Assembly: GCA_003268905.1 (NCBI GenBank)
Contig: QLTU01000015.1
Location: forward strand, 30,572-94,571
Origin: Acidovorax defluvii
GTDB lineage: Bacteria > Pseudomonadota > Gammaproteobacteria > Burkholderiales > Burkholderiaceae_C
DNA length: 64,000 nt
Direction: 5' to 3'
The notes under the pieces are model-generated. The model was not told where the DNA came from and searched no databases. It was given only the letters and a program-made list of their open reading frames with translations. The translations under genes were made by a program, and so were the position numbers. This document shows, in pieces, positions 1 to 64,000 of this stretch (the stretch's first letter is position 1; each line of letters opens with the position of its first letter).

Positions 1-268
1 CCGCACTGCGTGCCGTCGCTGCCCCCCAAGGGGGCCCAGCCCGCCTTCGGGCGGCCGGGCGACGGGCTGATGGCCCCCACGCTCCCGCACTGCGTGCCGT
101 CGCTGCCCCCCAAGGGGGCCCAGCCCGCCTTCGGGCGGCCGGGCGACGGGCTGATGGCCCCCACGCTCCCGCACTGCGTGTCGTCACTGCCCCCCAAGGG
201 GGCCCAGCCCGCCTTCGGGCGGCCGGGCGACGGGCTGATGGCCCCCACGCTCCCGCACTGCGTGCCGT
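1..268. repeat. 84-bp tandem repeat, three full copies plus a partial fourth
   Basis: Units begin at 1, 85, 169 and 253 with the same CCGCACTGCGTG phrase, so the period is 84 bp. Copies 1 and 2 look identical and copy 3 differs by a few bases near 180-188. Each unit holds two hairpins: CCCCC-AA-GGGGG and GCCCGCC-TTC-GGGCGGC. The array is cut by the window edge, so the total copy number is unknown. Because 84 is a multiple of 3 and the unit has no stop in one frame, the array appears as an open extension of gspJ; I regard that as incidental. Single related GC-rich elements occur elsewhere, for example near 17205-17260. Confidence 0.9.
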
Positions 269-306
269 TGGGGCTTTCCCCGCGCAACTCAGGTCACTCT
301 CGCGGG

Positions 307-948
307 GTGCGGGGCTTCACCCTGATCGAGCTGCTGGTGGGCATTTCCATCATGGCGCTGATGGCGGTTCTGGGGTGGCGCGGGCTGGACGGGATGGCGC
401 GGGCGCAGGAAACCACCCGCCAGCGGGCCGACGAATTGCTGCTGGTGCAGGCTGCGCTGGGACAGTGGGGCGCCGATCTGGATGCCCTTCTGGCCGTGCC
501 CAACACCACGCCCCTGGACTGGGATGGCCAGGTGCTGCGCATGACGCGGCGCAGCAGCAGCGTGCCCGATGAAGGCGCCCTGGTGGTGGCCTGGACCCGG
601 CGCGATGTGCAGGGCGCGGGCCACTGGCTGCGCTGGCAATCTGCCCCGGTGCGCACCCGCGCTGACTGGCAACAGGCCTGGCAGCAGGCCGCCCTGTGGG
701 CCCGCAACCCCGGCGAAGCCGAGCGGCGCCGCGAAGTGGTGCTGCTGCCGCTGGACAACTGGCAGCTCTTTTATTACCGCGGGGGCGCCTGGTCGAACCC
801 GCAGTCGAGTGGCGACGCCACGCCCGGCAACGCCGCCGCGCTGCCCGATGGCGTGCGCCTGCAGATCAGCATCAGCCCGGGCCAGGCCCTGGCCGGGCAG
901 GTCACGCGCGACTGGGTGAACCCCTTGCTGGGCGGCGGCAAGTCATGA
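307..948 (+). CDS. gspJ: Type II secretion minor pseudopilin GspJ
   Basis: Minor pseudopilin of the type II secretion system, assembled at the tip of the periplasmic pseudopilus. The start chosen here is GTG 307, which gives an N-terminus MRGFTLIELLV. This is the class III prepilin signal: cleavage after Gly, N-methylated Phe, Glu at +5, then a hydrophobic helix. The product is about 213 aa, normal for GspJ. The open frame continues upstream through the 84-bp repeat array, but that would place about 100 repetitive residues before the cleavage site; GTG 262 and TTG 268 are nearer alternatives. The stop overlaps the gspK start (ATGA). First gene of gspJKLMNDE in this window; gspG, H and I are presumably upstream. 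Family assignment is firm, the start less so. Confidence 0.85.
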   Translation: MRGFTLIELLVGISIMALMAVLGWRGLDGMARAQETTRQRADELLLVQAALGQWGADLDALLAVPNTTPLDWDGQVLRMTRRSSSVPDEGALVVAWTRRDVQGAGHWLRWQSAPVRTRADWQQAWQQAALWARNPGEAERRREVVLLPLDNWQLFYYRGGAWSNPQSSGDATPGNAAALPDGVRLQISISPGQALAGQVTRDWVNPLLGGGKS

Positions 949-1958
949 CGCACGGCGCCCGCCCTGCGCAGCCCAACGCCGCCCGCGCCCGCGTCCACCA
1001 GCGCGGCGCGGCCTTGCTGGCGGCCATGCTGACGGTGACGCTGGTGGCGACCTTTGCCGCTGCCGCCCTGTGGCAGCAGTGGCGCGCAGTCGAGGTAGAG
1101 ACGGCCGAGCGCGCCCGGCTGCAGTCGGCCTGGATTCTGGTGGGGGCCCTCGACTGGTCGCGCCTGATCCTGCGCGAGGACGCCATCACCGGCGGCGCCG
1201 ACCACCTGGCCGAACCCTGGGCCGTGCCGTTGCAAGAGGCCCGCCTGTCCACCTTTCTGGCGGCCGACCGCAACGTGGCCCAGGTGGACGATGCCAGCAC
1301 CGACACCACCGATGCCTTTCTGTCGGGCCAGATCACCGACATGCAGGCCCGGCTGAACCTGACCAACCTGATGGAGGGCGACAAGGTCAACGCTGGCGCA
1401 TTGCGCCAGTTCTCCCGCCTGTTCGAGCGGCTGGGCCTGCCCCCGCAGCAACTGGACCAGCTGGTGCAGGCCCTGCGCGAGGCCAAGGCCAGCAAGGGCG
1501 CCGACAGCAGCGCGCCCCTGGCGCCGCCCAGCGTGACCCAGCTGGGCTGGCTGGGCCTGCCCCCGACCACCGTGGCCGTGCTGGCCCCCCATGTCACGCT
1601 GCTGCCGGTGCGCACCCCCGTGAATCTGAACACCGCCGATGTGGATGTGCTGTGGGCTGCCATCGACGGGCTGGACACGGCGAGCGCGCAAAAGATCGTG
1701 CAGGCCCGACAGGCGCGCCATTTCCGGGGGCTGACCGATGTCACCGACCAGCTGGGCGCCAACATTGCGCTGAACACCGACGACCACGCCATTGCCTCGC
1801 GCTACTTCGAGGTGCGCGGGCGGTTGCGCCTGGGAGCCACCATGGTGGACGAGCGCTCGCTGGTGTCGCGCCAGGGCACCATCATCACGACCTTGTGGCG
1901 CGAACGCGGCGCATTTGACCGTGCCCCCTTGACCGCAGCGCCCGAGTCGGGCCGATGA
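945..1958 (+). CDS. gspK: Type II secretion minor pseudopilin GspK
   Basis: Large minor pseudopilin (about 337 aa) that caps the pseudopilus with GspI and GspJ. The start ATG 945 overlaps the gspJ stop in an ATGA, typical of translational coupling. After a short basic leader, RGAALLAAMLTVTLVATFA forms the prepilin-like hydrophobic helix. It lacks the +5 Glu, as is usual for GspK. The C-terminal half contains the helix-hairpin-helix-like stretch typical of GspK (VNLNTADVDVLWAAI, about residues 225-240). The size fits the family. The next gene starts 71 bp downstream. Confidence 0.92.
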   Translation: MTHGARPAQPNAARARVHQRGAALLAAMLTVTLVATFAAAALWQQWRAVEVETAERARLQSAWILVGALDWSRLILREDAITGGADHLAEPWAVPLQEARLSTFLAADRNVAQVDDASTDTTDAFLSGQITDMQARLNLTNLMEGDKVNAGALRQFSRLFERLGLPPQQLDQLVQALREAKASKGADSSAPLAPPSVTQLGWLGLPPTTVAVLAPHVTLLPVRTPVNLNTADVDVLWAAIDGLDTASAQKIVQARQARHFRGLTDVTDQLGANIALNTDDHAIASRYFEVRGRLRLGATMVDERSLVSRQGTIITTLWRERGAFDRAPLTAAPESGR

Positions 1959-2029
1959 CAACGCGGTCACTCTCTGAGCGCCTCCGTACTGTCAAGTCTG
2001 CAGCCTAGAATGGCGCGCAAAACCCGTCC

Positions 2030-3292
2030 ATGAGCACCCTGATCCTTTTCCTGCCCCAGGCCCCTTGCGGGCCCACGACCGCCTTCAGCTACACGCTGAC
2101 CGCCGACGGCCATACCGAACTTCGCCATGCCAGTGCCCCGGCGGCGCTGCTGCCCGAGCCCGCCCGGCCGGGTGGCGAGGTGGTGGCCGTGGTGCCGGCG
2201 CGGGCGCTTTCCTGGCAGCGCGTGCAATTGCCCCAGGGCGTGCCGCTGGGGGCAGGCCAGCAAACGCCGCGCCTGCGCTCGGTGCTGGAGGGTTTGCTGG
2301 AAGACCAGCTGCTCGACGACCCCGCCCAGCTGCACTTTGCCCTGGAACCGGGCGCCCGCGCCGGCGAACCCGTGTGGGTGGCCGTGTGCGACCGCGCCTG
2401 GCTGCGCGAAGCCTTGCAGGTGCTGGAGGCCGCCGGCCGCCGCGTCTCGCGCGTGGTGCCCGAATTTGCGCCGGGCCCCACCGCCAGCGGCGGGCCCGAG
2501 CTGTTTGCGCTGGGCACGCCCGAAGAAGCCCACCTGGTGCTGTGTGGCCACGGCCCCGACCAGGGCGTGGCCGTGCTGCCCCTGTCATCGGTGGCGCTGG
2601 GCCTGATCGGCCCGGCCACCGGCCCCACAGACACCGACGCTCCCCCGTTGCCGCTGCACGCCGAACCGGCCGTGGCAGCGCTGGCCGAGCGCACGCTGGG
2701 CCGCCCGGCGGCGCTGCACACCGCAAGCCAGCGCGCGCTGGATGCGGCGCGCGGCGCCTGGGATCTGGCGCAATTCGATCTGGCCAGCACCGGGCGCACC
2801 CGTGCCCTGCGCAAGGCCGGCAGCGCCGCCAGTGCGTTTTTGTATGCGCCGCAATGGCGGGCGGCACGCTGGGGCGTCGGCCTGCTGGCGGCGGCCCACC
2901 TGGTTGGCCTGAACGCGTGGGCCTGGCAAGAGCGCGACGCGCTCGCCGCCAAGCAAGCCGGTGTGCGCAATGCACTCACCCAGACATTTCCGAAGGTGCA
3001 GGTGGTGGTGGATGCCCCGGTTCAAATGGAGCGTGAGCTGGCCGTGCTGCGCCAGGCCGCTGGCAGCGTCTCGCCACGCGACCTGGAGCCCCTGCTGGCT
3101 GCGGCGGGCGCGGCCCTGCCCGAAGGCCAGCTGCCCAACGCACTGGAATACACCGCGGGTGAACTGCGCCTGCGCGGCATCACGCTAACGGACGAAGAGC
3201 ACACCGCCATGGTCACCCGGCTGCAGACCGCGGGCTATGGCGCCCGCATGGACGATGGCAGCCTGTCGCTGCGCGCGGAGACAACGCCATGA
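2030..3292 (+). CDS. gspL: Type II secretion inner-membrane platform protein GspL
   Basis: About 420 aa. The N-terminal two thirds is the cytoplasmic actin-like domain that holds the ATPase GspE at the membrane. A single membrane helix follows near residues 283-305 (GVGLLAAAHLVGLNAWAW), then a small periplasmic ferredoxin-like domain that pairs with GspM. The N-terminus MSTLILFLP is typical of the family. The stop overlaps the gspM start (ATGA at 3289). Its place between gspK and gspM supports the call. Confidence 0.9.
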   Translation: MSTLILFLPQAPCGPTTAFSYTLTADGHTELRHASAPAALLPEPARPGGEVVAVVPARALSWQRVQLPQGVPLGAGQQTPRLRSVLEGLLEDQLLDDPAQLHFALEPGARAGEPVWVAVCDRAWLREALQVLEAAGRRVSRVVPEFAPGPTASGGPELFALGTPEEAHLVLCGHGPDQGVAVLPLSSVALGLIGPATGPTDTDAPPLPLHAEPAVAALAERTLGRPAALHTASQRALDAARGAWDLAQFDLASTGRTRALRKAGSAASAFLYAPQWRAARWGVGLLAAAHLVGLNAWAWQERDALAAKQAGVRNALTQTFPKVQVVVDAPVQMERELAVLRQAAGSVSPRDLEPLLAAAGAALPEGQLPNALEYTAGELRLRGITLTDEEHTAMVTRLQTAGYGARMDDGSLSLRAETTP

Positions 3293-3834
3293 GCACCTCC
3301 ACCCACCACACCTTGCAACAGCGCTGGAAGGCCCTGGCCCCTCGCGAGCAAAACCTGGTTCTGGCTGCAAGCGCCATCGTGGCCCTGGCGCTGCTGTGGT
3401 GGGTGGCCCTGGCGCCAGCCCTGAAAACGCTGCGCACGGCCCCCGCCCGCCATGCCGCCCTGGATGCCCAGTTGCAGCGCATGCAAAGCCTGCAGGCCGA
3501 AGCCTTGCAACTGCAGGCCGCGCCACGCGGCACACCGGGCGACGCCGTGGGCAGCCTGCGCGCGTCGCTGACCCAGCGCCTGGGCGCCACCGCCCAGCTC
3601 AGCCTGGTGGGCGACCGCGCCACCATCGCCCTGAAGGGCGCGCCCGCCGACGCCCTGGCGCAATGGCTGGCCCAGGCACGCAGCAATGCGCTGGCTGTCC
3701 CGGTGGAAGCCCGTCTCACGCGCAGCGCGCTGGCGGCTGCGGGCGCAACGCCACCCGCCACCCTGGGCAATGCGCCCGCTGCGGCGGCGCCGCGCTGGGA
3801 CGGCAGCCTGGTGCTGGCACTGCCCGCGCGCTGA
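3289..3834 (+). CDS. gspM: Type II secretion platform protein GspM
   Basis: A bitopic inner-membrane protein of about 181 aa that stabilises GspL. It has a short cytoplasmic N-terminus with an ERxxL-like region (REQNLVLAAS), one membrane helix at about residues 24-44 (SAIVALALLWWVALAP), an Ala/Gln/Leu-rich periplasmic coiled coil at about 48-85, and a small C-terminal ferredoxin-like domain. It overlaps gspL by 4 bp, and gspN starts 14 bp after its stop. Size and context are typical. Confidence 0.9.
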   Translation: MSTSTHHTLQQRWKALAPREQNLVLAASAIVALALLWWVALAPALKTLRTAPARHAALDAQLQRMQSLQAEALQLQAAPRGTPGDAVGSLRASLTQRLGATAQLSLVGDRATIALKGAPADALAQWLAQARSNALAVPVEARLTRSALAAAGATPPATLGNAPAAAAPRWDGSLVLALPAR

Positions 3835-3848
3835 ACGGCGTCCCTCTC

Positions 3849-4676
3849 GTGTTTCGCAACGTGTCTTCTTCCCTGCGTCCCCGCCAGCGGTTAGCCGCCA
3901 CGGCAGCTCCGCGCTCGCCCTGGGGCTGGGCTGCAGCCGGGGTGCTGGTGGGAGTGCTGCCTGCGGTGATCAGCTTTGCGCCAGCACAGTGGCTGGCCCG
4001 GGCGGTGGACAGTGCCACCGGCGGGCAAGTGCTGCTGGCCCAGGCACGCGGCACGGTGTGGACCGGCTCGGCCCAGCTGGTGCTGACCGGTGGCGGCGCC
4101 AGCCAGGACCGTGCTGCCCTGCCCGGACGGCTGGAGTGGCAGCTGCGCCCCACGCTGCGCGGCCTGCGTGCGCAGGTGCATGCCGCGTGCTGCATGACCG
4201 CGCCGCTGCAGGCCCGCCTGGATGCACGCTGGGGCGGCGCGCGGCTGGCTCTGGCCGATGGGCAAAGCCAGTTCCCGGCAGGCCTGCTGACCGGCCTGGG
4301 AACCCCCTGGAACACCCTGCAACCCCAGGGCCAACTGGCAGTGCAGACCCAGGGTTTCGAGGCCGCCTGGGCCGCAGGGCGCATGGCGCTGACCGGCACG
4401 GTTCAGCTCGACGCGCGGGCGATGTCGTCGCGCCTTTCCACCCTGCGCCCCATGGGCAGCTACCGGCTGGTACTTCAGGGCGGAGATGTGCCCACGCTCA
4501 CCCTGGGCACGCTTGACGGCCATCTGCAGCTCAGCGGCAGCGGCCAATGGGTAGGCCAGCGCCTGCGCTTCACGGGCGAGGCCAGTGCCACGCCCGAGCG
4601 CGAGGCGGCCCTGGCCAATCTTCTGAACATCATCGGACGGCGCAACGGCGCGCGCTCCATCATTACCGTGGGTTGA
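3849..4676 (+). CDS. gspN: Type II secretion protein GspN
   Basis: About 275 aa. GspN is an accessory envelope protein found in a subset of type II systems, with a role less defined than that of the core components. The start is taken as GTG 3849; GTG 3861 is equally possible, and the open frame upstream only overlaps gspM out of frame. An N-terminal membrane helix (WGWAAAGVLVGVLPAVISFA, about residues 23-42) is followed by a periplasmic domain that starts with the family-typical segment around LLAQARGTVWTGSAQL. The C-terminus contains the NIIGRR stretch seen in GspN proteins. gspD starts 4 bp downstream, consistent with one operon. Confidence 0.85.
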   Translation: MFRNVSSSLRPRQRLAATAAPRSPWGWAAAGVLVGVLPAVISFAPAQWLARAVDSATGGQVLLAQARGTVWTGSAQLVLTGGGASQDRAALPGRLEWQLRPTLRGLRAQVHAACCMTAPLQARLDARWGGARLALADGQSQFPAGLLTGLGTPWNTLQPQGQLAVQTQGFEAAWAAGRMALTGTVQLDARAMSSRLSTLRPMGSYRLVLQGGDVPTLTLGTLDGHLQLSGSGQWVGQRLRFTGEASATPEREAALANLLNIIGRRNGARSIITVG

Positions 4677-4680
4677 TCCT

Positions 4681-6933
4681 ATGACTTCCAATCTTTCACC
4701 CCCGCTGCGTTTTGCTCTTAATGCGATAGCTGCTTGCGCTTTACTGGCAAGCGCTAGCGGGCAAATTCATGCACAAACGGCCATCGGAACCGGCACCAGC
4801 AGCGTGCGCCCGGGCGAGCCCGTCACGCTCAACTTCGCCAACGCCGAGATCGAAGCCGTGGCCCGCACCATGGCCACCATCACCGGCCGCAACGTGGTGG
4901 TGGACCCGCGCGTCAAAGGCCAGCTCACCCTGATCACCGAACGCGCCGTGACGCCAGCGGCCGCCTTCCAGCAGTTTCTGGCGGCGCTGCGTCTGCAGGG
5001 CTTCACGGTGGTCGAGTCCGCCGGCCTGTACAAGGTGGTGCCCGAGGCCGACGCCAAGCTGCAGGGCGGCAGCGTGAGCGTGTCGCGCGGCGGCGCCCCC
5101 GGTCCCGGCGGCGGGCAGATCGTCACGCAGATCTTCAAGCTCAACTACGAAAACGCGGCCAACCTGGTGCCGGTGCTGCGCCCGCTGATCAGCCCCAACA
5201 ACACCATCAACGTGAACCCCGGCAACAACTCGCTGGTGATCACCGACTATGCCGACAACCTGCAGCGCCTGGCGCGCATCGTGGCGGCCATGGATGTCTC
5301 CAATGCCAGCGATGTCGAGGTAATCCCGCTCAAGAACGCCGTGGCCGCCGACCTGGCCCCGCTGGTGGCGCGGCTGATTGACGGTGGCAGCGCGGCCGCC
5401 CCGGCGGCGGCCCAGGGCCAGAGCGACACCTCGTTCAAGACCACGCTGATTGCCGAGCCGCGCAGCAACGCCCTGATCCTGCGCGCCGCCAACCCCGCCC
5501 GCGTGGCCCAGGTGCGCGCGCTGGTGGACAAGCTCGACCAGCCGCCCGTGCCCGGCAGCAGCGCGGCCAGCGGCAACATCCATGTGGTGTACCTCAAGAA
5601 TGCCGATGCCACCAAGCTGGCGACCACGCTGCGCGCGGCCATGTCGGCCATGTCGGCCACGGGAGGCGGCAGCGGCGCTGCCGCAGCGGGCACTTCCGGC
5701 TCTGGAGGGCTGGCGACCTCTGCGGCGTCGTCTAGCACGGCATCGGCCAGCAACTCCAGCAACAGCGCCGGGCTGGGCGGCAGCGGAGGCCTGGGCATGG
5801 GCGCGGGCGGCGGCTCCAGCAGCGCCAACAGCAACCAGCCCTCGACCGGCGGGCAGATCCAGGCCGACCCCACCACCAACTCGCTCATCATCACCGCGCC
5901 CGAGCCCCAATACCGGCAGCTGCGTGCCGTGATCGACAAGCTCGACGGCCGCCGCGCGCAGGTGCTGGTGGAAAGCCTGATCGTCGAAGTCACGGCCAGC
6001 AAGCTGGCCGAGTTCGGCATCCAGTGGCAAAGCGTGCTGGGCAGCAAAGGCGATGGCGTGGTGGGCGCCATCGGCACCAACTCGGCGGTGTCGGGCGGCA
6101 ACATCCTGAGCCTGGCCGCAGGCATTGCCTCGGGCAGCACCTCGGCGCTGGACTCGGTCGGCAGGGGCCTGAACATTGCGCTGGCGCCGCGCGTCAACGG
6201 TCAGTATTACCTGGGCGCGCTGGCCAATTTTCTGCAAAACAGTGGCGATGCCAACGTGCTCTCCACCCCCAACCTGATGACGCTGGACAACGAAGAGGCC
6301 AAGATCGTCATCGGCAACAACGTGCCCTTTGTCACGGGCTCGTATGCCAACACCACGGGCAACAACACCGTGAACCCCTTCACCACGGTAGAGCGCAAGG
6401 ACGTGGGCCTGATGCTGCGTGTGCGCCCGCAGATCAACGAGAACGGCACCGTCAAGCTGGCGATTTACCAGGAAGTCTCGAAGATCGACGGCAACACCCT
6501 CAACGACGTGAACGGCCCCACCACCAGCAAGCGCTCCATCGAATCGAACGTGCTCGTTGAAGACGGCAGCATCATCGTGCTGGGCGGTCTGCTGGAAGAC
6601 AGCTACCAGCAGGCCGAGGACAAGGTGCCGCTGATGGGCGACATCCCCGTGCTGGGCAATCTGTTTCGCAGCGAGAACCGCTCGCGCAAGAAGACCAACC
6701 TGATGGTGTTCTTGCGCCCCGTGGTGGTGCGCGATGCCGCCGCCAGCGACGCGCTGATGCTTGACCGCTACGACGCCATCCGCGCGCTGCAGCAGGTTGC
6801 GCAGCCCGCCCCCAGCGCCGTGATGGGCTCTGTCTCGGGCGCCCCGGTGTTGCCCGCGCTGCGCCCCGAAACCGCTCTGCCCACACCGGTTTACGCCCCC
6901 GCGCCCATCAGCACGCCCATCACCACGCCCTGA
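4681..6933 (+). CDS. gspD: Type II secretion outer-membrane secretin GspD
   Basis: About 750 aa; forms the outer-membrane channel of the type II system. After a signal peptide (about residues 1-32) come the N0 domain ([16 protein letters not shown]), repeated N1-N3 secretin modules, a Ser/Gly/Ala-rich linker at about 322-388, and the beta-barrel secretin domain ending with [15 protein letters not shown] and [10 protein letters not shown]. The linker is a low-complexity insertion in N3, common in this family. The signal-peptide codons overlap a copy of the dispersed AGCGCTAGC repeat (4711-4770), so part of the leader is repeat-derived. It lies between gspN and gspE. Confidence 0.96.
4711..4770. 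repeat. Dispersed palindromic repeat inside the gspD signal-peptide codons
   Basis: Contains GATAGCTGCTTGCGCTT, a short spacer, then AAGCGCTAGC and a trailing AAATT. This matches the arrangement of the intergenic copies at 8440, 12215 and 35260. It is translated as part of the hydrophobic core and cleavage region of the GspD leader. Confidence 0.7.
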
Positions 6934-6944
6934 GCAGCCCCGCC

Positions 6945-8333
6945 ATGCGCCACCCCCTGCCCTACGCGTTTGCGCGCACCGCCCAGTTGCTGCTGGAGGA
7001 CGACGGCCAGCAGCTGGTGCTGTGGCACGGCCCCCAGCCCAACGCCAGTGCGCTGTCGGAAGTGCTGCGCAAGCACCCCGTGCAGCAGTTGCTGCCGCTT
7101 GATGCCCATGGCATGGCCCAGCGCATCAGCGCGGCCTATGCGCAGGGCGAATCGAGCGCCGCCACCGTGGTGAGCGAGGTGGAAAGCGACGCCGACCTCT
7201 CGCGCATGATGCAAGAGCTGCCCGCCGTGGAAGACCTGCTGGAAACGGCCGACGACGCGCCCATCATCCGCATGCTCAACGCCCTGCTCACGCAGGCCGC
7301 GCGCGACGGCGCCAGTGACATCCACATCGAGCCCTACGAGCGCCACAGCAGCGTGCGTTTTCGCGTGGACGGCAGCCTGCGCGAGGTGGTGCAACCCAAC
7401 CGCGCGCTGCACGCCGCCCTGATCTCGCGCCTGAAGATCATGGCCGACCTCGATATATCCGAAAAGCGCCTGCCGCAGGACGGCCGCATCAGCCTGCGCC
7501 TGGGCACCCGCGCCATCGACGTGCGCGTGTCCACCCTGCCCAGCGCGCACGGCGAACGCGCCGTACTGCGCCTCTTGGACAAGAGCGAAAGCAAGATCAG
7601 CCTGGAGGCCGTGGGCATGCAGGGCGACACCCTGCACCGCTTTACAGACCTGATCGCCCAGCCGCACGGCATCGTGCTCGTCACGGGCCCCACGGGTTCG
7701 GGCAAAACCACCACGCTGTATGCGGCGCTGTCGCGGCTGGACGCCACGCGCAACAACATCATGACGGTGGAAGACCCCATCGAATACGAGCTGCCCGGCG
7801 TGGGCCAGACGCAGGTCAACAGCAAGATCGACCTGACCTTTGCCAAGGCCCTGCGCGCCATCCTGCGCCAGGACCCGGACATCATCATGATTGGCGAAAT
7901 CCGCGACTTCGAGACCGCGCAGATCGCCATCCAGGCCTCGCTGACGGGCCACCTGGTGCTGGCCACGCTGCACACCAACGACGCCGCGAGTGCCGTCACG
8001 CGCCTGACCGACATGGGCGTGGAGCCGTTTCTGCTGTCCTCGTCCCTGCTGGGCGTGCTGGCGCAGCGTCTGGTGCGCAAGATCTGCACGCAGTGCGTCG
8101 GCAAGGGTTGCGACGCCTGTGGCCAGACCGGCTACGCAGGCCGCACGGGCGTGTTCGAGTTGCTGGTGACCACCGACACCATCCGCGCCCAGATCCACAA
8201 CCAGGCCTCCGAGGCCGACATCCGCGCCGCCGCCCTGGCCAACGGCATGGCACTGATGCGCGACGACGGCGAGCGCCTGATTGCCGCCGGCATCACCAGC
8301 CGTGAAGAAGTGGTGCGAGTGACCAGAGATTAG
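6945..8333 (+). CDS. gspE: Type II secretion ATPase GspE
   Basis: Cytoplasmic hexameric ATPase that powers pseudopilus assembly, about 462 aa. Visible motifs are the Walker [10 protein letters not shown] at about residues 247-255, an Asp box in the following region, the Walker B region [12 protein letters not shown] and the His box TLHTND. The C-terminal zinc-binding four-Cys segment (C381, C384, C389, C392) is typical of GspE and separates it from most PilB relatives. The start is 11 bp after the gspD stop. It closes the gsp run here; gspF is not downstream, because the next gene is a convergent chemoreceptor, so gspF must be encoded outside this window. Confidence 0.95.
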
Positions 8334-8439
8334 GGGACGCCACCCGTGGCCCGGCAAAGCCGGTTCCACGGTGGCACTGGCCTGGATCGCGCAGGGTGCT
8401 GGCGCCGTCGCGCCATGAACCGCAGCTTGCTGCTCCGGA

Positions 8440-8502
8440 ATTAAATGCTATTCATTTAATAGCTGCTAGCGCTTTCTGCATAAGCGCTAGCAGTCAAAAA
8501 CA
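8440..8502. repeat. Dispersed AGCGCTAGC palindromic repeat between gspE and a chemoreceptor gene
   Basis: Two nested dyads can be seen: GCTATTCATTTAATAGC and TGCTAGCGCTT/AAGCGCTAGCA. It lies between the convergent ends of gspE and the 8506-10170 gene, so it could act as a bidirectional terminator; that role is inferred. Confidence 0.8.
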
Positions 8503-8505
8503 CCA

Positions 8506-10170
8506 CTATTGAATCTGCAGCGCCACTTGCGCCTGCCGCGCCCTGGCGGGCTGGCGGCCGCGGGCCGCAGCAGCGGCGGGCAGGCCGCCTGGCTGCGCAC
8601 TCGCGGCAGCGCCATCGTGCAGCTTGAACTGGCTGACCGCGCGCGTCAGTTGCAGGGCCTGCTCGCGCAGCGATTCGGATGCCGCCGTGGACTGCTCCAC
8701 CAGCGCGGCGTTTTGCTGCGTCATCTGATCAAGCTGCGTGACCGACTGGCTGATGTGGCCGATGTTGTCGCTTTGCTCGGCGGCCGAGGCGGTGATTTCG
8801 TGAATGATGCCGGACACGCGGCGCACGCTGCCCACGATTTCGGTCATGGTCTGGCCTGCCTGGCTCACGAGGCGCGAGCCGTCTTCCACGCGCTCGACCG
8901 ATGAACCGATCAGTTCCTTGATCTCTTTGGCCGCCCCGGCGCTGCGCTGGGCCAGGCTGCGCACTTCGCTGGCCACCACGGCAAAGCCCCGGCCCTGCTC
9001 ACCGGCGCGTGCGGCTTCCACGGCGGCATTGAGCGCCAGGATGTTGGTCTGGAACGCAATGGAGTCGATCACGCCCGTGATGTCGGCAATCTTGCGCGAA
9101 CTGGTGGTGATCTGGTCCATGGTGCTCACCACCTGCGACACCACGGCACCGCCGCGTGCTGCCACTTCGGCGGCCGACGAGGCAAAGTCACTGGCCTGGC
9201 GCGATGCCTGCGCGCTTTGCTGCACCGTGCTGGTGAGCATCTCCATCGACGAAGCCGCTTCTTCGAGGTTGGCAGCGGTCTGCTCGGTGCGCTGGCTCAG
9301 GTCGTGGTTGCCCGTGGCGATTTCGGTGCTGGCGGTGGAAATGTTGCCCGCCGCATCCTGCACCTGGTGCACCAGGCCACGCAAGGATTGCTGCATGCGG
9401 CCCATGGCCGCCACCAGCTGGCCCACTTCATCATGGTTCAGCGCCTGCTCATCGCGCGAGAGGTCGCCCCCGGCAATGCGCTCGGCCAGATCCCGGGCCT
9501 GTGCCAGCGAGCGGGTGATGGAACGCACGCTCAGGGTGGTGAGCGGAATCAGCACCGCCAGGGCCAGCACCAGCGCCACGCCGATCAGGCCGGACATGGT
9601 GGCGGCCAGGGTGTCCACGCCCTGGCGCGCCTCCTGCATCTGCTCGCGGGCCGACGTGGCCAGGCGCGAGAACAGCTGGTCGGTGGCTTCCATGTGTGTT
9701 TTCAGCCGGTCGGCATAGGCGCCGCCACCCGCACCGTCGATCTGGGCACGCTCGATCTGGTCAAAGATCGGAACAATGCCGGTCTCGTACTGCTGGATCT
9801 CACCGAGCGACTTGTCGATGGCCGCTACAAAGTCCGCGTCACCCGCCTGCACCTGGCGCACACTGGCCAGGCTCTTGCGCAGCGCCGCGAGCGTCTTGCC
9901 CCAGCTTTCGCGCAGCGCCGCCACTTCCACGGTGTTGTTGAAGTTGATGATGATGTCTTTCTCGGCACGGCGCAGGTCGCCCAGCGCGGTGCGCAGATCG
10001 GACATGTCAGTCAGCGTCTGCACCCGTTGCGAAAACAGCACCTCCAGCGTACCGCGGGTGCGGTCCAGTGCAATGAAACCCATCGCACCAATGATCACCA
10101 GCAACACCAGCGAAAAGATCGTGCCGAAATACAGGCGCGTACGAATGGAAAGTCGGCCCAGAGCGTTCAT
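8506..10170 (-). CDS. Methyl-accepting chemotaxis protein
   Basis: Chemoreceptor of about 554 aa. Layout: an N-terminal membrane helix (residues about 12-32), a periplasmic four-helix-bundle-type sensor (about 33-185), a second membrane helix near 190-210, a HAMP domain (about 212-265, with [19 protein letters not shown]), and the cytoplasmic signalling hairpin. The hairpin tip that binds CheA and CheW is the conserved [20 protein letters not shown] region, followed by [15 protein letters not shown]. There is no C-terminal NWETF-like tether for CheR or CheB; the tail is Ala/Arg-rich. The ligand cannot be read from sequence. It is divergent from a second receptor gene. Confidence 0.95.
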
Positions 10171-10491
10171 GGCTCACCCTTACAAATTTTGACAAGTACC
10201 CTGGCGAAGCAACTTTGATGCCACGCCATCAGCCAGCCTTCTGGGCTGGCGCTCGGGGACTATAAATGCCCCATCCTCCTCTGGCGCACAGGGTATTTAC
10301 CGGCATTTTTGCCTCCACCGCCGTGCTGCCGCGGCACGTTTTTGTGGCATGGATTTGAAAACACTTTGTCACATTTGGGGCAGACAATGGGTCGCACCGC
10401 CGCCCAGGCAGCGGCATCCACAGGGCCGACACCAGCCGCCCTTTGCGCACCCCGGCATAGCCCCGGCCTCATTGAAGAACCCAGGAACACC
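10171..10491. other. Intergenic region between two divergent chemoreceptor genes
   Basis: About 320 bp containing both gene starts. A short dyad, CCAGCC-TTCT-GGGCTGG, lies near 10229-10247. I looked for sigma-28 (flagellar) promoter sequences and saw no convincing match on either strand. No small gene is supported. Confidence 0.5.
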
Positions 10492-12138
10492 ATGTCTGCC
10501 CCCCTGCACTCCACCACACCATCCCGGGGAACCCTGGGCAAGCGGCTGCTGACCACGTTCTGCGTGGCGCTCACGCTGACCCTGCTGGGCTCGGTCATTG
10601 GCATCTGGTCGCTTCGCCAGATCCAGCAATCCACTGAAACCATGGTGAGCCAGGGCGTTGCCACCGAACGCCTGGTTGCCGACGCCTACCGTTATCAGGC
10701 CATCAACTCCGAGCGCTTCAAGGCCATCGCCCTGAGCTCGGAGCCCGAAGTGAATGAAATTCTGGGCGCCGACATCGCCGCCACCCAGCAGCGCTACGAC
10801 GGGCTGATCGCCGAGCTGGACAAGGGACTGCAGGCTGCCGAAGACCGCGCACTGCTGGAGGGCATCCAGGCCGCAGGAAAGGATTTTCAGAAAGCCCGCG
10901 CCGAGCTGATGGCGGCCAGCGAATCCAACTTTACCGAGCGCATCCGCAAGGTATATGCAGAGCGGTTCCTGCCCTCTTCCGGTGCACTGCTGTCCGCGCT
11001 GGGCACGCTGACCCAGTCGCAGCGCAACGCGATGGATGCCGGCGCACGCGAGGTGGAACGCTTGGGCGCCGTGGCCCGCACTGCGCTGCTGGCCTTTGGG
11101 GCACTGGCCCTGGTGGTGGGCAGCGTGCTGGCGCTGTGGCTGGTACGCAGCATCACACGCCCGATCGCATTGGCCAGCGTCACGGCCGACCGCGTGGCGG
11201 CCCTGGACCTGCGCCACGACATTGCCGGCCATGAAAAAGACGAAGCGGGCCGCATGCTCAACTCGCTGGCGGTGATGCAGCAGGCGCTGCGCACCCTGGT
11301 GGTGCAGGTGCGCGGGTCGGCACAGAACGTGAGCTCCGCTGCATCGGAAATCGCCAATGGCAATACCGACCTCTCCAGCCGTACCGAGGAAACCTCTGCC
11401 AGCCTGCAGCAGACCGCAGCGGCGCTTGAGCAGATCACCATCCGGGTAATGCAGTCGGCGCAGGCGGCACACGACGCGCAGCAGATCGTGGCCACGGCCA
11501 CGACGGTGGCGCACGAGGGCGGCAGCGTGGTGGCCCAGGTGGAGCGCACCATGGAAGGTATCCACGCATCGGCAGGCAAGATCGCAGCCATCATCGGCGT
11601 GATCGACTCCATCGCCTTCCAGACCAATATCCTGGCGCTCAATGCCGCCGTCGAGGCAGCACATGCGGGCGAACAAGGCCGCGGCTTTGCGGTGGTGGCT
11701 GCCGAGGTGCGCAGCCTGGCCACCCGGTCGGCCGCCGCGGCGCGGGAAATCAAGGCGCTGATCAATGAATCGGTCGATCAGGTGAAAGAGGGCACCAGCC
11801 TGGCGGGCGTAGCCGGCACCACCATGCAGCGCATCGTGGGCTCCATCCAGAACGCCGAACGCATGATGGGCGAGATCACCTCCGCCACGCAGGACCAGAA
11901 CCGAGACATTGGCCAGATCAACACCGCAGTAGCGCGGCTGGACCAGATGACCCAGGCCAACTCGGCGCTGGTAGAGCAGTCAATGGCCGCATCGGCCGGC
12001 CTGCGCAGCCAGGCCCACGAGCTTTCCACCCTGATCAGCCAGTTTGTGCTGCCCGGCCAGGGCGCCGAAACAGCCCTGCCGCCCATCGGCCAGATGGCCC
12101 ACGCACACCGGCAACAGGCGCTGCTGGCGAATGGCTAA
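10492..12138 (+). CDS. Methyl-accepting chemotaxis protein
   Basis: Chemoreceptor of about 548 aa. The start ATG 10492 is preceded by an AGGA Shine-Dalgarno at about 10482; the frame is open further upstream, but that part runs through the intergenic promoter region. An N-terminal membrane helix (about residues 16-38), a periplasmic helical bundle, a second membrane helix near 190-215, HAMP, then the signalling hairpin with [20 protein letters not shown] and [15 protein letters not shown]. The C-terminus lacks a CheR-binding pentapeptide. The signalling domain resembles that of the divergent neighbour while the sensor parts differ, suggesting an old duplication with changed ligand range (inference). 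Confidence 0.95.
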
Positions 12139-12163
12139 ACAACGGGGTGATGCCCACCCCGTT
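12139..12163 (+). terminator. Hairpin after the second chemoreceptor gene
   Basis: Immediately after the stop, AACGGGGTG and CACCCCGTT form a 9-bp stem with a short loop. There is no strong T-run, so it is a candidate terminator or 3'-end stabiliser only. Confidence 0.5.
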
Positions 12164-12214
12164 GTAAATGGCTGGTGAGGGCCGAAAACTGGGTGAGTCC
12201 GCCAGAATATGGAT

Positions 12215-12272
12215 AAAAAGTGTCGCTAGCGCATATGTATAAAGCGCTAGCAGCTACATTTTTAATAGCAAA
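12215..12272. repeat. Dispersed AGCGCTAGC palindromic repeat between convergent genes
   Basis: Contains CGCTAGCGCATATG and AAGCGCTAGCAGCTA, followed by a T-rich tail. It lies between the convergent chemoreceptor gene and thiC, like the copy at 8440. Confidence 0.75.
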
Positions 12273-12275
12273 TAA

Positions 12276-14430
<2,155 letters not shown>

Positions 14431-14481
14431 GCGCGAGTATAGGCCAGCACTGCTTGCGCTGCCGCGACCCAACTTTCGGGC

Positions 14482-14658
14482 TCAGGCCAGGCGCCCGATG
14501 AACATCACGGCAAAGAAGAAAACCGCCGCGATGATGGTCCATTTCAGCACCACCAGGCCAAAGCGCTTGTAGCGTGCCTGGCCGGTGCCCGCATAAAACG
14601 CGAAAGAAACCGCCGCAGTGAGCAGCAGTGCCATGGCCAGCCAGCGAAACAGCAGCAT
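14482..14658 (-). CDS. Small two-helix membrane protein next to lpxC
   Basis: A 58-aa open frame beginning MLLFRWLAMALLLTAA. It encodes two hydrophobic segments (about residues 4-22 and 39-55) separated by a short polar loop, GTGQARYKRFG. The ATG at 14658 lies 7 bp after the lpxC stop on the same strand, so it is probably the last gene of that transcript. I recognise no named family; small membrane proteins at this position are familiar in related genomes, but I cannot confirm conservation here. High GC at third codon positions and tight spacing favour a real gene. Function unknown. Confidence 0.65.
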   Translation of the reverse strand: MLLFRWLAMALLLTAAVSFAFYAGTGQARYKRFGLVVLKWTIIAAVFFFAVMFIGRLA

Positions 14659-14665
14659 GGGTCTG

Positions 14666-15589
14666 CTACCAGGCTCGCACGGGCTGCAGGAAACCGCTGG
14701 GTGCCTGGCGGTCGTCCTCGAACGTCACCTCTTCCCAGGCGTCGCGCTGGGCCAGCAGCTCGCGCAGCAGCAGGTTGTTCATGGCATGGCCTGAACGGAA
14801 GGCGCTGTAGGCGGCCAGCAAAGGCTTGCCAACCAGGTACAGGTCGCCCATGGCGTCCAGGATCTTGTGCTTGACGAATTCATCGTCATAGCGCAGCCCG
14901 TCGCTGTTGAGCACCTTGTAGTCGTCCATCACGATGGCGTTGTCGAGCCCGCCGCCCAGCGCCAGGCCACTTGCGCGCATCATTTCCACATCGCGCGTGA
15001 AGCCGAAGGTGCGCGCACGGGCGATGTCGCGGCTGTAGTTGCCGGAGCCCAGGTCAAACTCGACCCGCTGGCCCGTGGAATCCACCGCCGGATGGTCGAA
15101 ATCAATCTCGAAACTGAGCTTGTAGCCATGGTAGGGCGTCAGACGCGCCCATTTGGCATGGGCGCCCTCGCCCTCTCGCACCTCGACCGGCCGAATCACG
15201 CGGATGAAGCGGCGGGGTGCGTTCTGCAATTCCACGCCCGCGCTTTGCAGCAGAAAAACAAACGATGCCGATGAACCATCCAGGATGGGGACTTCTTCTG
15301 CGGTGATGTCCACATACATGTTGTCGATACCCAGGCCGGCACAGGCCGACATGAGGTGCTCGACGGTGTGCACCTTGGCATTACCCGTGCCGATGGTCGA
15401 TGCCAGGCGGGTGTCGGTAACGGCGGCCGCAGAAATGGGGATGTCCACCGGCTGGGGCAAATCCACGCGGCGAAACACGATGCCCGTGTCGGGCTGGGCC
15501 GGCCGCAGGGTCAACTCGACCCGCTGGCCGCTGTGCAGCCCCACGCCTACGGCGCGGGTGATCGTCTTGAGGGTGCGTTGCTGAAGCAT
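14666..15589 (-). CDS. lpxC: UDP-3-O-acyl-N-acetylglucosamine deacetylase LpxC
   Basis: Zinc amidase catalysing the committed step of lipid A synthesis; cytosolic, about 307 aa, the normal length. The N-terminus [10 protein letters not shown], the zinc-ligand block HTVEHLMSA (about residues 73-81), the second ligand region [12 protein letters not shown] (about 240-251) and the catalytic H in SGHAMNN (about 267-273) are all present. It lies downstream of ftsZ, the usual place in proteobacterial dcw clusters, about 210 bp after the ftsZ stop. Confidence 0.97.
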
Positions 15590-15800
15590 GTGAAGATTTT
15601 AGTGGGCCAGCCCTGCGGAAACCACCCTGCGCCTTGCTATGACCCTGATAGAAAACGCAGTGGTCGAAACCGGGCGCCACCCGTGCCAGGGATGCCCCGC
15701 AAGGGCGCCCCCGCAGCGAGGGCATCGCCCCCCTTCCCTGAGCGCGTAGCGCGCACAGAGGAAGGGGAAGCGGCAAAGCCGCTCAGGGGAATACTCCCTG
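15590..15800. other. ftsZ-lpxC intergenic region with GC-rich hairpins
   Basis: Read on the minus strand, CTGAGCGGCTTTGCCGCTTCCCC (15743-15786 region) forms a strong stem and resembles a segment at 60670-60700. A second stem, GCGCGCTACGCGC, and a CGCCC...GGGCG dyad follow. It probably ends or attenuates the dcw transcript and precedes lpxC's own promoter; no gene is supported. Confidence 0.5.
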
Positions 15801-17042
15801 TCAGTCGGCCTGCTTGCGCAGGAAAGCCGGAATTTCCAGATCGTCCATGCCGCCCGACGACAGTGCATCGACGCGGGCTGCTGCCTGCGTGCGGTTGGTG
15901 CGCCAGACGCTGGGCACCGACATGCCGCCGTAATCGGCCTGGGAGCCGACGCCCATGCCGCCTGCCACGCCGACGGCTCCGCCCATCACGCCGCTGGTGG
16001 TCATGGGCATCTGGTAGGCCATGTTGTCCGTGCCCGTGCGCAGGCCGCCCTGCACCACCGAGATGGGCTGGCGGCGCGCATTGGGGCGCGACAGGCCCGT
16101 GGCCACCACGGTCACGCGGATCTCTTCACCCAGGCTGTCGTCGTAGGCAGCGCCGTAGATGACATGCGCGTCGGGCGAGGCGTAGGCGTTGATGGTGCTC
16201 ATGGCCAGGCGCGATTCGGACAGCTTGAGGCTGCCCTTTGCGGCGGTGACCAGCACCAGCACGCCCTTGGCGCCCGACAGGTCGATGCCTTCGAGCAGCG
16301 GGCAGGCCACGGCCTGCTCTGCGGCGATGCGGGCACGGTCGGGGCCGCTGGCGGTTGCCGTGCCCATCATGGCCTTGCCGGGCTCGCCCATCACGGTGCG
16401 CACGTCTTCGAAGTCGACGTTCACATGGCCGTATTCGTTGATGATTTCGGCAATGCCGCCTACGGCGTTTTTCAGCACGTCGTTGGCGTGGGCAAAGGCT
16501 TCGTCCTGGGTGATGTCATCGCCCAGCACTTCGAGCAGCTTTTCGTTGAGCACCACGATCAGCGAATCGACATTGGCTTCGAGCTCGGCCAGGCCGTTGT
16601 CGGCATTGCTCATGCGGCGGCCACCCTCCCAGTCGAAGGGCTTGGTGACCACGCCCACGGTGAGAATGCCCATTTCCTTGGCCACACGCGCAATCACCGG
16701 TGCGGCGCCGGTGCCCGTGCCGCCACCCATGCCGGCGGTGATGAACAGCATGTGCGCGCCAGAGATGGCAGCGCGGATGTCATCCACGGCGGCTTCGGCG
16801 GCTTCGCGGCCCTTGTCGGGCTTGCTGCCGGCGCCCAGGCCACTTTGGCCCAGCTGGATGGTGCGGTGGGCGGAGCTGCGGGTCAGCGCCTGCGCGTCGG
16901 TGTTGGCGCTGACAAACTCAACGCCCTGCACGCTGCGGGCAATCATGTGCTCGACAGCATTGCTGCCGCCGCCGCCCACACCGATTACCTTGATCTGGGT
17001 GCCCTGGTTGAATTCTTCGGCTTCGATCATTTCGATGGTCAT
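15801..17042 (-). CDS. ftsZ: Cell division protein FtsZ
   Basis: Tubulin-like GTPase that forms the Z-ring; about 413 aa. The start at 17042 (MTIEMIEAEE) follows an AGGAG at good spacing. The tubulin signature GGGTGTG lies near residues 103-109, the N-terminal nucleotide loop is VGGGGSNAV, and the T7-loop region is also present. The extreme C-terminus, DDLEIPAFLRKQAD, is the conserved peptide that binds FtsA and ZipA, preceded by a variable Gly/Met-rich linker. It follows ftsA after an unusually long 235-bp gap. Confidence 0.98.
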   Translation of the reverse strand: MTIEMIEAEEFNQGTQIKVIGVGGGGSNAVEHMIARSVQGVEFVSANTDAQALTRSSAHRTIQLGQSGLGAGSKPDKGREAAEAAVDDIRAAISGAHMLFITAGMGGGTGTGAAPVIARVAKEMGILTVGVVTKPFDWEGGRRMSNADNGLAELEANVDSLIVVLNEKLLEVLGDDITQDEAFAHANDVLKNAVGGIAEIINEYGHVNVDFEDVRTVMGEPGKAMMGTATASGPDRARIAAEQAVACPLLEGIDLSGAKGVLVLVTAAKGSLKLSESRLAMSTINAYASPDAHVIYGAAYDDSLGEEIRVTVVATGLSRPNARRQPISVVQGGLRTGTDNMAYQMPMTTSGVMGGAVGVAGGMGVGSQADYGGMSVPSVWRTNRTQAAARVDALSSGGMDDLEIPAFLRKQAD

Positions 17043-17277
17043 GTTGGAGCTCCTGTTTCTAAATACGTATTCAATTGCCAAATGGGGAAAGGGGGTCTGT
17101 TTCGCGGGACATAGGGCGGTCCGATACATCGCCATCGCCCGCGCGGTATGCGATGGGGACTCCCTCTTGCTAGCCAGATCGCCCCCACGCTTGCAACTGC
17201 GTCTGCTGCGCTGCCCCGCAAGGGGGCCTTCGCGCCTTGGGGCGGCCCGGCGGCGCTCATGCCTGGGTATTTCATGG
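17043..17277. repeat. GC-rich intergenic element between ftsA and ftsZ
   Basis: About 17200-17262 carries CTGCCCCGCAAGGGGGCC and CGCCTTGGGGCGGCCCGG. This is a single diverged relative of the 84-bp unit at the window start, sharing CCCC-AA-GGGG and the GGGCGGCCCGG core. The remaining sequence before ftsZ is AT-richer and probably holds an ftsZ promoter. No gene is seen. Confidence 0.55.
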
Positions 17278-18507
17278 TCAGAAGTTCCCCACGATGAAAT
17301 CCTTGAAGCGCCCGAACGCGGTCTTCATCGACCCGCTCTTTTGCGCCACCTTGAACCCACGAAGACGTGCCAGGCGCGCTTCTTCGAGCAAGCCCATGAC
17401 AGTGGAGGCACGGGGCTGGGCGACCATGTCCGACAGGGCGCTGGAATACTTGGGAATGCCGCGGCGCACGGGTTTCAAAAAGATGTCCTCGCCCAGTTCG
17501 ATCATTCCGGGCATGACCGAGCTGCCGCCGGTGAGCACGATGCCCGATGAGAGCACCTCTTCGTAGCCCGACTCGCGCACCACCTGCTGCACGAGCGAGA
17601 AAATTTCTTCGACCCGGGGCTCGATCACGCCAGCCAGCGCCTGCTTGCTGAGCATGCGCGGGCTGCGGTCGCCCAGGCCGGGCACTTCCACCTGGGCCTC
17701 GGGGTCGGCGAGCAATTGCTTGGCGTAGCCGCTTTCGACCTTGATGTCTTCGGCGTCCTTGGTGGGCGTGCGCAGTGCCATGGCAATGTCGCTGGTGATG
17801 AGGTCGCCCGCAATCGGGATCACCGCCGTGTGGCGGATGGCACCGCCGGTGAAGATGGCCACGTCGGTCGTGCCCGCGCCGATATCCACCAGCACCACGC
17901 CCAGCTCGCGCTCGTCATCGGTCAGCACGGCCTGGCTGCTGGCCAGTGGGTTGAGCATGAGCTGCTCGACTTCGAGGCCGCAGCGGCGCACGCACTTGAT
18001 GATGTTCTCGGCCGCACTCTGCGCACCGGTCACGATATGGATCTTGGCCTCCAGACGGATGCCACTCATGCCGATGGGCTCTTTCACGTCTTGCCCGTCG
18101 ATCACAAATTCCTGCGGCTCCACCAGCAACAGGCGCTGGTCACTGGAGATGTTGATCGCCTTGGCCGTCTCGACCACGCGCGCCACGTCGGCGGCGGTGA
18201 CTTCCTTGTCCTTCACGGCCACCATGCCGCTGGAGTTGAGGCCCCGGATATGGCTGCCCGTGATGCCGGTATAGACGCGCTGGATCTTGCAGTCGGCCAT
18301 CAGCTCGGCTTCTTTGAGCGCCTGCTGGATGCTCTGGACGGTGGCGTCGATGTTCACCACCACGCCACGCTTCAAGCCATTGCTCGGGGCCACGCCCAGG
18401 CCTGCGAGTTTGAGCTCGCCATTGGGCAACACCTCGGCCACCACGGCCATGACCTTGGTCGTGCCGATGTCCAGCCCCACCACGACGTCTTTGTATTCTC
18501 TTGCCAT
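17278..18507 (-). CDS. ftsA: Cell division protein FtsA
   Basis: Actin-like ATPase that tethers FtsZ to the membrane, about 409 aa. The N-terminus MAREYKDVVVGLDIGTTKV carries the phosphate-1 motif. DIGAGTTDVAIF (about residues 206-217) is the phosphate-2 motif, and VLTGGSSVMPGM is the adenosine motif. The C-terminal amphipathic membrane helix is FGRFKDFIVGNF. It lies between ftsQ (50 bp upstream) and ftsZ. Confidence 0.97.
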   Translation of the reverse strand: MAREYKDVVVGLDIGTTKVMAVVAEVLPNGELKLAGLGVAPSNGLKRGVVVNIDATVQSIQQALKEAELMADCKIQRVYTGITGSHIRGLNSSGMVAVKDKEVTAADVARVVETAKAINISSDQRLLLVEPQEFVIDGQDVKEPIGMSGIRLEAKIHIVTGAQSAAENIIKCVRRCGLEVEQLMLNPLASSQAVLTDDERELGVVLVDIGAGTTDVAIFTGGAIRHTAVIPIAGDLITSDIAMALRTPTKDAEDIKVESGYAKQLLADPEAQVEVPGLGDRSPRMLSKQALAGVIEPRVEEIFSLVQQVVRESGYEEVLSSGIVLTGGSSVMPGMIELGEDIFLKPVRRGIPKYSSALSDMVAQPRASTVMGLLEEARLARLRGFKVAQKSGSMKTAFGRFKDFIVGNF

Positions 18508-18557
18508 ATCAGTGTCTGCCCTTCATTGTTCTGTCCTGTCGCATCTGCTGCACGCGG

Positions 18558-19346
18558 CTATTTCTTCGCAGCCGCTTCCGCGGTGACTGTCGTCACGCCA
18601 CGCAACCGCAGCGCATAGCCTCCGGCATGCCGCAGGTCTGCCGACTCCAGTGCGTCCGCACGGCGCTGGTATTGCGCCGCCACCCCCGTCAGTGTGCTGA
18701 TGAAGCGCTGCGTGCGTTGCACCACTTCTTGTTGCGTGCCGCCTCCCAGCTCCAGCGCTGCGCCGGTGTCGAGCGTGGCGCGCCAGCCGCCGCGCCCGGT
18801 GAGTTCCAGCGCATCCACAGCCATGCCCAGCGGCTCAAACAGTGGCTGCAGTACGCCGTGCATCTGCAGCACCTCGGCCGAACTACCCTGGGGACCCGTG
18901 AGGCGGGGCAAGCCTTCTTGCTCGACATCGCCCACATTGGCCTCGAAAACCTCGCCCTGGCTGTTGACCAGTGCCGAACCGGTTTCGCCCCCCCAGAAGG
19001 CAACAGCATCGTGTTCCTGCAGCTCCACGCGCAGGCCACCCGGAAACTCGCGCCGCACCAGGGCCTTGCGCACCCAGGGCGCCTGCTCGAAGGCCGCGCG
19101 CGCAGCCCGCAGATCGATGGTGAAGAAGTTGCCCGCCAGCTGCGGCGCCACATTGGCGCGCAAGGTCACTGCATTGTTGTGCACCAGCTCACCCTGAACC
19201 ACGATGCGCGCCACAGAAAAACCGGGATAACGCAACACCCAGCGCGCCCCCGCTGCCAGCAAAAGCAGCACGCAGCACAGGAACAAGACCGAAGCGGTCA
19301 GGTTCATGAGCTTGACGTCCAGCGGTGCGGGCAGCGACTGGTTCAT
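18558..19346 (-). CDS. ftsQ: Cell division protein FtsQ
   Basis: Bitopic divisome protein of about 262 aa. A short cytoplasmic N-terminus starting [12 protein letters not shown] is followed by one membrane helix (about residues 17-38) and a periplasmic POTRA domain (from [21 protein letters not shown]), then the FtsQ beta domain that binds FtsB and FtsL. The C-terminus is Ala-rich. The start at 19346 overlaps the ddl stop by 4 bp (ATGA), which supports this start over the longer open frame. Confidence 0.94.
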
Positions 19347-20356
19347 GGCGTGGTGGCCTCCTGGGGCTGGCTCTGTGCCGGACTCAGCGTGACACCGGGC
19401 GGCGTGTCCAGCGTGGCGGTGGCGAGCACGCCTACGCACAGGTCTTCGTAGCTGATGCCCAGAGCCCCTGCCGACATGGGAACCAGCGAATGACCGGTCA
19501 TGCCCGGCGAGGTGTTGATTTCCAGCAGGAAGGGTTTGCGGTCACTGGCGCGGATCATGATGTCGGCCCGCGCCCAGCCCCGACAGCCCAGCGAACGGAA
19601 GGCCTGCACCACCAGGCGCTGGATCTCGCGTTCTTCCGCCTCGGGCAGGCCGCTTGGGCAGTGGTATTGGGTGTCGTCGGTGAAATACTTGTGTTCGTAG
19701 TCGTAATTGCCTTGCGGCGCCACGATACGGATCACCGGCAGCGCATGGGCGCTGGCGCCTTCGCCCAGGATGGGGCAGGTGGTTTCATCGCCCTCGATGA
19801 ACTGTTCGCACAGCACCTCGGGGTCGTATTTCGACGCCAGCGCATAGGCCTGCTCGCACTGCTCGGGCGAGGACACCTTGGTCAGCCCGATGGTCGAGCC
19901 CTCGCGCGCGGGCTTGACGATCATGGGCGCGCCCAGCGCCTGCAGCGCCATAGCCGTTTCCTCGCCGCTGGCCACAAGACGCCAGTCGGGCGTGGGCAAG
20001 CCCTCGGCACGCCAGATGCGCTTGGTCATGATCTTGTCCATCGACATGCTGGACGCCATCACACCCGAGCCGGTGTACGGAATTCCGAGCAACTCCAGCG
20101 CGCCTTGCACCGTGCCGTCTTCACCGTGGCGCCCGTGCAGGGCAATGAAGCAGCGGGCGTAACCGCCGCGCTGGAGTTCGCCCAGTTCGCTCTGTGCCGG
20201 GTCGAACGCGTAAGCATCCACACCGCGCGAGCGCAGCGCCTGCAGCACGCCGCGGCCGGACATCAGGGACACATCGCGCTCGGCCGATGCACCACCCATC
20301 AGCACTGCCACCTTGCCCAACGTGCGGGCGTCAATATTTGAGCCAAATGTGTTCAT
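19343..20356 (-). CDS. ddl: D-alanine--D-alanine ligase
   Basis: ATP-grasp enzyme that makes the D-Ala-D-Ala dipeptide added by MurF; about 337 aa. The N-terminal [14 protein letters not shown], the [12 protein letters not shown] loop, and the C-terminal [17 protein letters not shown] metal-binding segment are all in place. It sits between murC and ftsQ with 4-bp overlaps on both sides, the usual dcw arrangement. Confidence 0.97.
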
Positions 20357-21786
20357 TGCGCCCTCCCTGCTTGCGGCAACCGCTCATTATTTTGTAGCAA
20401 ATCAACCACCTTTCCGGGCACGGCACCAATCGAACCCGCACCCATGCACATCACCACGTCGCCATCTTTTGCGTTGTCTGCAATGGACTGGGGCAGGTCG
20501 GCCACAGCGTCAACGAACAAGGGCTCTACCCGGCCGGCCACGCGCAGCGCACGCGCCAGCGAGCGGCCGTCTGCGGCCACCACGGGCGCTTCGCCAGCGG
20601 CATACACCTCGGTGAGCAGCACGGCGTCGGCACTGCCGATGACCTTCACAAAATCTTCAAAGCAGTCGCGCGTGCGGCTGTAGCGGTGCGGCTGGAACGC
20701 CAGCACCAGGCGGCGCCCAGGGAAAGCCCCGCGGGCCGCTGCCAGCGTGGCGGCCATTTCGACGGGGTGGTGGCCGTAGTCGTCGATCAGCGTGAACTGG
20801 CCACCGTCCTTGGCGGGCAGTTCGCCATAGCGCTGAAAGCGCCGGCCCACGCCCTTGAAACCGGCCAGCGCGCGCTGCACGGCTTCGTCCGGAATGTTCA
20901 GCTCCACGGCCACCGCGATGGCCGACAGGGCGTTGAGCACGTTGTGCTCGCCCGCCAGGTTGAGCACCACCTCCATATCGGGCAGCGTGACGCCGTTGCG
21001 TCGCTGCACCGTAAAGCGCATTTGCCCCGCCTCGGCCTGCACGTTGATGGCGCGCACCTGGGCGTCTTCCGAAAAGCCGTAGCTCGTGATGGGGCAGGTC
21101 ATGCTTTGCAGAATGTCGCGCACCGCCGGGCTATCGACGCACAGGATGGCAGTGCCATAAAACGGCATGCGGTGCAGAAAATCGATGAAGGCCCCCTTGA
21201 GGCGACCAAAGTCATGCCCGTAGGTTTCCATGTGGTCGGCATCGATGTTGGTGACCACAGCCATCACGGGCAGCAAATTCAGAAACGAGGCATCGGACTC
21301 GTCGGCCTCGACCACGATGTAGTCGCCGCTGCCCAACTTGGCATTGGCGCCCGCGCTGTTCAGGCGCCCGCCAATCACAAAGGTGGGGTCGAGTCCTGCC
21401 TCGGCCAGCACACTGGTCACAAGGCTGGTGGTGGTGGTCTTGCCGTGCGTGCCGGCAATGGCGATGCCCTGCTTGAGGCGCATCAGCTCGGCCAGCATGA
21501 GGGCGCGTGGCACCACGGGAATCTTCTTGTCGCGCGCGGCCAGCACCTCGGGGTTGTCGGCCGTGACGGCGGTGGAGGTGACCACCGCATCAGCCCCCTC
21601 AATGTGCGCTGCCGCGTGACCCAGGCAGGTCTTGATGCCCAAGCCCGCGAGGCGGCGCAGCGTGGCGCTGTCACTCAGGTCCGAACCCGAGATCTGGTAG
21701 CCCAGGTTGAACAGCACCTCGGCGATGCCGCTCATGCCGGCGCCGCCCACACCGACGAAATGAATATGGCGAACAGCGTGCTTCAT
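20353..21786 (-). CDS. murC: UDP-N-acetylmuramate--L-alanine ligase MurC
   Basis: Adds L-Ala to UDP-MurNAc in the cytosol; about 477 aa. The start at 21786 ([18 protein letters not shown]) fits the family and overlaps the murG stop. Motifs seen: the Rossmann-type [12 protein letters not shown] at the N-terminus, the ATP P-loop GTHGKTTTT (about residues 116-124), and [12 protein letters not shown] in the C-terminal domain. The tail after [11 protein letters not shown] is short and slightly AT-rich. Confidence 0.97.
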
Positions 21787-22847
21787 GCAGACAACTCCTC
21801 GCACGCTGCCACCACTTCGCGGGTGGCATTGATTTTTTGCATGTTTTTGGCCTTCTCGGCAATATCGACGAGCGCTGTGCGCTCTGAATTCAATAGCATT
21901 TTTGCCAACCCTTCGGGTGTCAGGTCGCTTTGCTGCACGAGCCAGCCGCCGCCCGCATTCACCAAAAAACGAGCGTTGGTGGTCTGGTGGTCATCCACTG
22001 CGAAGGGGAACGGCACAAAGACGGCGGCAGCACCCACGGCGGCAATCTCGGTCACAGTGCTGGCGCCCGCACGGCACACGATGATGTCGGCCGCCGCGAA
22101 GGCGCTGGCGGTGTCATCAATGAAAGGGGTGAGCTCGGCCTGCACGCCGGCTGCCTGGTAGTTGGCGCGCAGGGCATCGATCTGCGTGGCGCCGCTTTGG
22201 TGCGTGACCAACGGACGGTCTGCAGCGGGAATCAGCGCCAGTGCCCGGGGCACGATGTCGTTGAGCGCCTGCGCACCCAGGCTTCCCCCCGCCACCAGCA
22301 GGCGCAGGGGCCCCGTGCGGCCCGCAAAACGCTCGGACGGCGCTGCCTGGCGCGTGAACGCCGAGCGCAGCGGGTTGCCTACCCACTGGGCTTTCTTGAG
22401 CACATCCGGAAACGCGGTGAACACCCGGTCGGCCACACCGGCGAGCACCTTGTTGGCCATGCCGGCCACCGAGTTCTGCTCGTGCAGCACCAGGGGCTTG
22501 CCGCACAGCACGCCCATCATGCCGCCCGGGAAAGTGATGTAGCCACCCAGCCCCACCACCACATCGGGCTGGACGCGCCGCACCACCTGCAGAGCCTGCC
22601 AGAAGGCGCGCAGCAGGCGCAGCGGCAGCAAGGCCAGCGTCACCAGCCCCTTGCCGCGCACACCGGAAAAATCAATCAGTTCGAGGGGAAAGCCGTGCTG
22701 CGGCACGATGCGCGACTCCATGCTGCCCGGTGCACCCAGCCAGTGCACGCGCCAGCCGCGCGCGCGCAGCTCTTCGGCCACGGCGAGGCCCGGGAAGATA
22801 TGGCCGCCGGTACCGCCGGCCATGATGAGTGCCGTTTTCTGGCTCAT
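21783..22847 (-). CDS. murG: UDP-GlcNAc:lipid I transferase MurG
   Basis: Peripheral membrane GT-B glycosyltransferase that converts lipid I to lipid II; about 354 aa. The N-terminal [17 protein letters not shown] is the conserved glycine-rich loop, HEQNSVAG is present at about residues 123-130, and [13 protein letters not shown] and [16 protein letters not shown] form the C-terminal UDP-GlcNAc site. It overlaps ftsW upstream and murC downstream by 4 bp each. Confidence 0.97.
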
Positions 22848-24109
22848 ACACGGCCTCCGCGCATGAGCAGTTTGTTTTCGTAATCGACGCGCAATACGAC
22901 CGCGAGCGCGACGAGGTTCATCAGGATGGCAGAGCCGCCAAAGCTCATCAGCGGCAGCGTGAGTCCCTTGGTCGGCAGCGCGCCCAGGTTCACGCCCATG
23001 TTGATGAAGGCCTGAAAGCCCATCCAGATGGCCACGCCCTGCGCCACCAGGCCAGCGAATACACGGTCCAGGGCGATGGCCTGGCGGCCGATGTGCATGA
23101 TGCGGCGCGTCATCCAGACAAACAGCACGATGAGCGTGAGCACGCCCACCAGGCCAAACTCTTCGCCGATGACAGCCAGCAAAAAGTCGGTGTGCGCCTC
23201 GGGCAGCCAGTGGAGCTTTTCAACGCTGCCGCCCAGCCCCACGCCAAAGATTTCCCCACGCCCGATGGCAATGAGCGAATGCGAAAGCTGGTAACCCTTG
23301 CCCAACGCGTGCTCTTCGCTGAACGGGTCGAGGTAGGCAAACACGCGCTCGCGCCGCCATGGCGAACTGGCGATCATGACGGCGAAGGCCGAGACCAGCA
23401 CGCCCGCAATCAGGAAGAACATGCGCGCATTGACGCCGCCCAGGAACAGGATGCCCATGGCGATCACCGCCACCACCATGAAGGCGCCCATGTCCGGCTC
23501 GGCCAGCAGCAGCACGCCCACAATGGCCACGGCGGCGCCCATGGGCAGCACGGCGCGAAAGAAGCGCTCTTTCACATCCATCTTGCGCACCATGTAGTCG
23601 GACGCATACACCAGCACGGCAAACTTGGCCAGCTCCGAGGGCTGGAAGTTCATGATGCCCAGCGACAGCCAGCGCCGCGCACCATTGACCACAATGCCCA
23701 CATGCGGGATCAGCACCGCCACCAGCAGGACGATGGAGACCACGAACAACCACGGCGCCACACGCTCCCAGTTGGCCATGGACACCTGGAACGCCAGCAG
23801 CGCCACTACAAAACCGACAACCAGCGCACGCGCGTGAAGCATGAGGAAGTGGGTGGGCGCGATCTTGCCGAAACGGGGGTTGTCCGGCATGGCAATCGAC
23901 GCCGAATACACCATGACCAACCCCCAGGCCAGCAGCGCCACCACCACCCACAGCAGGGTCTGGTCAAAACCCAGCACGGCGGCGGGCGTGCTGCGGGTGG
24001 GGCTGTAATCGGTGCCGCCCACGCGCACCGGCAGCACATCGGCGGCCTTGCCAGACAGCCCTCCCAGCCAAGCCGTAAGGCGTTGCCATGCACTGGTGGC
24101 GGCGGTCAT
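22844..24109 (-). CDS. ftsW: SEDS peptidoglycan polymerase FtsW
   Basis: Polytopic inner-membrane glycosyltransferase of the SEDS family that works with FtsI at the septum; about 421 aa with roughly ten predicted helices. The conserved SEDS segment [29 protein letters not shown] is present near the C-terminus (about residues 368-396), as is the loop around [18 protein letters not shown]. The extended cytoplasmic N-terminus (about 45 residues) is typical of beta-proteobacterial FtsW. It lies between murD and murG with overlaps on both sides. Confidence 0.96.
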
Positions 24110-25986
24110 TGCATGCCCTCCAGTTCCTGTCCGGCATCGTGTGCCAGCTCGCGCACGGCGTCGCAGAACACCTGCGCGCGGTGTGCGTAGTCCCGAAACA
24201 TGTCAAAGCTGGCGCAGGCGGGAGACATCAACACCGCATCGCCCGGACGGGCGTGCTGCGCGGCCAACTGCACGGCGTGCGGCAGCGTCTGCGCATCGAC
24301 CAGCGCAACACCCGCACCCTGCAGTGCAGCGCGAATCAACGGTGCATCCCGGCCCATCAGAACCACTGCCCGCGCAGAGCGCGCCACCGGCGCTGCCAGC
24401 GGCGAAAAGTCTTGCCCCTTGCCCTCGCCGCCCAGAATCACCACGAGGCGGCGATCTGCCCCCAGACCGGACAGCGCCGCCACCGTGGCGCCCACATTGG
24501 TGCCCTTGCTGTCGTCGAAATATTCCACGCCTGCCACCACACCAATGGGTTCCACACGGTGCGGCTCGCCGCGGTACTCGCGCAAGCCATACAGCATGGG
24601 GGACAAAGCGCAACCCGCCTCACAGGCCAGCGCCAGGGCTGCCAGGGCGTTGATGGCGTTGTGGCGCCCGCGAATGCGCAACGCATCGGCCGGCAGCAGG
24701 CGCTGGATGTGCAGCTCGGGCTCTTCGCTGCGGCCGCGCTTGCGGGTTTCGTCCGACTCCAGGGCACGCACCAGCCAGGCCATGCCGCTCACCATTTCGA
24801 TGCCGAAGTCGCCCGGGCGCCGGGGCATGTCGCCGCCAAATGTGGTGTGCGCGCGCTGCTGAGGTTTTTGCAATTTCACGCGCACGGGCTCCGGCAGCAT
24901 GGCCATCACCGCTGGTTCGTCGCGGTTGAGCACCATGACTGCGCTCTGCCCGAAGATGCGTGCCTTTGCAGCGGCATAGGCCTGCATGTCGCCATGCCAG
25001 TCCAGGTGGTCCTGCGTGATGTTGAGCACCGTGGCGGCCGTGGGCTCAAAGTCCACCACGCCGTCGAGCTGAAAACTCGACAGCTCCAGCACCCACACCT
25101 GGGGAAGCGTGCCCGCGTCGATATGGGACGCCAGCGTATCGAGCAACGTGGGGCCGATATTGCCGGCCACGGCCACGGTTTTGCCCGCGCGCTCGACCAG
25201 CTGGCCCGTGAGCGACGTGACCGTGGTCTTGCCATTGGTGCCGGTGATTGCCAGCACCGCTGGCGCATACCCGTGCGCAGCGCGCAGTGCGGCAAGGGCC
25301 ATGGAATACAAGCTTAATTCGCCTCCAGTGCTTATACCCATTGCGCTAGCAGCTACGAAAACAGGAGCAATTGAGTCAGGACTCAACCCTGGCGAGCGGT
25401 ACACCGCGTGCAGGCCCTGCCCTTGCACCAGATGCGCACCAAAGGCGCCCGCCACGAAACGCACCTGTGGCAGCTCTTGCTGCAAGGCAGCCAGCTGGGG
25501 AGGCAACTGCCGCGTATCGGCCACGGTGACATGCGCGCCGCAGCGCACGCACCAGCGCGCCATGGCCAGGCCCGAAGCACCCAGCCCGAGGATGAGGATG
25601 TTCTGGTCTTGCAGCGGCGCCATGCCTTCGCCTGGGCGACCGGCCGGCTCGGCAGGGGCCTGAGCGGGGTCGGCCGCCGATTCGCCACCGTCTTGCGCAG
25701 CCATTGGCAACACGGCGGGCGTGGGCTCTGGCGCGGCCACTTCGGCAAAGATCTGCGCCACAAAATCGGCCGCAGCCTTGGCGGCAGAAATGGCCGGGGC
25801 CTTGTCCAGGCTCCAGGTGCTGCCACTGCGACCAGCACTTGCTGCGACGCCCGGGGCCTCGTCTGTGACCGCACGCAACTCACCAGCGCCTGCGGCTGGC
25901 GCAAGCGGGGAGCTGGGCGCACCCGCCTCTGCCTCCAAAGGCGTGGCCACGGGGTGGGCAGGAAGAATGGGGTCGTTGTCGCTCAT
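24106..25986 (-). CDS. murD: UDP-N-acetylmuramoylalanine--D-glutamate ligase MurD with long N-terminal extension
   Basis: Adds D-Glu to UDP-MurNAc-L-Ala. The core begins near residue 122 ([18 protein letters not shown]), with the P-loop [13 protein letters not shown] in the middle and [14 protein letters not shown] in the C-terminal half. The start at 25986 overlaps the mraY stop (ATGA) and gives about 626 aa, against roughly 440-500 for the family. The extra 120 N-terminal residues are Ala/Pro-rich and look unstructured. An internal ATG at 25623 would give about 505 aa. The segment around [16 protein letters not shown] is encoded by a dispersed repeat copy (25318-25375). MurD identity is firm; the true start is open. 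Confidence 0.9.
25318..25375. repeat. Dispersed palindromic repeat translated inside murD
   Basis: On the plus strand it reads GTGCTTATACCCATTGCGCTAG then CAGCTACGAAAACAGGAGC, the same half-site order as intergenic copies. It is in frame and stop-free on the minus strand and encodes part of the loop before the MurD ATP-binding domain. Confidence 0.7.
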
Positions 25987-27161
25987 CGCAGTTTCAGGGT
26001 AGACAGGCCTACCAGGCACAGCAGCATGGTGATGATCCAGAAGCGCACGACCACCTGCGTTTCCTTCCATCCGCTCTTTTCAAAGTGGTGGTGCAGGGGT
26101 GCCATCTTCAGCAGGCGGCGGCCTTCGCCATAACGCTTTTTGGTGTACTTGAACCAGGCCACCTGCAGCATCACCGACAGCGCCTCGACCACAAAAATGC
26201 CGCCCATGATGGCCAGCACGATCTCCTGGCGCACGATGACGGCGATGGTGCCCAGCGCAGCGCCCAGTGCCAACGCGCCGACATCGCCCATGAACACCTG
26301 CGCCGGATGGGCGTTGAACCAGAGAAATGCCAGGCCTGCGCCCGCCATGGCAGCGCAAAAGATCAAGAGCTCGCCGGAGCCGGGGATGTGCGGAAAAATC
26401 AGGTATTTCGAATACACCGAGCTGCCGGTGACATAGGCAAACACACCCAGGGCCGAGCCCACCATCACTACCGGCATGATGGCCAGGCCGTCCAGACCGT
26501 CGGTCAGGTTGACGGCGTTGCTGGAGCCCACGATGACGAGGTAGGTGAGGATGACAAAACCCAGCACACCCAGCGGGTAGCTGATCTCTTTGAAGAACGG
26601 CAACTGCAACCCCGCCTTGGGCGGCAGGTCGAGCGAGAAACCCGACTGCACCCAGCCCACGAAAAGCTCCCACACCTTGGCGTTGGAGCTCTCGGAAATG
26701 CTAAACACCAGGTACAGCGCTGCAATCAGGCCGATGACCGACTGCCAGAAATACTTCTCGCGCGAGCGCATGCCCTCGGGGTCCTTGTTGACCACCTTGC
26801 GCCAGTCGTCCACCCAGCCAATGGCACCAAAACCCAGCGTGACCAGCAGCACGATCCAGACAAAGCGGTTGGACAGGTCAAACCACAGCAGCGTGGATAT
26901 AGCAATCGACAGCAAGATGAGCACGCCGCCCATGGTGGGCGTGCCGCTCTTGGACAGGTGCGACTGCATCGCATAGCCGCGAATCGGCTGGCCGATCTTG
27001 AGCGAGGTGAGCACGCGGATCACCTTGGGGCCCGCCACCAAGCCAATGAGCAGCGCCGTCATGGCGGCCATCACGGCGCGGAAGGTGAGGTACTGGAACA
27101 CCCGAAAAAAGCCGAACTCGGGCGACAGACCCTGCAGCCATTGCGACAGCATCAGCAGCAT
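25983..27161 (-). CDS. mraY: Phospho-MurNAc-pentapeptide transferase MraY
   Basis: Integral membrane enzyme that forms lipid I from UDP-MurNAc-pentapeptide and undecaprenyl phosphate; about 392 aa with about ten helices. Signature regions: [10 protein letters not shown] (about residues 70-79), [13 protein letters not shown] with the catalytic Asp pair, [11 protein letters not shown], and PLHHHFE near the C-terminus. The family is usually 360 aa; the extra length comes from a loop around residues 165-200. murD overlaps its stop. Confidence 0.97.
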
Positions 27162-27191
27162 GGGCCACCTCCTTGCACGGTACGGCGGACA

Positions 27192-28607
27192 TCAATGGCT
27201 TGCATCATGCGGCGCCTCCGAATGGACGATTTCTTGTTGTTCTGCGTTGGCGACCATCGCGTCCACCACCTGTTCCATCTTCATGAACCGCGATCCTTTC
27301 ACCAGCACGCTGCCCACCTGGGGCAATGCCTCGAGCACCGCCGCCTGCAGCGATGCCATGTTGTCAAAATGCCTTGCGGCGCCGAACGCCTGGGCGGCGT
27401 TGGCCGACTGCACGCCCAGCGCATACAGGTGCGCAATGCCCGCCGCGCGCGCATGGGCGCCAGCCTCGGCGTGAAACTGCGGGCCCTGGTCACCCACCTC
27501 GCCCATGTCGCCCATCACCAGCAGCTGCGGTGCGGGCAGTGCGGCCAGCACATCGATGGCGGCGCGCATGGAGTCGGGGTTGGCGTTGTAGGTGTCATCC
27601 ACCACGGTGATGTCGCGCCCCGCATGCCGCACGCTGAGCGCGCGCGAGCGCCCCTTGACGGGGCTGAATGCAGTTAGGCCGCGCGCAATGGCATCCAGCG
27701 AAACGCCGGCCGCCACGGCGCAGGCGGCAGCCGCCAGCGCATTGGTGACGTTGTGCAGTCCCGCAATCTGCAGGGTGCACGACAGCGCCCCGACGGGTGT
27801 GGTCATCTCGACCTGCCATTTGCCTTGCTCCCAGCTGGCGCGCCCACACTGCACATCGCCCCCCGCGCCAAAGGTGATGCACCGGCGCGGCGCAGCAAGG
27901 CGCGCCCACAGGCCGGTGTAGGCATCACCTGCAGGGAACACCGCCACGCCATCGGCGGGCAGCGCCGCCAGCACCGAGCCGTTTTCTTCTGCCACGGCCT
28001 GCACCGTGTGCATGAATTCGAGGTGTTCGCGTTGTGCGTTGTTGACCAGCGCCACCGTGGGCTGCGCGATGGCGGCCAGGGTGGCAATTTCGCCGGGATG
28101 GTTCATGCCCATCTCGATCACCGCGGCGGCGTGCTCTGCCCGCAGGCGCAGCAGCGTCAGGGGCACGCCGATGTCATTGTTGAAGTTGCCCTGTGTGGCA
28201 AAGGCCGCGTCACCCTTCCAGGCGCGCAGGATGGACGCCACCATCTGCGTCACCGTCGTCTTTCCGTTGCTGCCTGTGATGCCAATCAGGGGCAGGCTGA
28301 ACTGGGCACGCCACGCGGTGGCCAGCGCGCCCAGCGCAGCCAGGCTGTCGGGCACCTCGATGCCGGGCAGCCCGGCAGCTTCGAGCCCGCCATGGGCCAC
28401 GGCGGCCACGGCACCCGCATCGCGGGCGTCGGCCAGGAAGGCATTGGCATCAAAGCGCTCGCCTTTGAGCGCCACAAACAGGTCACCCGGCTGCAAAGTG
28501 CGGGTGTCCGTGTGCACGCGTGCCACCGGTGTTGCCCCATCGCCCACCAGGCGCGCCTGGGGAATGCTTTGGCGAAACCAGTCGAGCGCTTGCTGCAGGT
28601 TCATCAT
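27192..28607 (-). CDS. murF: UDP-MurNAc-tripeptide--D-Ala-D-Ala ligase MurF
   Basis: Adds the D-Ala-D-Ala dipeptide to the muropeptide precursor; about 471 aa from 28607. Motifs include the N-terminal HTDTRTLQPGDLFVALKGE, the ATP loop ITGSNGKTTVTQM and the C-terminal DDTYNANPDSMRAA. The start is ambiguous: 28613 (MGMMNL), 28607 (MMNL) and 28604 (MNL) are in frame; 28607 forms an ATGA overlap with the murE stop and is preferred here. The much longer open frame upstream overlaps murE and is not real. Confidence 0.95.
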   Translation of the reverse strand: MMNLQQALDWFRQSIPQARLVGDGATPVARVHTDTRTLQPGDLFVALKGERFDANAFLADARDAGAVAAVAHGGLEAAGLPGIEVPDSLAALGALATAWRAQFSLPLIGITGSNGKTTVTQMVASILRAWKGDAAFATQGNFNNDIGVPLTLLRLRAEHAAAVIEMGMNHPGEIATLAAIAQPTVALVNNAQREHLEFMHTVQAVAEENGSVLAALPADGVAVFPAGDAYTGLWARLAAPRRCITFGAGGDVQCGRASWEQGKWQVEMTTPVGALSCTLQIAGLHNVTNALAAAACAVAAGVSLDAIARGLTAFSPVKGRSRALSVRHAGRDITVVDDTYNANPDSMRAAIDVLAALPAPQLLVMGDMGEVGDQGPQFHAEAGAHARAAGIAHLYALGVQSANAAQAFGAARHFDNMASLQAAVLEALPQVGSVLVKGSRFMKMEQVVDAMVANAEQQEIVHSEAPHDASH

Positions 28608-30106
28608 GCCCATGTGCTGGCTCCCCGGGCGGTCAAGGCTGCCTGCGCCTGCGCCATGTCGTCGAACGGCCGACGCACACCGGCCGTTTCCTGGTAATCC
28701 TCGTGGCCCTTGCCGGCAATCAGCACCACATCGGCCGCATCGGCTTCGCCAATCGCCAATGCAATGGCGGCGGCGCGATCGGGCTCGGCCCGCACAGTCT
28801 CGCCTGCGATCGTGCCTTGCAGAATCTGGTGCAGGATGGCCACGGGCTCTTCGCTGCGCGGGTTGTCGCTGGTCACCACCACCCAGTCGGCATGCTGCTG
28901 CGCCACCGCACCCATCAGCGGGCGCTTGCTGGCATCGCGGTCGCCGCCGCAACCGAACACACACCACAGCTGGCCACCGCGCTCCACGGCCAGCGGGCGC
29001 AGCGCCTGCAAGGCCTTGTCCAGGGCGTCGGGGGTGTGGGCATAGTCCACCGCCACCAGCGGCTGCCCCGGCGCCACCAGCCGCTGCATGCGGCCCGGCA
29101 CGGGTTGCAGTCCAGCGCAGGCCTGCACGGCATCCAACAGCGGCACACCCTGGCTGCGCAGCGTGGCCAAGACACCCAGCAGGTTCAACACGTTGTAGTG
29201 GCCAATCACGCGGGTTTGCAATGTCTGCTGCTCTGCGCCTTCCACCACGGTGAAGCGCAGCCCCTGGTCGCCCAGGGCAATGTCCTGCGCCGCCAACCGC
29301 GCCGGTCCGTGGGCCGAGATGCTCCACAGATCCAGCGCCCCCCCCGACAATTCAGAATGCAGCTGCGCTCCGGCCGGGTCGTCCACGTTGATGACGGCCG
29401 CCTGCAGACCCGGCCAGTCAAACAAGGCCCGCTTGGCCAGCCAGTAGTCGGCCATGCTGCCGTGGTAGTCGAGATGGTCCTGGGTGAAATTGGTGAAGAT
29501 GGACGTGCGAATTAGCGTGCCATCCAGGCGCGCTTCGGCCAGCCCGATGGAAGACGCCTCGATGGCGCACGCGCCCAACCCCTGATCGACATACTGGCGA
29601 AACGCGCGCTGCAGGCGCACCGGGTCGGGGGTAGTCATACCCGTGGATTCAAGGGCTGGCGCAACACCCATACCCAAAGTACCCACCAACGCACAGCCAG
29701 CAAGCGCAGGTAGCTCTCTATTTGATAGTGCATTCAGGGCGCCCGCCAGCCACCACGCGGTGCTGGTCTTGCCGTTGGTTCCCGTCACTGCCAGCACGGC
29801 GAGTTGACTGGTGGGGTGATCAAACCACTGTGCGGCAATGGGCCCGGTGGCGCCCTTGAGGCCATGCAATGCGGCCATGTGGTCGCCCGTGAACCCGAAC
29901 GCCTCCACACCCGACTGCTCCACCAGACAGGCTGTGGCGCCCCGCACCATGGCATCGGCCACATGGGCACGCCCATCGGTGGCGGCGCCCGGCCAGGCAA
30001 TGAATCCGTCACCCGGGCGAATCAGACGGCTGTCGGTCTGCAAGGTGCCGGTGACGCGCTCACGCAGCCATTGCACGGCGTCATGGGCAGTGGTCAATGT
30101 ATGCAT
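28604..30106 (-). CDS. murE: UDP-MurNAc-L-Ala-D-Glu--meso-diaminopimelate ligase MurE
   Basis: Adds the third stem residue, presumably meso-DAP; about 500 aa. The P-loop AVTGTNGKTSTAWW is near residues 114-127. The DNPRxEEP motif, which selects meso-DAP in MurE, is present as SDNPRSEEP (about residues 413-421), so DAP rather than Lys is expected. A dispersed repeat copy (29690-29740) encodes the segment around SNRELPALAGCALVG. The start codon overlaps the ftsI stop by one base (TGATG). Confidence 0.96.
   Translation of the reverse strand: MHTLTTAHDAVQWLRERVTGTLQTDSRLIRPGDGFIAWPGAATDGRAHVADAMVRGATACLVEQSGVEAFGFTGDHMAALHGLKGATGPIAAQWFDHPTSQLAVLAVTGTNGKTSTAWWLAGALNALSNRELPALAGCALVGTLGMGVAPALESTGMTTPDPVRLQRAFRQYVDQGLGACAIEASSIGLAEARLDGTLIRTSIFTNFTQDHLDYHGSMADYWLAKRALFDWPGLQAAVINVDDPAGAQLHSELSGGALDLWSISAHGPARLAAQDIALGDQGLRFTVVEGAEQQTLQTRVIGHYNVLNLLGVLATLRSQGVPLLDAVQACAGLQPVPGRMQRLVAPGQPLVAVDYAHTPDALDKALQALRPLAVERGGQLWCVFGCGGDRDASKRPLMGAVAQQHADWVVVTSDNPRSEEPVAILHQILQGTIAGETVRAEPDRAAAIALAIGEADAADVVLIAGKGHEDYQETAGVRRPFDDMAQAQAALTARGASTWA
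29690..29740. repeat. Degenerate dispersed repeat translated inside murE
   Basis: On the plus strand it reads CCAGCAAGCGCAGGTAGCTC then TCTATTTGATAG, matching the half-sites and AT-rich end of the repeat family. It lies in frame just after the MurE P-loop region. Confidence 0.5.
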
Positions 30107-31851
30107 CACAGCGACTCCTCCACCCCGTCGGTCATGATCTGCGGCTTGACGGCCACGTCCGGCTGCACGCCCATCATGCGCAAGGTCTGCTGCACCACCT
30201 CGCTGAACACCGGCGCAGCCACCAGGCCGCCATACACCTGGCCGTTGCTGGGCTCGTCGATCATCACGGCCACGATGATGCGCGGCTTGTCGATGGGTGC
30301 CATGCCGGTAAACCAGGCGCGGTATTTGCCGGCGGCGTAGCTTTTGCCCACCTGCTTGCGGGCGGTGCCAGACTTTCCGCCCACCGAGTAGCCCACGGTC
30401 TGTGCCTTTTGCCCCGTGCCGCCGGGCCCAGCGGCCATCTGCAGCATCTTGCGCACCTGGTCGGCCGTGCGCTCGGAAAACACGGGCACGCCGATGGCGG
30501 GCTCGGTACTTTTGAGCATGGTGGCAGGAATGACGCGCCCACCGTTGGCGAATACGGTGTACGACCGCGCCATCTGGAACAGGCTGGCCGACAGGCCGTA
30601 GCCATAGGACATGGTGGCCTGTTCGATCGGGCGCCAGGTCTTGTAGGGCCGCAGACGGCCACTCACCACGCCAGGAAAAGCGAGTTGTGGCTTCTGGCCG
30701 AATCCGGCGGCAGAGAAGGTCTCCCACATCTCGCGTGCGGGTATCTGCATGGCGATCTTGGTGGTGCCCACGTTGCTGGACTTCTGGATGACGCCCTCGA
30801 CGGTGAGCGCACCGTAGTTGTGCGTATCCGAAATGGTGGAGCCGGTGATGGTGAGCCGGCCCGGCGTGGTGTCGATGACGGTGTCTGGCCGCATGCGGCC
30901 CGATTCCAGCGCCAGACCGATGGTGAACGGTTTCATGGTGGAGCCGGGCTCGAACACATCGGTCAGCGCACGGTTGCGCAATTGCTCGCCGGTGAGGTTC
31001 TGGCGCTTGTCGGGCACATAGCTGGGATAGTTGGCCAGCGCCAGCAATTCGCCGGTGTGCGCATCGAGCACCACCACGCTACCGGCCTTGGCCTTGTGCG
31101 CCGCCACCTGATCGCGCAGCTTTTGATAGGCAAAAAACTGCACCTTGCTGTCGATGGACAGCTGCATGTCGCGGCCATCCACCGGCGGCACGGTCTCGCC
31201 CACGCCTTCGACCACGCGGCCCAGGCGGTCCTTGATCACGCGGCGCGAGCCGGCGCGCCCGGCCAGCTCGCTGTTGAAGGCCAGTTCCATGCCCTCCTGG
31301 CCCTTGTCTTCCACATTGGTGAAGCCCACCACATGCGCGGCCGATTCACCCTCGGGGTACTGGCGTTTGTATTCCTTGCGCTGGTAGATGCCCTTGATGT
31401 CCAGCGCCGCAATCTGCTGGCCCACGTCCCAGTCGAGCTGACGCTTGACCCAGACAAAGGACTTGTCCTCGTCCGCCAGCCTGGCGTTCAGCTCGGCCTG
31501 GGACATGCCAAGCAGACGGGCCAACTGCTTGAGCTTGGCACGCACCTCGGGCTTGTCCTGCTCCACGTCTTCGGGGATGGCCCAGATGCTGGCCGCCGGC
31601 ACACTGGAGGCCAGAATGAGCCCATTGCGATCGAGAATCTTGCCCCGATTGGCGGGCAGTTCGAGCGTGCGCGCAAAGCGCACCTCACCCTGCCGCTGAA
31701 AAAATGCGTTGCCAAACACCTGCACATAGGCCGCACGCGCTGCCAACCCGGCAAAGCCCAGCGCAATCATGGCAACAATGAACTTGCTGCGCCACACGGG
31801 CGTCTTGCTGGCCAGCAGGGGGCTGGAGGTGTAGAGCACGCTGCGGCTCAT
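30106..31851 (-). CDS. ftsI: Septal transpeptidase FtsI (PBP3)
   Basis: Class B penicillin-binding protein that cross-links septal peptidoglycan; about 581 aa. There is one N-terminal membrane helix (about residues 23-43), a dimerisation/pedestal domain, then the transpeptidase with the catalytic SxxK as GSTMKPF (Ser near residue 304), the SxN as SSN, and KSGTA (about 492-496). It overlaps ftsL upstream by 4 bp and murE downstream by one base. Confidence 0.97.
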   Translation of the reverse strand: MSRSVLYTSSPLLASKTPVWRSKFIVAMIALGFAGLAARAAYVQVFGNAFFQRQGEVRFARTLELPANRGKILDRNGLILASSVPAASIWAIPEDVEQDKPEVRAKLKQLARLLGMSQAELNARLADEDKSFVWVKRQLDWDVGQQIAALDIKGIYQRKEYKRQYPEGESAAHVVGFTNVEDKGQEGMELAFNSELAGRAGSRRVIKDRLGRVVEGVGETVPPVDGRDMQLSIDSKVQFFAYQKLRDQVAAHKAKAGSVVVLDAHTGELLALANYPSYVPDKRQNLTGEQLRNRALTDVFEPGSTMKPFTIGLALESGRMRPDTVIDTTPGRLTITGSTISDTHNYGALTVEGVIQKSSNVGTTKIAMQIPAREMWETFSAAGFGQKPQLAFPGVVSGRLRPYKTWRPIEQATMSYGYGLSASLFQMARSYTVFANGGRVIPATMLKSTEPAIGVPVFSERTADQVRKMLQMAAGPGGTGQKAQTVGYSVGGKSGTARKQVGKSYAAGKYRAWFTGMAPIDKPRIIVAVMIDEPSNGQVYGGLVAAPVFSEVVQQTLRMMGVQPDVAVKPQIMTDGVEESL

Positions 31852-32147
31852 GGCTGCGACTCCGGCGCGGACGTGACGGCGCCCGCAGGATCAGCGACAT
31901 ACTGAGTGATGGCGGGGGTAGCGGTGCGCATGTGCAACTGGGCCCGTGCCAGCTTTTCCACCCGCAGCGGCGTGGCCTGCGCGCGCTTTTCCACCTGCAG
32001 CCGCTGGTGCTCGGTCTCCAGGCGGCGCGACTCAGACACCGCGCGGTCCAGCTGGGTAAACAGCCGGCGCGATTCGTACTGCGTGTGCACCAGATACAGG
32101 GCACTGGCCATCACCGCCACCAGCAGGACGAGATTGAGCCGGGTCAT
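31848..32147 (-). CDS. ftsL: Cell division protein FtsL
   Basis: Small bitopic divisome protein (about 99 aa) that forms a coiled coil with FtsB. The start at 32147 (MTRLNLVLLVAVMASALYLV) puts the membrane helix at residues 4-20. It is followed by a heptad-rich periplasmic helix (LFTQLDRAVSESRRLETEHQ). The longer open frame upstream is discounted because it would add residues before the membrane helix and run toward the rsmH end. Position between rsmH and ftsI is diagnostic. Confidence 0.93.
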   Translation of the reverse strand: MTRLNLVLLVAVMASALYLVHTQYESRRLFTQLDRAVSESRRLETEHQRLQVEKRAQATPLRVEKLARAQLHMRTATPAITQYVADPAGAVTSAPESQP

Positions 32148-32190
32148 GCGGCGACTCCCCGGCTTGCATTGGCGCCAGCGGCGTGCATTG

Positions 32191-33114
32191 TCAGGCCTCC
32201 GTGCGCTCTGCAACGCGCATGATGGCGCTGCGCGAACGGGGGTTGGCTGACACTTCGGCCGCGCTCGGCTTGATCCGGTCCAGCGCGACCAACTTCATGA
32301 CCTTGGGCGGAGCAAAAGGCATCCGGCGGTCGTAAACCTCCTTGGAATGCTGCGCAATGAACTGCTTGACGATGCGGTCTTCCAGCGAATGAAAGCTGAT
32401 CACCACCAATCGCCCGCCAGGCTGCAGCACCGACAGGCTGGCTTCTAGGGCTTGCTGCAGCTCTTCAAGCTCAGCGTTGATGAAAATCCGCAAAGCCTGA
32501 AATGTGCGCGTTGCAGGGTTCTGGCCCGACTCGCGGGTCTTGACCGCGCCAGCCACGAGATCGGCCAGTTCGGCGGTGGTTGCAAGAGGCCCCCGTTCCT
32601 CGCGCCGAGCAACAATCGCCTTTGCAATGGGGCCAGCAAACCGTTCTTCACCGTAGTCACGTATCACCTCCGCAATCTGTTGAACCTCGGCAGTGGTCAG
32701 CCACTGGGCCACGCTTTCGCCCCGCGTGGTGTCCATGCGCATATCCAGCGGGCCATCAAAACGAAAACTGAAACCGCGCTCGGGGCTGTCGATCTGGGGT
32801 GAGCTCACCCCCAGGTCCATCAGCACCCCGGCCGCGCTGCCCGGCGGCAAATCCGCCAGATGGCGAAAACCTTCGTGCCGAATGGAAAAACGCGCATCGG
32901 TGATGCGCGTTGCCTCGTGGATGGCTTCCGGGTCCTTGTCGAACGCCACAAGGCGCCCCCGCGGCCCCAGCCGCAGCAAAATTCGCCGGGAGTGGCCGCC
33001 ACGCCCAAAGGTGGCGTCCACCCAGGTGCCGGCAGGCTCGGGGCCCGCGCCGCCCAGCAGCGCGTCCACTGCTTCATCGAGCAGGACGGTGGTGTGTTGC
33101 AGTTCAGAAGTCAC
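32191..33114 (-). CDS. rsmH: 16S rRNA m4C1402 methyltransferase RsmH
   Basis: SAM-dependent methyltransferase (formerly MraW) that modifies 16S rRNA C1402; about 307 aa. N-terminal [16 protein letters not shown]-binding [21 protein letters not shown] and the C-terminal [12 protein letters not shown] and [14 protein letters not shown] are all family blocks. The start is GTG 33114, 6 nt after an AAGG; GTG 33117 is also possible. It begins about 8 bp after the mraZ stop. Confidence 0.96.
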
Positions 33115-33122
33115 CACGGGCC

Positions 33123-33551
33123 TTAGAAAGAGAAATCCTTGAACACATCGGGCATTTCGCCCTGCATGGCCTGTGCTTCCTGCGCGTCGTAGGTGGCCTT
33201 GTCCCACAGCTCGAAGTGGTTGCCCATGCCCAGCAAGATCGCATCCTTGGCGATACCGGCCGCCTGGCGCAACTCGGGCGACACCAGCACGCGGCCGGTG
33301 GCATCCATCTCGACATCCATGGCGTTGCCCAGAAAGATCCGCTTCCACCACTGGGCCGCCATGGGCAGCTGGCCAATGCGTTCGCGAAACTTCTCCCATT
33401 CGGGGCGGGGAAACACCATCAGGCAGCCATGGGGGTGCTTGGTGATCGTGAGTTGGCCGGCCGCAGTCGCGCTCAGGACGTCACGGTGCCGGGTCGGCAC
33501 AGACAGCCGACCCTTCGCATCGAGACTCAGCGACGAGGCACCTTGAAACAC
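33123..33551 (-). CDS. mraZ: Transcriptional regulator MraZ
   Basis: First gene of the dcw cluster, 142 aa. MraZ is an AbrB-fold DNA-binding protein that represses its own operon in enterobacteria. Two SpoVT/AbrB-like repeats are visible: [23 protein letters not shown] at the N-terminus and [19 protein letters not shown] in the second half, each with the DxxGR core. A candidate promoter lies about 90-115 bp upstream. Confidence 0.96.
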
Positions 33552-33915
33552 TTAACGATTCCCCTACTCGGTTGATACCCCGGAATCCGAAAAACGGAGT
33601 CCAAGGGCACTTTTCACCACTTAATTGCACTTTTTTGCACTGTAGCAGGAAAAGCACTCATGACAAGAGGGCTTGCAACAAACTTTTGCAATGAAATCAA
33701 GGACTTAGGAGCGTTTTTAGAAGAAGGAAAACAGTAAAACCTGTTATCCAATAAGCACTTACAAGTGCCTACTCAAGTGATACCTGAAGGCAGAACATGC
33801 CTCTGCGGGAATGGGCAATCCGATGCAGCACGGGGGAGCGAAGCCGCAGACAGCGCTGCGGGGCGCCAAGGCAGCGCAGCGCAGAGGCCGGAACCGCCCA
33901 GGCTGCGAATCTGCG
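33552..33915. other. Intergenic region between hslU and mraZ
   Basis: About 360 bp. The mraZ-proximal half is AT-rich and holds the candidate promoter. The hslU-proximal part (about 33825-33912) is GC-rich, with self-complementary runs such as GCAGACAGCGCTGC and GGCAGCGCAGCGC; it may end the hslVU transcript. No small gene is supported. Confidence 0.5.
33639..33666 (-). promoter_or_regulatory. Candidate promoter of the dcw cluster
   Basis: On the minus strand a TTGTCA -35 hexamer (33661-33666) and a TACAGT -10 hexamer (33639-33644) are separated by 16 bp. The first matches the sigma-70 consensus at 5 of 6 positions and the second at 4 of 6. Transcription would start near 33632, leaving about 80 nt of leader before mraZ. 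The surrounding DNA is clearly more AT-rich than the genes. Confidence 0.55.
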
Positions 33916-35241
33916 TCAGAGGATGTAGCGCGACAGGTCTTCGTCCTGACTCAGGGTTTGCAGCCGCGTGTCGACATAGGCCGCGTCCACGGTGATCGTC
34001 TGGCCAGAAAGGCGCGCCGCATCGAAGCTGACATCGTCCAGCAGCCGCTCCATCACGGTGGACAAGCGGCGTGCACCGATGTTTTCCGTGCGCTCGTTCA
34101 CATCAAAGGCAATGTGCGCCAGGCGGGTGATGCCTTCAGGCAGGAAGTCGAGCGCAACCCCTTCAGTGGCCAGCAGCGCCTGGTATTGCTTGACGAGCGA
34201 GGCGTGTGTCTGCGTGAGGATGGCTTCAAAATCCTGCACCGACAAGGATTCGAGCTCCACCCGGATCGGAAAGCGCCCCTGCAGTTCGGGAATCAGGTCG
34301 CTGGGCTTGGACAGGTGGAACGCGCCGGAAGCGATGAACAGGATGTGGTCCGTCTTGACCATGCCGTATTTGGTGGACACCGTGGTGCCCTCCACCAGGG
34401 GCAGCAGGTCGCGCTGCACGCCCTGGCGGGACACATCGGCGCCGCTGGTCTCCTGGCGCGCCGCCACCTTGTCGATCTCGTCAATGAAAACGATGCCGTT
34501 CTGCTCGGCATTGGCGATGGCGCGGGTGCGGATCTCTTCCTCGTTCACCAGCTTGCCGGCCTCCTCCTCGGTGATCAGCTTCAGGGCCTCGGCGATCTTG
34601 AGCTTGCGGGTCTTGCGCTTGTCCTGCCCCATCTGGCTGAACATGCCACGCAACTGCTCGGTCATTTCCTCCATGCCAGCTGGGCCCATGAGCTCCACCT
34701 GCGGGCGGCTTTCGGTCAGGTCAATCTCGATGTCCTTGTCGTCCAGGCTGCCTTCGCGCAGCTTCTTGCGAAACACCTGGCGAGCCGTGCTGTCCGTAGC
34801 CGGCTCGGTGCCCGCGGCGGCGCGGGCTGGCGGAATCAGCACATCCAGGATGCGCTCTTCGGCCGCATCTTCGGCGCGCGTGCGCACCTTCTTCATTTCA
34901 GACTCGCGCGTCTGCTTGACAGCCATTTCCGCCAGGTCGCGGATGATGGCGTCCACATCCTTGCCCACATAGCCCACCTCGGTGAACTTGGTGGCTTCGA
35001 CCTTGATGAAAGGCGCATCGGCCAGCCGGGCCAGACGGCGCGCAATCTCGGTCTTGCCCACGCCGGTGGGCCCGATCATGAGGATGTTCTTTGGCGTGAT
35101 TTCGTGGCGCAGGCTGCCCTCAACCTGCTGGCGGCGCCAGCGGTTGCGCAGCGCAATGGCCACGGCGCGCTTGGCACTGGCCTGGCCAACGATGTGGCGG
35201 TCAAGCTCGGAAACGATTTCCTGGGGGGTCATGGACGACAT
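33916..35241 (-). CDS. hslU: ATP-dependent protease ATPase subunit HslU
   Basis: AAA+ unfoldase of the HslVU protease, about 441 aa. The start [14 protein letters not shown] at 35241 is the family-typical N-terminus; an in-frame TTG at 35259 would add six residues. The Walker A is GPTGVGKTE (about residues 57-65), the substrate-pore GYVG follows in [10 protein letters not shown], the Walker B is IVFIDEID, and the C-terminal tail LSRYIL is the peptide that inserts into HslV. Encoded just after hslV, with a dispersed repeat in the gap. Confidence 0.97.
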
Positions 35242-35259
35242 GGGAGAAATTCCAGTCAA

Positions 35260-35312
35260 ATATGGCTCTAGCGCTTATGCAATAAGCGCTAGCAGCTATT
35301 AATTATATAGCA
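35260..35312. repeat. Dispersed AGCGCTAGC palindromic repeat between hslV and hslU
   Basis: The cleanest copy: CTAGCGCTTATGCAATAAGCGCTAG is an almost perfect dyad, followed by CAGCTATTAATTATATAGC. It lies inside an operon rather than at a convergent junction, so if it is a terminator it would uncouple hslU from hslV. Confidence 0.85.
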
Positions 35313-35327
35313 ACCCAACACCCGCCA

Positions 35328-35894
35328 TCAAAGCGTTTCGATGGTGTGGTTCATGTTGGTGTAAATGCAAAGTTCACCGGCGATTTCAAGCGACTTCTTG
35401 ACGATCTCCTGTGCAGACAAATCAGTGTTCACCAGCAACGCCTTGGCTGCGGAGTGCGCATAGGCACCGCCCGAGCCGATGGACACGATGCCCTGCTCGG
35501 GTTCGAGCACATCGCCATTGCCAGTGATGATCAGCGAGGCACTCGCGTCGGCCACGGCCAGCATGGCCTCCAGGCGACGCAGCACGCGGTCGGTGCGCCA
35601 GTCCTTGGTGAGTTCGATGGCAGCGCGGGTGAGGTGCCCCTGGTGCTTTTCGAGCTTGGCTTCGAAACGCTCGAACAGCGTGAAGGCGTCGGCCGTGGCG
35701 CCGGCGAAGCCCGCCAGCACCTTGCCGTGGTAGAGCTTGCGCACCTTGCGCGCCGTGCCCTTGACGATGATGTTGCCCAGGGTGACCTGGCCGTCGCCCC
35801 CAATGGCGACCTGCAGGCCCTGGGGCGTCTGGCGGCGCACGCTCAGGATGGTGGTGCCGTGAAACACCGGGTGGTTGTCGTTTGATGAGTCCAT
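35328..35894 (-). CDS. hslV: ATP-dependent protease peptidase subunit HslV
   Basis: Threonine peptidase of HslVU, about 188 aa from 35894. The mature N-terminus is expected at Thr14 of [11 protein letters not shown], leaving a 13-residue leader that must be removed to expose the nucleophile; leaders of this kind are seen in other Burkholderiales HslV. The [10 protein letters not shown] block is conserved. The open frame continues upstream, but that extra part does not resemble the family. Confidence 0.95.
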
Positions 35895-36073
35895 AGCTGC
35901 GGCAGATGGGGCTTGCCGCCCATTTTGCAAGCACGCCTCACACCCTGCACTGGCGAGGCCAGCGGCCGCTGTGCAAGCGAGTGCCTGTGCCTGCACGGTT
36001 GCCGGCGTAGCCCCCGGTCCCGCGCAGGGCGCGCGAGGCAGCGGAAGGCTTGAGCCCCTTCAGCGGGGTGTCA

Positions 36074-37807
36074 CTAATTTTTGCGTGGAACCACCCACGC
36101 GTGCTCGTTGACACCGATCACGTTGAAGAAAACCGCCACCAGACGGTGCAGATTGTGGAACTGCACCACATGGCCGCGGGACTGCTGCTCGGCCGCCCAG
36201 TTGAGCACCGAGCCGGCGGCGCCAAAATCAATGCGGATAAGCCGGTCGCAGGCAATGGTCAGGGGCTCACCGGGGCGCAGCAGCGCCTCAAATGGTTCCA
36301 GCAGGGGCGTGGCATCGCCATCAATGTGACCGCTCAGCGCCGCCGTCCGGGCCGCCTCGGGCGCGGTCTGCGCCGCAGAATCGGCCGCTTCGGGGGCCAG
36401 CAGATCCTGCCCGTCGGCCTGCGCACCGGGCACCGGTGCGTTTTCGCTGTCGGAATAGCCGCAACGCGGCGCGGTCCACGAGGGCGGCGAGACTTCAAAG
36501 GTTACGCAGTAATCCAGCGCAACCAGCTCGAACTCGTCCGGGCTGGCCATGAGCCGCATGGCCGCCATGCGCAGGCGCCACCACTCAGGGCTGTTGGAGC
36601 GGTCGCCCGACTGGGTCTTGCTCTCCAGCAGGGTCTTGAGCGCAGACACGCCGGAAAACACAAACTGCCCGCTGCGATCCGCCCATTGGGTGAACTGGTC
36701 GGCCAGCAGCGGCACGGCCGCTTCGTCGATGGCGGTCAGCCTGCCCCAGGCCAGGGTCCAGGGCGATGTGGCACGCCCCAGCGCGGCCTGCAACTCAGCC
36801 ACCGACGACACCGCCACCGTCGAAGGTGCAGCCCAGCTGAAATCACGCCGTGCCGCCACCGGTGCCGCAGCCGGGGCCGCTGCAGGAGCCAGCCCCAGTT
36901 GATCGGGCATCGAAAACCACAGCGGAGCCGACCGGCTGAAGCGCGCGGCAAAATCGATGGCCAGGGTGTCAAAACGGTCTTGCTGGCCTGTCGCACGGTA
37001 CAGGTCAAACAGCGTCATCCAGATTTCCAGTTGCTGCTGCGGGTCGTCCTGCGCGTGCTGGGCGAGAACATCCAGCAGGCCAGACTCAGCGCCCGCATGA
37101 TCGCCATTGGCAAACCGGATGGCGGCTTCTTCTAGATCGGGTTCGTGCAAGAATTCCTCCGGTTCGACTGCGGGTTCAGACTCGGCACCAGGGGCTTCGG
37201 TACTGAAAGACGCCGCAGGTGCGTCAGCCAGCATGGGGGCGTCCTTGCCGCCAAACCCCGCAATGGCCATGCTGTCATCTGCAAACAAAGGGGCCACCGA
37301 GGGCCGGGCCTCCAGCGGAACCTGCAAAGTGCCGGGCGTGGTGGGGGCATAAGCGCGCGCAGCAGCGCCCTCATCGCCCTCATCGCCCTCATCGCCCTCG
37401 GGCTGCATGCTGGCAGGCTGGGTGGGCGCATCTGCAGACTGCTTGCTCTTCCACCACTGCTGGGACATCTGCGCTTCGATCTCATCGATCTTCTTGAGCG
37501 TCACCGCGCGCTCGTCGGGCGAAGCCATGCTGCTCTGAAAGAACGATGGCCTGCCCGTGGGGTCTTCCGCGCGCTGGACTTGCAACACTTCACGCTGGCG
37601 CAGTTTGCGCAACTGATCGAACTCACGCCGGCGCACGAAGTCGTTGCGACGCTTGCGCTCGATCATCTCCTTGAGCATCTGCTTGCTGTACTGGCTCTCC
37701 CTGTCGCCCTGGATCGAATCGAGCTCCGTCCAGTTGACCGTGGGGTTGCGCACAAACCGCACCACCTTGGACAGCAGGCCGCCGGGTGTGGGTTCTTCCT
37801 TGCTCAT
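36074..37807 (-). CDS. STAS-domain-like hypothetical protein
   Basis: About 577 aa. The N-terminus (MSKEEPTPGGLLSKVVRFVRNPTVNW) leads into a highly charged helical segment rich in Arg/Glu (about residues 38-85). An acidic, low-complexity stretch with repeated GDE (about 135-145) follows. The last 100 residues (through INWAAE-like and VVQFHNLHRLVAVFF) resemble a STAS/MlaB-type fold. Similar proteins are carried by many Burkholderiales, but I know no function. It is soluble, with no signal peptide or membrane helix. It lies between hslV and dksA on the same strand, 46 bp from the dksA stop. Confidence 0.7.
   Translation of the reverse strand: MSKEEPTPGGLLSKVVRFVRNPTVNWTELDSIQGDRESQYSKQMLKEMIERKRRNDFVRRREFDQLRKLRQREVLQVQRAEDPTGRPSFFQSSMASPDERAVTLKKIDEIEAQMSQQWWKSKQSADAPTQPASMQPEGDEGDEGDEGAAARAYAPTTPGTLQVPLEARPSVAPLFADDSMAIAGFGGKDAPMLADAPAASFSTEAPGAESEPAVEPEEFLHEPDLEEAAIRFANGDHAGAESGLLDVLAQHAQDDPQQQLEIWMTLFDLYRATGQQDRFDTLAIDFAARFSRSAPLWFSMPDQLGLAPAAAPAAAPVAARRDFSWAAPSTVAVSSVAELQAALGRATSPWTLAWGRLTAIDEAAVPLLADQFTQWADRSGQFVFSGVSALKTLLESKTQSGDRSNSPEWWRLRMAAMRLMASPDEFELVALDYCVTFEVSPPSWTAPRCGYSDSENAPVPGAQADGQDLLAPEAADSAAQTAPEAARTAALSGHIDGDATPLLEPFEALLRPGEPLTIACDRLIRIDFGAAGSVLNWAAEQQSRGHVVQFHNLHRLVAVFFNVIGVNEHAWVVPRKN
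37366..37400. repeat. 9-bp microsatellite inside the STAS-like gene
   Basis: The unit CCTCATCGC is repeated three to four times on the plus strand and encodes alternating Gly-Asp-Glu in the minus-strand protein. Because the unit is 9 bp, changes in copy number keep the frame and would only lengthen or shorten an acidic linker. Confidence 0.8.
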
Positions 37808-37853
37808 AAGCAGTCAGACGGTGTGCGCATGAAGAGTTCAGGCCGGTTCGCCT

Positions 37854-38639
37854 TCAGTCTCCAAACATTTTTTGTTTGAGTTCACGGCGTTGCTGGGCCT
37901 CCAGCGACAGCGTGGCGGTGGGTCGGGCGATCAGGCGTCCCACGCCGATGGGTTCGCCGGTTTCGTCGCAATAACCATAGTCGCCCGAATCGATGCGGCC
38001 AATGGATTGCTCGATTTTCTTGAGAAGCTTGCGTTCGCGGTCGCGGGTGCGCAATTCCAGTGCGTGCTCTTCTTCGATGGTGGCGCGGTCGGCGGGATCG
38101 GGCACCACCACGGTGTCTTCGCGCAGATGCTCGGTGGTTTCACCGGCACTGTTGTGGATTTCCTGCTTGAGATGGACAAGCTTGAGACGGAAGAACGCCA
38201 TCTGCTTGTCGTTCATGTACTCGCTGTCGGGCATTGCCATCACTTCGGCGTCGGTCAGCTCTTCGGCCGACTTGGTTTTCCAGTTGTTCGCCAATTTGGG
38301 GTCTTTTTTGGCTGCCGTATAGGTGGGATGCACTTGCGCAGTCGTGGGCATGGTGTGTAGATAACTGGCTTTGGCAGCGGTTGAAGCCACCGCCTGTGCC
38401 ATGGATGGTACGGTCAATTGGGCCAGCCGGGAAGAAGGCCGGGTGCTGCGCACAGGTACTTGACTGCCGGCCTGCAAAGGCTGGGCTGGCACATCTGCCA
38501 CTGCCGGTGGGGCAACTTTGGGGGTGGCCTTGGCAGTAGCCTTTGCAGCAACCTTGGTTGCCGCTGGGGCGGCGGCAGTTTTTGCCGCGGTTGGGGCCGC
38601 TTTTGCGGCTGCCTTGGGTTTGCTGGTTTCGGCTTTCAC
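37854..38639 (-). CDS. dksA: RNA polymerase-binding transcription factor DksA
   Basis: DksA binds the RNA polymerase secondary channel and works with ppGpp at rRNA and amino-acid promoters. The GTG start at 38639 follows AGGAG by 8 bp and gives about 261 aa, longer than the usual 150. The first 110 residues are Ala/Lys/Pro-rich, histone-like and low in complexity. The core has the coiled-coil tip DPADRATIEE and a C-terminal zinc-finger region with only one Cys (YCDETGEPIGVGRL, then TLSLEAQ), a Cys-poor form known in several beta- and alpha-proteobacteria. The open frame upstream of 38639 looks like leader. Confidence 0.93.
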   Translation of the reverse strand: MKAETSKPKAAAKAAPTAAKTAAAPAATKVAAKATAKATPKVAPPAVADVPAQPLQAGSQVPVRSTRPSSRLAQLTVPSMAQAVASTAAKASYLHTMPTTAQVHPTYTAAKKDPKLANNWKTKSAEELTDAEVMAMPDSEYMNDKQMAFFRLKLVHLKQEIHNSAGETTEHLREDTVVVPDPADRATIEEEHALELRTRDRERKLLKKIEQSIGRIDSGDYGYCDETGEPIGVGRLIARPTATLSLEAQQRRELKQKMFGD

Positions 38640-38820
38640 TGACGGGACTCCTCGCGTAACGGGCTGGCCCGGGCTGCACAGGCAGCCAAGGGCGGGTGGC
38701 AAGCCTTCCGGGGTTTTACCGGGGCGCGATTGTATCGACCTGCGCCAAGGCAAACGGGAACGTTGCAGATACAACACAAAAGGATGTAGGGCCATACCCG
38801 CCCCACCAGGTGCAATCCGG

Positions 38821-39885
38821 TCAAACCAGACTCTGCTCCAGCCCCTGCAGAAAGATGTCCTTGGGCAGGTCTATGCCAATGAACACCATCTTGCTGGTGC
38901 GCGCCTCACCCTCGGCCCACTGGGGGCCCAGGTCACTGCCCATGAGCTGGTGCACGCCCTGGAAAATCACCTTGCGATCGGTGCCCTGCATGTTCAGCAC
39001 GCCCTTGTAGCGCAACATGCGCGGACCATAGATGTTGACGATGGCACCCAGAAAATCCTCCAGCTTGGCCGGATCGAACGGGCGGTCTGAGCGGTAAACG
39101 AAGCTTTTGACGTCATCGTCGTGATGGTGGTGGTGCCCGTGGCCTTCGTGGCCGTGCTGGTGCGATGGGTGGTTGCACTGCTCGCCATGCACGTGGTCAT
39201 GGTCGTGATGATCGTGCGCCTCTTCTTCCTCCTTGAGGAAATCGGGGTCGATATCGAGCTTGGCATTGAGGTTGAAGCCCCGCAGGTCCAGCACCTCCTT
39301 GAGAGGCACCTCGCCAAAGTGCACGGCCTTGATGGGCGCACGCGGGTTCATGTGCTTCAAGCGATGGATCAGCGCATCGGTTTCCCCGGCGCTCACCAGA
39401 TCGGTCTTGGACAGGAAGATCTGGTCGGCAAAGCCCACCTGGCGGCGCGCCTCCTGGCGGTCATTGAGCTGCTGGGCGGCATGTTTGGCGTCCACCAGCG
39501 TGATGATCGAATCGATCAGGTAGGTTTCGGCGATTTCTTCGTCCATGAAGAAGGTCTGCGCCACCGGGCCGGGGTCGGCCAAGCCGGTGGTTTCGATCAC
39601 GATGCGGTCGAATGCAAGCAGGCCCTTGCGCTTTTTGGCTGCCAGCAACTGCAGGGTTTCGCGCAGGTCTTCGCGGATGGTGCAGCAGATGCAGCCGTTG
39701 CTCATCTGCACGATCTGCTCCTTCGAGTCGGTCACCAGGATGTCGTTGTCGATGTTCTCTTCGCCAAACTCGTTTTCGATGACGGCGATTTTCTGGCCAT
39801 GGGCTTCGCTCAGCAGGCGCTTGAGCAGCGTGGTCTTTCCGGAACCCAGAAAGCCGGTGAGGATGGTGACAGGAATGAGGGACAT
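38821..39885 (-). CDS. COG0523 family GTP-binding metallochaperone
   Basis: CobW/YjiA/ZigA-type G3E GTPase, about 354 aa. Motifs: Walker A GFLGSGKTT (about residues 10-18), the metal-binding GCICC (about 64-68), the Walker B region IVIETTGLADPGP, the guanine-specificity motif SKTDL, and a linker packed with His and Asp (about 232-270). GCxCC and the His-rich loop bind zinc in studied members, which deliver metal to client proteins. Neighbours are dksA on one side and a Zn/Cd/Pb-type ATPase with its regulator on the other, which favours zinc handling. I saw no clear Zur box upstream. Confidence 0.9.
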   Translation of the reverse strand: MSLIPVTILTGFLGSGKTTLLKRLLSEAHGQKIAVIENEFGEENIDNDILVTDSKEQIVQMSNGCICCTIREDLRETLQLLAAKKRKGLLAFDRIVIETTGLADPGPVAQTFFMDEEIAETYLIDSIITLVDAKHAAQQLNDRQEARRQVGFADQIFLSKTDLVSAGETDALIHRLKHMNPRAPIKAVHFGEVPLKEVLDLRGFNLNAKLDIDPDFLKEEEEAHDHHDHDHVHGEQCNHPSHQHGHEGHGHHHHHDDDVKSFVYRSDRPFDPAKLEDFLGAIVNIYGPRMLRYKGVLNMQGTDRKVIFQGVHQLMGSDLGPQWAEGEARTSKMVFIGIDLPKDIFLQGLEQSLV

Positions 39886-40044
39886 GGGAAACCTTGGGAG
39901 ATGCAACGGGCCGTGCAACCCGCTGCCAAATGGTGTGGCGCTGGGGAGCCAGACCGCAAAAGGGAAGAGTTTAGCGGGGGACCAAAGCCCGTGCCGGACA
40001 CTGCCAAACCGTGCCACTTGCTGCCGGTACAAGCAACATTTCCC

Positions 40045-42348
40045 CTATTTCGCTGGCGCCTCGTCCACCGCGCGCAGCATGCGCAGGCCGTTGAACACCA
40101 CGATCAGGCTGGCGCCCATGTCGGCAAACACGGCCATCCACATCGATGCGCCGTTGAACAGCGCCAGGAACAAAAAGACCACCTTGATGCCCAGCGCCAG
40201 GGCAATGTTCTGCCAGAGCACGGTGCGGGTCTGGCGCGACAGCCGGATGAGCTGGGGAATGCGCCGCAAATCGTCGTTCATGATGACCACGTCGGCGGCC
40301 TCCATGGCCGTGTCGGTACCGGCGGCCCCCATCGCGATGCCGATGTCTGCCCGGGCCAGTGCAGGGGCATCGTTGATGCCGTCCCCCACCATCGCCGTGA
40401 GGCCATGGCGCGCCTGAAGGGCCTCAATGGCCGCCAGCTTGTCTTGTGGCAGCAGGTTGCCCTGCACCTCATTGAGGCCTGCCTGGGCGGCGACGGTGCG
40501 GGCGGTCACGGTGTTGTCACCCGTCAGCATGACCGGCACCACGCCCAGCGCATGCAGCGCGGCCAGTGCTTCGCGCGAGCTGTCCTTGATGGTGTCGGCC
40601 ACGGCAAACAAGGCCAGCACAGCGGCATCGGTCGCCAGCAGCGTCACCGTGCGCCCCTGTGCCTCGTGGGCGGCCAGCCGCGCCTCGATGCCGGGGTTGC
40701 ACAGACCCAGCTCCTCCATCAGGCGGTGGTTGCCCAGCACCAGTCTCTGCCCTGCGACACGGGCCTGCACACCACGCCCCGGCAGCGCCGTGAAGGCTTC
40801 CAGCGCACCGCCAGGTGCCGCGCCAGGGGCCGCCCCCTGCGCTGCGGCCAGCCCCTGCGCAATGGCCCGCGATACCGGGTGGTCGGAATGCCCCGCCAGA
40901 TCGCCCGCCCAGCGCAGCACCTGAGCCGAAGCCACCGGGGCGTTCCCCTCTGGCGACGGCAGCACCTCGGTGGCCACCAGCCGGGGCCTACCTTCGGTGA
41001 TGGTGCCCGTCTTGTCGAGCGCTATCGCCTTGATCTGGTGGGCGGTTTCCAGATAGACCCCACCCTTGATAAGAATGCCGCGCCGCGCGGCCGCCGCCAG
41101 GCCGCTCACCACCGTGACGGGCGTGGCGATGACCAGGGCACACGGGCAGGCAATCACGAGCAGGACCAGGGCCTTGTACAGCGCCTGCGTCCATGCCACA
41201 TCCACCAGCCAGGGCATGAGCACTGCCACTGCCACGGCCAGCGCAAACACCACGGGCGTGTAGATGGCGGCAAACTTGTCCACAAACTGCTGCGTGGGCG
41301 CGCGGCTTCCCTGGGCCTGCTCGACCGCATGGATGATGCGGGCCAGCGTGGTGTTGCTGGCCGTGGCCGTGACCCGCATTTCCAGGGTGCCGGTGTCGTT
41401 GATGGTGCCGGCAAACAGGGTGTCGCCCACGGTCTTGTCCACGGGCATGCTCTCGCCCGTCACCGAGGCCTGGTTCACCGCACTCGCGCCCGCGATGACC
41501 ACGCCATCGAGCGGCACGCGCGCGCCCGGCCGGATGCGCACCACTGCGTCCAGCGCCACGCTGGCCGCCGCGGCCTGCTGCCAGGCGCCGTGGGGCTGGC
41601 GCACCTCGGCCGTGTCGGGGGCCAGGTCGAGCAGGCCCTTGATGGCGTTGCGCGCCCGGTCCACCGAACGCGCCTCGATCAGCTCGGCCAGGGCATACAG
41701 CGCCATCACCATGGCGGCCTCGGGCCACTGGCCGATGACAAACGCCCCGGTCACGGCCACGGTCATCAGCGCATTGATGTTGAGCCGACCCCGCCCGAGC
41801 GCAGCAACGCCCTTGCGGTAGGTCGAAAAACCGGCCAGCCAGATGGCGGCAGCGGCCAGCGCCATGCCCGCCACCTGAAACTCCCGCGTCTCTGGCGCCC
41901 AAAAAGCCAGCAGCTCGGCGGCCACGGCCAGCCCCAGCGCCAAGCCCAGGCGCCCCAGGCCCCCGGCGCCCAGCTGGTGGCTGTGCGCCTGCGCGCCCTT
42001 GCCCACAACGTTTTGTGCCAGGGGCTGCGGATCAAACCCTGCCCGCCGGATGGCCGCCAGGATTTGCGGCATGGCCGACGGCAGCGCATCGATGGCCAGC
42101 GTGCGGGCAGCCAGCTGAAAATGCAGGCCGCGCAGGCCCGAAACACCCGCCAACGCGTGGCGAATCTCGCTTTCCTCGGCCGCGCAGTCCATGGATGCGA
42201 TGCGAAAAACAGTTCCATGGCCGGCACCCGGCGCGGTGCTTTCAGCGCCCTGCCCGGCGGCCGGTGCAGGGGGCGGAGCGGACGGCGTGCACGAACAATG
42301 GCCGCAGGCATCCGCCGGAGCGGGAGGTGTGTGGGGAGATGGGCTCAT
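40045..42348 (-). CDS. P1B-type heavy-metal ATPase (Zn/Cd/Pb exporter)
   Basis: About 767 aa. An N-terminal Cys-containing tail (CGHCSC) leads to a heavy-metal-associated domain with the SMDCAAEES form of the metal site. Then come membrane helices, the phosphatase loop TGES, the CPC motif in ACPCALVIATP, the phosphorylation site DKTGT, the SDHPVSRAI (HP) motif, and the GDGINDAPAL hinge. CPC with this metal-domain type is characteristic of ZntA/CadA exporters of Zn(II), Cd(II) and Pb(II). A MerR-type regulator is divergent from it, with a matching operator. The closely related P1B-1 Cu pumps are less likely because the CxxC motif is absent. Confidence 0.92.
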   Translation of the reverse strand: MSPSPHTPPAPADACGHCSCTPSAPPPAPAAGQGAESTAPGAGHGTVFRIASMDCAAEESEIRHALAGVSGLRGLHFQLAARTLAIDALPSAMPQILAAIRRAGFDPQPLAQNVVGKGAQAHSHQLGAGGLGRLGLALGLAVAAELLAFWAPETREFQVAGMALAAAAIWLAGFSTYRKGVAALGRGRLNINALMTVAVTGAFVIGQWPEAAMVMALYALAELIEARSVDRARNAIKGLLDLAPDTAEVRQPHGAWQQAAAASVALDAVVRIRPGARVPLDGVVIAGASAVNQASVTGESMPVDKTVGDTLFAGTINDTGTLEMRVTATASNTTLARIIHAVEQAQGSRAPTQQFVDKFAAIYTPVVFALAVAVAVLMPWLVDVAWTQALYKALVLLVIACPCALVIATPVTVVSGLAAAARRGILIKGGVYLETAHQIKAIALDKTGTITEGRPRLVATEVLPSPEGNAPVASAQVLRWAGDLAGHSDHPVSRAIAQGLAAAQGAAPGAAPGGALEAFTALPGRGVQARVAGQRLVLGNHRLMEELGLCNPGIEARLAAHEAQGRTVTLLATDAAVLALFAVADTIKDSSREALAALHALGVVPVMLTGDNTVTARTVAAQAGLNEVQGNLLPQDKLAAIEALQARHGLTAMVGDGINDAPALARADIGIAMGAAGTDTAMEAADVVIMNDDLRRIPQLIRLSRQTRTVLWQNIALALGIKVVFLFLALFNGASMWMAVFADMGASLIVVFNGLRMLRAVDEAPAK

Positions 42349-42370
42349 GGTTGCTTTCCTTGCTTGCCGC

Positions 42371-42402
42371 TATTGGAAACCCTGATGCCACTTCAGAGTC
42401 AA
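42371..42402 (-). promoter_or_regulatory. MerR-type promoter/operator of the metal ATPase gene
   Basis: On the minus strand, -35 TTGACT (42397-42402) and -10 CCAATA (42371-42376) are separated by 20 bp, the over-long spacing used by MerR-family activators. Between them lies the dyad ACTCTGA-N7-TCAGGGT. The site is between the divergent ATPase gene and the regulator gene at 42453. Confidence 0.75.
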
Positions 42403-42452
42403 GCACGCCCGAGGCGTACCATCGCCGCACCTCCACCCCTGCGGCGCACCCC

Positions 42453-42950
42453 ATGAAAATCGGCGAGCTGGCCACCCTGACCCACACTCCGGTCGAAACC
42501 ATCCGGTATTACGAACGCGAGGGCTTGCTGCCCCAGGCCGCCCGCACCGGGGGCAACTACCGCATCTACAACGAGGCCCAGGCCACACGCCTGTCGTTCA
42601 TACGGCATTGCCGGGGCCTGGACATGACGCTGGACGAGATCCGCACGCTGCTGCGCTTCAAGGATGCACCCACCCGCAACTGCGGCGATGTCAACGCCCT
42701 GCTGGACGCGCACATCGGCCATGTGGCTGCGCGCATCCGTGAGCTGCGCCTGCTGGAAAAGCAGCTCAAGAGCCTGCGCGAGCATTGCCACGAGGCGCAG
42801 GACGCCGCCCACTGCGGCATCCTCAACGAGCTGACCGACATCGCCAGCCGGCCGGGCCGCCCCAACGCGGGCCATGTGCACGGCACGCATGCCCGCTCGG
42901 CGGCGCACAAGGCGGCGCCGGCGCCGGCGCTGCAAAAAACGGGCAGCTAG
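42453..42950 (+). CDS. cadR: MerR-family heavy-metal regulator (CadR/PbrR-like)
   Basis: About 165 aa from ATG 42453; the open frame upstream is discounted because MKIGELATLT is the classic MerR N-terminus. A winged-helix domain (ETIRYYEREGLL) is followed by a dimerisation helix and a metal-binding region with Cys in NCGDV (about residue 78) and, after EHCHEAQDAAHCGIL, further Cys/His ligands, the pattern of CadR/PbrR sensors of Cd, Pb and Zn. The C-terminal tail is His/Ala-rich. It probably activates the divergent ATPase through the operator at 42371-42402. Confidence 0.9.
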   Translation: MKIGELATLTHTPVETIRYYEREGLLPQAARTGGNYRIYNEAQATRLSFIRHCRGLDMTLDEIRTLLRFKDAPTRNCGDVNALLDAHIGHVAARIRELRLLEKQLKSLREHCHEAQDAAHCGILNELTDIASRPGRPNAGHVHGTHARSAAHKAAPAPALQKTGS

Positions 42951-42959
42951 CCGGCTCCG

Positions 42960-44195
42960 TCAGCCCTTGCGCATCACCACCAGGCCCTTGAGGTATTCGC
43001 CCTCGGGAAACTCCAGCGTCATCGGATGGTCGGGCACGCCGCCCAGGCGCTCCAGGATGTAGCCGTCCACCCCGGCATCGGCGCCTGCCGACGCCACGAT
43101 TTTGTGGAACAGATCGGCGCTGATGCCGCCTGAGCACGAAAACGTGAACAGCACCCCGCCCGGCGTCAGCAGTTGCAGCGCCAGCCGGTTGATGTCCTTG
43201 TAGGCCCGCGCGGCGCGGTCGGCATGGGCGGCGGTGGGGGCAAACTTGGGCGGGTCGAGCACGATGGCATCAAAACGCTGCCCCTCCTTGAGAAACTGGC
43301 GCAGCGAGGCGTTCACATCGGCGTCCATGAAACTCGCCCGGTTCACGTCAAAACCATTGAGCGCCACATGCGCCCGTGCGCGCTCCAGCGCCGGACCGGA
43401 TGAATCGATCGAGACCACCTGACCACCCGGCGCGCCGCCTTCTGCCTCCGCCGCGCGCATGCCCGCCAGCGCGGCCACGCTGAAGCCGCCGGTGTAGCAA
43501 AAGCAGTTGAGCACGCGCTGAAAACCCAGGCGCCGGGCGTAGTCGGCAAAGCGCTTGCGGCTGTCGCGCTGGTCCAGATAAAAACCGGTCTTGTGGCCCT
43601 CTGCAATGTTGAGGGTGAGCTGCCACTGGTGCTCATGAATGGTCAGCTCCACGGGCGGCGCCTCGCCCCCGGCTACCGGCCCGCCGCGCAGCCAGCCCGT
43701 GGCTGGCTCCAGGCCTTCCGGGGCGCGCACGCTGGCGTCCGAGCGCTCGTACAGGCGGGTGAGGCCCGTTGCCTGGAGCAGTGCGTCCGCAATCACCGCC
43801 CTCCAGCGCTCGGTGCCCGCGCTGGTGAACTGCGCCACCAGCGTGTCGCCATAGCGGTCCACGATCAGGCCGGGCAGGCCATCCGATTCGCCGTGCACCA
43901 GCCGCACGCCATCACTTTGCACATCAAAACGGGCTCTAGCGCTTATATAACGTGCGCAAGCAGCTATGAAAAACGGAGCATCAATGCGCTGCGCTTCGTC
44001 AAAGCTCCACACCCGCGCACGGATGCGCGACGCAGGGCTGAACGCCGCCCAGGCCAAAAACTGCCCCTCATGCGACTCCACGCGCTCCGTCTCGCCACTG
44101 TCGCCACTGCCTTTGGCGATGGCGCTTTCAAAGATCCAGGGGTGGCGGCGCTACAGCGAGCGCTCTTTGCCGGGGCGTAGACGGAGGGTTTTCAT
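42960..44195 (-). pseudogene. rlmI: rlmI, 23S rRNA m5C methyltransferase, interrupted by an amber codon
   Basis: RlmI-like enzyme: PUA domain plus SAM methyltransferase that modifies 23S rRNA. Reading from ATG 44195 gives MKTLRLRPGKERSL, then TAG at 44151-44153, then RRHPWIFESAI in the same frame through to the normal end. Family members read SLLRRHPWVF, so TAG replaces a Leu codon, probably one T-to-A change in TTG. Downstream, the SAM and catalytic blocks look intact (LNCFCYTGGFSVAAL, DPPKFAP, FSCSGG). A restart at GTG 44081 would remove the first 38 residues including much of the PUA core. The MT domain also contains a translated repeat at 43924-43984. A sequencing error is the main alternative. 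Confidence 0.8.
43924..43984. repeat. Dispersed palindromic repeat translated inside rlmI
   Basis: On the plus strand it reads CTCTAGCGCTTATATAACG then GCGCAAGCAGCTATGAAAAAC. In frame on the minus strand it encodes the segment FFIAACARYISARARF, which replaces a helix of unrelated sequence in E. coli RlmI. Confidence 0.7.
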
Positions 44196-44256
44196 GGGGC
44201 AATTGTCGGTGGTTTGCGCCCGGCCATGCCACCCCGCCCCGGCGCTGTGTCTGCGA

Positions 44257-45228
44257 TTACTTGCGCCGCGCCCGCGGGTGCGCCGCGTCATACACCTTGG
44301 CAAGGTGCTGAAAGTCGAGCCGCGTGTAGACCTGCGTGGTAGTGATGTTGGCGTGGCCCAGCAGCTCTTGCACGGCGCGCAGGTCGCCGCTGCTTTGCAG
44401 CAGGTGGCTGGCAAACGAGTGGCGCAGCATGTGCGGGTGCACGGGCGTGGTCAGGCCCGCCTGCTGGCTGCGCTGGCGCAGGCGCAGCCAGACCGACTGG
44501 GCCGTGAGGCGCGCACCGCGCTGGCCCACGAACAAGGCCCCATCGAGCCGCGCTGATTCCTCACCGCCAAACGGCGTGGCGCGCAGCGCCAGCCAGGCCT
44601 GCAGCGCCGCCACGGCGGCGCTGCCTACAGGCACGCTGCGGCGCTTGCTGCCTTTGCCGAACACATGGGCCTCGCAGGCCTGCAGGTCGATCCAGCCGCG
44701 GCCGTGGCGCTGGGTGTCGGGGCCGGGCACGGCATCCAGCCCCACCAGCTCACCCACGCGCAGGCCGCCGCCGTACAACAGCTCGACCATGGCGGCATCG
44801 CGCGCCTCCAGCCAGGGGTCGGCGCCGGCGTGGTCAAACTCGGCCAGGCGCACGGCGTCGTCCACGCCCAGCGCCTTGGGCAGGGGCTTGGGTGCCTTGG
44901 GCGCACGCACGTCCTGCACGGGGTTGTGGGCCATCAGGCCCTGCCGGCCGGCCCAGGTGAAAAAACCGCGCCAGCCCGACAGGATGAGCGCAATACCGCG
45001 CCCGCTGCGCCCTGCGCTGTGCATCTGGGCCACAAAGCGGCGGATGTGCGCTGTCTGCAATTGCAGCAACGGCACATTCACGCCCGCTGCCAGCTGCGCA
45101 AGCCGCTCCAGATCAAGGGTGTAGAGCGTGAGGGTGCGCGCGGCCAGCCGCTTTTCGAAGCGCACATGGGCCAAATACCGCTGCACATCGGAATCGGCAG
45201 GGAGCGGCGTGGCCGGTGCTTCAGGCAT
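44257..45228 (-). CDS. xerC: Tyrosine recombinase XerC
   Basis: Chromosome-dimer resolvase that acts with XerD at dif; about 323 aa. The N-terminal SAM-like DNA-binding domain runs to about residue 110. The catalytic set is present: Arg in GLRVGELVGL, Lys in GKGSKRRSVP, HMLRHSFASHLL (HxxR), His in LLGHANITTTQ and the nucleophile in VYTRLD. The start at 45228 (MPEAPATPLP) gives the family length. It lies downstream of the DUF484 gene and dapF, the classical dapF-xerC order of E. coli. Confidence 0.95.
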   Translation of the reverse strand: MPEAPATPLPADSDVQRYLAHVRFEKRLAARTLTLYTLDLERLAQLAAGVNVPLLQLQTAHIRRFVAQMHSAGRSGRGIALILSGWRGFFTWAGRQGLMAHNPVQDVRAPKAPKPLPKALGVDDAVRLAEFDHAGADPWLEARDAAMVELLYGGGLRVGELVGLDAVPGPDTQRHGRGWIDLQACEAHVFGKGSKRRSVPVGSAAVAALQAWLALRATPFGGEESARLDGALFVGQRGARLTAQSVWLRLRQRSQQAGLTTPVHPHMLRHSFASHLLQSSGDLRAVQELLGHANITTTQVYTRLDFQHLAKVYDAAHPRARRK

Positions 45229-45357
45229 GGGCTCAGTGCCCGTAAAGCGGCATTGGGCGCCCCAAATCCACCACGGCACCGCACTGCAGCAAGGTGCGTA
45301 CCGGGCCGCTGGTGGCGCCTGCCTGGGGGGGCCGCGCGAAGTGCCGCAGAGGGGAGT

Positions 45358-46053
45358 TCACCGCAAGCGCATCAGTGCGGCGCTGGCCAGCTCGGCCAGG
45401 CGCGTCAGAAATTCGGTGCCCATGGTGGCATCAAAACGCTGCGGGTCGGGGGAGCCCAGCACCAGCAGGCCAAAGGCCGGCGTGGCGCTGTCCACGGTGC
45501 CCTCGCGCAACGGCAGCAGGGCCAGCGACTGGGCGGCCTCACCGTCGCCGTGCGCCAGCCAGGCCGCAGACTCGAAACCCAGGTTGGGGCCGCAAAACGG
45601 CATGGTCAGCGAGGTGGCAAAGGCCCTCGAATCCTCGCTGGCGCCCTGGGTGAAATCGGCGTCAATATACGGCCCCGCCACACCCCACACGCGCACGGCA
45701 GCCTGCGGCACATCGAACAGGGTTTGCAGGCCGTCCACCAGGGCGTGGGGCAGGTCCATGGGGTCACGCACCTGCAGCAGGGCACCGGTCCATTGGTGCA
45801 CCTTGGCGGCGATGGCCGCATTCTCGTGGCTGTGGCGCACCATTTCCATGATGCGCAGCTCCAGCCCCTTGATCTTCTCGCGCAGCATTTCGGCCTGGCG
45901 TTCTTGCAGGCTCACGGCGCGGGCTCCGTGCGGGCTGGTGATTTGTACGCTGGCCAGCACCTCGGCGTGGCGCTCGAAGAATCCGGGCGTCTGGGTGAGG
46001 AACTGGGCGATGTCGTCTTCGGTGATCGGTGGGATGTGGGAGCTGGTGGTCAT
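45358..46053 (-). CDS. DUF484 family protein
   Basis: About 231 aa. N-terminal [20 protein letters not shown] is the hallmark of DUF484 (YigA) proteins. A helical linker ([20 protein letters not shown]) leads to a GAF-like domain ([12 protein letters not shown] onward). The family is found next to xerC and dapF, and its role is unknown. It overlaps the dapF stop by 4 bp and precedes xerC by about 130 bp. Confidence 0.9.
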
Positions 46054-46928
46054 GGCGTGTCAGGGAGTTCGATCTGGCCTTCAAATACCGAAGTGGCCGG
46101 GCCAGTCATGAAAACGGAATCGGCCTCCTGGCCGCTCCAGGCGATGGTGAGCAGGCCGCCGCGCGTTTGCACGTCTACCTGCGCGTCAAGCAGCCCCAGG
46201 CGTATGCCCGCTGCCACGGCGGCACAGGCGCCGGTGCCGCAGGCCAGGGTTTCGCCCGCGCCGCGCTCGAACACACGCAGGCGCACATGGCTGCGGTCCA
46301 CGATCTGCAGGTAACCGGCATTCACCCGCTTTGGAAAGCGCGGGTGCGATTCGATCAGCGGGCCGGTCTGGGCCACGGGCGCGGTGTCCACATCGGGCAC
46401 CAGTTGCACGGCGTGTGGATTGCCCATGGACACAACCGCTATCAAAATAGAAGCATCTTGCGCATATCCAGCAAGCGCTAGAGGCCATTTTTGCCCTGAA
46501 CCCTGCGCCACGGGCGTGAGGCCGGTCGCGTCAAAGGGCACCAGCGCGGCATCGAACACCGGGCGGCCCATGTCCACCGTCACGCGGCCGTCGGGCGTGA
46601 GCCGGGGCGCAATCACGCCGGCCAGCGTCTGCACGCGGATGGTGTCCTTGGCGGTCAGGCCCTTGTCATGCACATAGCGCGCAAAGCAGCGCGCACCGTT
46701 GCCGCACTGCTCCACCTCGCCGCCATCGGCGTTGTGGATCACATATTCGAAATCAATGCCTTCGGCCGGCGAGGGCCGCACGGTGAGGATCTGGTCGGCA
46801 CCCACGCCAAAGTGGCGGTCTGCCAGCAGGCGGTAGTGCGCCGGTGTCAGGCCCAGGCGGCCCTGGGTTTCGTCGAGCACCACGAAATCGTTGCCCGCGC
46901 CCTGCATTTTGGTGAAGCGAATCTTCAT
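46050..46928 (-). CDS. dapF: Diaminopimelate epimerase DapF
   Basis: Converts LL- to meso-diaminopimelate, supplying lysine and the MurE substrate; about 292 aa from 46928 ([15 protein letters not shown]). Both catalytic cysteines are present, in [10 protein letters not shown] and in [11 protein letters not shown]. The segment [15 protein letters not shown] before MGNPHAV comes from a dispersed repeat copy (46438-46497) that adds about a dozen residues compared with E. coli. The upstream open frame is an artefact of an uninterrupted frame. Confidence 0.95.
46438..46497. repeat. Dispersed palindromic repeat translated inside dapF
   Basis: On the plus strand it reads GCTATCAAAATAGAAGCATC, then TTGCGCATATCCAGCAAGCGCTAG and GGCCATTTTTG. 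The AGCGCTAG half-site and T-run match the family. It is in frame in DapF. Confidence 0.75.
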
Positions 46929-47043
46929 GGGCCGGATTATCGTCGGTGGGCTGCCAATCACCTCGGCCAGCGCCGGTTTCGCTGCCGGGCTAGGCTTGGG
47001 CTCTTTCGGCACCGCTGTGGCCGCCACCCGCAAGGAGTCCTCC

Positions 47044-47748
47044 ATGCCCCATCTTTCCGCCTTTGCCATCACCCACAAATGGCCCGCCCGGCACCCGGAT
47101 CGCATCCAGCTGTATTCGCTGCCCACGCCCAACGGCGTGAAGGTGTCGATTGCGCTGGAAGAACTGGGCCTGCCCTACGAGCCGCATCTGGTGCGCTTTG
47201 AGACCAACGACCAGACCTCACCCGAGTTCCTGTCGCTCAACCCCAACAACAAGATCCCCGCCATCCTCGACCCCAACGGTCCCGGCGGCCAGCCGCTGGC
47301 GCTGTTCGAGTCTGGCGCCATCCTGCTGTATCTGGCCGAGAAAACCGGCCGGCTGATGCCACAGGATGCCGCGGCGCGCTACCACGCCATCCAGTGGCTG
47401 ATGTGGCAGATGGGCGGCCTGGGGCCGATGTTCGGCCAGCTCGGCTTCTTCCACAAGTTTGCGGGCAAAGACTACGAAGACAAGCGCCCGCGCGACCGCT
47501 ACGTGGCCGAATCAAAGCGCCTGCTGGGTGTGCTGGAGCAGCGCCTGACGGGCCGCCGCTGGGTGATGGGCGATGACTACACCATCGCCGACATCGCCAT
47601 CTTTCCGTGGGTGCGCAACCTGGTGGGTTTTTATGGCGCGGGCGAGCTGGTCGAATTCGACCGCTTCCCGCAGGTGCAGCGCGCGCTGGCGGCGTTTGGG
47701 GAGCGGCCTGCCGTGCAGCGCGGCCTGGCCGTGCCCAGCAAAAGCTGA
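47044..47748 (+). CDS. Glutathione S-transferase (YfcG/Nu-class-like)
   Basis: About 234 aa, with AAGGAG 8 bp upstream of ATG 47044. A thioredoxin-fold N-terminal domain ([20 protein letters not shown], then NPNNKIPAI and [14 protein letters not shown]) carries the glutathione site; the helical C-terminal domain follows (residues about 105-225). Length and the TPNGVKV motif resemble E. coli YfcG, a GSH disulfide reductase. It is divergent from dapF, about 115 bp apart. Substrate unknown. Confidence 0.88.
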
Positions 47749-47772
47749 GCGGCGCAGGCCGCCCGGCAAGGC

Positions 47773-48765
47773 TCAATCGTCCGACGAAAATCCCGACGCA
47801 GCCACCACCGGCGCCCAGCGGTCGCGCTCTTGTGCGAGCTGGCGCGCATAGTCCTCCGGGCCAGACGCGATGGGCTCGAAGCCCAGCTTCGCCAGGGTCT
47901 CGATTACCGCCGGATCTTTCACGGCTGCGCGGGCCAGCTCGGCCAGGCGTTCGACCTGCGCGGCCGGCGTGCGCGCTGGCAGGAACAGGCCGCAGCTCTC
48001 CACACCCTGGATACCGGCAAAGCCCTGCTCCTCGAACGTGGGCACCTCGGGCAAAAAACGCGAGCGGCGCGCATCTGTCACGCCCAGCACCCGCACCCGT
48101 CCAGAGGGCAAATGCGGCAGGCAGTCGCCCACGCTGAAGCACCCCGACGCCACCCGCCCACCCATCAGGTCCTGCAGGCCCAGGGCTGCGCCGCGGTAGG
48201 GCAGGTGCGTGAGCGCAACGCCCGCTGCCCGCGCAAACTGGTTGCCCAGGAAGTGCGGCATGGCACCGGCGGCCGGTGACGCATAGCCCTGCGGCTCGGG
48301 CTGTGCCTTGGCCCAGTCGGCAAACTGGCGCAGCGTGCGCACCGATTCGGGCACTTTGGGCCCGACCATGAAGCCGCAGGTGGACAGCGCCACGGGCGAC
48401 ACCGCGATCGCATCCGTGGCCGGCTGGTACTGCAAACGCTTGAACACATGGGGGTAGATGGTGAACATCGACGAAGGGCTGAGCAGCATGGTCAGGCCGT
48501 CGGGCGCCGCATCCTTGAGCGTGGTCACGGCGATGCGGCCGCCGGCGCCCACCTTCTGTTCCACCACCACGGTGCCCATGCGTGGGCGCCAGGTTTCCGC
48601 CAGGCGGCGCGCCGTGGCGTCCACCGAGCCCCCGGCCGGAAAGCCGACCAGGATGCGGGGCGAGCCCGTCTGGGCGCGGGCGCCGAGCCCGGCGGAGGCA
48701 AGAGCGGCCGCGCCCAATGCGCGGCCCAGGTTCCAGCCGAGCTGGCGGCGGTTGATCGGATGCAT
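47773..48765 (-). CDS. Bug-family (tripartite tricarboxylate) periplasmic binding protein
   Basis: About 330 aa. An N-terminal signal with RRQLG, a Tat-like twin Arg, and cleavage near GARAQ is followed by ILVGFPAGGSVDATAR, the defining Bug motif. Further Bug features include SPSSMFTIYP and PYRGAALGLQDLMGG. Members bind organic acids or amides for TTT transporters, but betaproteobacteria carry many orphan copies; no tctAB-like gene is nearby. The MarR gene follows on the same strand. Confidence 0.92.
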   Translation of the reverse strand: MHPINRRQLGWNLGRALGAAALASAGLGARAQTGSPRILVGFPAGGSVDATARRLAETWRPRMGTVVVEQKVGAGGRIAVTTLKDAAPDGLTMLLSPSSMFTIYPHVFKRLQYQPATDAIAVSPVALSTCGFMVGPKVPESVRTLRQFADWAKAQPEPQGYASPAAGAMPHFLGNQFARAAGVALTHLPYRGAALGLQDLMGGRVASGCFSVGDCLPHLPSGRVRVLGVTDARRSRFLPEVPTFEEQGFAGIQGVESCGLFLPARTPAAQVERLAELARAAVKDPAVIETLAKLGFEPIASGPEDYARQLAQERDRWAPVVAASGFSSDD

Positions 48766-48830
48766 GCAGGGGTCTCCTTGAGGGGGTTTTCAGGGTGTGG
48801 GAACAAACCCGGAGGGGCGAGCGCCGTTGC

Positions 48831-49418
48831 TCACCCGGACGGTGGCATGGGGGTGGCGAGTGCGTTGGCGGCGGCAGCCAGCCGGTCGAGCAGGCGGCGC
48901 AGCTGCGGCCCCTCGTCGCCCAGCGCGGCCAGCAGCGCCTCGTCGTGGGTCCGCACCTGGGCGGTCACGCTCTCCAGCAACGCCAGGCCGGCCGGGGTGG
49001 GGTGAACAGTCCAGGAGCGGCGGTCCAGAGGGTCGTCGGCACGCTGCACCCAGCCTTGCTCGCATAGCCAGTCGGTCAGACGCATGCCGCCACTGCGGTG
49101 CAGGCCCATGGCGTCGGCCAGCAGGCCCTGGCGCAGGCCCGGGTTCTGCGCCACCAGCACCAGGGCCGCAAAGCGCTGCGGGCTCACATCCGCACGGTCC
49201 ACGCTGCGTTGAAAGTGCAGGTACAGGGCGTTCTGCGCCCGGCGCAGCGCGTAGCCCAGCAGCTCGTCGAGCACGCCATAAGCCAGGCCGGGCAACGGCC
49301 GCAGCTCGGCCTGGGCCCGGTCGGCTGGCTGGGCGCTGCGCGCGGGCCTGGCGGCAGCGGTGCGGCCCGCAGGTGCGCTGAACCGGGGTTTGCGACGGTT
49401 TGCATTTTTTAGTTGCAT
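48831..49418 (-). CDS. MarR-family transcriptional regulator
   Basis: About 195 aa from ATG 49418. The N-terminal 35 residues are Arg/Ala-rich and probably disordered. The winged helix begins near LLADAMGLHRSGGMRLTDWL, with the wing around DDPLDRRSWTVHPT. MarR proteins usually control an adjacent gene and sense small aromatic ligands. It is divergent from the FAD monooxygenase gene, with a palindrome covering its own start. Confidence 0.85.
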   Translation of the reverse strand: MQLKNANRRKPRFSAPAGRTAAARPARSAQPADRAQAELRPLPGLAYGVLDELLGYALRRAQNALYLHFQRSVDRADVSPQRFAALVLVAQNPGLRQGLLADAMGLHRSGGMRLTDWLCEQGWVQRADDPLDRRSWTVHPTPAGLALLESVTAQVRTHDEALLAALGDEGPQLRRLLDRLAAAANALATPMPPSG

Positions 49419-49430
49419 AGCGCAACAATA
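49411..49430. promoter_or_regulatory. Candidate MarR operator
   Basis: AGTTGCATAGCGCAACAA contains the dyad TTGC-N5-GCAA and overlaps the MarR start codon. Binding here would cover both divergent starts, since the monooxygenase begins at 49478. Assigned from position and symmetry only. Confidence 0.5.
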
Positions 49431-49477
49431 TCGGTGAATTTTGATGTGCGTCAACCCCAAAAACCCGGAGACACCCT

Positions 49478-50743
49478 ATGAACCCCTCCCGCTCCATCGT
49501 TGTGGCCGGCGGCGGCATCGGCGGCCTGACGGCGGCCCTGGCCCTGGCCGCGCGCGGCCACCACGTTACGGTGTGCGAAGCCGCCGTTCAGCCGCACCCG
49601 CTGGGCGTGGGCATCAACCTGCTGCCGCATGCGGTGCGCGTGTTCGCCGGCCTGGGTTTGCTGCCCGCGCTGGAAGCCATGGCCGTGCACACGCGCGCGC
49701 TGGTGTTCGCCAACCGGCACGGGCAAACCATCTACGAAGACCTGCGCGGCCTGGCTGCGGGCAGCAGCCACCCGCAGCTGAGCATTCACCGCGGTCACCT
49801 GCAGATGCGGCTGTGGGACGAGGCCGCGCAGCGCCTGGGCCCGGCCCAGGTGCGCACCGGCGAGCGCGTGGTGGCCGCGCGCGAAACAGCCAACGGCGCG
49901 GTGGCCGAGATCCTGCACGCCGACGGCACGCGCAGCGAGCGGGCCTGCGAGATCCTGGTGGGGGCCGACGGCATCCACTCGGCGCTGCGCCAGCAGTTTT
50001 ACCCCGACGAGGGGGCCCCGCGCTGGAACGGCATGATGATGTGGCGCGGCACCACGCTGGCGCGGCCCTTTCTGGACGGCCGCACCATGGTGCAGGCCGG
50101 TCACCGGCGGGCGAAGTTCGTGGTCTACCCGATCGAGCCGGTGCGCCCAGACGGCCTGCAGCGCATCAACTGGATCTGCGACCGCCGCCTGCGCGAAGAC
50201 GGGTTTGGCGGCGGCCTCACGGCCCCCAGCCGCGAGGACTGGAGCAAGCCCGGCTCGCTGGACGACCTGCTGCCCACTTTCGGCAGCTGGCGCTTTGCCT
50301 GGCTCGACGTGCCCGGACTGATCCGCGCGGCCGAGCAGATCCTCGAATGGCCCATGGTGGACCGCGACCCGCTGCCGCGCTGGCGCCATGGCCACACCAC
50401 GCTGCTGGGCGATGCGGCGCACCCGATGTACCCCATCGGCTCGAACGGTGCGACGCAGGCCATTCTGGACGCAGCCGCGCTGGCCGATGCGCTGGACGGC
50501 CATGCCAGCATCACCGCCGCGCTGAATGCCTATGAGGCCGCCCGCCTGCCCATGACGCGCGACATCGTCGCCATGAACCGCCGCGAGGGGCTGGATGCCA
50601 TCCTCGACATGGTGGAAGAAGCAGCGCCCGAAGGCTTTGCACGCATCGAGGACGTGACCGACCCGCGCGTGCTGGCCGAATGGGTGCAGGCCTACAAGAA
50701 GGCCGCAGGCCACCAGGTGGGACGCCCCCAAGCCGCCCCTTGA
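49478..50743 (+). CDS. FAD-dependent monooxygenase
   Basis: Group A aromatic hydroxylase-type flavoprotein, about 421 aa. The FAD-binding GxGxxG is VVAGGGIGGLTAAL at the N-terminus, the DG motif is GADGIHSALR (about residues 165-174), and the GD motif is LLGDAAHPMYPIGSNGA. The family uses NAD(P)H and oxygen to hydroxylate aromatic or heteroaromatic compounds; the substrate here is unknown. The divergent MarR regulator suggests induction by substrate. Confidence 0.9.
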   Translation: MNPSRSIVVAGGGIGGLTAALALAARGHHVTVCEAAVQPHPLGVGINLLPHAVRVFAGLGLLPALEAMAVHTRALVFANRHGQTIYEDLRGLAAGSSHPQLSIHRGHLQMRLWDEAAQRLGPAQVRTGERVVAARETANGAVAEILHADGTRSERACEILVGADGIHSALRQQFYPDEGAPRWNGMMMWRGTTLARPFLDGRTMVQAGHRRAKFVVYPIEPVRPDGLQRINWICDRRLREDGFGGGLTAPSREDWSKPGSLDDLLPTFGSWRFAWLDVPGLIRAAEQILEWPMVDRDPLPRWRHGHTTLLGDAAHPMYPIGSNGATQAILDAAALADALDGHASITAALNAYEAARLPMTRDIVAMNRREGLDAILDMVEEAAPEGFARIEDVTDPRVLAEWVQAYKKAAGHQVGRPQAAP

Positions 50744-50802
50744 AGCTGTGGGTCAGCACGCGGCTGAGAGGCTGAGACGTTTTCAGCCTCTGCCCCCGGC
50801 AA

Positions 50803-51870
50803 TCATTCGAGCCGCAGGACGTCGATGCGCGGCACCACGGCCAGACGCGCAGGCAGGCCGATGGTGCCGATGCCCCCGGTGACGAACAACGGACCCGCCT
50901 GCGTGGTGTACAGGCCCTCAAACCAGCCCTGCGCGCTCATGCCCGGCAGCACCAGTTGGCGCGTGACCCAGGGCAACATGATCTGGCCGTCGTGCGTGTG
51001 GCCGCTGACCACCAGGCTGGCGCTGCCCGCTGGCAGCAGTGCTGCCGTGTCGGGCTGATGGGCCAGCACCAGCCGGGGCGCCGTGGGCGTGCCCGGTGGC
51101 AGCAGCCGGGCCATTTCGCCACGCGGCTCCCCGCCCCACAGGTCGCTCAGGCCCATCACATCCCAGCCCTGAAATTGCAGGCGCCGGCCATCCAGCACCT
51201 GCACGCCGTGGTCCTGCAATGCCTGGCGCAGCGCCTGTGCCAGCGGTGGCCCGGGCGCCCCGGTATCGTGGTTGCCCAGCACGCCCCACACCGGGTGGCG
51301 CAGCCGGGAAAACGGCTGCAGCAGCGCATGCAGGTCGCGCGGCGGGTCGTACGTCCAGTCGCCAGCCACCACCACGGCATCCACGTCCAGCGCATTGAGC
51401 CGGTCGACCAGCCGCTCAACCTGCCAGCCTCGCACAAACAGACCGGCGTGCACATCGGCCACCAGCGCCAGCCGCAGCGGCGGCAGCTTTGCGGGCGTCT
51501 GCAGGCGCAGCCGGTGTTCGCGCACGGTCAGCAGGCGCGGCTCCACGAGGCCGCTGTAGGCCACCAGGGTCAGCGCCCCCAACCAGGCCAGCCGCCGCAC
51601 GCTGCGCCCCGCCGGCTGGCGCAGGCACAGCAGCGCGGAGCCACACCAGGGAATCACCGCCCACACGGCCCAGAAGATCCAGAGCTTGAGCAGCACGACA
51701 CCTTCGCGCCCGGCATCGATCCAGCGTCCTTCCCGATCCAGCCAGGCCAGCACCACCGACAGCAGCAGCCATGCCCAGCCCACGCCTGCCAGCGCGCGAC
51801 GCACCTGCGCGGTGCGGGAAGTAAAGGCCGAAGAAAACGGGGGTCGATCCATCGTGGGTTGTCGCTTCAT
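50803..51870 (-). CDS. Membrane-anchored metallophosphoesterase
   Basis: About 355 aa. Three N-terminal hydrophobic segments (about residues 27-45, 57-77, 95-112) are followed by a calcineurin-type phosphoesterase domain with the metal-binding blocks ADVHAG, GDWTYD, GNHD and SGHTHDGQ. This arrangement is typical of YkuE/YaeI-type proteins, some of which act on lipid-linked UDP-diacylglucosamine. Start taken at 51870 (MKRQPTMDRPP); 51852 is possible. It is divergent from the next gene. Confidence 0.86.
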   Translation of the reverse strand: MKRQPTMDRPPFSSAFTSRTAQVRRALAGVGWAWLLLSVVLAWLDREGRWIDAGREGVVLLKLWIFWAVWAVIPWCGSALLCLRQPAGRSVRRLAWLGALTLVAYSGLVEPRLLTVREHRLRLQTPAKLPPLRLALVADVHAGLFVRGWQVERLVDRLNALDVDAVVVAGDWTYDPPRDLHALLQPFSRLRHPVWGVLGNHDTGAPGPPLAQALRQALQDHGVQVLDGRRLQFQGWDVMGLSDLWGGEPRGEMARLLPPGTPTAPRLVLAHQPDTAALLPAGSASLVVSGHTHDGQIMLPWVTRQLVLPGMSAQGWFEGLYTTQAGPLFVTGGIGTIGLPARLAVVPRIDVLRLE

Positions 51871-51929
51871 CAATGAGGGCGACGCATTGTGCCCGCGCCC
51901 CTGCAGCCGCCCTGCCCATAATGCAGCCC

Positions 51930-53627
51930 ATGACACGTCCCAGCCAGCTACTGCACCCCCACCGCGAACCCGTTGCCACCCGCCCCGCCGCTACCGTGCT
52001 GCTGCTGCGCGATACGCCGGACAACGGCGGTCTTGAAGTGCTGATGACCCGGCGCTCGGGCACCGCCAGCTTTGCACCCGGCGCCTACGTGTTCCCCGGC
52101 GGTGGCATCGACGCGCTCGATGCTTCGCCCGAGACGCACGCTGCCGCCGACCGCCGCCCGGCGCAGGGCGACCTGCATCTCACGCAGGCCATTGCCGCCA
52201 TCCGCGAGAGCTTTGAAGAGCTGGGCGTGCTGCTGGCGCGCCACACCGATGGCCCCCGCAAAGGGTTGATGGCCGACGCACACGACATTGCCGCCATCGA
52301 CCGCCACCTGCCCTTTGCCGCGCAGTGCCAGGCCCGTGGCCTGCGCCTGGCGGCCGACAGCGTGTACCTGCTGGCCCACTGGACGGGTGACCGCGACCTG
52401 CCGCGGCGCTTTGAGGTGCCGTTTCTCGTGGCCCGTATGCCCGAGGGCCAGGAGCCCGTGGCCGACGAAACCGAGCAGTTCGAGCCCGTGTGGGTGCGCC
52501 CGGCCGATGCGCTGGCGCGGCACGAGGCGGGCCAGTTCTTCATGATCTATCCCACCATCCGCACGCTGCAGCGGCTGGCCAAGTTTGGCACCACCCAGGC
52601 CGTGCTGGATGCCGTGGCGCACGAACAGCCTCTGTGGGTGAGCTGCCCGCGCGCCGGTTTGCTGGGCGGCACGGAAGCGCGCTACATGGAGGACGAGATG
52701 CCGTTTGGCGAACTGGCGCTGGTGTGCCCCGACGGGCAGATCGTGCACCCGCTCGACTGGCAGACCGAACGGGCCGTGCCGCTGCTGCGCAACGTGCAGC
52801 GCCTGACCGCCCCCAACCCCGGCGTGATGACCGGCCCCGGCACCAACACCTACCTGGTGGGCGACCCGGCCACCGGCTTCATCGCCATCGACCCCGGCCC
52901 GGCCGATGCCGAGCACCTGGACAAACTCTGGCGCGCTGCCGGGGGCGACATCTGCATGATTGTGTGCACCCACTCGCACCCCGACCACTCGCCAGGCGCC
53001 GCGCCGCTGCAGGCGCTGTGCGTGCAGGCGGGCCGCGCTGCGCCGCCCATTCTGGGCCTGCCCTCGGCCCCCACCGCACGCGCAGCCAGCGCCTTCACGC
53101 CCGACCGGGCGCTACAAAATAATGAGCTGCTGGCGCTTTCAGGACAAGCACCAGAGGGCAAAATCACCCACACCCTACAGGTCATCCATACACCCGGCCA
53201 CGCGGCCAACCATGTATGCCTGCTGCTGCAGGAAGATGGCCTGCTCTTCAGCGGCGACCACATCCTGAACGGCAGCACCACCGTGATCGACCCGCCCGAC
53301 GGCAACATGGCCGACTACCTGGATTCGCTGGACCGGCTCGATGCCTTGTGCGCCGAACACAACGTGGAATTCATCCTGCCGGCCCACGGCCATGTGCTGG
53401 GAGGCCCGATCAACGGCGCACGCAGCGCCATTGCCAAGCTCAAGGCCCACCGCCTGGCACGCGAGGCCAAGGTGCTGGCCGCCATGCAGGCGCTGCCCGA
53501 TGGCAGCATGGAAGACTGGGTGCAGCACGCGTACGACGACGTACCCCCGCGCATGTGGCCGGTGGCCCAGCGCTCGCTGCTGGCGCACGTAGAACGTATC
53601 CGCTCACAGCAGCCCGGCAACAACTGA
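51930..53627 (+). CDS. NUDIX hydrolase-metallo-beta-lactamase-fold fusion
   Basis: About 565 aa in two domains. Residues about 15-270 form a NUDT19/RP2p-type NUDIX hydrolase, with FPGGGIDALD and the RESFEELGVL box separated by an insertion of about 25 residues. Residues about 285-555 form an LACTB2-like MBL domain: GPGTNTYLVG, the metal-binding THSHPDHS, HTPGHAANH and FSGDHI. The pairing suggests linked hydrolysis of CoA or nucleotide esters, but that is inference. A dispersed repeat copy (53110-53165) encodes the segment around QNNELLALSGQAPEGK. Start at 51930 (MTRPSQ); 51921 is also possible. Confidence 0.88.
   Translation: MTRPSQLLHPHREPVATRPAATVLLLRDTPDNGGLEVLMTRRSGTASFAPGAYVFPGGGIDALDASPETHAAADRRPAQGDLHLTQAIAAIRESFEELGVLLARHTDGPRKGLMADAHDIAAIDRHLPFAAQCQARGLRLAADSVYLLAHWTGDRDLPRRFEVPFLVARMPEGQEPVADETEQFEPVWVRPADALARHEAGQFFMIYPTIRTLQRLAKFGTTQAVLDAVAHEQPLWVSCPRAGLLGGTEARYMEDEMPFGELALVCPDGQIVHPLDWQTERAVPLLRNVQRLTAPNPGVMTGPGTNTYLVGDPATGFIAIDPGPADAEHLDKLWRAAGGDICMIVCTHSHPDHSPGAAPLQALCVQAGRAAPPILGLPSAPTARAASAFTPDRALQNNELLALSGQAPEGKITHTLQVIHTPGHAANHVCLLLQEDGLLFSGDHILNGSTTVIDPPDGNMADYLDSLDRLDALCAEHNVEFILPAHGHVLGGPINGARSAIAKLKAHRLAREAKVLAAMQALPDGSMEDWVQHAYDDVPPRMWPVAQRSLLAHVERIRSQQPGNN
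53110..53165. repeat. Degenerate dispersed repeat translated in the NUDIX-MBL gene
   Basis: The sequence GCTACAAAATAATGAGCTGCTGGCGCTTTCAGGACAAGC resembles the family with its AGCTGCT-GGCGCTTT half-site. It is in frame in the MBL part. Confidence 0.5.
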
Positions 53628-53662
53628 ACCATAAGAACAACACACCCAACCGCATTCATTCA

Positions 53663-54448
53663 ATGACCGACAAGAACCCCGACCCCACCCACATCCGCCT
53701 GGCCAAGCGCGTGGCCGAACAACTGAACTGCTCGCGCAGCACGGCCGAGCAATTCATCGAAGGCGGCTTTGTGAGCGTGGACGGCCAGGTGGTCGAAGCC
53801 CCCGGCGCCCGCGTGCGCCCCGACCAGGCCGTAACGGTGGCGCAAGACGCCAGCCTGCTGGAGCTGACCCCGGTCACGCTGCTGCTGCACAAGCCGGCGG
53901 GGTTTGAAGCAGGCCTGGGCGTGCCAGCCGGGCAAGCGGCCCACGCCAGCCGCAGCCAGGGCGCCACCCCGGCCACCACGCTGCTGAATGCGGCATCGCA
54001 CCTGGGCGACGATGCCTCGGGCATCCGCGTGCTGCAGCGCCACTTCAAGCAGCTCGAATGCTTCACCCCCCTGCCCACCGAGGCCAGCGGCCTGGTGGTC
54101 TACACGCAGGACAAGCGCATTGCGCGCAAGCTGGCCGAAGACATCGAATCGCTGGAGCAGGAGTGCATCGTCGAGGTAAAGGGCAACATCGCACCCAACG
54201 GCCTGCAGCGCCTGTGCCACGGCCTCTCATTCAACGGCCGCCCGCTGCCCCCCATCAAGGTGAGCTGGCAAAGCGAGACCAAGCTGCGCTTTGCCCTCAA
54301 AGGCATCCGCCCCGGGCAGATTCCGGCCATGTGCGATGCCGTGGGCCTGACGGTGGTGGCCCTCAAGCGCATCCGCATCGGCCGCGTGCCACTAGCCAAG
54401 GTGCCCGAGGGGCAGTGGCGGTATCTGCAGCCGTGGGAGAAATTTTAA
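53663..54448 (+). CDS. RluF/RsuA-family pseudouridine synthase-like protein, catalytic motif altered
   Basis: About 261 aa. N-terminal S4 RNA-binding domain (RLAKRVAEQLNCSRSTAEQFI), then a pseudouridine-synthase fold (VTLLLHKPAGFEAG, PTEASGLVVYTQ, GRVPLAKVPEGQWR). The catalytic Asp of the family sits in a GRLDxDTxGLL motif; here the equivalent stretch is TPLPTEASGL, so that Asp appears to be replaced by Pro. It may therefore bind RNA without catalysis. The last 117 bp are repeated at 57921-58037, on the far side of the AAA+ gene. Confidence 0.8.
   Translation: MTDKNPDPTHIRLAKRVAEQLNCSRSTAEQFIEGGFVSVDGQVVEAPGARVRPDQAVTVAQDASLLELTPVTLLLHKPAGFEAGLGVPAGQAAHASRSQGATPATTLLNAASHLGDDASGIRVLQRHFKQLECFTPLPTEASGLVVYTQDKRIARKLAEDIESLEQECIVEVKGNIAPNGLQRLCHGLSFNGRPLPPIKVSWQSETKLRFALKGIRPGQIPAMCDAVGLTVVALKRIRIGRVPLAKVPEGQWRYLQPWEKF
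54332..54448 (+). repeat. Direct repeat copy 1: 3' end of the RluF-like gene
   Basis: A 117-bp block, from TGC GAT GCC GTG to the TAA stop, that matches 57921-58037 in the same orientation with 11 differences by hand count (about 90% identity). Many of the differences are synonymous or conservative. Confidence 0.9.
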
Positions 54449-54485
54449 TCGGCCCGCGTGGGATCGTCAGTACCAAGTCGCAGTA

Positions 54486-57400
54486 TTAGCGCTGAGCCAT
54501 AGCCAGTGCATCGCCTGATCGCAAACCCCTAACCGCCACTCTTTCAATGTCGGACGCTTCAATACCATCGACCGTCGCGAATTCGTCCTCTCCGATACGT
54601 ATCGCCTGCTGCTCGATAGCGGATTCAAACAACGTCCGCATCGCCCTTGCATTGCCGAAGCGGCCGTCCCGCTCTTCCAGCATTCGTGCAACGACCGGCT
54701 GCAACGCGTCGCGCGCGCTGTCGCTAAGACGATAGCTGTTGTCATTGGCCATGCGCTCAAATATCTGCACTAATTCCTCGGCCGTGTAATCAGCAAAAGT
54801 AACATAGCGCGTAAAGCGCGAAGCCAATCCGGGATTGGAGTCGATAAATAAATGCATCGGCTCACTGTAGCCAGCCACGATCACTGCCAACCGATTGCGG
54901 TTGTCTTCCATCAACTTAAGCAGGGAGTCGATGGCCTCGCCGCCATAATCGCTCTCGCCACCAGTCGACAACGTGTAGGCCTCGTCGATGAAAAGCACAC
55001 CGCCATAGGCCTGCTCGACTTTGGCCTGGGTCTTGACAGCGGTCTGGCCGATATAGCCCGCCACAAGATCGCTGCGCTGCACCTCCACCACATGGCCCTT
55101 CTCCAGCAGACCCAGCGCAGCGTAAAGCTCGCCCACCAGACGTGCCACAGTGGTCTTACCAGTACCCGGGTTACCAGCGAATACGAGGTGCAACGAAACA
55201 GGCGTCCAGTTCATGCCTGCTTCACGACGACGATCCTGTGCACGTACCAAGCTAGCAAGCTTGCGCACCTCGGCCTTCACCTCGGCCAGTCCAGTCAGCA
55301 TATCCAGCCGCGCAAGCAAAGCGCTGAAGTCCAGCTCCTCGCGGCGCCCCAGCGGGGGCAGATCAGCCACATCCAATACCACCGGATCGGCCTCAGACTG
55401 CTCACTCAATCGCTGTGCCTGCCGCTCGATCGCTCTGTCCAAATAGCTGCGCACACTGCGCGCATTGCCAAAATTCTTGCCTTTGGTCCGCACCATCTGC
55501 TCAAACATCTGTCCTGCACGGGTCTCCGCTTCGAGCGTCAGACGCAATTGGCGCTGCACAACCAGTCGCCGGAACACTTCGGTCAACTCCGGTGCGTTGT
55601 AGTCAGGAAAGTCGATGTAACGATTAAAACGCGAACGCATACCGGGGTTGGCATCAAAGAAAGTTTCCATCTCGCGTTCATAGCCAGCGACGATCACCGC
55701 CATGCTACCGCGACGATCCTCCATTTCCTTCATCAGCGTAGCGATGGCTTCGGGTCCAAAGTCTCGGGGCGAATCGGGCACATACAGCGTGTAGGCCTCG
55801 TCAATAAAAAGAACACCATCCTTGGCTGAATCGATGATTTTTCGCGTCTTAGGCGCGGTTTCGCCAATGTGCACTGCGACCAGGCCACTTCGGTCCGTCT
55901 CGACTAAATGCCCTGACTTGAGTAACCCCAGCGCCGAAAAAATGTGGCCAACGATACGCGCCACTGTCGTCTTTCCTGTGCCGGGATTGCCCGTGAATAC
56001 CAAGTTCAGACCAATGACATTGCCAGCCACCCCAATTTCCGTGCGTCGGCGTTCAGCCTCCACCAGATTGATCAACTTACCCACCTCAGACTTCACCGAA
56101 GCCAAGCCCACTAGCTCATCAAGTTCATTGAGCGCCGTTTCAAGCGCGCTGCCATCGTGCAGATCACAGTGATGCAGGTCAATCTGCGCCTCGGGATCGC
56201 GCGACATACGTCCTTTGCGGTGCCCCGCAATACGGCAACGCACCGCCTTGATCTTGGAACGACCCTCGGCCACTAGCGCTACTTGCTCGCCGCCATGCAA
56301 CGTGCAGTCAGTAAGCTTGACCTCTGCGCTGTCCTCCGACTCCACAGCCGCTTCAGAGGTACCACTGATCGACAGGCCTACCACCTCGCATACGCTCTCG
56401 CCCCGGATCCAAATTCCATTGGATTGCGTGTCTACAATTCTTCCGCCATGCAGGCTGATGTGCGCCTTGCCATTGGCAATCACTGCAGGATAGGTCGGAC
56501 CTCCTCCCACCAATTCGCACTCCTTGAGCACAGCTGAGCCGTTATCGATAACACACAGACTGTTCTTTAGACTTCCATTGACACGACAGCGATTGGCCTC
56601 CAGTCGCGCATCGCCCTTCACAAGAAAACCTACCCCTTGCCCATCAGATAGAGTTAAGTCCTCAACCTGCATCTGTGACTTGCCTATGGCGACTAGACCA
56701 TGTTGCCAACCACCTTCCAACTCACAATTAGTGAGCTTGAGTTGGGCGCTGCCCTCCGTTGTCGCTGCGGCGCTAGACGTGCCTTTAATCTTCATCTCCC
56801 TGATCTCGCACACACTCTCGTCCGTGAGCCTAATGCCTTGTGCAGAAGGGTTGGTGATATTGCCACCATGAAGAGTGACACGCGCCTTTTGATTGACGCA
56901 CACAGACGGAAACTTGGCTCCACCGCCACGCAAATCACAATCCTTAAGCACCGCAGAGCCGTTTTCGTAAACCCACAGATCGTTCTTGCCGCCGTCACTG
57001 AAGCTGCAGCGAATGGCTTCCAGCCGTGCATTTCCCTGCACATGTAAACCTACCTCTTGACAGCCTGAGATAGTTACATCCTCCACCTGTGCATAAACCG
57101 ACCCGCTCAATTTCAGCGCATCCTTCACTGCCGCACGGATCGCTGAGGCGCGAATGTCCAGCTTGCCCCCATCTGCTGAAACCCCCGCGCCTTCCAAATC
57201 CAAGCCCTGAGCATCAAGCTGGCCTTGAACCATAACCACCCCCGCACCCTCATAGCCCTTCCATTGGGTATCGCGCACAACCAGTGATGTCGGACGCGAG
57301 TCTGCACCATTGACGCGGATCACGCCCCGGCCTTGTACCTGCAAGAAGTCGGCACGCGCACCGGCCTTAATCACCATTACGTCACCATCCCCCTCCAGAC

Positions 57401-57692
57401 GGCACCGCTGCATTTGCAGTTTGGCCCCGGACTGAAGCGTAATCGGCGCTACGACGACCATGTCTTGGAGAACAAGCTCCACACCAGACACGACTTCGAT
57501 GGGGTCCCGCAGCACCACCTGCTCACGTCGCTCACGCGGAGCCAGGGTCATCGACTTGGTGAAAGTGATGCGATCACCACTGCGCTGGATCTCTGGCGAA
57601 ATGCTCAGTTGATCGCCAGGCTGTGCCTTCTCCACAGCATCGCTCAAATTTTTCGGGCTGAATAGGCCGTAGCCAACTTTTCGGATGCTCAT
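54486..57692 (-). CDS. Parallel beta-helix protein fused to two CbxX/SpoVK-type AAA+ ATPase modules
   Basis: About 1068 aa. Residues about 60-510 are built from short repeats with regularly spaced Gly/Val and polar turns, reading as a right-handed parallel beta-helix; a 140-residue unit is duplicated (about 203-342 and 343-485). Two AAA+ modules follow. Module 1 has Walker [10 protein letters not shown] at 568-576 and Walker [10 protein letters not shown] around 628-636; module 2 has GNPGTGKTT at 840-848 and LFIDEAYTL around 900-908. The pore-loop equivalents are [10 protein letters not shown] and [10 protein letters not shown]. Modules of this type occur in CbbX, SpoVK, ClpK and EccA. The start at 57692 (MSIRKVGYG) is assumed. 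Lower GC and different codon use than its neighbours, and flanking direct repeats, point to horizontal gain. Function unknown. Confidence 0.85.
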
Positions 57693-57720
57693 GTAATGAA
57701 CAGGGTAGTTGAAGATAAGG

Positions 57721-57744
57721 GTTACACATCGTGATGTTACACAT
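57721..57744. promoter_or_regulatory. Tandem GTTACACAT motif upstream of the AAA+ gene
   Basis: GTTACACAT occurs at 57721-57729 and again at 57736-57744, 15 bp apart and in the same direction, about 30-50 bp before the assumed start. A repeated 9-mer in the promoter area could bind a regulator; this is inferred. Confidence 0.4.
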
Positions 57745-57896
57745 GGCGAAAGCACCACCAAAAAGATATACAGCAGCACAACGACCACCCGTGATCCTCA
57801 ATATGCCTATCGTCGCTCGCGGGAGGTACCGCCCTTCCTTGTCCGCAGTTATCAAACCATGGACACAGCGCTGAGTACCGCGGGCTGAGGCAACTG

Positions 57897-58037
57897 ATGA
57901 CTCTTGGAATACCATCGATCTGTGAGGCCGTGGGCCTGCGGGTGATGGCCCTCAAGCGCATCCGCATCGGCCGCGTGCCACTGGCCAAGGTGCCCGAGGG
58001 GCAGTGGCGCTATCTGCAGCCGTGGGAGCGGTTCTAA
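57897..58037 (+). pseudogene. Stranded 3' end of an RluF-like gene (direct repeat copy 2)
   Basis: A 46-codon open stretch beginning ATG ACT CTT GGA. Its last 38 residues (CEAVGLRVMALKRIRI, then GRVPLAKVPEGQWRYLQPW) match the C-terminus of the RluF-like protein at 53663-54448, except for four residues. Even the preceding GIPSI corresponds to GQIPAM in the intact gene. It lacks the S4 and catalytic parts and lies right beyond the AAA+ gene, so it is best read as the displaced original gene end. Confidence 0.88.
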
Positions 58038-58084
58038 GACGTTTTTGGCACATGGCGCCATAGCGCGACGCGGTTGCGCAGCAC

Positions 58085-58142
58085 CATCAAAAACAATAGC
58101 TGCAATCGCTTACTCCACAAGCACAAACGCCCATTTTGATGA
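58085..58142. repeat. Degenerate dispersed repeat upstream of yjgN
   Basis: CAAAAACAATAGCTGCAATCGC then AAGCACAAACGCCCATTTTG follow the repeat's AT-rich end, AGCTGC half-site and a weakened second half-site. It precedes the yjgN start by about 55 bp. Confidence 0.45.
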
Positions 58143-58195
58143 AGACTTTTTACCACCACCGCTGATACACTGCGCTGCAACTCTGGAGGGAGTTC

Positions 58196-59911
58196 ATGAA
58201 CCACAACGATTCAGGCAGTGCAGCGCAACTGCCCCCCAACCTGGCCCTGCAGAGCATCGAGGCCCATCCCCTGGAATTCACGGGCAGTGGCGGCGAATAT
58301 TTCCGCGTGTGGATCGTGAATGTGCTGCTGGGCATTCTCACGCTGGGTTTCTACACCCCCTGGGCACGCCGGCGCACGGCCCAGTATTTCTATGACCACA
58401 GCATGGTGGCCGGCAGTCCGCTGGAGTTCACTGCGCAGCAGCGCAAGATGGTGATGGGCTTTGTGATGCTGGTGCTGCTCACCGTGGCCTACAACATTGC
58501 CGCCGAGTCGGGGCAGGACACGGCGGTGGCGCTGTTTCTGTTGGCTGGCGCGGTGCTGGCGCCCTTCATCTGGGCCAGTGCCATGCGTTTTCGCCTGGGG
58601 GCCACGCGCTGGCGCGGCTTGCGCCTGCAGTTCACCGCCAGCTGGCGCGAGGTTTATACCGCCAGCTGGCCGGTGTTTGCCCTGGCGCTGGTGTGGATGG
58701 CCGTGGTGTTCGGGCTGCAGGCCCTGGCGCCAGAGGTGGCGCAAGCGGCCCCGGGCCTGGCGGGCGAGAAAGTGCGCAAATCGCTGCCGGCCTTCACCGC
58801 GCCCATGGGGGCCTTGCTGGCGCTGGGTCTGGTGCTGTCATTGCTGTGCATCATTCGCCTTGAATACAACTACAAGAGCCTGCTGGTGCTGCGCGCCCAC
58901 CTGGGCACCGAGCCGGGCCGCTGGAAGCCCGTGTACATGGATTTCGTCAAGATCTGGCTGGCCACGGTGGCGGTGTTCATCGTATCGGCCCTGGCGATGG
59001 GCGCCCTGCTGGCCGCGCTGGCGGGCGGCTCTTTCGCACTGTTAAGATTCGCCGCCATGAGTTACACCGCCCAAGACATCTTGAACACGCTGGACGCGAC
59101 CGGCCTGGACGACATGCCCATGTTCGACGCCGGCACCGCCTTCATTGCGCCCCGGCTGGACATCTTTCGCGACGACGCGCACTGGGCCATCGTCTTCAAC
59201 ATGGTGGGTTGGGACCAGGATGTGCACACCCACGTTTACCCGCTGGGCCCGCGCATGCGCATGCACACCTGGATGGGCTACCTGAATGCGCAGCATGGCG
59301 ACTGGCAGGCCAATGCCGAACAGCAACTGCGCGCCCATGCCGACGACCCGTTCGCCCTGGCCCAGGCCATGATCGAGGGGCATACGCTGGGCACGGGTTT
59401 TGTGGGCGAGCAGGTGCAGCAGCTGCAGGACATTCACCAGCATTACCACCAGTCGGTGGCGCCCAGCGGGCCGTCGGAAGACGACAAGTTTCTGCACCCC
59501 GGCGAGCTGGAAATCGACTACGTCAGCGACGATGCGCTGGAAAACGGCCTGCCCGTGGCCGCCAGCGTGCGTGGCCAGCCAATCGATGCGGCCGAGCTGG
59601 CAGAGCTGCAGCGCCTGGCGCGCAGCAACCAGAGCGAGGGCATCGCGCCCAGCTTCGTCATCGCCTTCATTCAGAAGCACCACGAACAGCTGTGGGCGCG
59701 TCCCGAAGAGATGGCGATCTTCTTCGAAGGCGGCCTGCCGCCGCATTTCATGACGCTGACCGAATGGGAAACCCCGGACGTGTCCGGCGAACAAAAACCC
59801 GGCAGCATGCCCAGCTGGCAAAGCCTGGCGCAAGCCATTGCGCAGAATGACCGCAGCGCCTACCAGGCAGGCCCACCCAATACGGACTGGCGCCGCTGGG
59901 AGAACCTGTGA
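58196..59911 (+). CDS. Chimeric frame: N-terminal half of YjgN (DUF898) joined to a DUF7003-type protein
   Basis: One open frame of 571 codons. Residues 1-about 280 are a polytopic DUF898/YjgN protein with about six helices and the family motif FTPWARRRTAQYFYD. The YjgN part stops at about 59045; its missing C-terminal part is found at 60270-60659. From residue 288 on (MSYTAQDILNTLDATGLDD) the sequence is a soluble protein of about 284 aa, like DUF7003. A start of its own lies at ATG 59057. The frame continues by chance across the junction. It may produce a fused or a separate protein; the yjgN gene itself is broken. Confidence 0.75.
   Translation: MNHNDSGSAAQLPPNLALQSIEAHPLEFTGSGGEYFRVWIVNVLLGILTLGFYTPWARRRTAQYFYDHSMVAGSPLEFTAQQRKMVMGFVMLVLLTVAYNIAAESGQDTAVALFLLAGAVLAPFIWASAMRFRLGATRWRGLRLQFTASWREVYTASWPVFALALVWMAVVFGLQALAPEVAQAAPGLAGEKVRKSLPAFTAPMGALLALGLVLSLLCIIRLEYNYKSLLVLRAHLGTEPGRWKPVYMDFVKIWLATVAVFIVSALAMGALLAALAGGSFALLRFAAMSYTAQDILNTLDATGLDDMPMFDAGTAFIAPRLDIFRDDAHWAIVFNMVGWDQDVHTHVYPLGPRMRMHTWMGYLNAQHGDWQANAEQQLRAHADDPFALAQAMIEGHTLGTGFVGEQVQQLQDIHQHYHQSVAPSGPSEDDKFLHPGELEIDYVSDDALENGLPVAASVRGQPIDAAELAELQRLARSNQSEGIAPSFVIAFIQKHHEQLWARPEEMAIFFEGGLPPHFMTLTEWETPDVSGEQKPGSMPSWQSLAQAIAQNDRSAYQAGPPNTDWRRWENL
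59057..59911 (+). other. DUF7003-type gene within the insertion (possible independent start)
   Basis: ATG 59057 starts MSYTAQDILNTLD, which resembles a normal N-terminus of the DUF7003 family (DILxxLD, then WAIVFNMVGW and the short GPRMRMHTWMGYL stretch). About 284 aa, soluble. Listed separately because translation may begin here rather than at 58196. Function unknown. Confidence 0.65.
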
Positions 59912-59945
59912 GCGCCTTCATTCAGATGGCTGCGCGCTCACCCCA

Positions 59946-60010
59946 TTAATATTAATTTGATAGCTGCCACCGCAGTGTAGACGGGCGCTAGAGAGGCTTT
60001 TTATTCAAAT
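59946..60010. repeat. Dispersed repeat inside the yjgN insertion
   Basis: TTTGATAGCTGCCACCGC then GGGCGCTAGAGAGGCTTTTT follows the family layout. It sits after the DUF7003-type gene within the inserted DNA. Confidence 0.6.
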
Positions 60011-60120
60011 CTGGGGGTAGGCGCTGGATCAGCCGCAGATCGCGCGGCACTACGCCCGCAAACACTGTGGCCCGTTGCGCCGGCCGCAGGCCGAACTGGC
60101 GCGCAGACACGGCGGGCGAA
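59988..60120 (-). pseudogene. Unidentified C-terminal coding remnant
   Basis: On the minus strand a stop-free stretch of about 40 codons reads through RQFGLRPAQRATVFAGVV and PRDLRLIQRLPPDLN, then ends with TAG inside the repeat at 59946. It looks like the tail of some gene, but I cannot name it. Confidence 0.35.
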
Positions 60121-60202
60121 CACGGCGGGCGGACGATCTTTGCACGTTCATGCCAAGTTCATGCCGCCTTCAGCTGCCCTGCGCACGGGCTTACACGCGG
60201 GC

Positions 60203-60268
60203 TTACAAGGCGCGCTGGATGATGATCTTTTGCACGTCGCTGGTGCCTTCGTAGATCTGGCACACGCG
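60203..60268 (-). pseudogene. 3'-terminal fragment of an acyl-CoA dehydrogenase gene
   Basis: Minus-strand codons read RVCQIYEGTSDVQKIIIQRAL then stop, the highly conserved C-terminus of acyl-CoA dehydrogenases. The homology stops near 60268, where yjgN sequence resumes, so only about 21 codons of the donor gene are present. Confidence 0.85.
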
Positions 60269-60269
60269 C

Positions 60270-60659
60270 ACGTGGCTGGTGGTGGTGATTTTTGTGGCCA
60301 TCGTGGGCGGTATCTTCTTGCTGTTGCTGGCCTCGGCACCGGCCCGCGCCTACCGTGAGGCGCGCATGTTCCAGCTGATGTGGAGCAACGTGGGCGTGAG
60401 CCAGGTGGCACGCTTCAAATGCCAGCTGGGCACGGGCCGCTATGTGCTGCTGCGCCTGAAAAACATGCTGCTGACCCTGCTCACCCTGGGCCTGTACCGG
60501 CCCTTTGCGCGGGTCAGCGAATACCGCATGAAGTTCGAGTCGGTCACGCTGCACATCAAGGGCGGCGTGGACCAGATCGCCGGCATCCTGGTGCGCCAGC
60601 AGCAAGGCGGCCTGGGCGATGCCCTGGCCGATGCCGCTGGGCTGGACCTGATTGGATGA
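60270..60659 (+). pseudogene. C-terminal half of YjgN (DUF898)
   Basis: From about VVVIFVAIVGGIFLLLLASA through MFQLMWSNVGVSQVARF and LLTLLTLGLYRPFARV to the stop. These are the last helices and the conserved LGLYRPFARV motif of DUF898 proteins, absent from the 58196 frame. Together the halves give about 405 residues, the family's usual length. No good start is available (GTG 60279 at best). Confidence 0.85.
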
Positions 60660-60669
60660 GCAAGAACAC

Positions 60670-60790
60670 CTCCCTGAGCGGCTGCGCCGCTTCCCCCCGC
60701 TCTCACATCGCTGCGGGGCGGCCCTTGCGCGGGGGCCGCTGGGCTGGGCCGCGCCAGTTTTTGGGGTTGGTGCGCTGCGCGGACGAGGCG
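60670..60790. repeat. GC-rich intergenic element before the M48 peptidase gene
   Basis: CTGAGCGGCTGCGCCGCTTCCCC starts a hairpin-rich block that closely resembles the reverse complement of 15743-15786 downstream of ftsZ. Further stems (GCGGGGCGGCCC, GCGCGGGGGCCGC) follow. Confidence 0.55.
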
Positions 60791-60795
60791 GCCAG

Positions 60796-62004
60796 GTGAA
60801 CAGTTCTCACGAATCCACCGGCGCGCCGGGCGATCTGCTGCCCGCACGCTGGTTTGATGGCCTGAGCAGCAAGGCGCAGCCGGTGATGGTGGGTCTGCAG
60901 CCCACGCCCAAGGGCCCCTCGCTGCTGCTGCACCCGATGGCGGCGCCGGGCGCGGCACCCCGTGTATTCACCCATGACCAGGTGGCTTGGCCGCAGGCCT
61001 GGAGCGCACACCGGTCGCCGCGGCGCGTGGTGGTCGATTTGCGCGACCACGGCAGCCTTGAAATCGACGCCACGGCGCAGTGGCACGCCGCACTGGCCGC
61101 GGCGGGTGCGCGCCCTGGCCTGGCCCAGCGCATGCAGATCCACTGGCCCGTGCTGCTGGCCGTGGCGGTGGCCGCCGCCGTGGCTGTTGCGCTGTTTTAC
61201 CGCTTTGGCACCCCTTGGGCAGCCACCCAGCTCACGCGGTATGTGCCGCTGTCGTGGGAAACCAGCCTGGCCGAAAACGCCTTGCAGCAGATGGACGAGG
61301 GCACGCTCAAGCCCAGCAAGCTGCCCGCCGAACGGCAGGCCCAGCTGCGCGCCCGCTTTGACCAGCTGGCGCAGCAAACGCCACCGGCGCTGCAGCGCTA
61401 CCGCGGCTATGCACCCCGGCTCACGCTGGCCTTTCGTTCGGGCATGGGCGCCAATGCCTTCGCACTGCCCGGCGGCACGGTGGTGATGACGGACGCCCTG
61501 GTGCGGGTTGCTGCCGAGAAGGGCCTGGACGACAACGCGCTGATCGGTGTGCTGGCCCACGAAATCGGCCATGTGGCGCACCGCCACACCACGCGCATGC
61601 TGGTAGAGCAAGGCGTGCTCAACGTGGGCCTGGGCCTGGCGCTGGGAGATGTGTCGTCCGTGCTGTCCACGGGCGGTTCGCTGCTCACCGGCCTAGCCTA
61701 CCGCCGCAACCACGAGCGCGAGGCCGACTGCTTTGCCATCGCACTGATGGGCCACGCCGCGCTGCCCACGGCGCCCATGGGCCAGTTGCTGCTGGCCATT
61801 GCGCACGGCGAAGAAAATGCGCAAGAGAAGGCCGAAGCGCAGGCACAAGCGAAGGGCGAAACGAAGGCCGGCAAGCCCGCCGATACCAAGCGAGCCCCAC
61901 CCGGGGAGCAAGGCGTGTGGTCGTGGCTCAGCAGCCACCCGGATACGGTGGAGCGCGCCACCGAGCTGGAACGCGGCCATGCACCGCGTTGCGCTGCGCC
62001 TTGA
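60796..62004 (+). CDS. M48-family zinc metallopeptidase
   Basis: About 402 aa from GTG 60796. A hydrophobic helix at about residues 116-140 anchors a peptidase domain with the active-site HEIGHVAHRH (about 255-264) and the third ligand region NHEREAD. The closing HPDTVERATELE is typical of M48C proteins. A low-complexity Ala/Lys/Glu stretch (about 340-375) precedes it. M48 genes often follow yjgN in related genomes, and here the yjgN fragment ends 137 bp upstream. The start is uncertain because the upstream part is a repeat. Confidence 0.85.
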   Translation: MNSSHESTGAPGDLLPARWFDGLSSKAQPVMVGLQPTPKGPSLLLHPMAAPGAAPRVFTHDQVAWPQAWSAHRSPRRVVVDLRDHGSLEIDATAQWHAALAAAGARPGLAQRMQIHWPVLLAVAVAAAVAVALFYRFGTPWAATQLTRYVPLSWETSLAENALQQMDEGTLKPSKLPAERQAQLRARFDQLAQQTPPALQRYRGYAPRLTLAFRSGMGANAFALPGGTVVMTDALVRVAAEKGLDDNALIGVLAHEIGHVAHRHTTRMLVEQGVLNVGLGLALGDVSSVLSTGGSLLTGLAYRRNHEREADCFAIALMGHAALPTAPMGQLLLAIAHGEENAQEKAEAQAQAKGETKAGKPADTKRAPPGEQGVWSWLSSHPDTVERATELERGHAPRCAAP

Positions 62005-62027
62005 TTGAACGCCGCGATTTACTTCAG

Positions 62028-62090
62028 AATAATCAAAAACAATAGCGCACTGCGCTTATTGCATAAGCGCTGGCGCCTGTTTTCATGAAA
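62028..62090. repeat. Dispersed palindromic repeat between M48 peptidase and rnpB
   Basis: AATAGCGCACTGCGCTTATTGC then ATAAGCGCTGGCGCC, with a TTTTCATG tail. It lies between the convergent ends of the peptidase gene and rnpB. Confidence 0.7.
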
Positions 62091-62095
62091 AGTGT

Positions 62096-62544
62096 GAAGC
62101 GCGCCGATAAGCCGGATTCTGTGCACTGCCGGCCCTCTTGCGAAGACCCGCAGCGTGACCGCCATTACTCTGGGCCGGGTGTCGCCACCACGGCTCGATG
62201 CTACCTACCCGCCAACTCTGCGGAACCACATCAACGTTGGCCTACTTGGTATTGCTGCGCGTAGAGATTGCCCGTTTCACCCGAAGCGGGCACCGCCCGC
62301 TTCGGGTGGCTATGGTCTTGGAGGCTTGCGCCTCCAACCGTCTGGCTTGCGCCAGCCGTGCCCGCTTGCGCGGGCAACCGATAGAACACCTTCGGTGGCT
62401 TGCAGCCTGCTCCGACTCGTCTCTGTTGCTCTGATCCTCACCTCACGGTGGGCAGCCGTTAGCTGCTACGCTGTCCTGTGCAGTCCGGACGTTCCTCCAG
62501 TGCCTGGTTTCCCAGATTGCACCAGCGGCGGTCTGGCGCGCTTC
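62096..62544 (-). ncRNA. rnpB: RNase P RNA, bacterial class A
   Basis: Catalytic RNA of RNase P, which matures tRNA 5' ends. On the minus strand it begins GAAGCGCGCC and ends GGCGCGCUUC, a perfect 10-bp P1 helix. The conserved GGAGGAACGUCCGGACU near the 5' end and the 3' CAGAAUCCGGCUUAUCGG are in place, as is the AGAGCAACAGAGACGAG core. A 14-bp perfect hairpin (CACCCGAAGCGGGC at 62279-62310) and three GCUUGCGC-type stems lengthen it to about 449 nt, somewhat above the usual size. Confidence 0.93.
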
Positions 62545-62625
62545 ACGGGGGCGATTGTCCCAGATTTCGCCGTGCAGGCCGGGCACGCCCGCTGTGGCGC
62601 ACGTTTTACGCAAGCTTTAGACACC

Positions 62626-63261
62626 ATGACCACTACGCATCCACCGCAATCCACGCCAACCACGCCGTCGTCGCATTTCGACGCTGCCGCCCGCGACTGG
62701 GACCAGCGCCCCATGTCGCAGCAACTGGCCGCTGTGCCGCCGCTGCTGCTGGCGCATCTGCCGCTGTCGCCCACCGACCAGGTGCTCGACTTTGGCGCGG
62801 GCACCGGCCTGCTGGCCACGCAGATTGCACCCAAGGTGGCGCATGTCACCGCGCTGGACATGTCTGCCGCCATGCTGCAGGTGCTGGACGAAAAAGGCGT
62901 TGCCAACATCACCACGCACCATGGCGACATTTTTGACGGCCTGCCGGGGCGCTACCACGCCATCGTGAGCTGCATGGCCCTGCACCATGTGGCCGACACC
63001 GCCGCGTTGATGCGCGCCTTTGCCGCTGCGCTGCACCCCGGCGGGCGCATTGCGCTGGTGGATCTGTATGCCGAAGACGGCAGCTTTCACGGCGACAACG
63101 CCGCCAAGGGCGTGCAGCACCTGGGTTTTGCGCCCGAAGCCTTGCAGGCGCAGGCCGAGCAGGCGGGCCTGCAAGGCATCGTCTTTACCGGCATCCTGCA
63201 CATGCAGCACCGCAATGGCCAAAGCTATCCGCTGTTTTTGATGACGGGGCACAAACCATGA
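62626..63261 (+). CDS. Class I SAM-dependent methyltransferase
   Basis: About 211 aa from ATG 62626. Motif I VLDFGAGTGLLATQIAP (residues about 51-67), motif post-I VTALDMSAAMLQVL and the VSCMALHHV segment define a class I methyltransferase like UbiE/Coq5-type small-molecule enzymes. The substrate is unknown. The longer open frame back to 62155 overlaps rnpB and is not coding. Confidence 0.85.
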   Translation: MTTTHPPQSTPTTPSSHFDAAARDWDQRPMSQQLAAVPPLLLAHLPLSPTDQVLDFGAGTGLLATQIAPKVAHVTALDMSAAMLQVLDEKGVANITTHHGDIFDGLPGRYHAIVSCMALHHVADTAALMRAFAAALHPGGRIALVDLYAEDGSFHGDNAAKGVQHLGFAPEALQAQAEQAGLQGIVFTGILHMQHRNGQSYPLFLMTGHKP

Positions 63262-63262
63262 T

Positions 63263-63319
63263 TCAACATTGATAGCTGCACCCGCTTGATGGACGGCGGT
63301 TACAGCCCGTTTTCATCTA
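63263..63319. repeat. Degenerate dispersed repeat after the methyltransferase
   Basis: ATTGATAGCTGCACCCGCTTG followed by GGCGGTTACAGCCCGTTTTC keeps the AT-rich end, AGCTGC half-site and T-run but has lost the second AGCGCTAGC half. Confidence 0.45.
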
Positions 63320-63470
63320 TAAATTTGGCCGAGGCCGCCCGCCTGCGGGCACTGCACACCGCCCGCAGGCTGCGATGCCCCTGCGCTGTGCATATCCATA
63401 TAGCCGCTGCGCAGAACAAGTGGTTCAGAATGCGTGCCAACCCCTTTTCACTTCCCCTTCAGGAGACGCC

Positions 63471-64000
63471 ATGAAAGTCGACAACGTTCTGCAAACCATT
63501 GGCAACACGCCGCATGTGCGCATCAACCGCCTGTTTGGCGCGGGCGCCAACGTGTGGATCAAGTCCGAGTGCGGCAACCCCGGCGGCTCCATCAAAGACC
63601 GCATTGCGCTGGCCATGGTGGAAGACGCCGAGAAATCGGGCGCCCTGCAACCGGGCGGCACCATCATCGAGCCCACCAGCGGCAACACCGGTGTGGGCCT
63701 GGCCATGGTGGCGGCCGTCAAGGGCTACAAGCTGGTTCTGGTGATGCCCGACAGCATGAGCATCGAGCGCCGCCGCCTGATGCTGGCCTATGGCGCCAGC
63801 TTCGACCTGACGCCGCGCGAAAAGGGCATGAAGGGCGCCATTGCCCGCGCCGAAGAGCTCAAGGCCCAGACGCCCGGTGCGTGGATTCCGCAGCAGTTCG
63901 AAAACCCCGCCAACGTTGACGTGCATGTGCGCACCACGGCCCAGGAAATCCTGGCCGACTTTCCCGACGGGCTGGATGCGCTGATTACCGGCGTGGGCAC
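63471..64000 (+). CDS. cysK: Cysteine synthase A, 5' part
   Basis: PLP enzyme that makes cysteine from O-acetylserine and sulfide; only the first 176 codons are inside the window. AGGAG lies 6 bp before ATG 63471. The PLP-binding Lys is in GGSIKDRIA (about residues 40-48), and the substrate loop [10 protein letters not shown] (about 69-78) is present. CysM is the main alternative; the N-terminal sequence [14 protein letters not shown] fits CysK better, but I would not exclude it. Confidence 0.85.

Follow-up and report, generated by a model that had tools for sequence, protein, structure and literature searches.

SCCmec is inserted in the end of rlmH, an rRNA-modification gene, and brings its own serine recombinases. 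The candidate islet that we describe here in Acidovorax defluvii likewise lies in the 3′ end of an rRNA-modification gene, an rluF-like pseudouridine synthase gene, yet only SCCmec has serine recombinases of its own. A review (PMC5704250) places IMEs and islands in the 3′ ends of protein genes, such as SGI1 in trmE and other elements in guaA, rplL and rpsI. The islet shares with these the 3′ end of a housekeeping gene as its site and a host gene that is kept whole; unlike them, it carries no recombinase. Another counterpart is the CIME as portrayed in the same review (PMC5704250), which shares with the islet direct repeats of which one restores a housekeeping gene’s end, the absence of an integrase and a content of cargo only. 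The islet departs from a CIME in holding just one gene and, as far as the loci read reach, in showing no sign of an ICE or IME ancestor. It looks like a decayed element without an integrase in a gene’s 3′ end, a kind that is already known, and what is new in this analysis is the reciprocal mosaic of its two tails. The word ‘pseudouridine’ is absent from the main text of that review, and our literature search returned no paper joining pseudouridine synthase with attachment site, integrase, integrative and direct repeats; we make no claim that an element targeting rluF is new to the literature.

The first-pass annotation of the window, the 64,000-nt stretch of DNA analysed here, had described a block at 54332-54448 with a second copy at 57921-58037, the two differing at 11 of 117 nt, the outer copy being a gene end only, and between the copies a single large gene and no integrase. 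Exact alignment gave the same count within a slightly longer, ungapped repeat, which begins 12 nt to the left of 54332 and measures 129 nt at 88% identity, with a spacing of 3589 nt (Table 1). Both copies encode the same 42-residue RluF-family C-terminus, so the repeat is no chance match. The inner tail is the end of an intact pseudouridine synthase gene of 261 aa in the RsuA/RluF group, whose product has an S4 domain and matches the TIGR00093, RsuA and RluF models, all below their cut-offs. The outer tail encodes the last 42 residues only and is preceded by sequence unrelated to the gene; in its last 30 codons the protein is unchanged. An AAA+ gene on the minus strand, hereafter the cargo gene, is the only long ORF with a family match between the tails, and neither the ORFs nor the family matches of this region revealed an integrase or a transfer gene. 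The earlier description of the layout therefore holds in each of these points, and the pseudouridine synthase gene is open and whole after the entry of the islet.

Table 1. Features of the islet and of the gene in which it lies (positions refer to the window).
Feature	Position	Strand	Basis
Target gene, intact RsuA/RluF-group pseudouridine synthase, 261 aa	53663..54448	+	S4 domain; family models; genus orthologues
Inner tail copy, apparent hybrid (5′ part native, 3′ part foreign)	54320..54448	+	Repeat alignment and relatives
37-nt identical stretch, inner side, where the exchange is placed	54357..54393	+	Tail alignment
Cargo gene, 1068 aa, beta-helix and two AAA+ modules; mechanical ORF to 57788	54486..57692	-	ORF and domains
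Upstream region of the cargo gene, to the outer tail	57693..57908	.	Sequence; promoter scan equal to shuffles
Outer tail copy, apparent hybrid (5′ foreign, 3′ native); last 42 codons and stop	57909..58037	+	Repeat alignment and relatives
37-nt identical stretch, outer side	57946..57982	+	Tail alignment
Native spacer, rluF-like gene to DUF898 gene	58038..58195	.	Aligns with the relatives’ spacer

What does the site look like in relatives? An rluF-like orthologue is present in 46 of 47 genus genomes, our own included, G001 being the one without a match. All 45 other genus loci have no AAA+ gene at the site and one rluF-like end, as the first-pass annotation had predicted for genomes without that gene; 15 loci of other genera have one tail as well. 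At none of these 60 loci does a second tail occur within the stretch read, which reached up to about 6 kb downstream and was shorter where contigs end early. Among the genus loci, the rluF-like gene is followed by a DUF898 gene at 38 (62 to 849 nt on) and by the RNase P RNA gene at seven (78 to 110 nt on). Equally predicted was that such a single end would run directly into the sequence at 58038, and this sequence indeed aligns with the relatives’ post-rluF spacer, with a best local score of 81 as against 27 at most for the sequence behind the inner copy; as G003, the closest relative used below, and six others have no DUF898 gene behind rluF, this flank was compared with less close relatives. 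In these seven (L043, L047, L052, L053, L067, L071 and L074), the RNase P RNA gene lies directly behind the rluF-like gene and the stretch read contains no DUF898 match. Since they do not form one clade in a tree of upstream sequence, DUF898 loss may have happened more than once.

The composition of the islet is foreign. The lower GC content remarked on previously is borne out by a value of 0.563 for 54449-57908 versus 0.688 for 51873-54319, and among 303 sliding 3.46-kb segments of the window, the one starting at 54401 has the lowest GC. Codon usage agrees, with a GC of 0.566 and a GC3 of 0.618 in the cargo gene versus a GC3 of 0.81-0.89 in six coding stretches of the same region. The duplication of the tail, the empty site in relatives and the foreign composition constitute direct evidence, and the empty sites, the native outer flank and the composition support the overall reading of an insert in the 3′ end of the RluF-like gene. 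A tRNA-linked island was rejected, because the 64-kb window contains neither a tRNA nor a tmRNA. RNase P RNA was the only RNA family found in 53000-64000, and a promoter and terminator scan gave sites not in excess of shuffles.

About 1 kb beyond the islet, the DUF898 gene is itself broken: the relatives’ proteins of ~420 aa match from 58196 to ~59041 and then from ~60272 to 60659. The intervening insert (59041-60280), which within the genus is peculiar to our genome, contains a DUF7003 ORF (59057-59911), which is fused in frame with the DUF898 start and whose family is matched in one of the 47 genus genomes, our own. On the minus strand of this insert, 67 nt share 94% identity with contig C43 of our genome, and we take this piece to be the last codons of an acyl-CoA dehydrogenase gene. 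The two ends of the insert share no run of at least 9 nt, and we treat it as an event separate from the islet.

Which of the two tails is the resident one? Each looks hybrid, neither purely old nor purely new. For this comparison, G003 (L043) was chosen as the sister by a tree of the upstream sequence without the tail (46 rows, support 100/99, 92% identity). Of the 129 tail sites, 16 differ between the copies. At the first ten (54322 to 54356), G003 has the letters of the inner copy, at the following five (54394, 54421 and 54440-54442) those of the outer copy, and at 54445, the last, again those of the inner copy. In the 5′ part, the inner copy is identical to G003 over all 45 sites, the outer copy at 35 of them. 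The switch in preference has a Fisher p of 0.0014, or of 0.011 if codon 54440-54442 is counted once, and because the differing sites flank the identical stretch of 37 nt (Table 1), it is placed there. When the native hybrid is joined in silico, it matches G003 at 125 of 129 sites, while the inner copy reaches 121 and the outer copy 115. The foreign hybrid joined in the same way is matched by no compared locus above 114. The reciprocal hybrid state of the two tails, with a single exchange point within the 37 nt, is well supported. The first-pass annotation had proposed that the element entered the 3′ end of the gene and replaced it with its own version; the entry stands, but the inner copy does not seem to be wholly element-derived.

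In favour of the hybrid reading, all seven rnpB-adjacent relatives have CGG at 54440-54442, as does the outer copy. Several points speak against it: its 3′ half draws on five sites, of which three lie in a single codon, and the final one of the 16, 54445, shows the opposite preference in G003, L047 and L071. The lysine with which the inner copy ends is widespread in the genus (27 of 45 tails), so it could be a plain substitution. In these per-site tallies, one of the 45 genus rows (L072) is out of register by 6 nt, which leaves the comparison with G003 unaffected.

The differences between the tails suggest entry by a single crossover. We consider it likely that the stretch between them is a horizontally acquired single-gene islet, brought in by one reciprocal exchange with a circle. 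In this scenario, the incoming DNA would have been a circle bearing the AAA+ gene together with an rluF-like gene tail from another species, and it may earlier have resided in the rluF tail of another genome. Inside the identical stretch, the chromosomal tail and that of the circle would have undergone a single reciprocal exchange, adding an islet of 3589 nt per repeat unit and leaving an inner tail with native 5′ and foreign 3′ part, an outer tail with foreign 5′ and native 3′ part, and a whole host gene. As to the catalyst, a site-specific recombinase, supplied in trans or since lost, has a little less than an even chance in our view; RecA-type homologous exchange is a more tentative option, and entry as linear DNA, with two crossovers falling in that one stretch, is possible but doubtful. 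The 37 nt are also the longest identical run of the tails, so that RecA and a recombinase would leave the same trace in them. The locus offers a natural case in which both junctions, set against many empty sites, place the exchange point of an insertion within 37 nt with no integrase in sight.

Could the islet have entered without a circle? Homology-facilitated illegitimate recombination is reported as a process (PMC3240628), and here it would have involved linear DNA with a donor rluF tail and the AAA+ gene, paired by homology on the left and joined without homology on the right, at 57909 inside the recipient tail. Such an event accounts for the duplication, the empty site and the foreign composition, and the second insert, which has no flanking repeat, suggests that illegitimate joining may occur at this locus. 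It would, however, make the outer copy native throughout and decaying, and decay should be even, whereas the differences of the outer copy from G003 are uneven (10 of 45 sites in the 5′ part, 4 of 84 in the remainder; p 0.005) and its last 30 codons are protein-identical; we regard this route as rather unlikely. Similarly unlikely is a double crossover in which a relative with the rluF gene, the AAA+ gene and the rluF tail already in this order at the same place supplied linear DNA: the end product would be the same, again with no need for a circle, but the 37-nt stretch would have to take a crossover in each of the two repeats, and no such relative was found in the genomes searched, family and order being represented by samples. 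The genome is a draft of 83 contigs, which leaves some room for an assembly artefact at the repeat; this is very improbable, as both outer flanks are syntenic with relatives and two false joins would be needed. An old, vertically inherited gene, lost in relatives and with a locally duplicated tail, has nothing in its favour and is hardly credible given the synteny, the empty sites, the two different tails, the foreign composition and the lack of a full-length copy in the other 46 genus genomes.

Returning to the exchange with a circle, we looked for its traces elsewhere. No second islet was seen at an rluF-like site, either at the loci read in the genus and in other genera or, among the matches listed, in family genomes, and a DNA search of 399 family genomes, with mostly two candidates scored per genome, gave no other pair of near-copy tails among the matches listed. 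The 42-aa tail was matched in 28 of 399 family genomes, two tails being present in our own genome only. In phages, 20 records matched the rluF tail at E up to 1, all below 60% identity; in plasmids there were 16 records, 15 of them below 60% and the best (62.5%) annotated as a pseudouridine synthase; in viral contigs, none was confirmed. A donor with an rluF tail adjoining a cargo-type gene was not found in genome contigs, the family sample (299 genomes) or the order sample (399 genomes), which, like the lack of a second islet, counts against the proposed exchange. The islet might be a minimal passenger of a still undescribed kind, that is, a one-gene circle with a borrowed housekeeping-gene tail and no enzyme of its own, moving between species by virtue of that tail’s conservation, in which case the second insert would be another tail-bearing cassette that went off target; we deem this improbable. 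Discovery of the circle and of its catalyst would mean that conserved gene tails count as ready-made landing sites for passenger genes between species.

What does the islet carry? The mechanical call for the cargo ORF is 54486-57788, and the start at 57692, which gives 1068 aa, is likelier than that at 57788 because a relative from Massilia begins with nearly the same residues. The protein comprises a beta-helix region followed by two AAA+ modules of the CbxX/SpoVK/EccA type with lids, and the Walker A and Walker B motifs, GNPGTGKT and VLFIDEA, are present as two matching pairs. Among NCBIfam models, with scores summed over the two modules in each case, SpoVK (TIGR02881; 538.8, curated cut-off 422.95) and CbbX (TIGR02880; 466.5, cut-off 459.25) were passed, both being single-module models (261 and 284 positions) whose size the cargo protein, with its 1068 aa, two modules and beta-helix half, does not fit; EccA (TIGR03922) was not reached (445.5 bits, cut-off 466.65). 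Judging from these families, the cargo protein would be an ATP-driven remodelling machine of the CbxX/SpoVK/EccA class, its beta-helix half possibly binding a target. We do not claim an anti-phage system: PADLOC models (IetA, DolB, TRIP13 and others) reached no more than 52.8 bits, and their matches all fall in the AAA part. A phage origin was likewise discarded, with PHROG matches confined to the AAA part and no relative in viral contigs. Upstream of the AAA+ gene, GTTACACAT occurs twice at 57721-57744, 15 nt from start to start, and might be an operator.

Relatives of the cargo are scarce. None of full length was found in the other 46 genus genomes, three of which have single-module matches (45-47%) in frames of 330-342 aa. 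A search of genome contigs gave three relatives, the best being a gene of Massilia sp. BSC265 (L038:8055-10934) with 62% identity over 827 columns and the same beta-helix plus AAA+ architecture. Its surroundings are unlike the islet, as it lies downstream of caspase-domain, Adhesin_E-domain and weakly lipase-like genes and upstream of a GGDEF/EAL gene. Matches were obtained in three of 299 genomes of the family sample, our own included (the two others at 40-42%), and in one of 399 genomes of the order sample, again our own. Plasmids contributed 28 records, all below 60% identity; among the matches listed, beta-helix plus AAA+ proteins of Streptomyces plasmids, which by annotation share the architecture of the cargo, are 31-46% identical to it over the aligned part. 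We looked at the neighbourhoods of 8 of the 28 records, the eighth region (Methylobacterium) being without annotation; in the seven annotated regions read, eccCa was present in six and an S8 peptidase gene in all seven, each within 6 kb of the match. Six of the Streptomyces plasmid relatives (L109, L110, L112, L113, L115 and L116) adjoin both genes, as though they served that type VII system as its EccA. The plasmid proteins thus sit beside type VII secretion genes, whereas the islet cargo stands alone in a genome with no WXG100 match (the same search matched in 2 of 14 genomes as a control). The cargo is a relative of type VII secretion ATPases, alone in a proteobacterium with no detected WXG100 protein; a literature search on beta-helix and EccA found no paper naming a beta-helix.

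Three loci of the genus deserve mention in their own right. In L054 (G011), the gap of 849 nt before DUF898 contains a small ORF of ~84 codons, next to a single tail. Behind the rluF-like gene of L084 (G007) lie five separate DUF898 matches, as if in tandem copies. The rluF-like gene at G019:C12:78206-79045 gives two separate matches, to residues 1-93 and 89-261, and may hold a small insertion.
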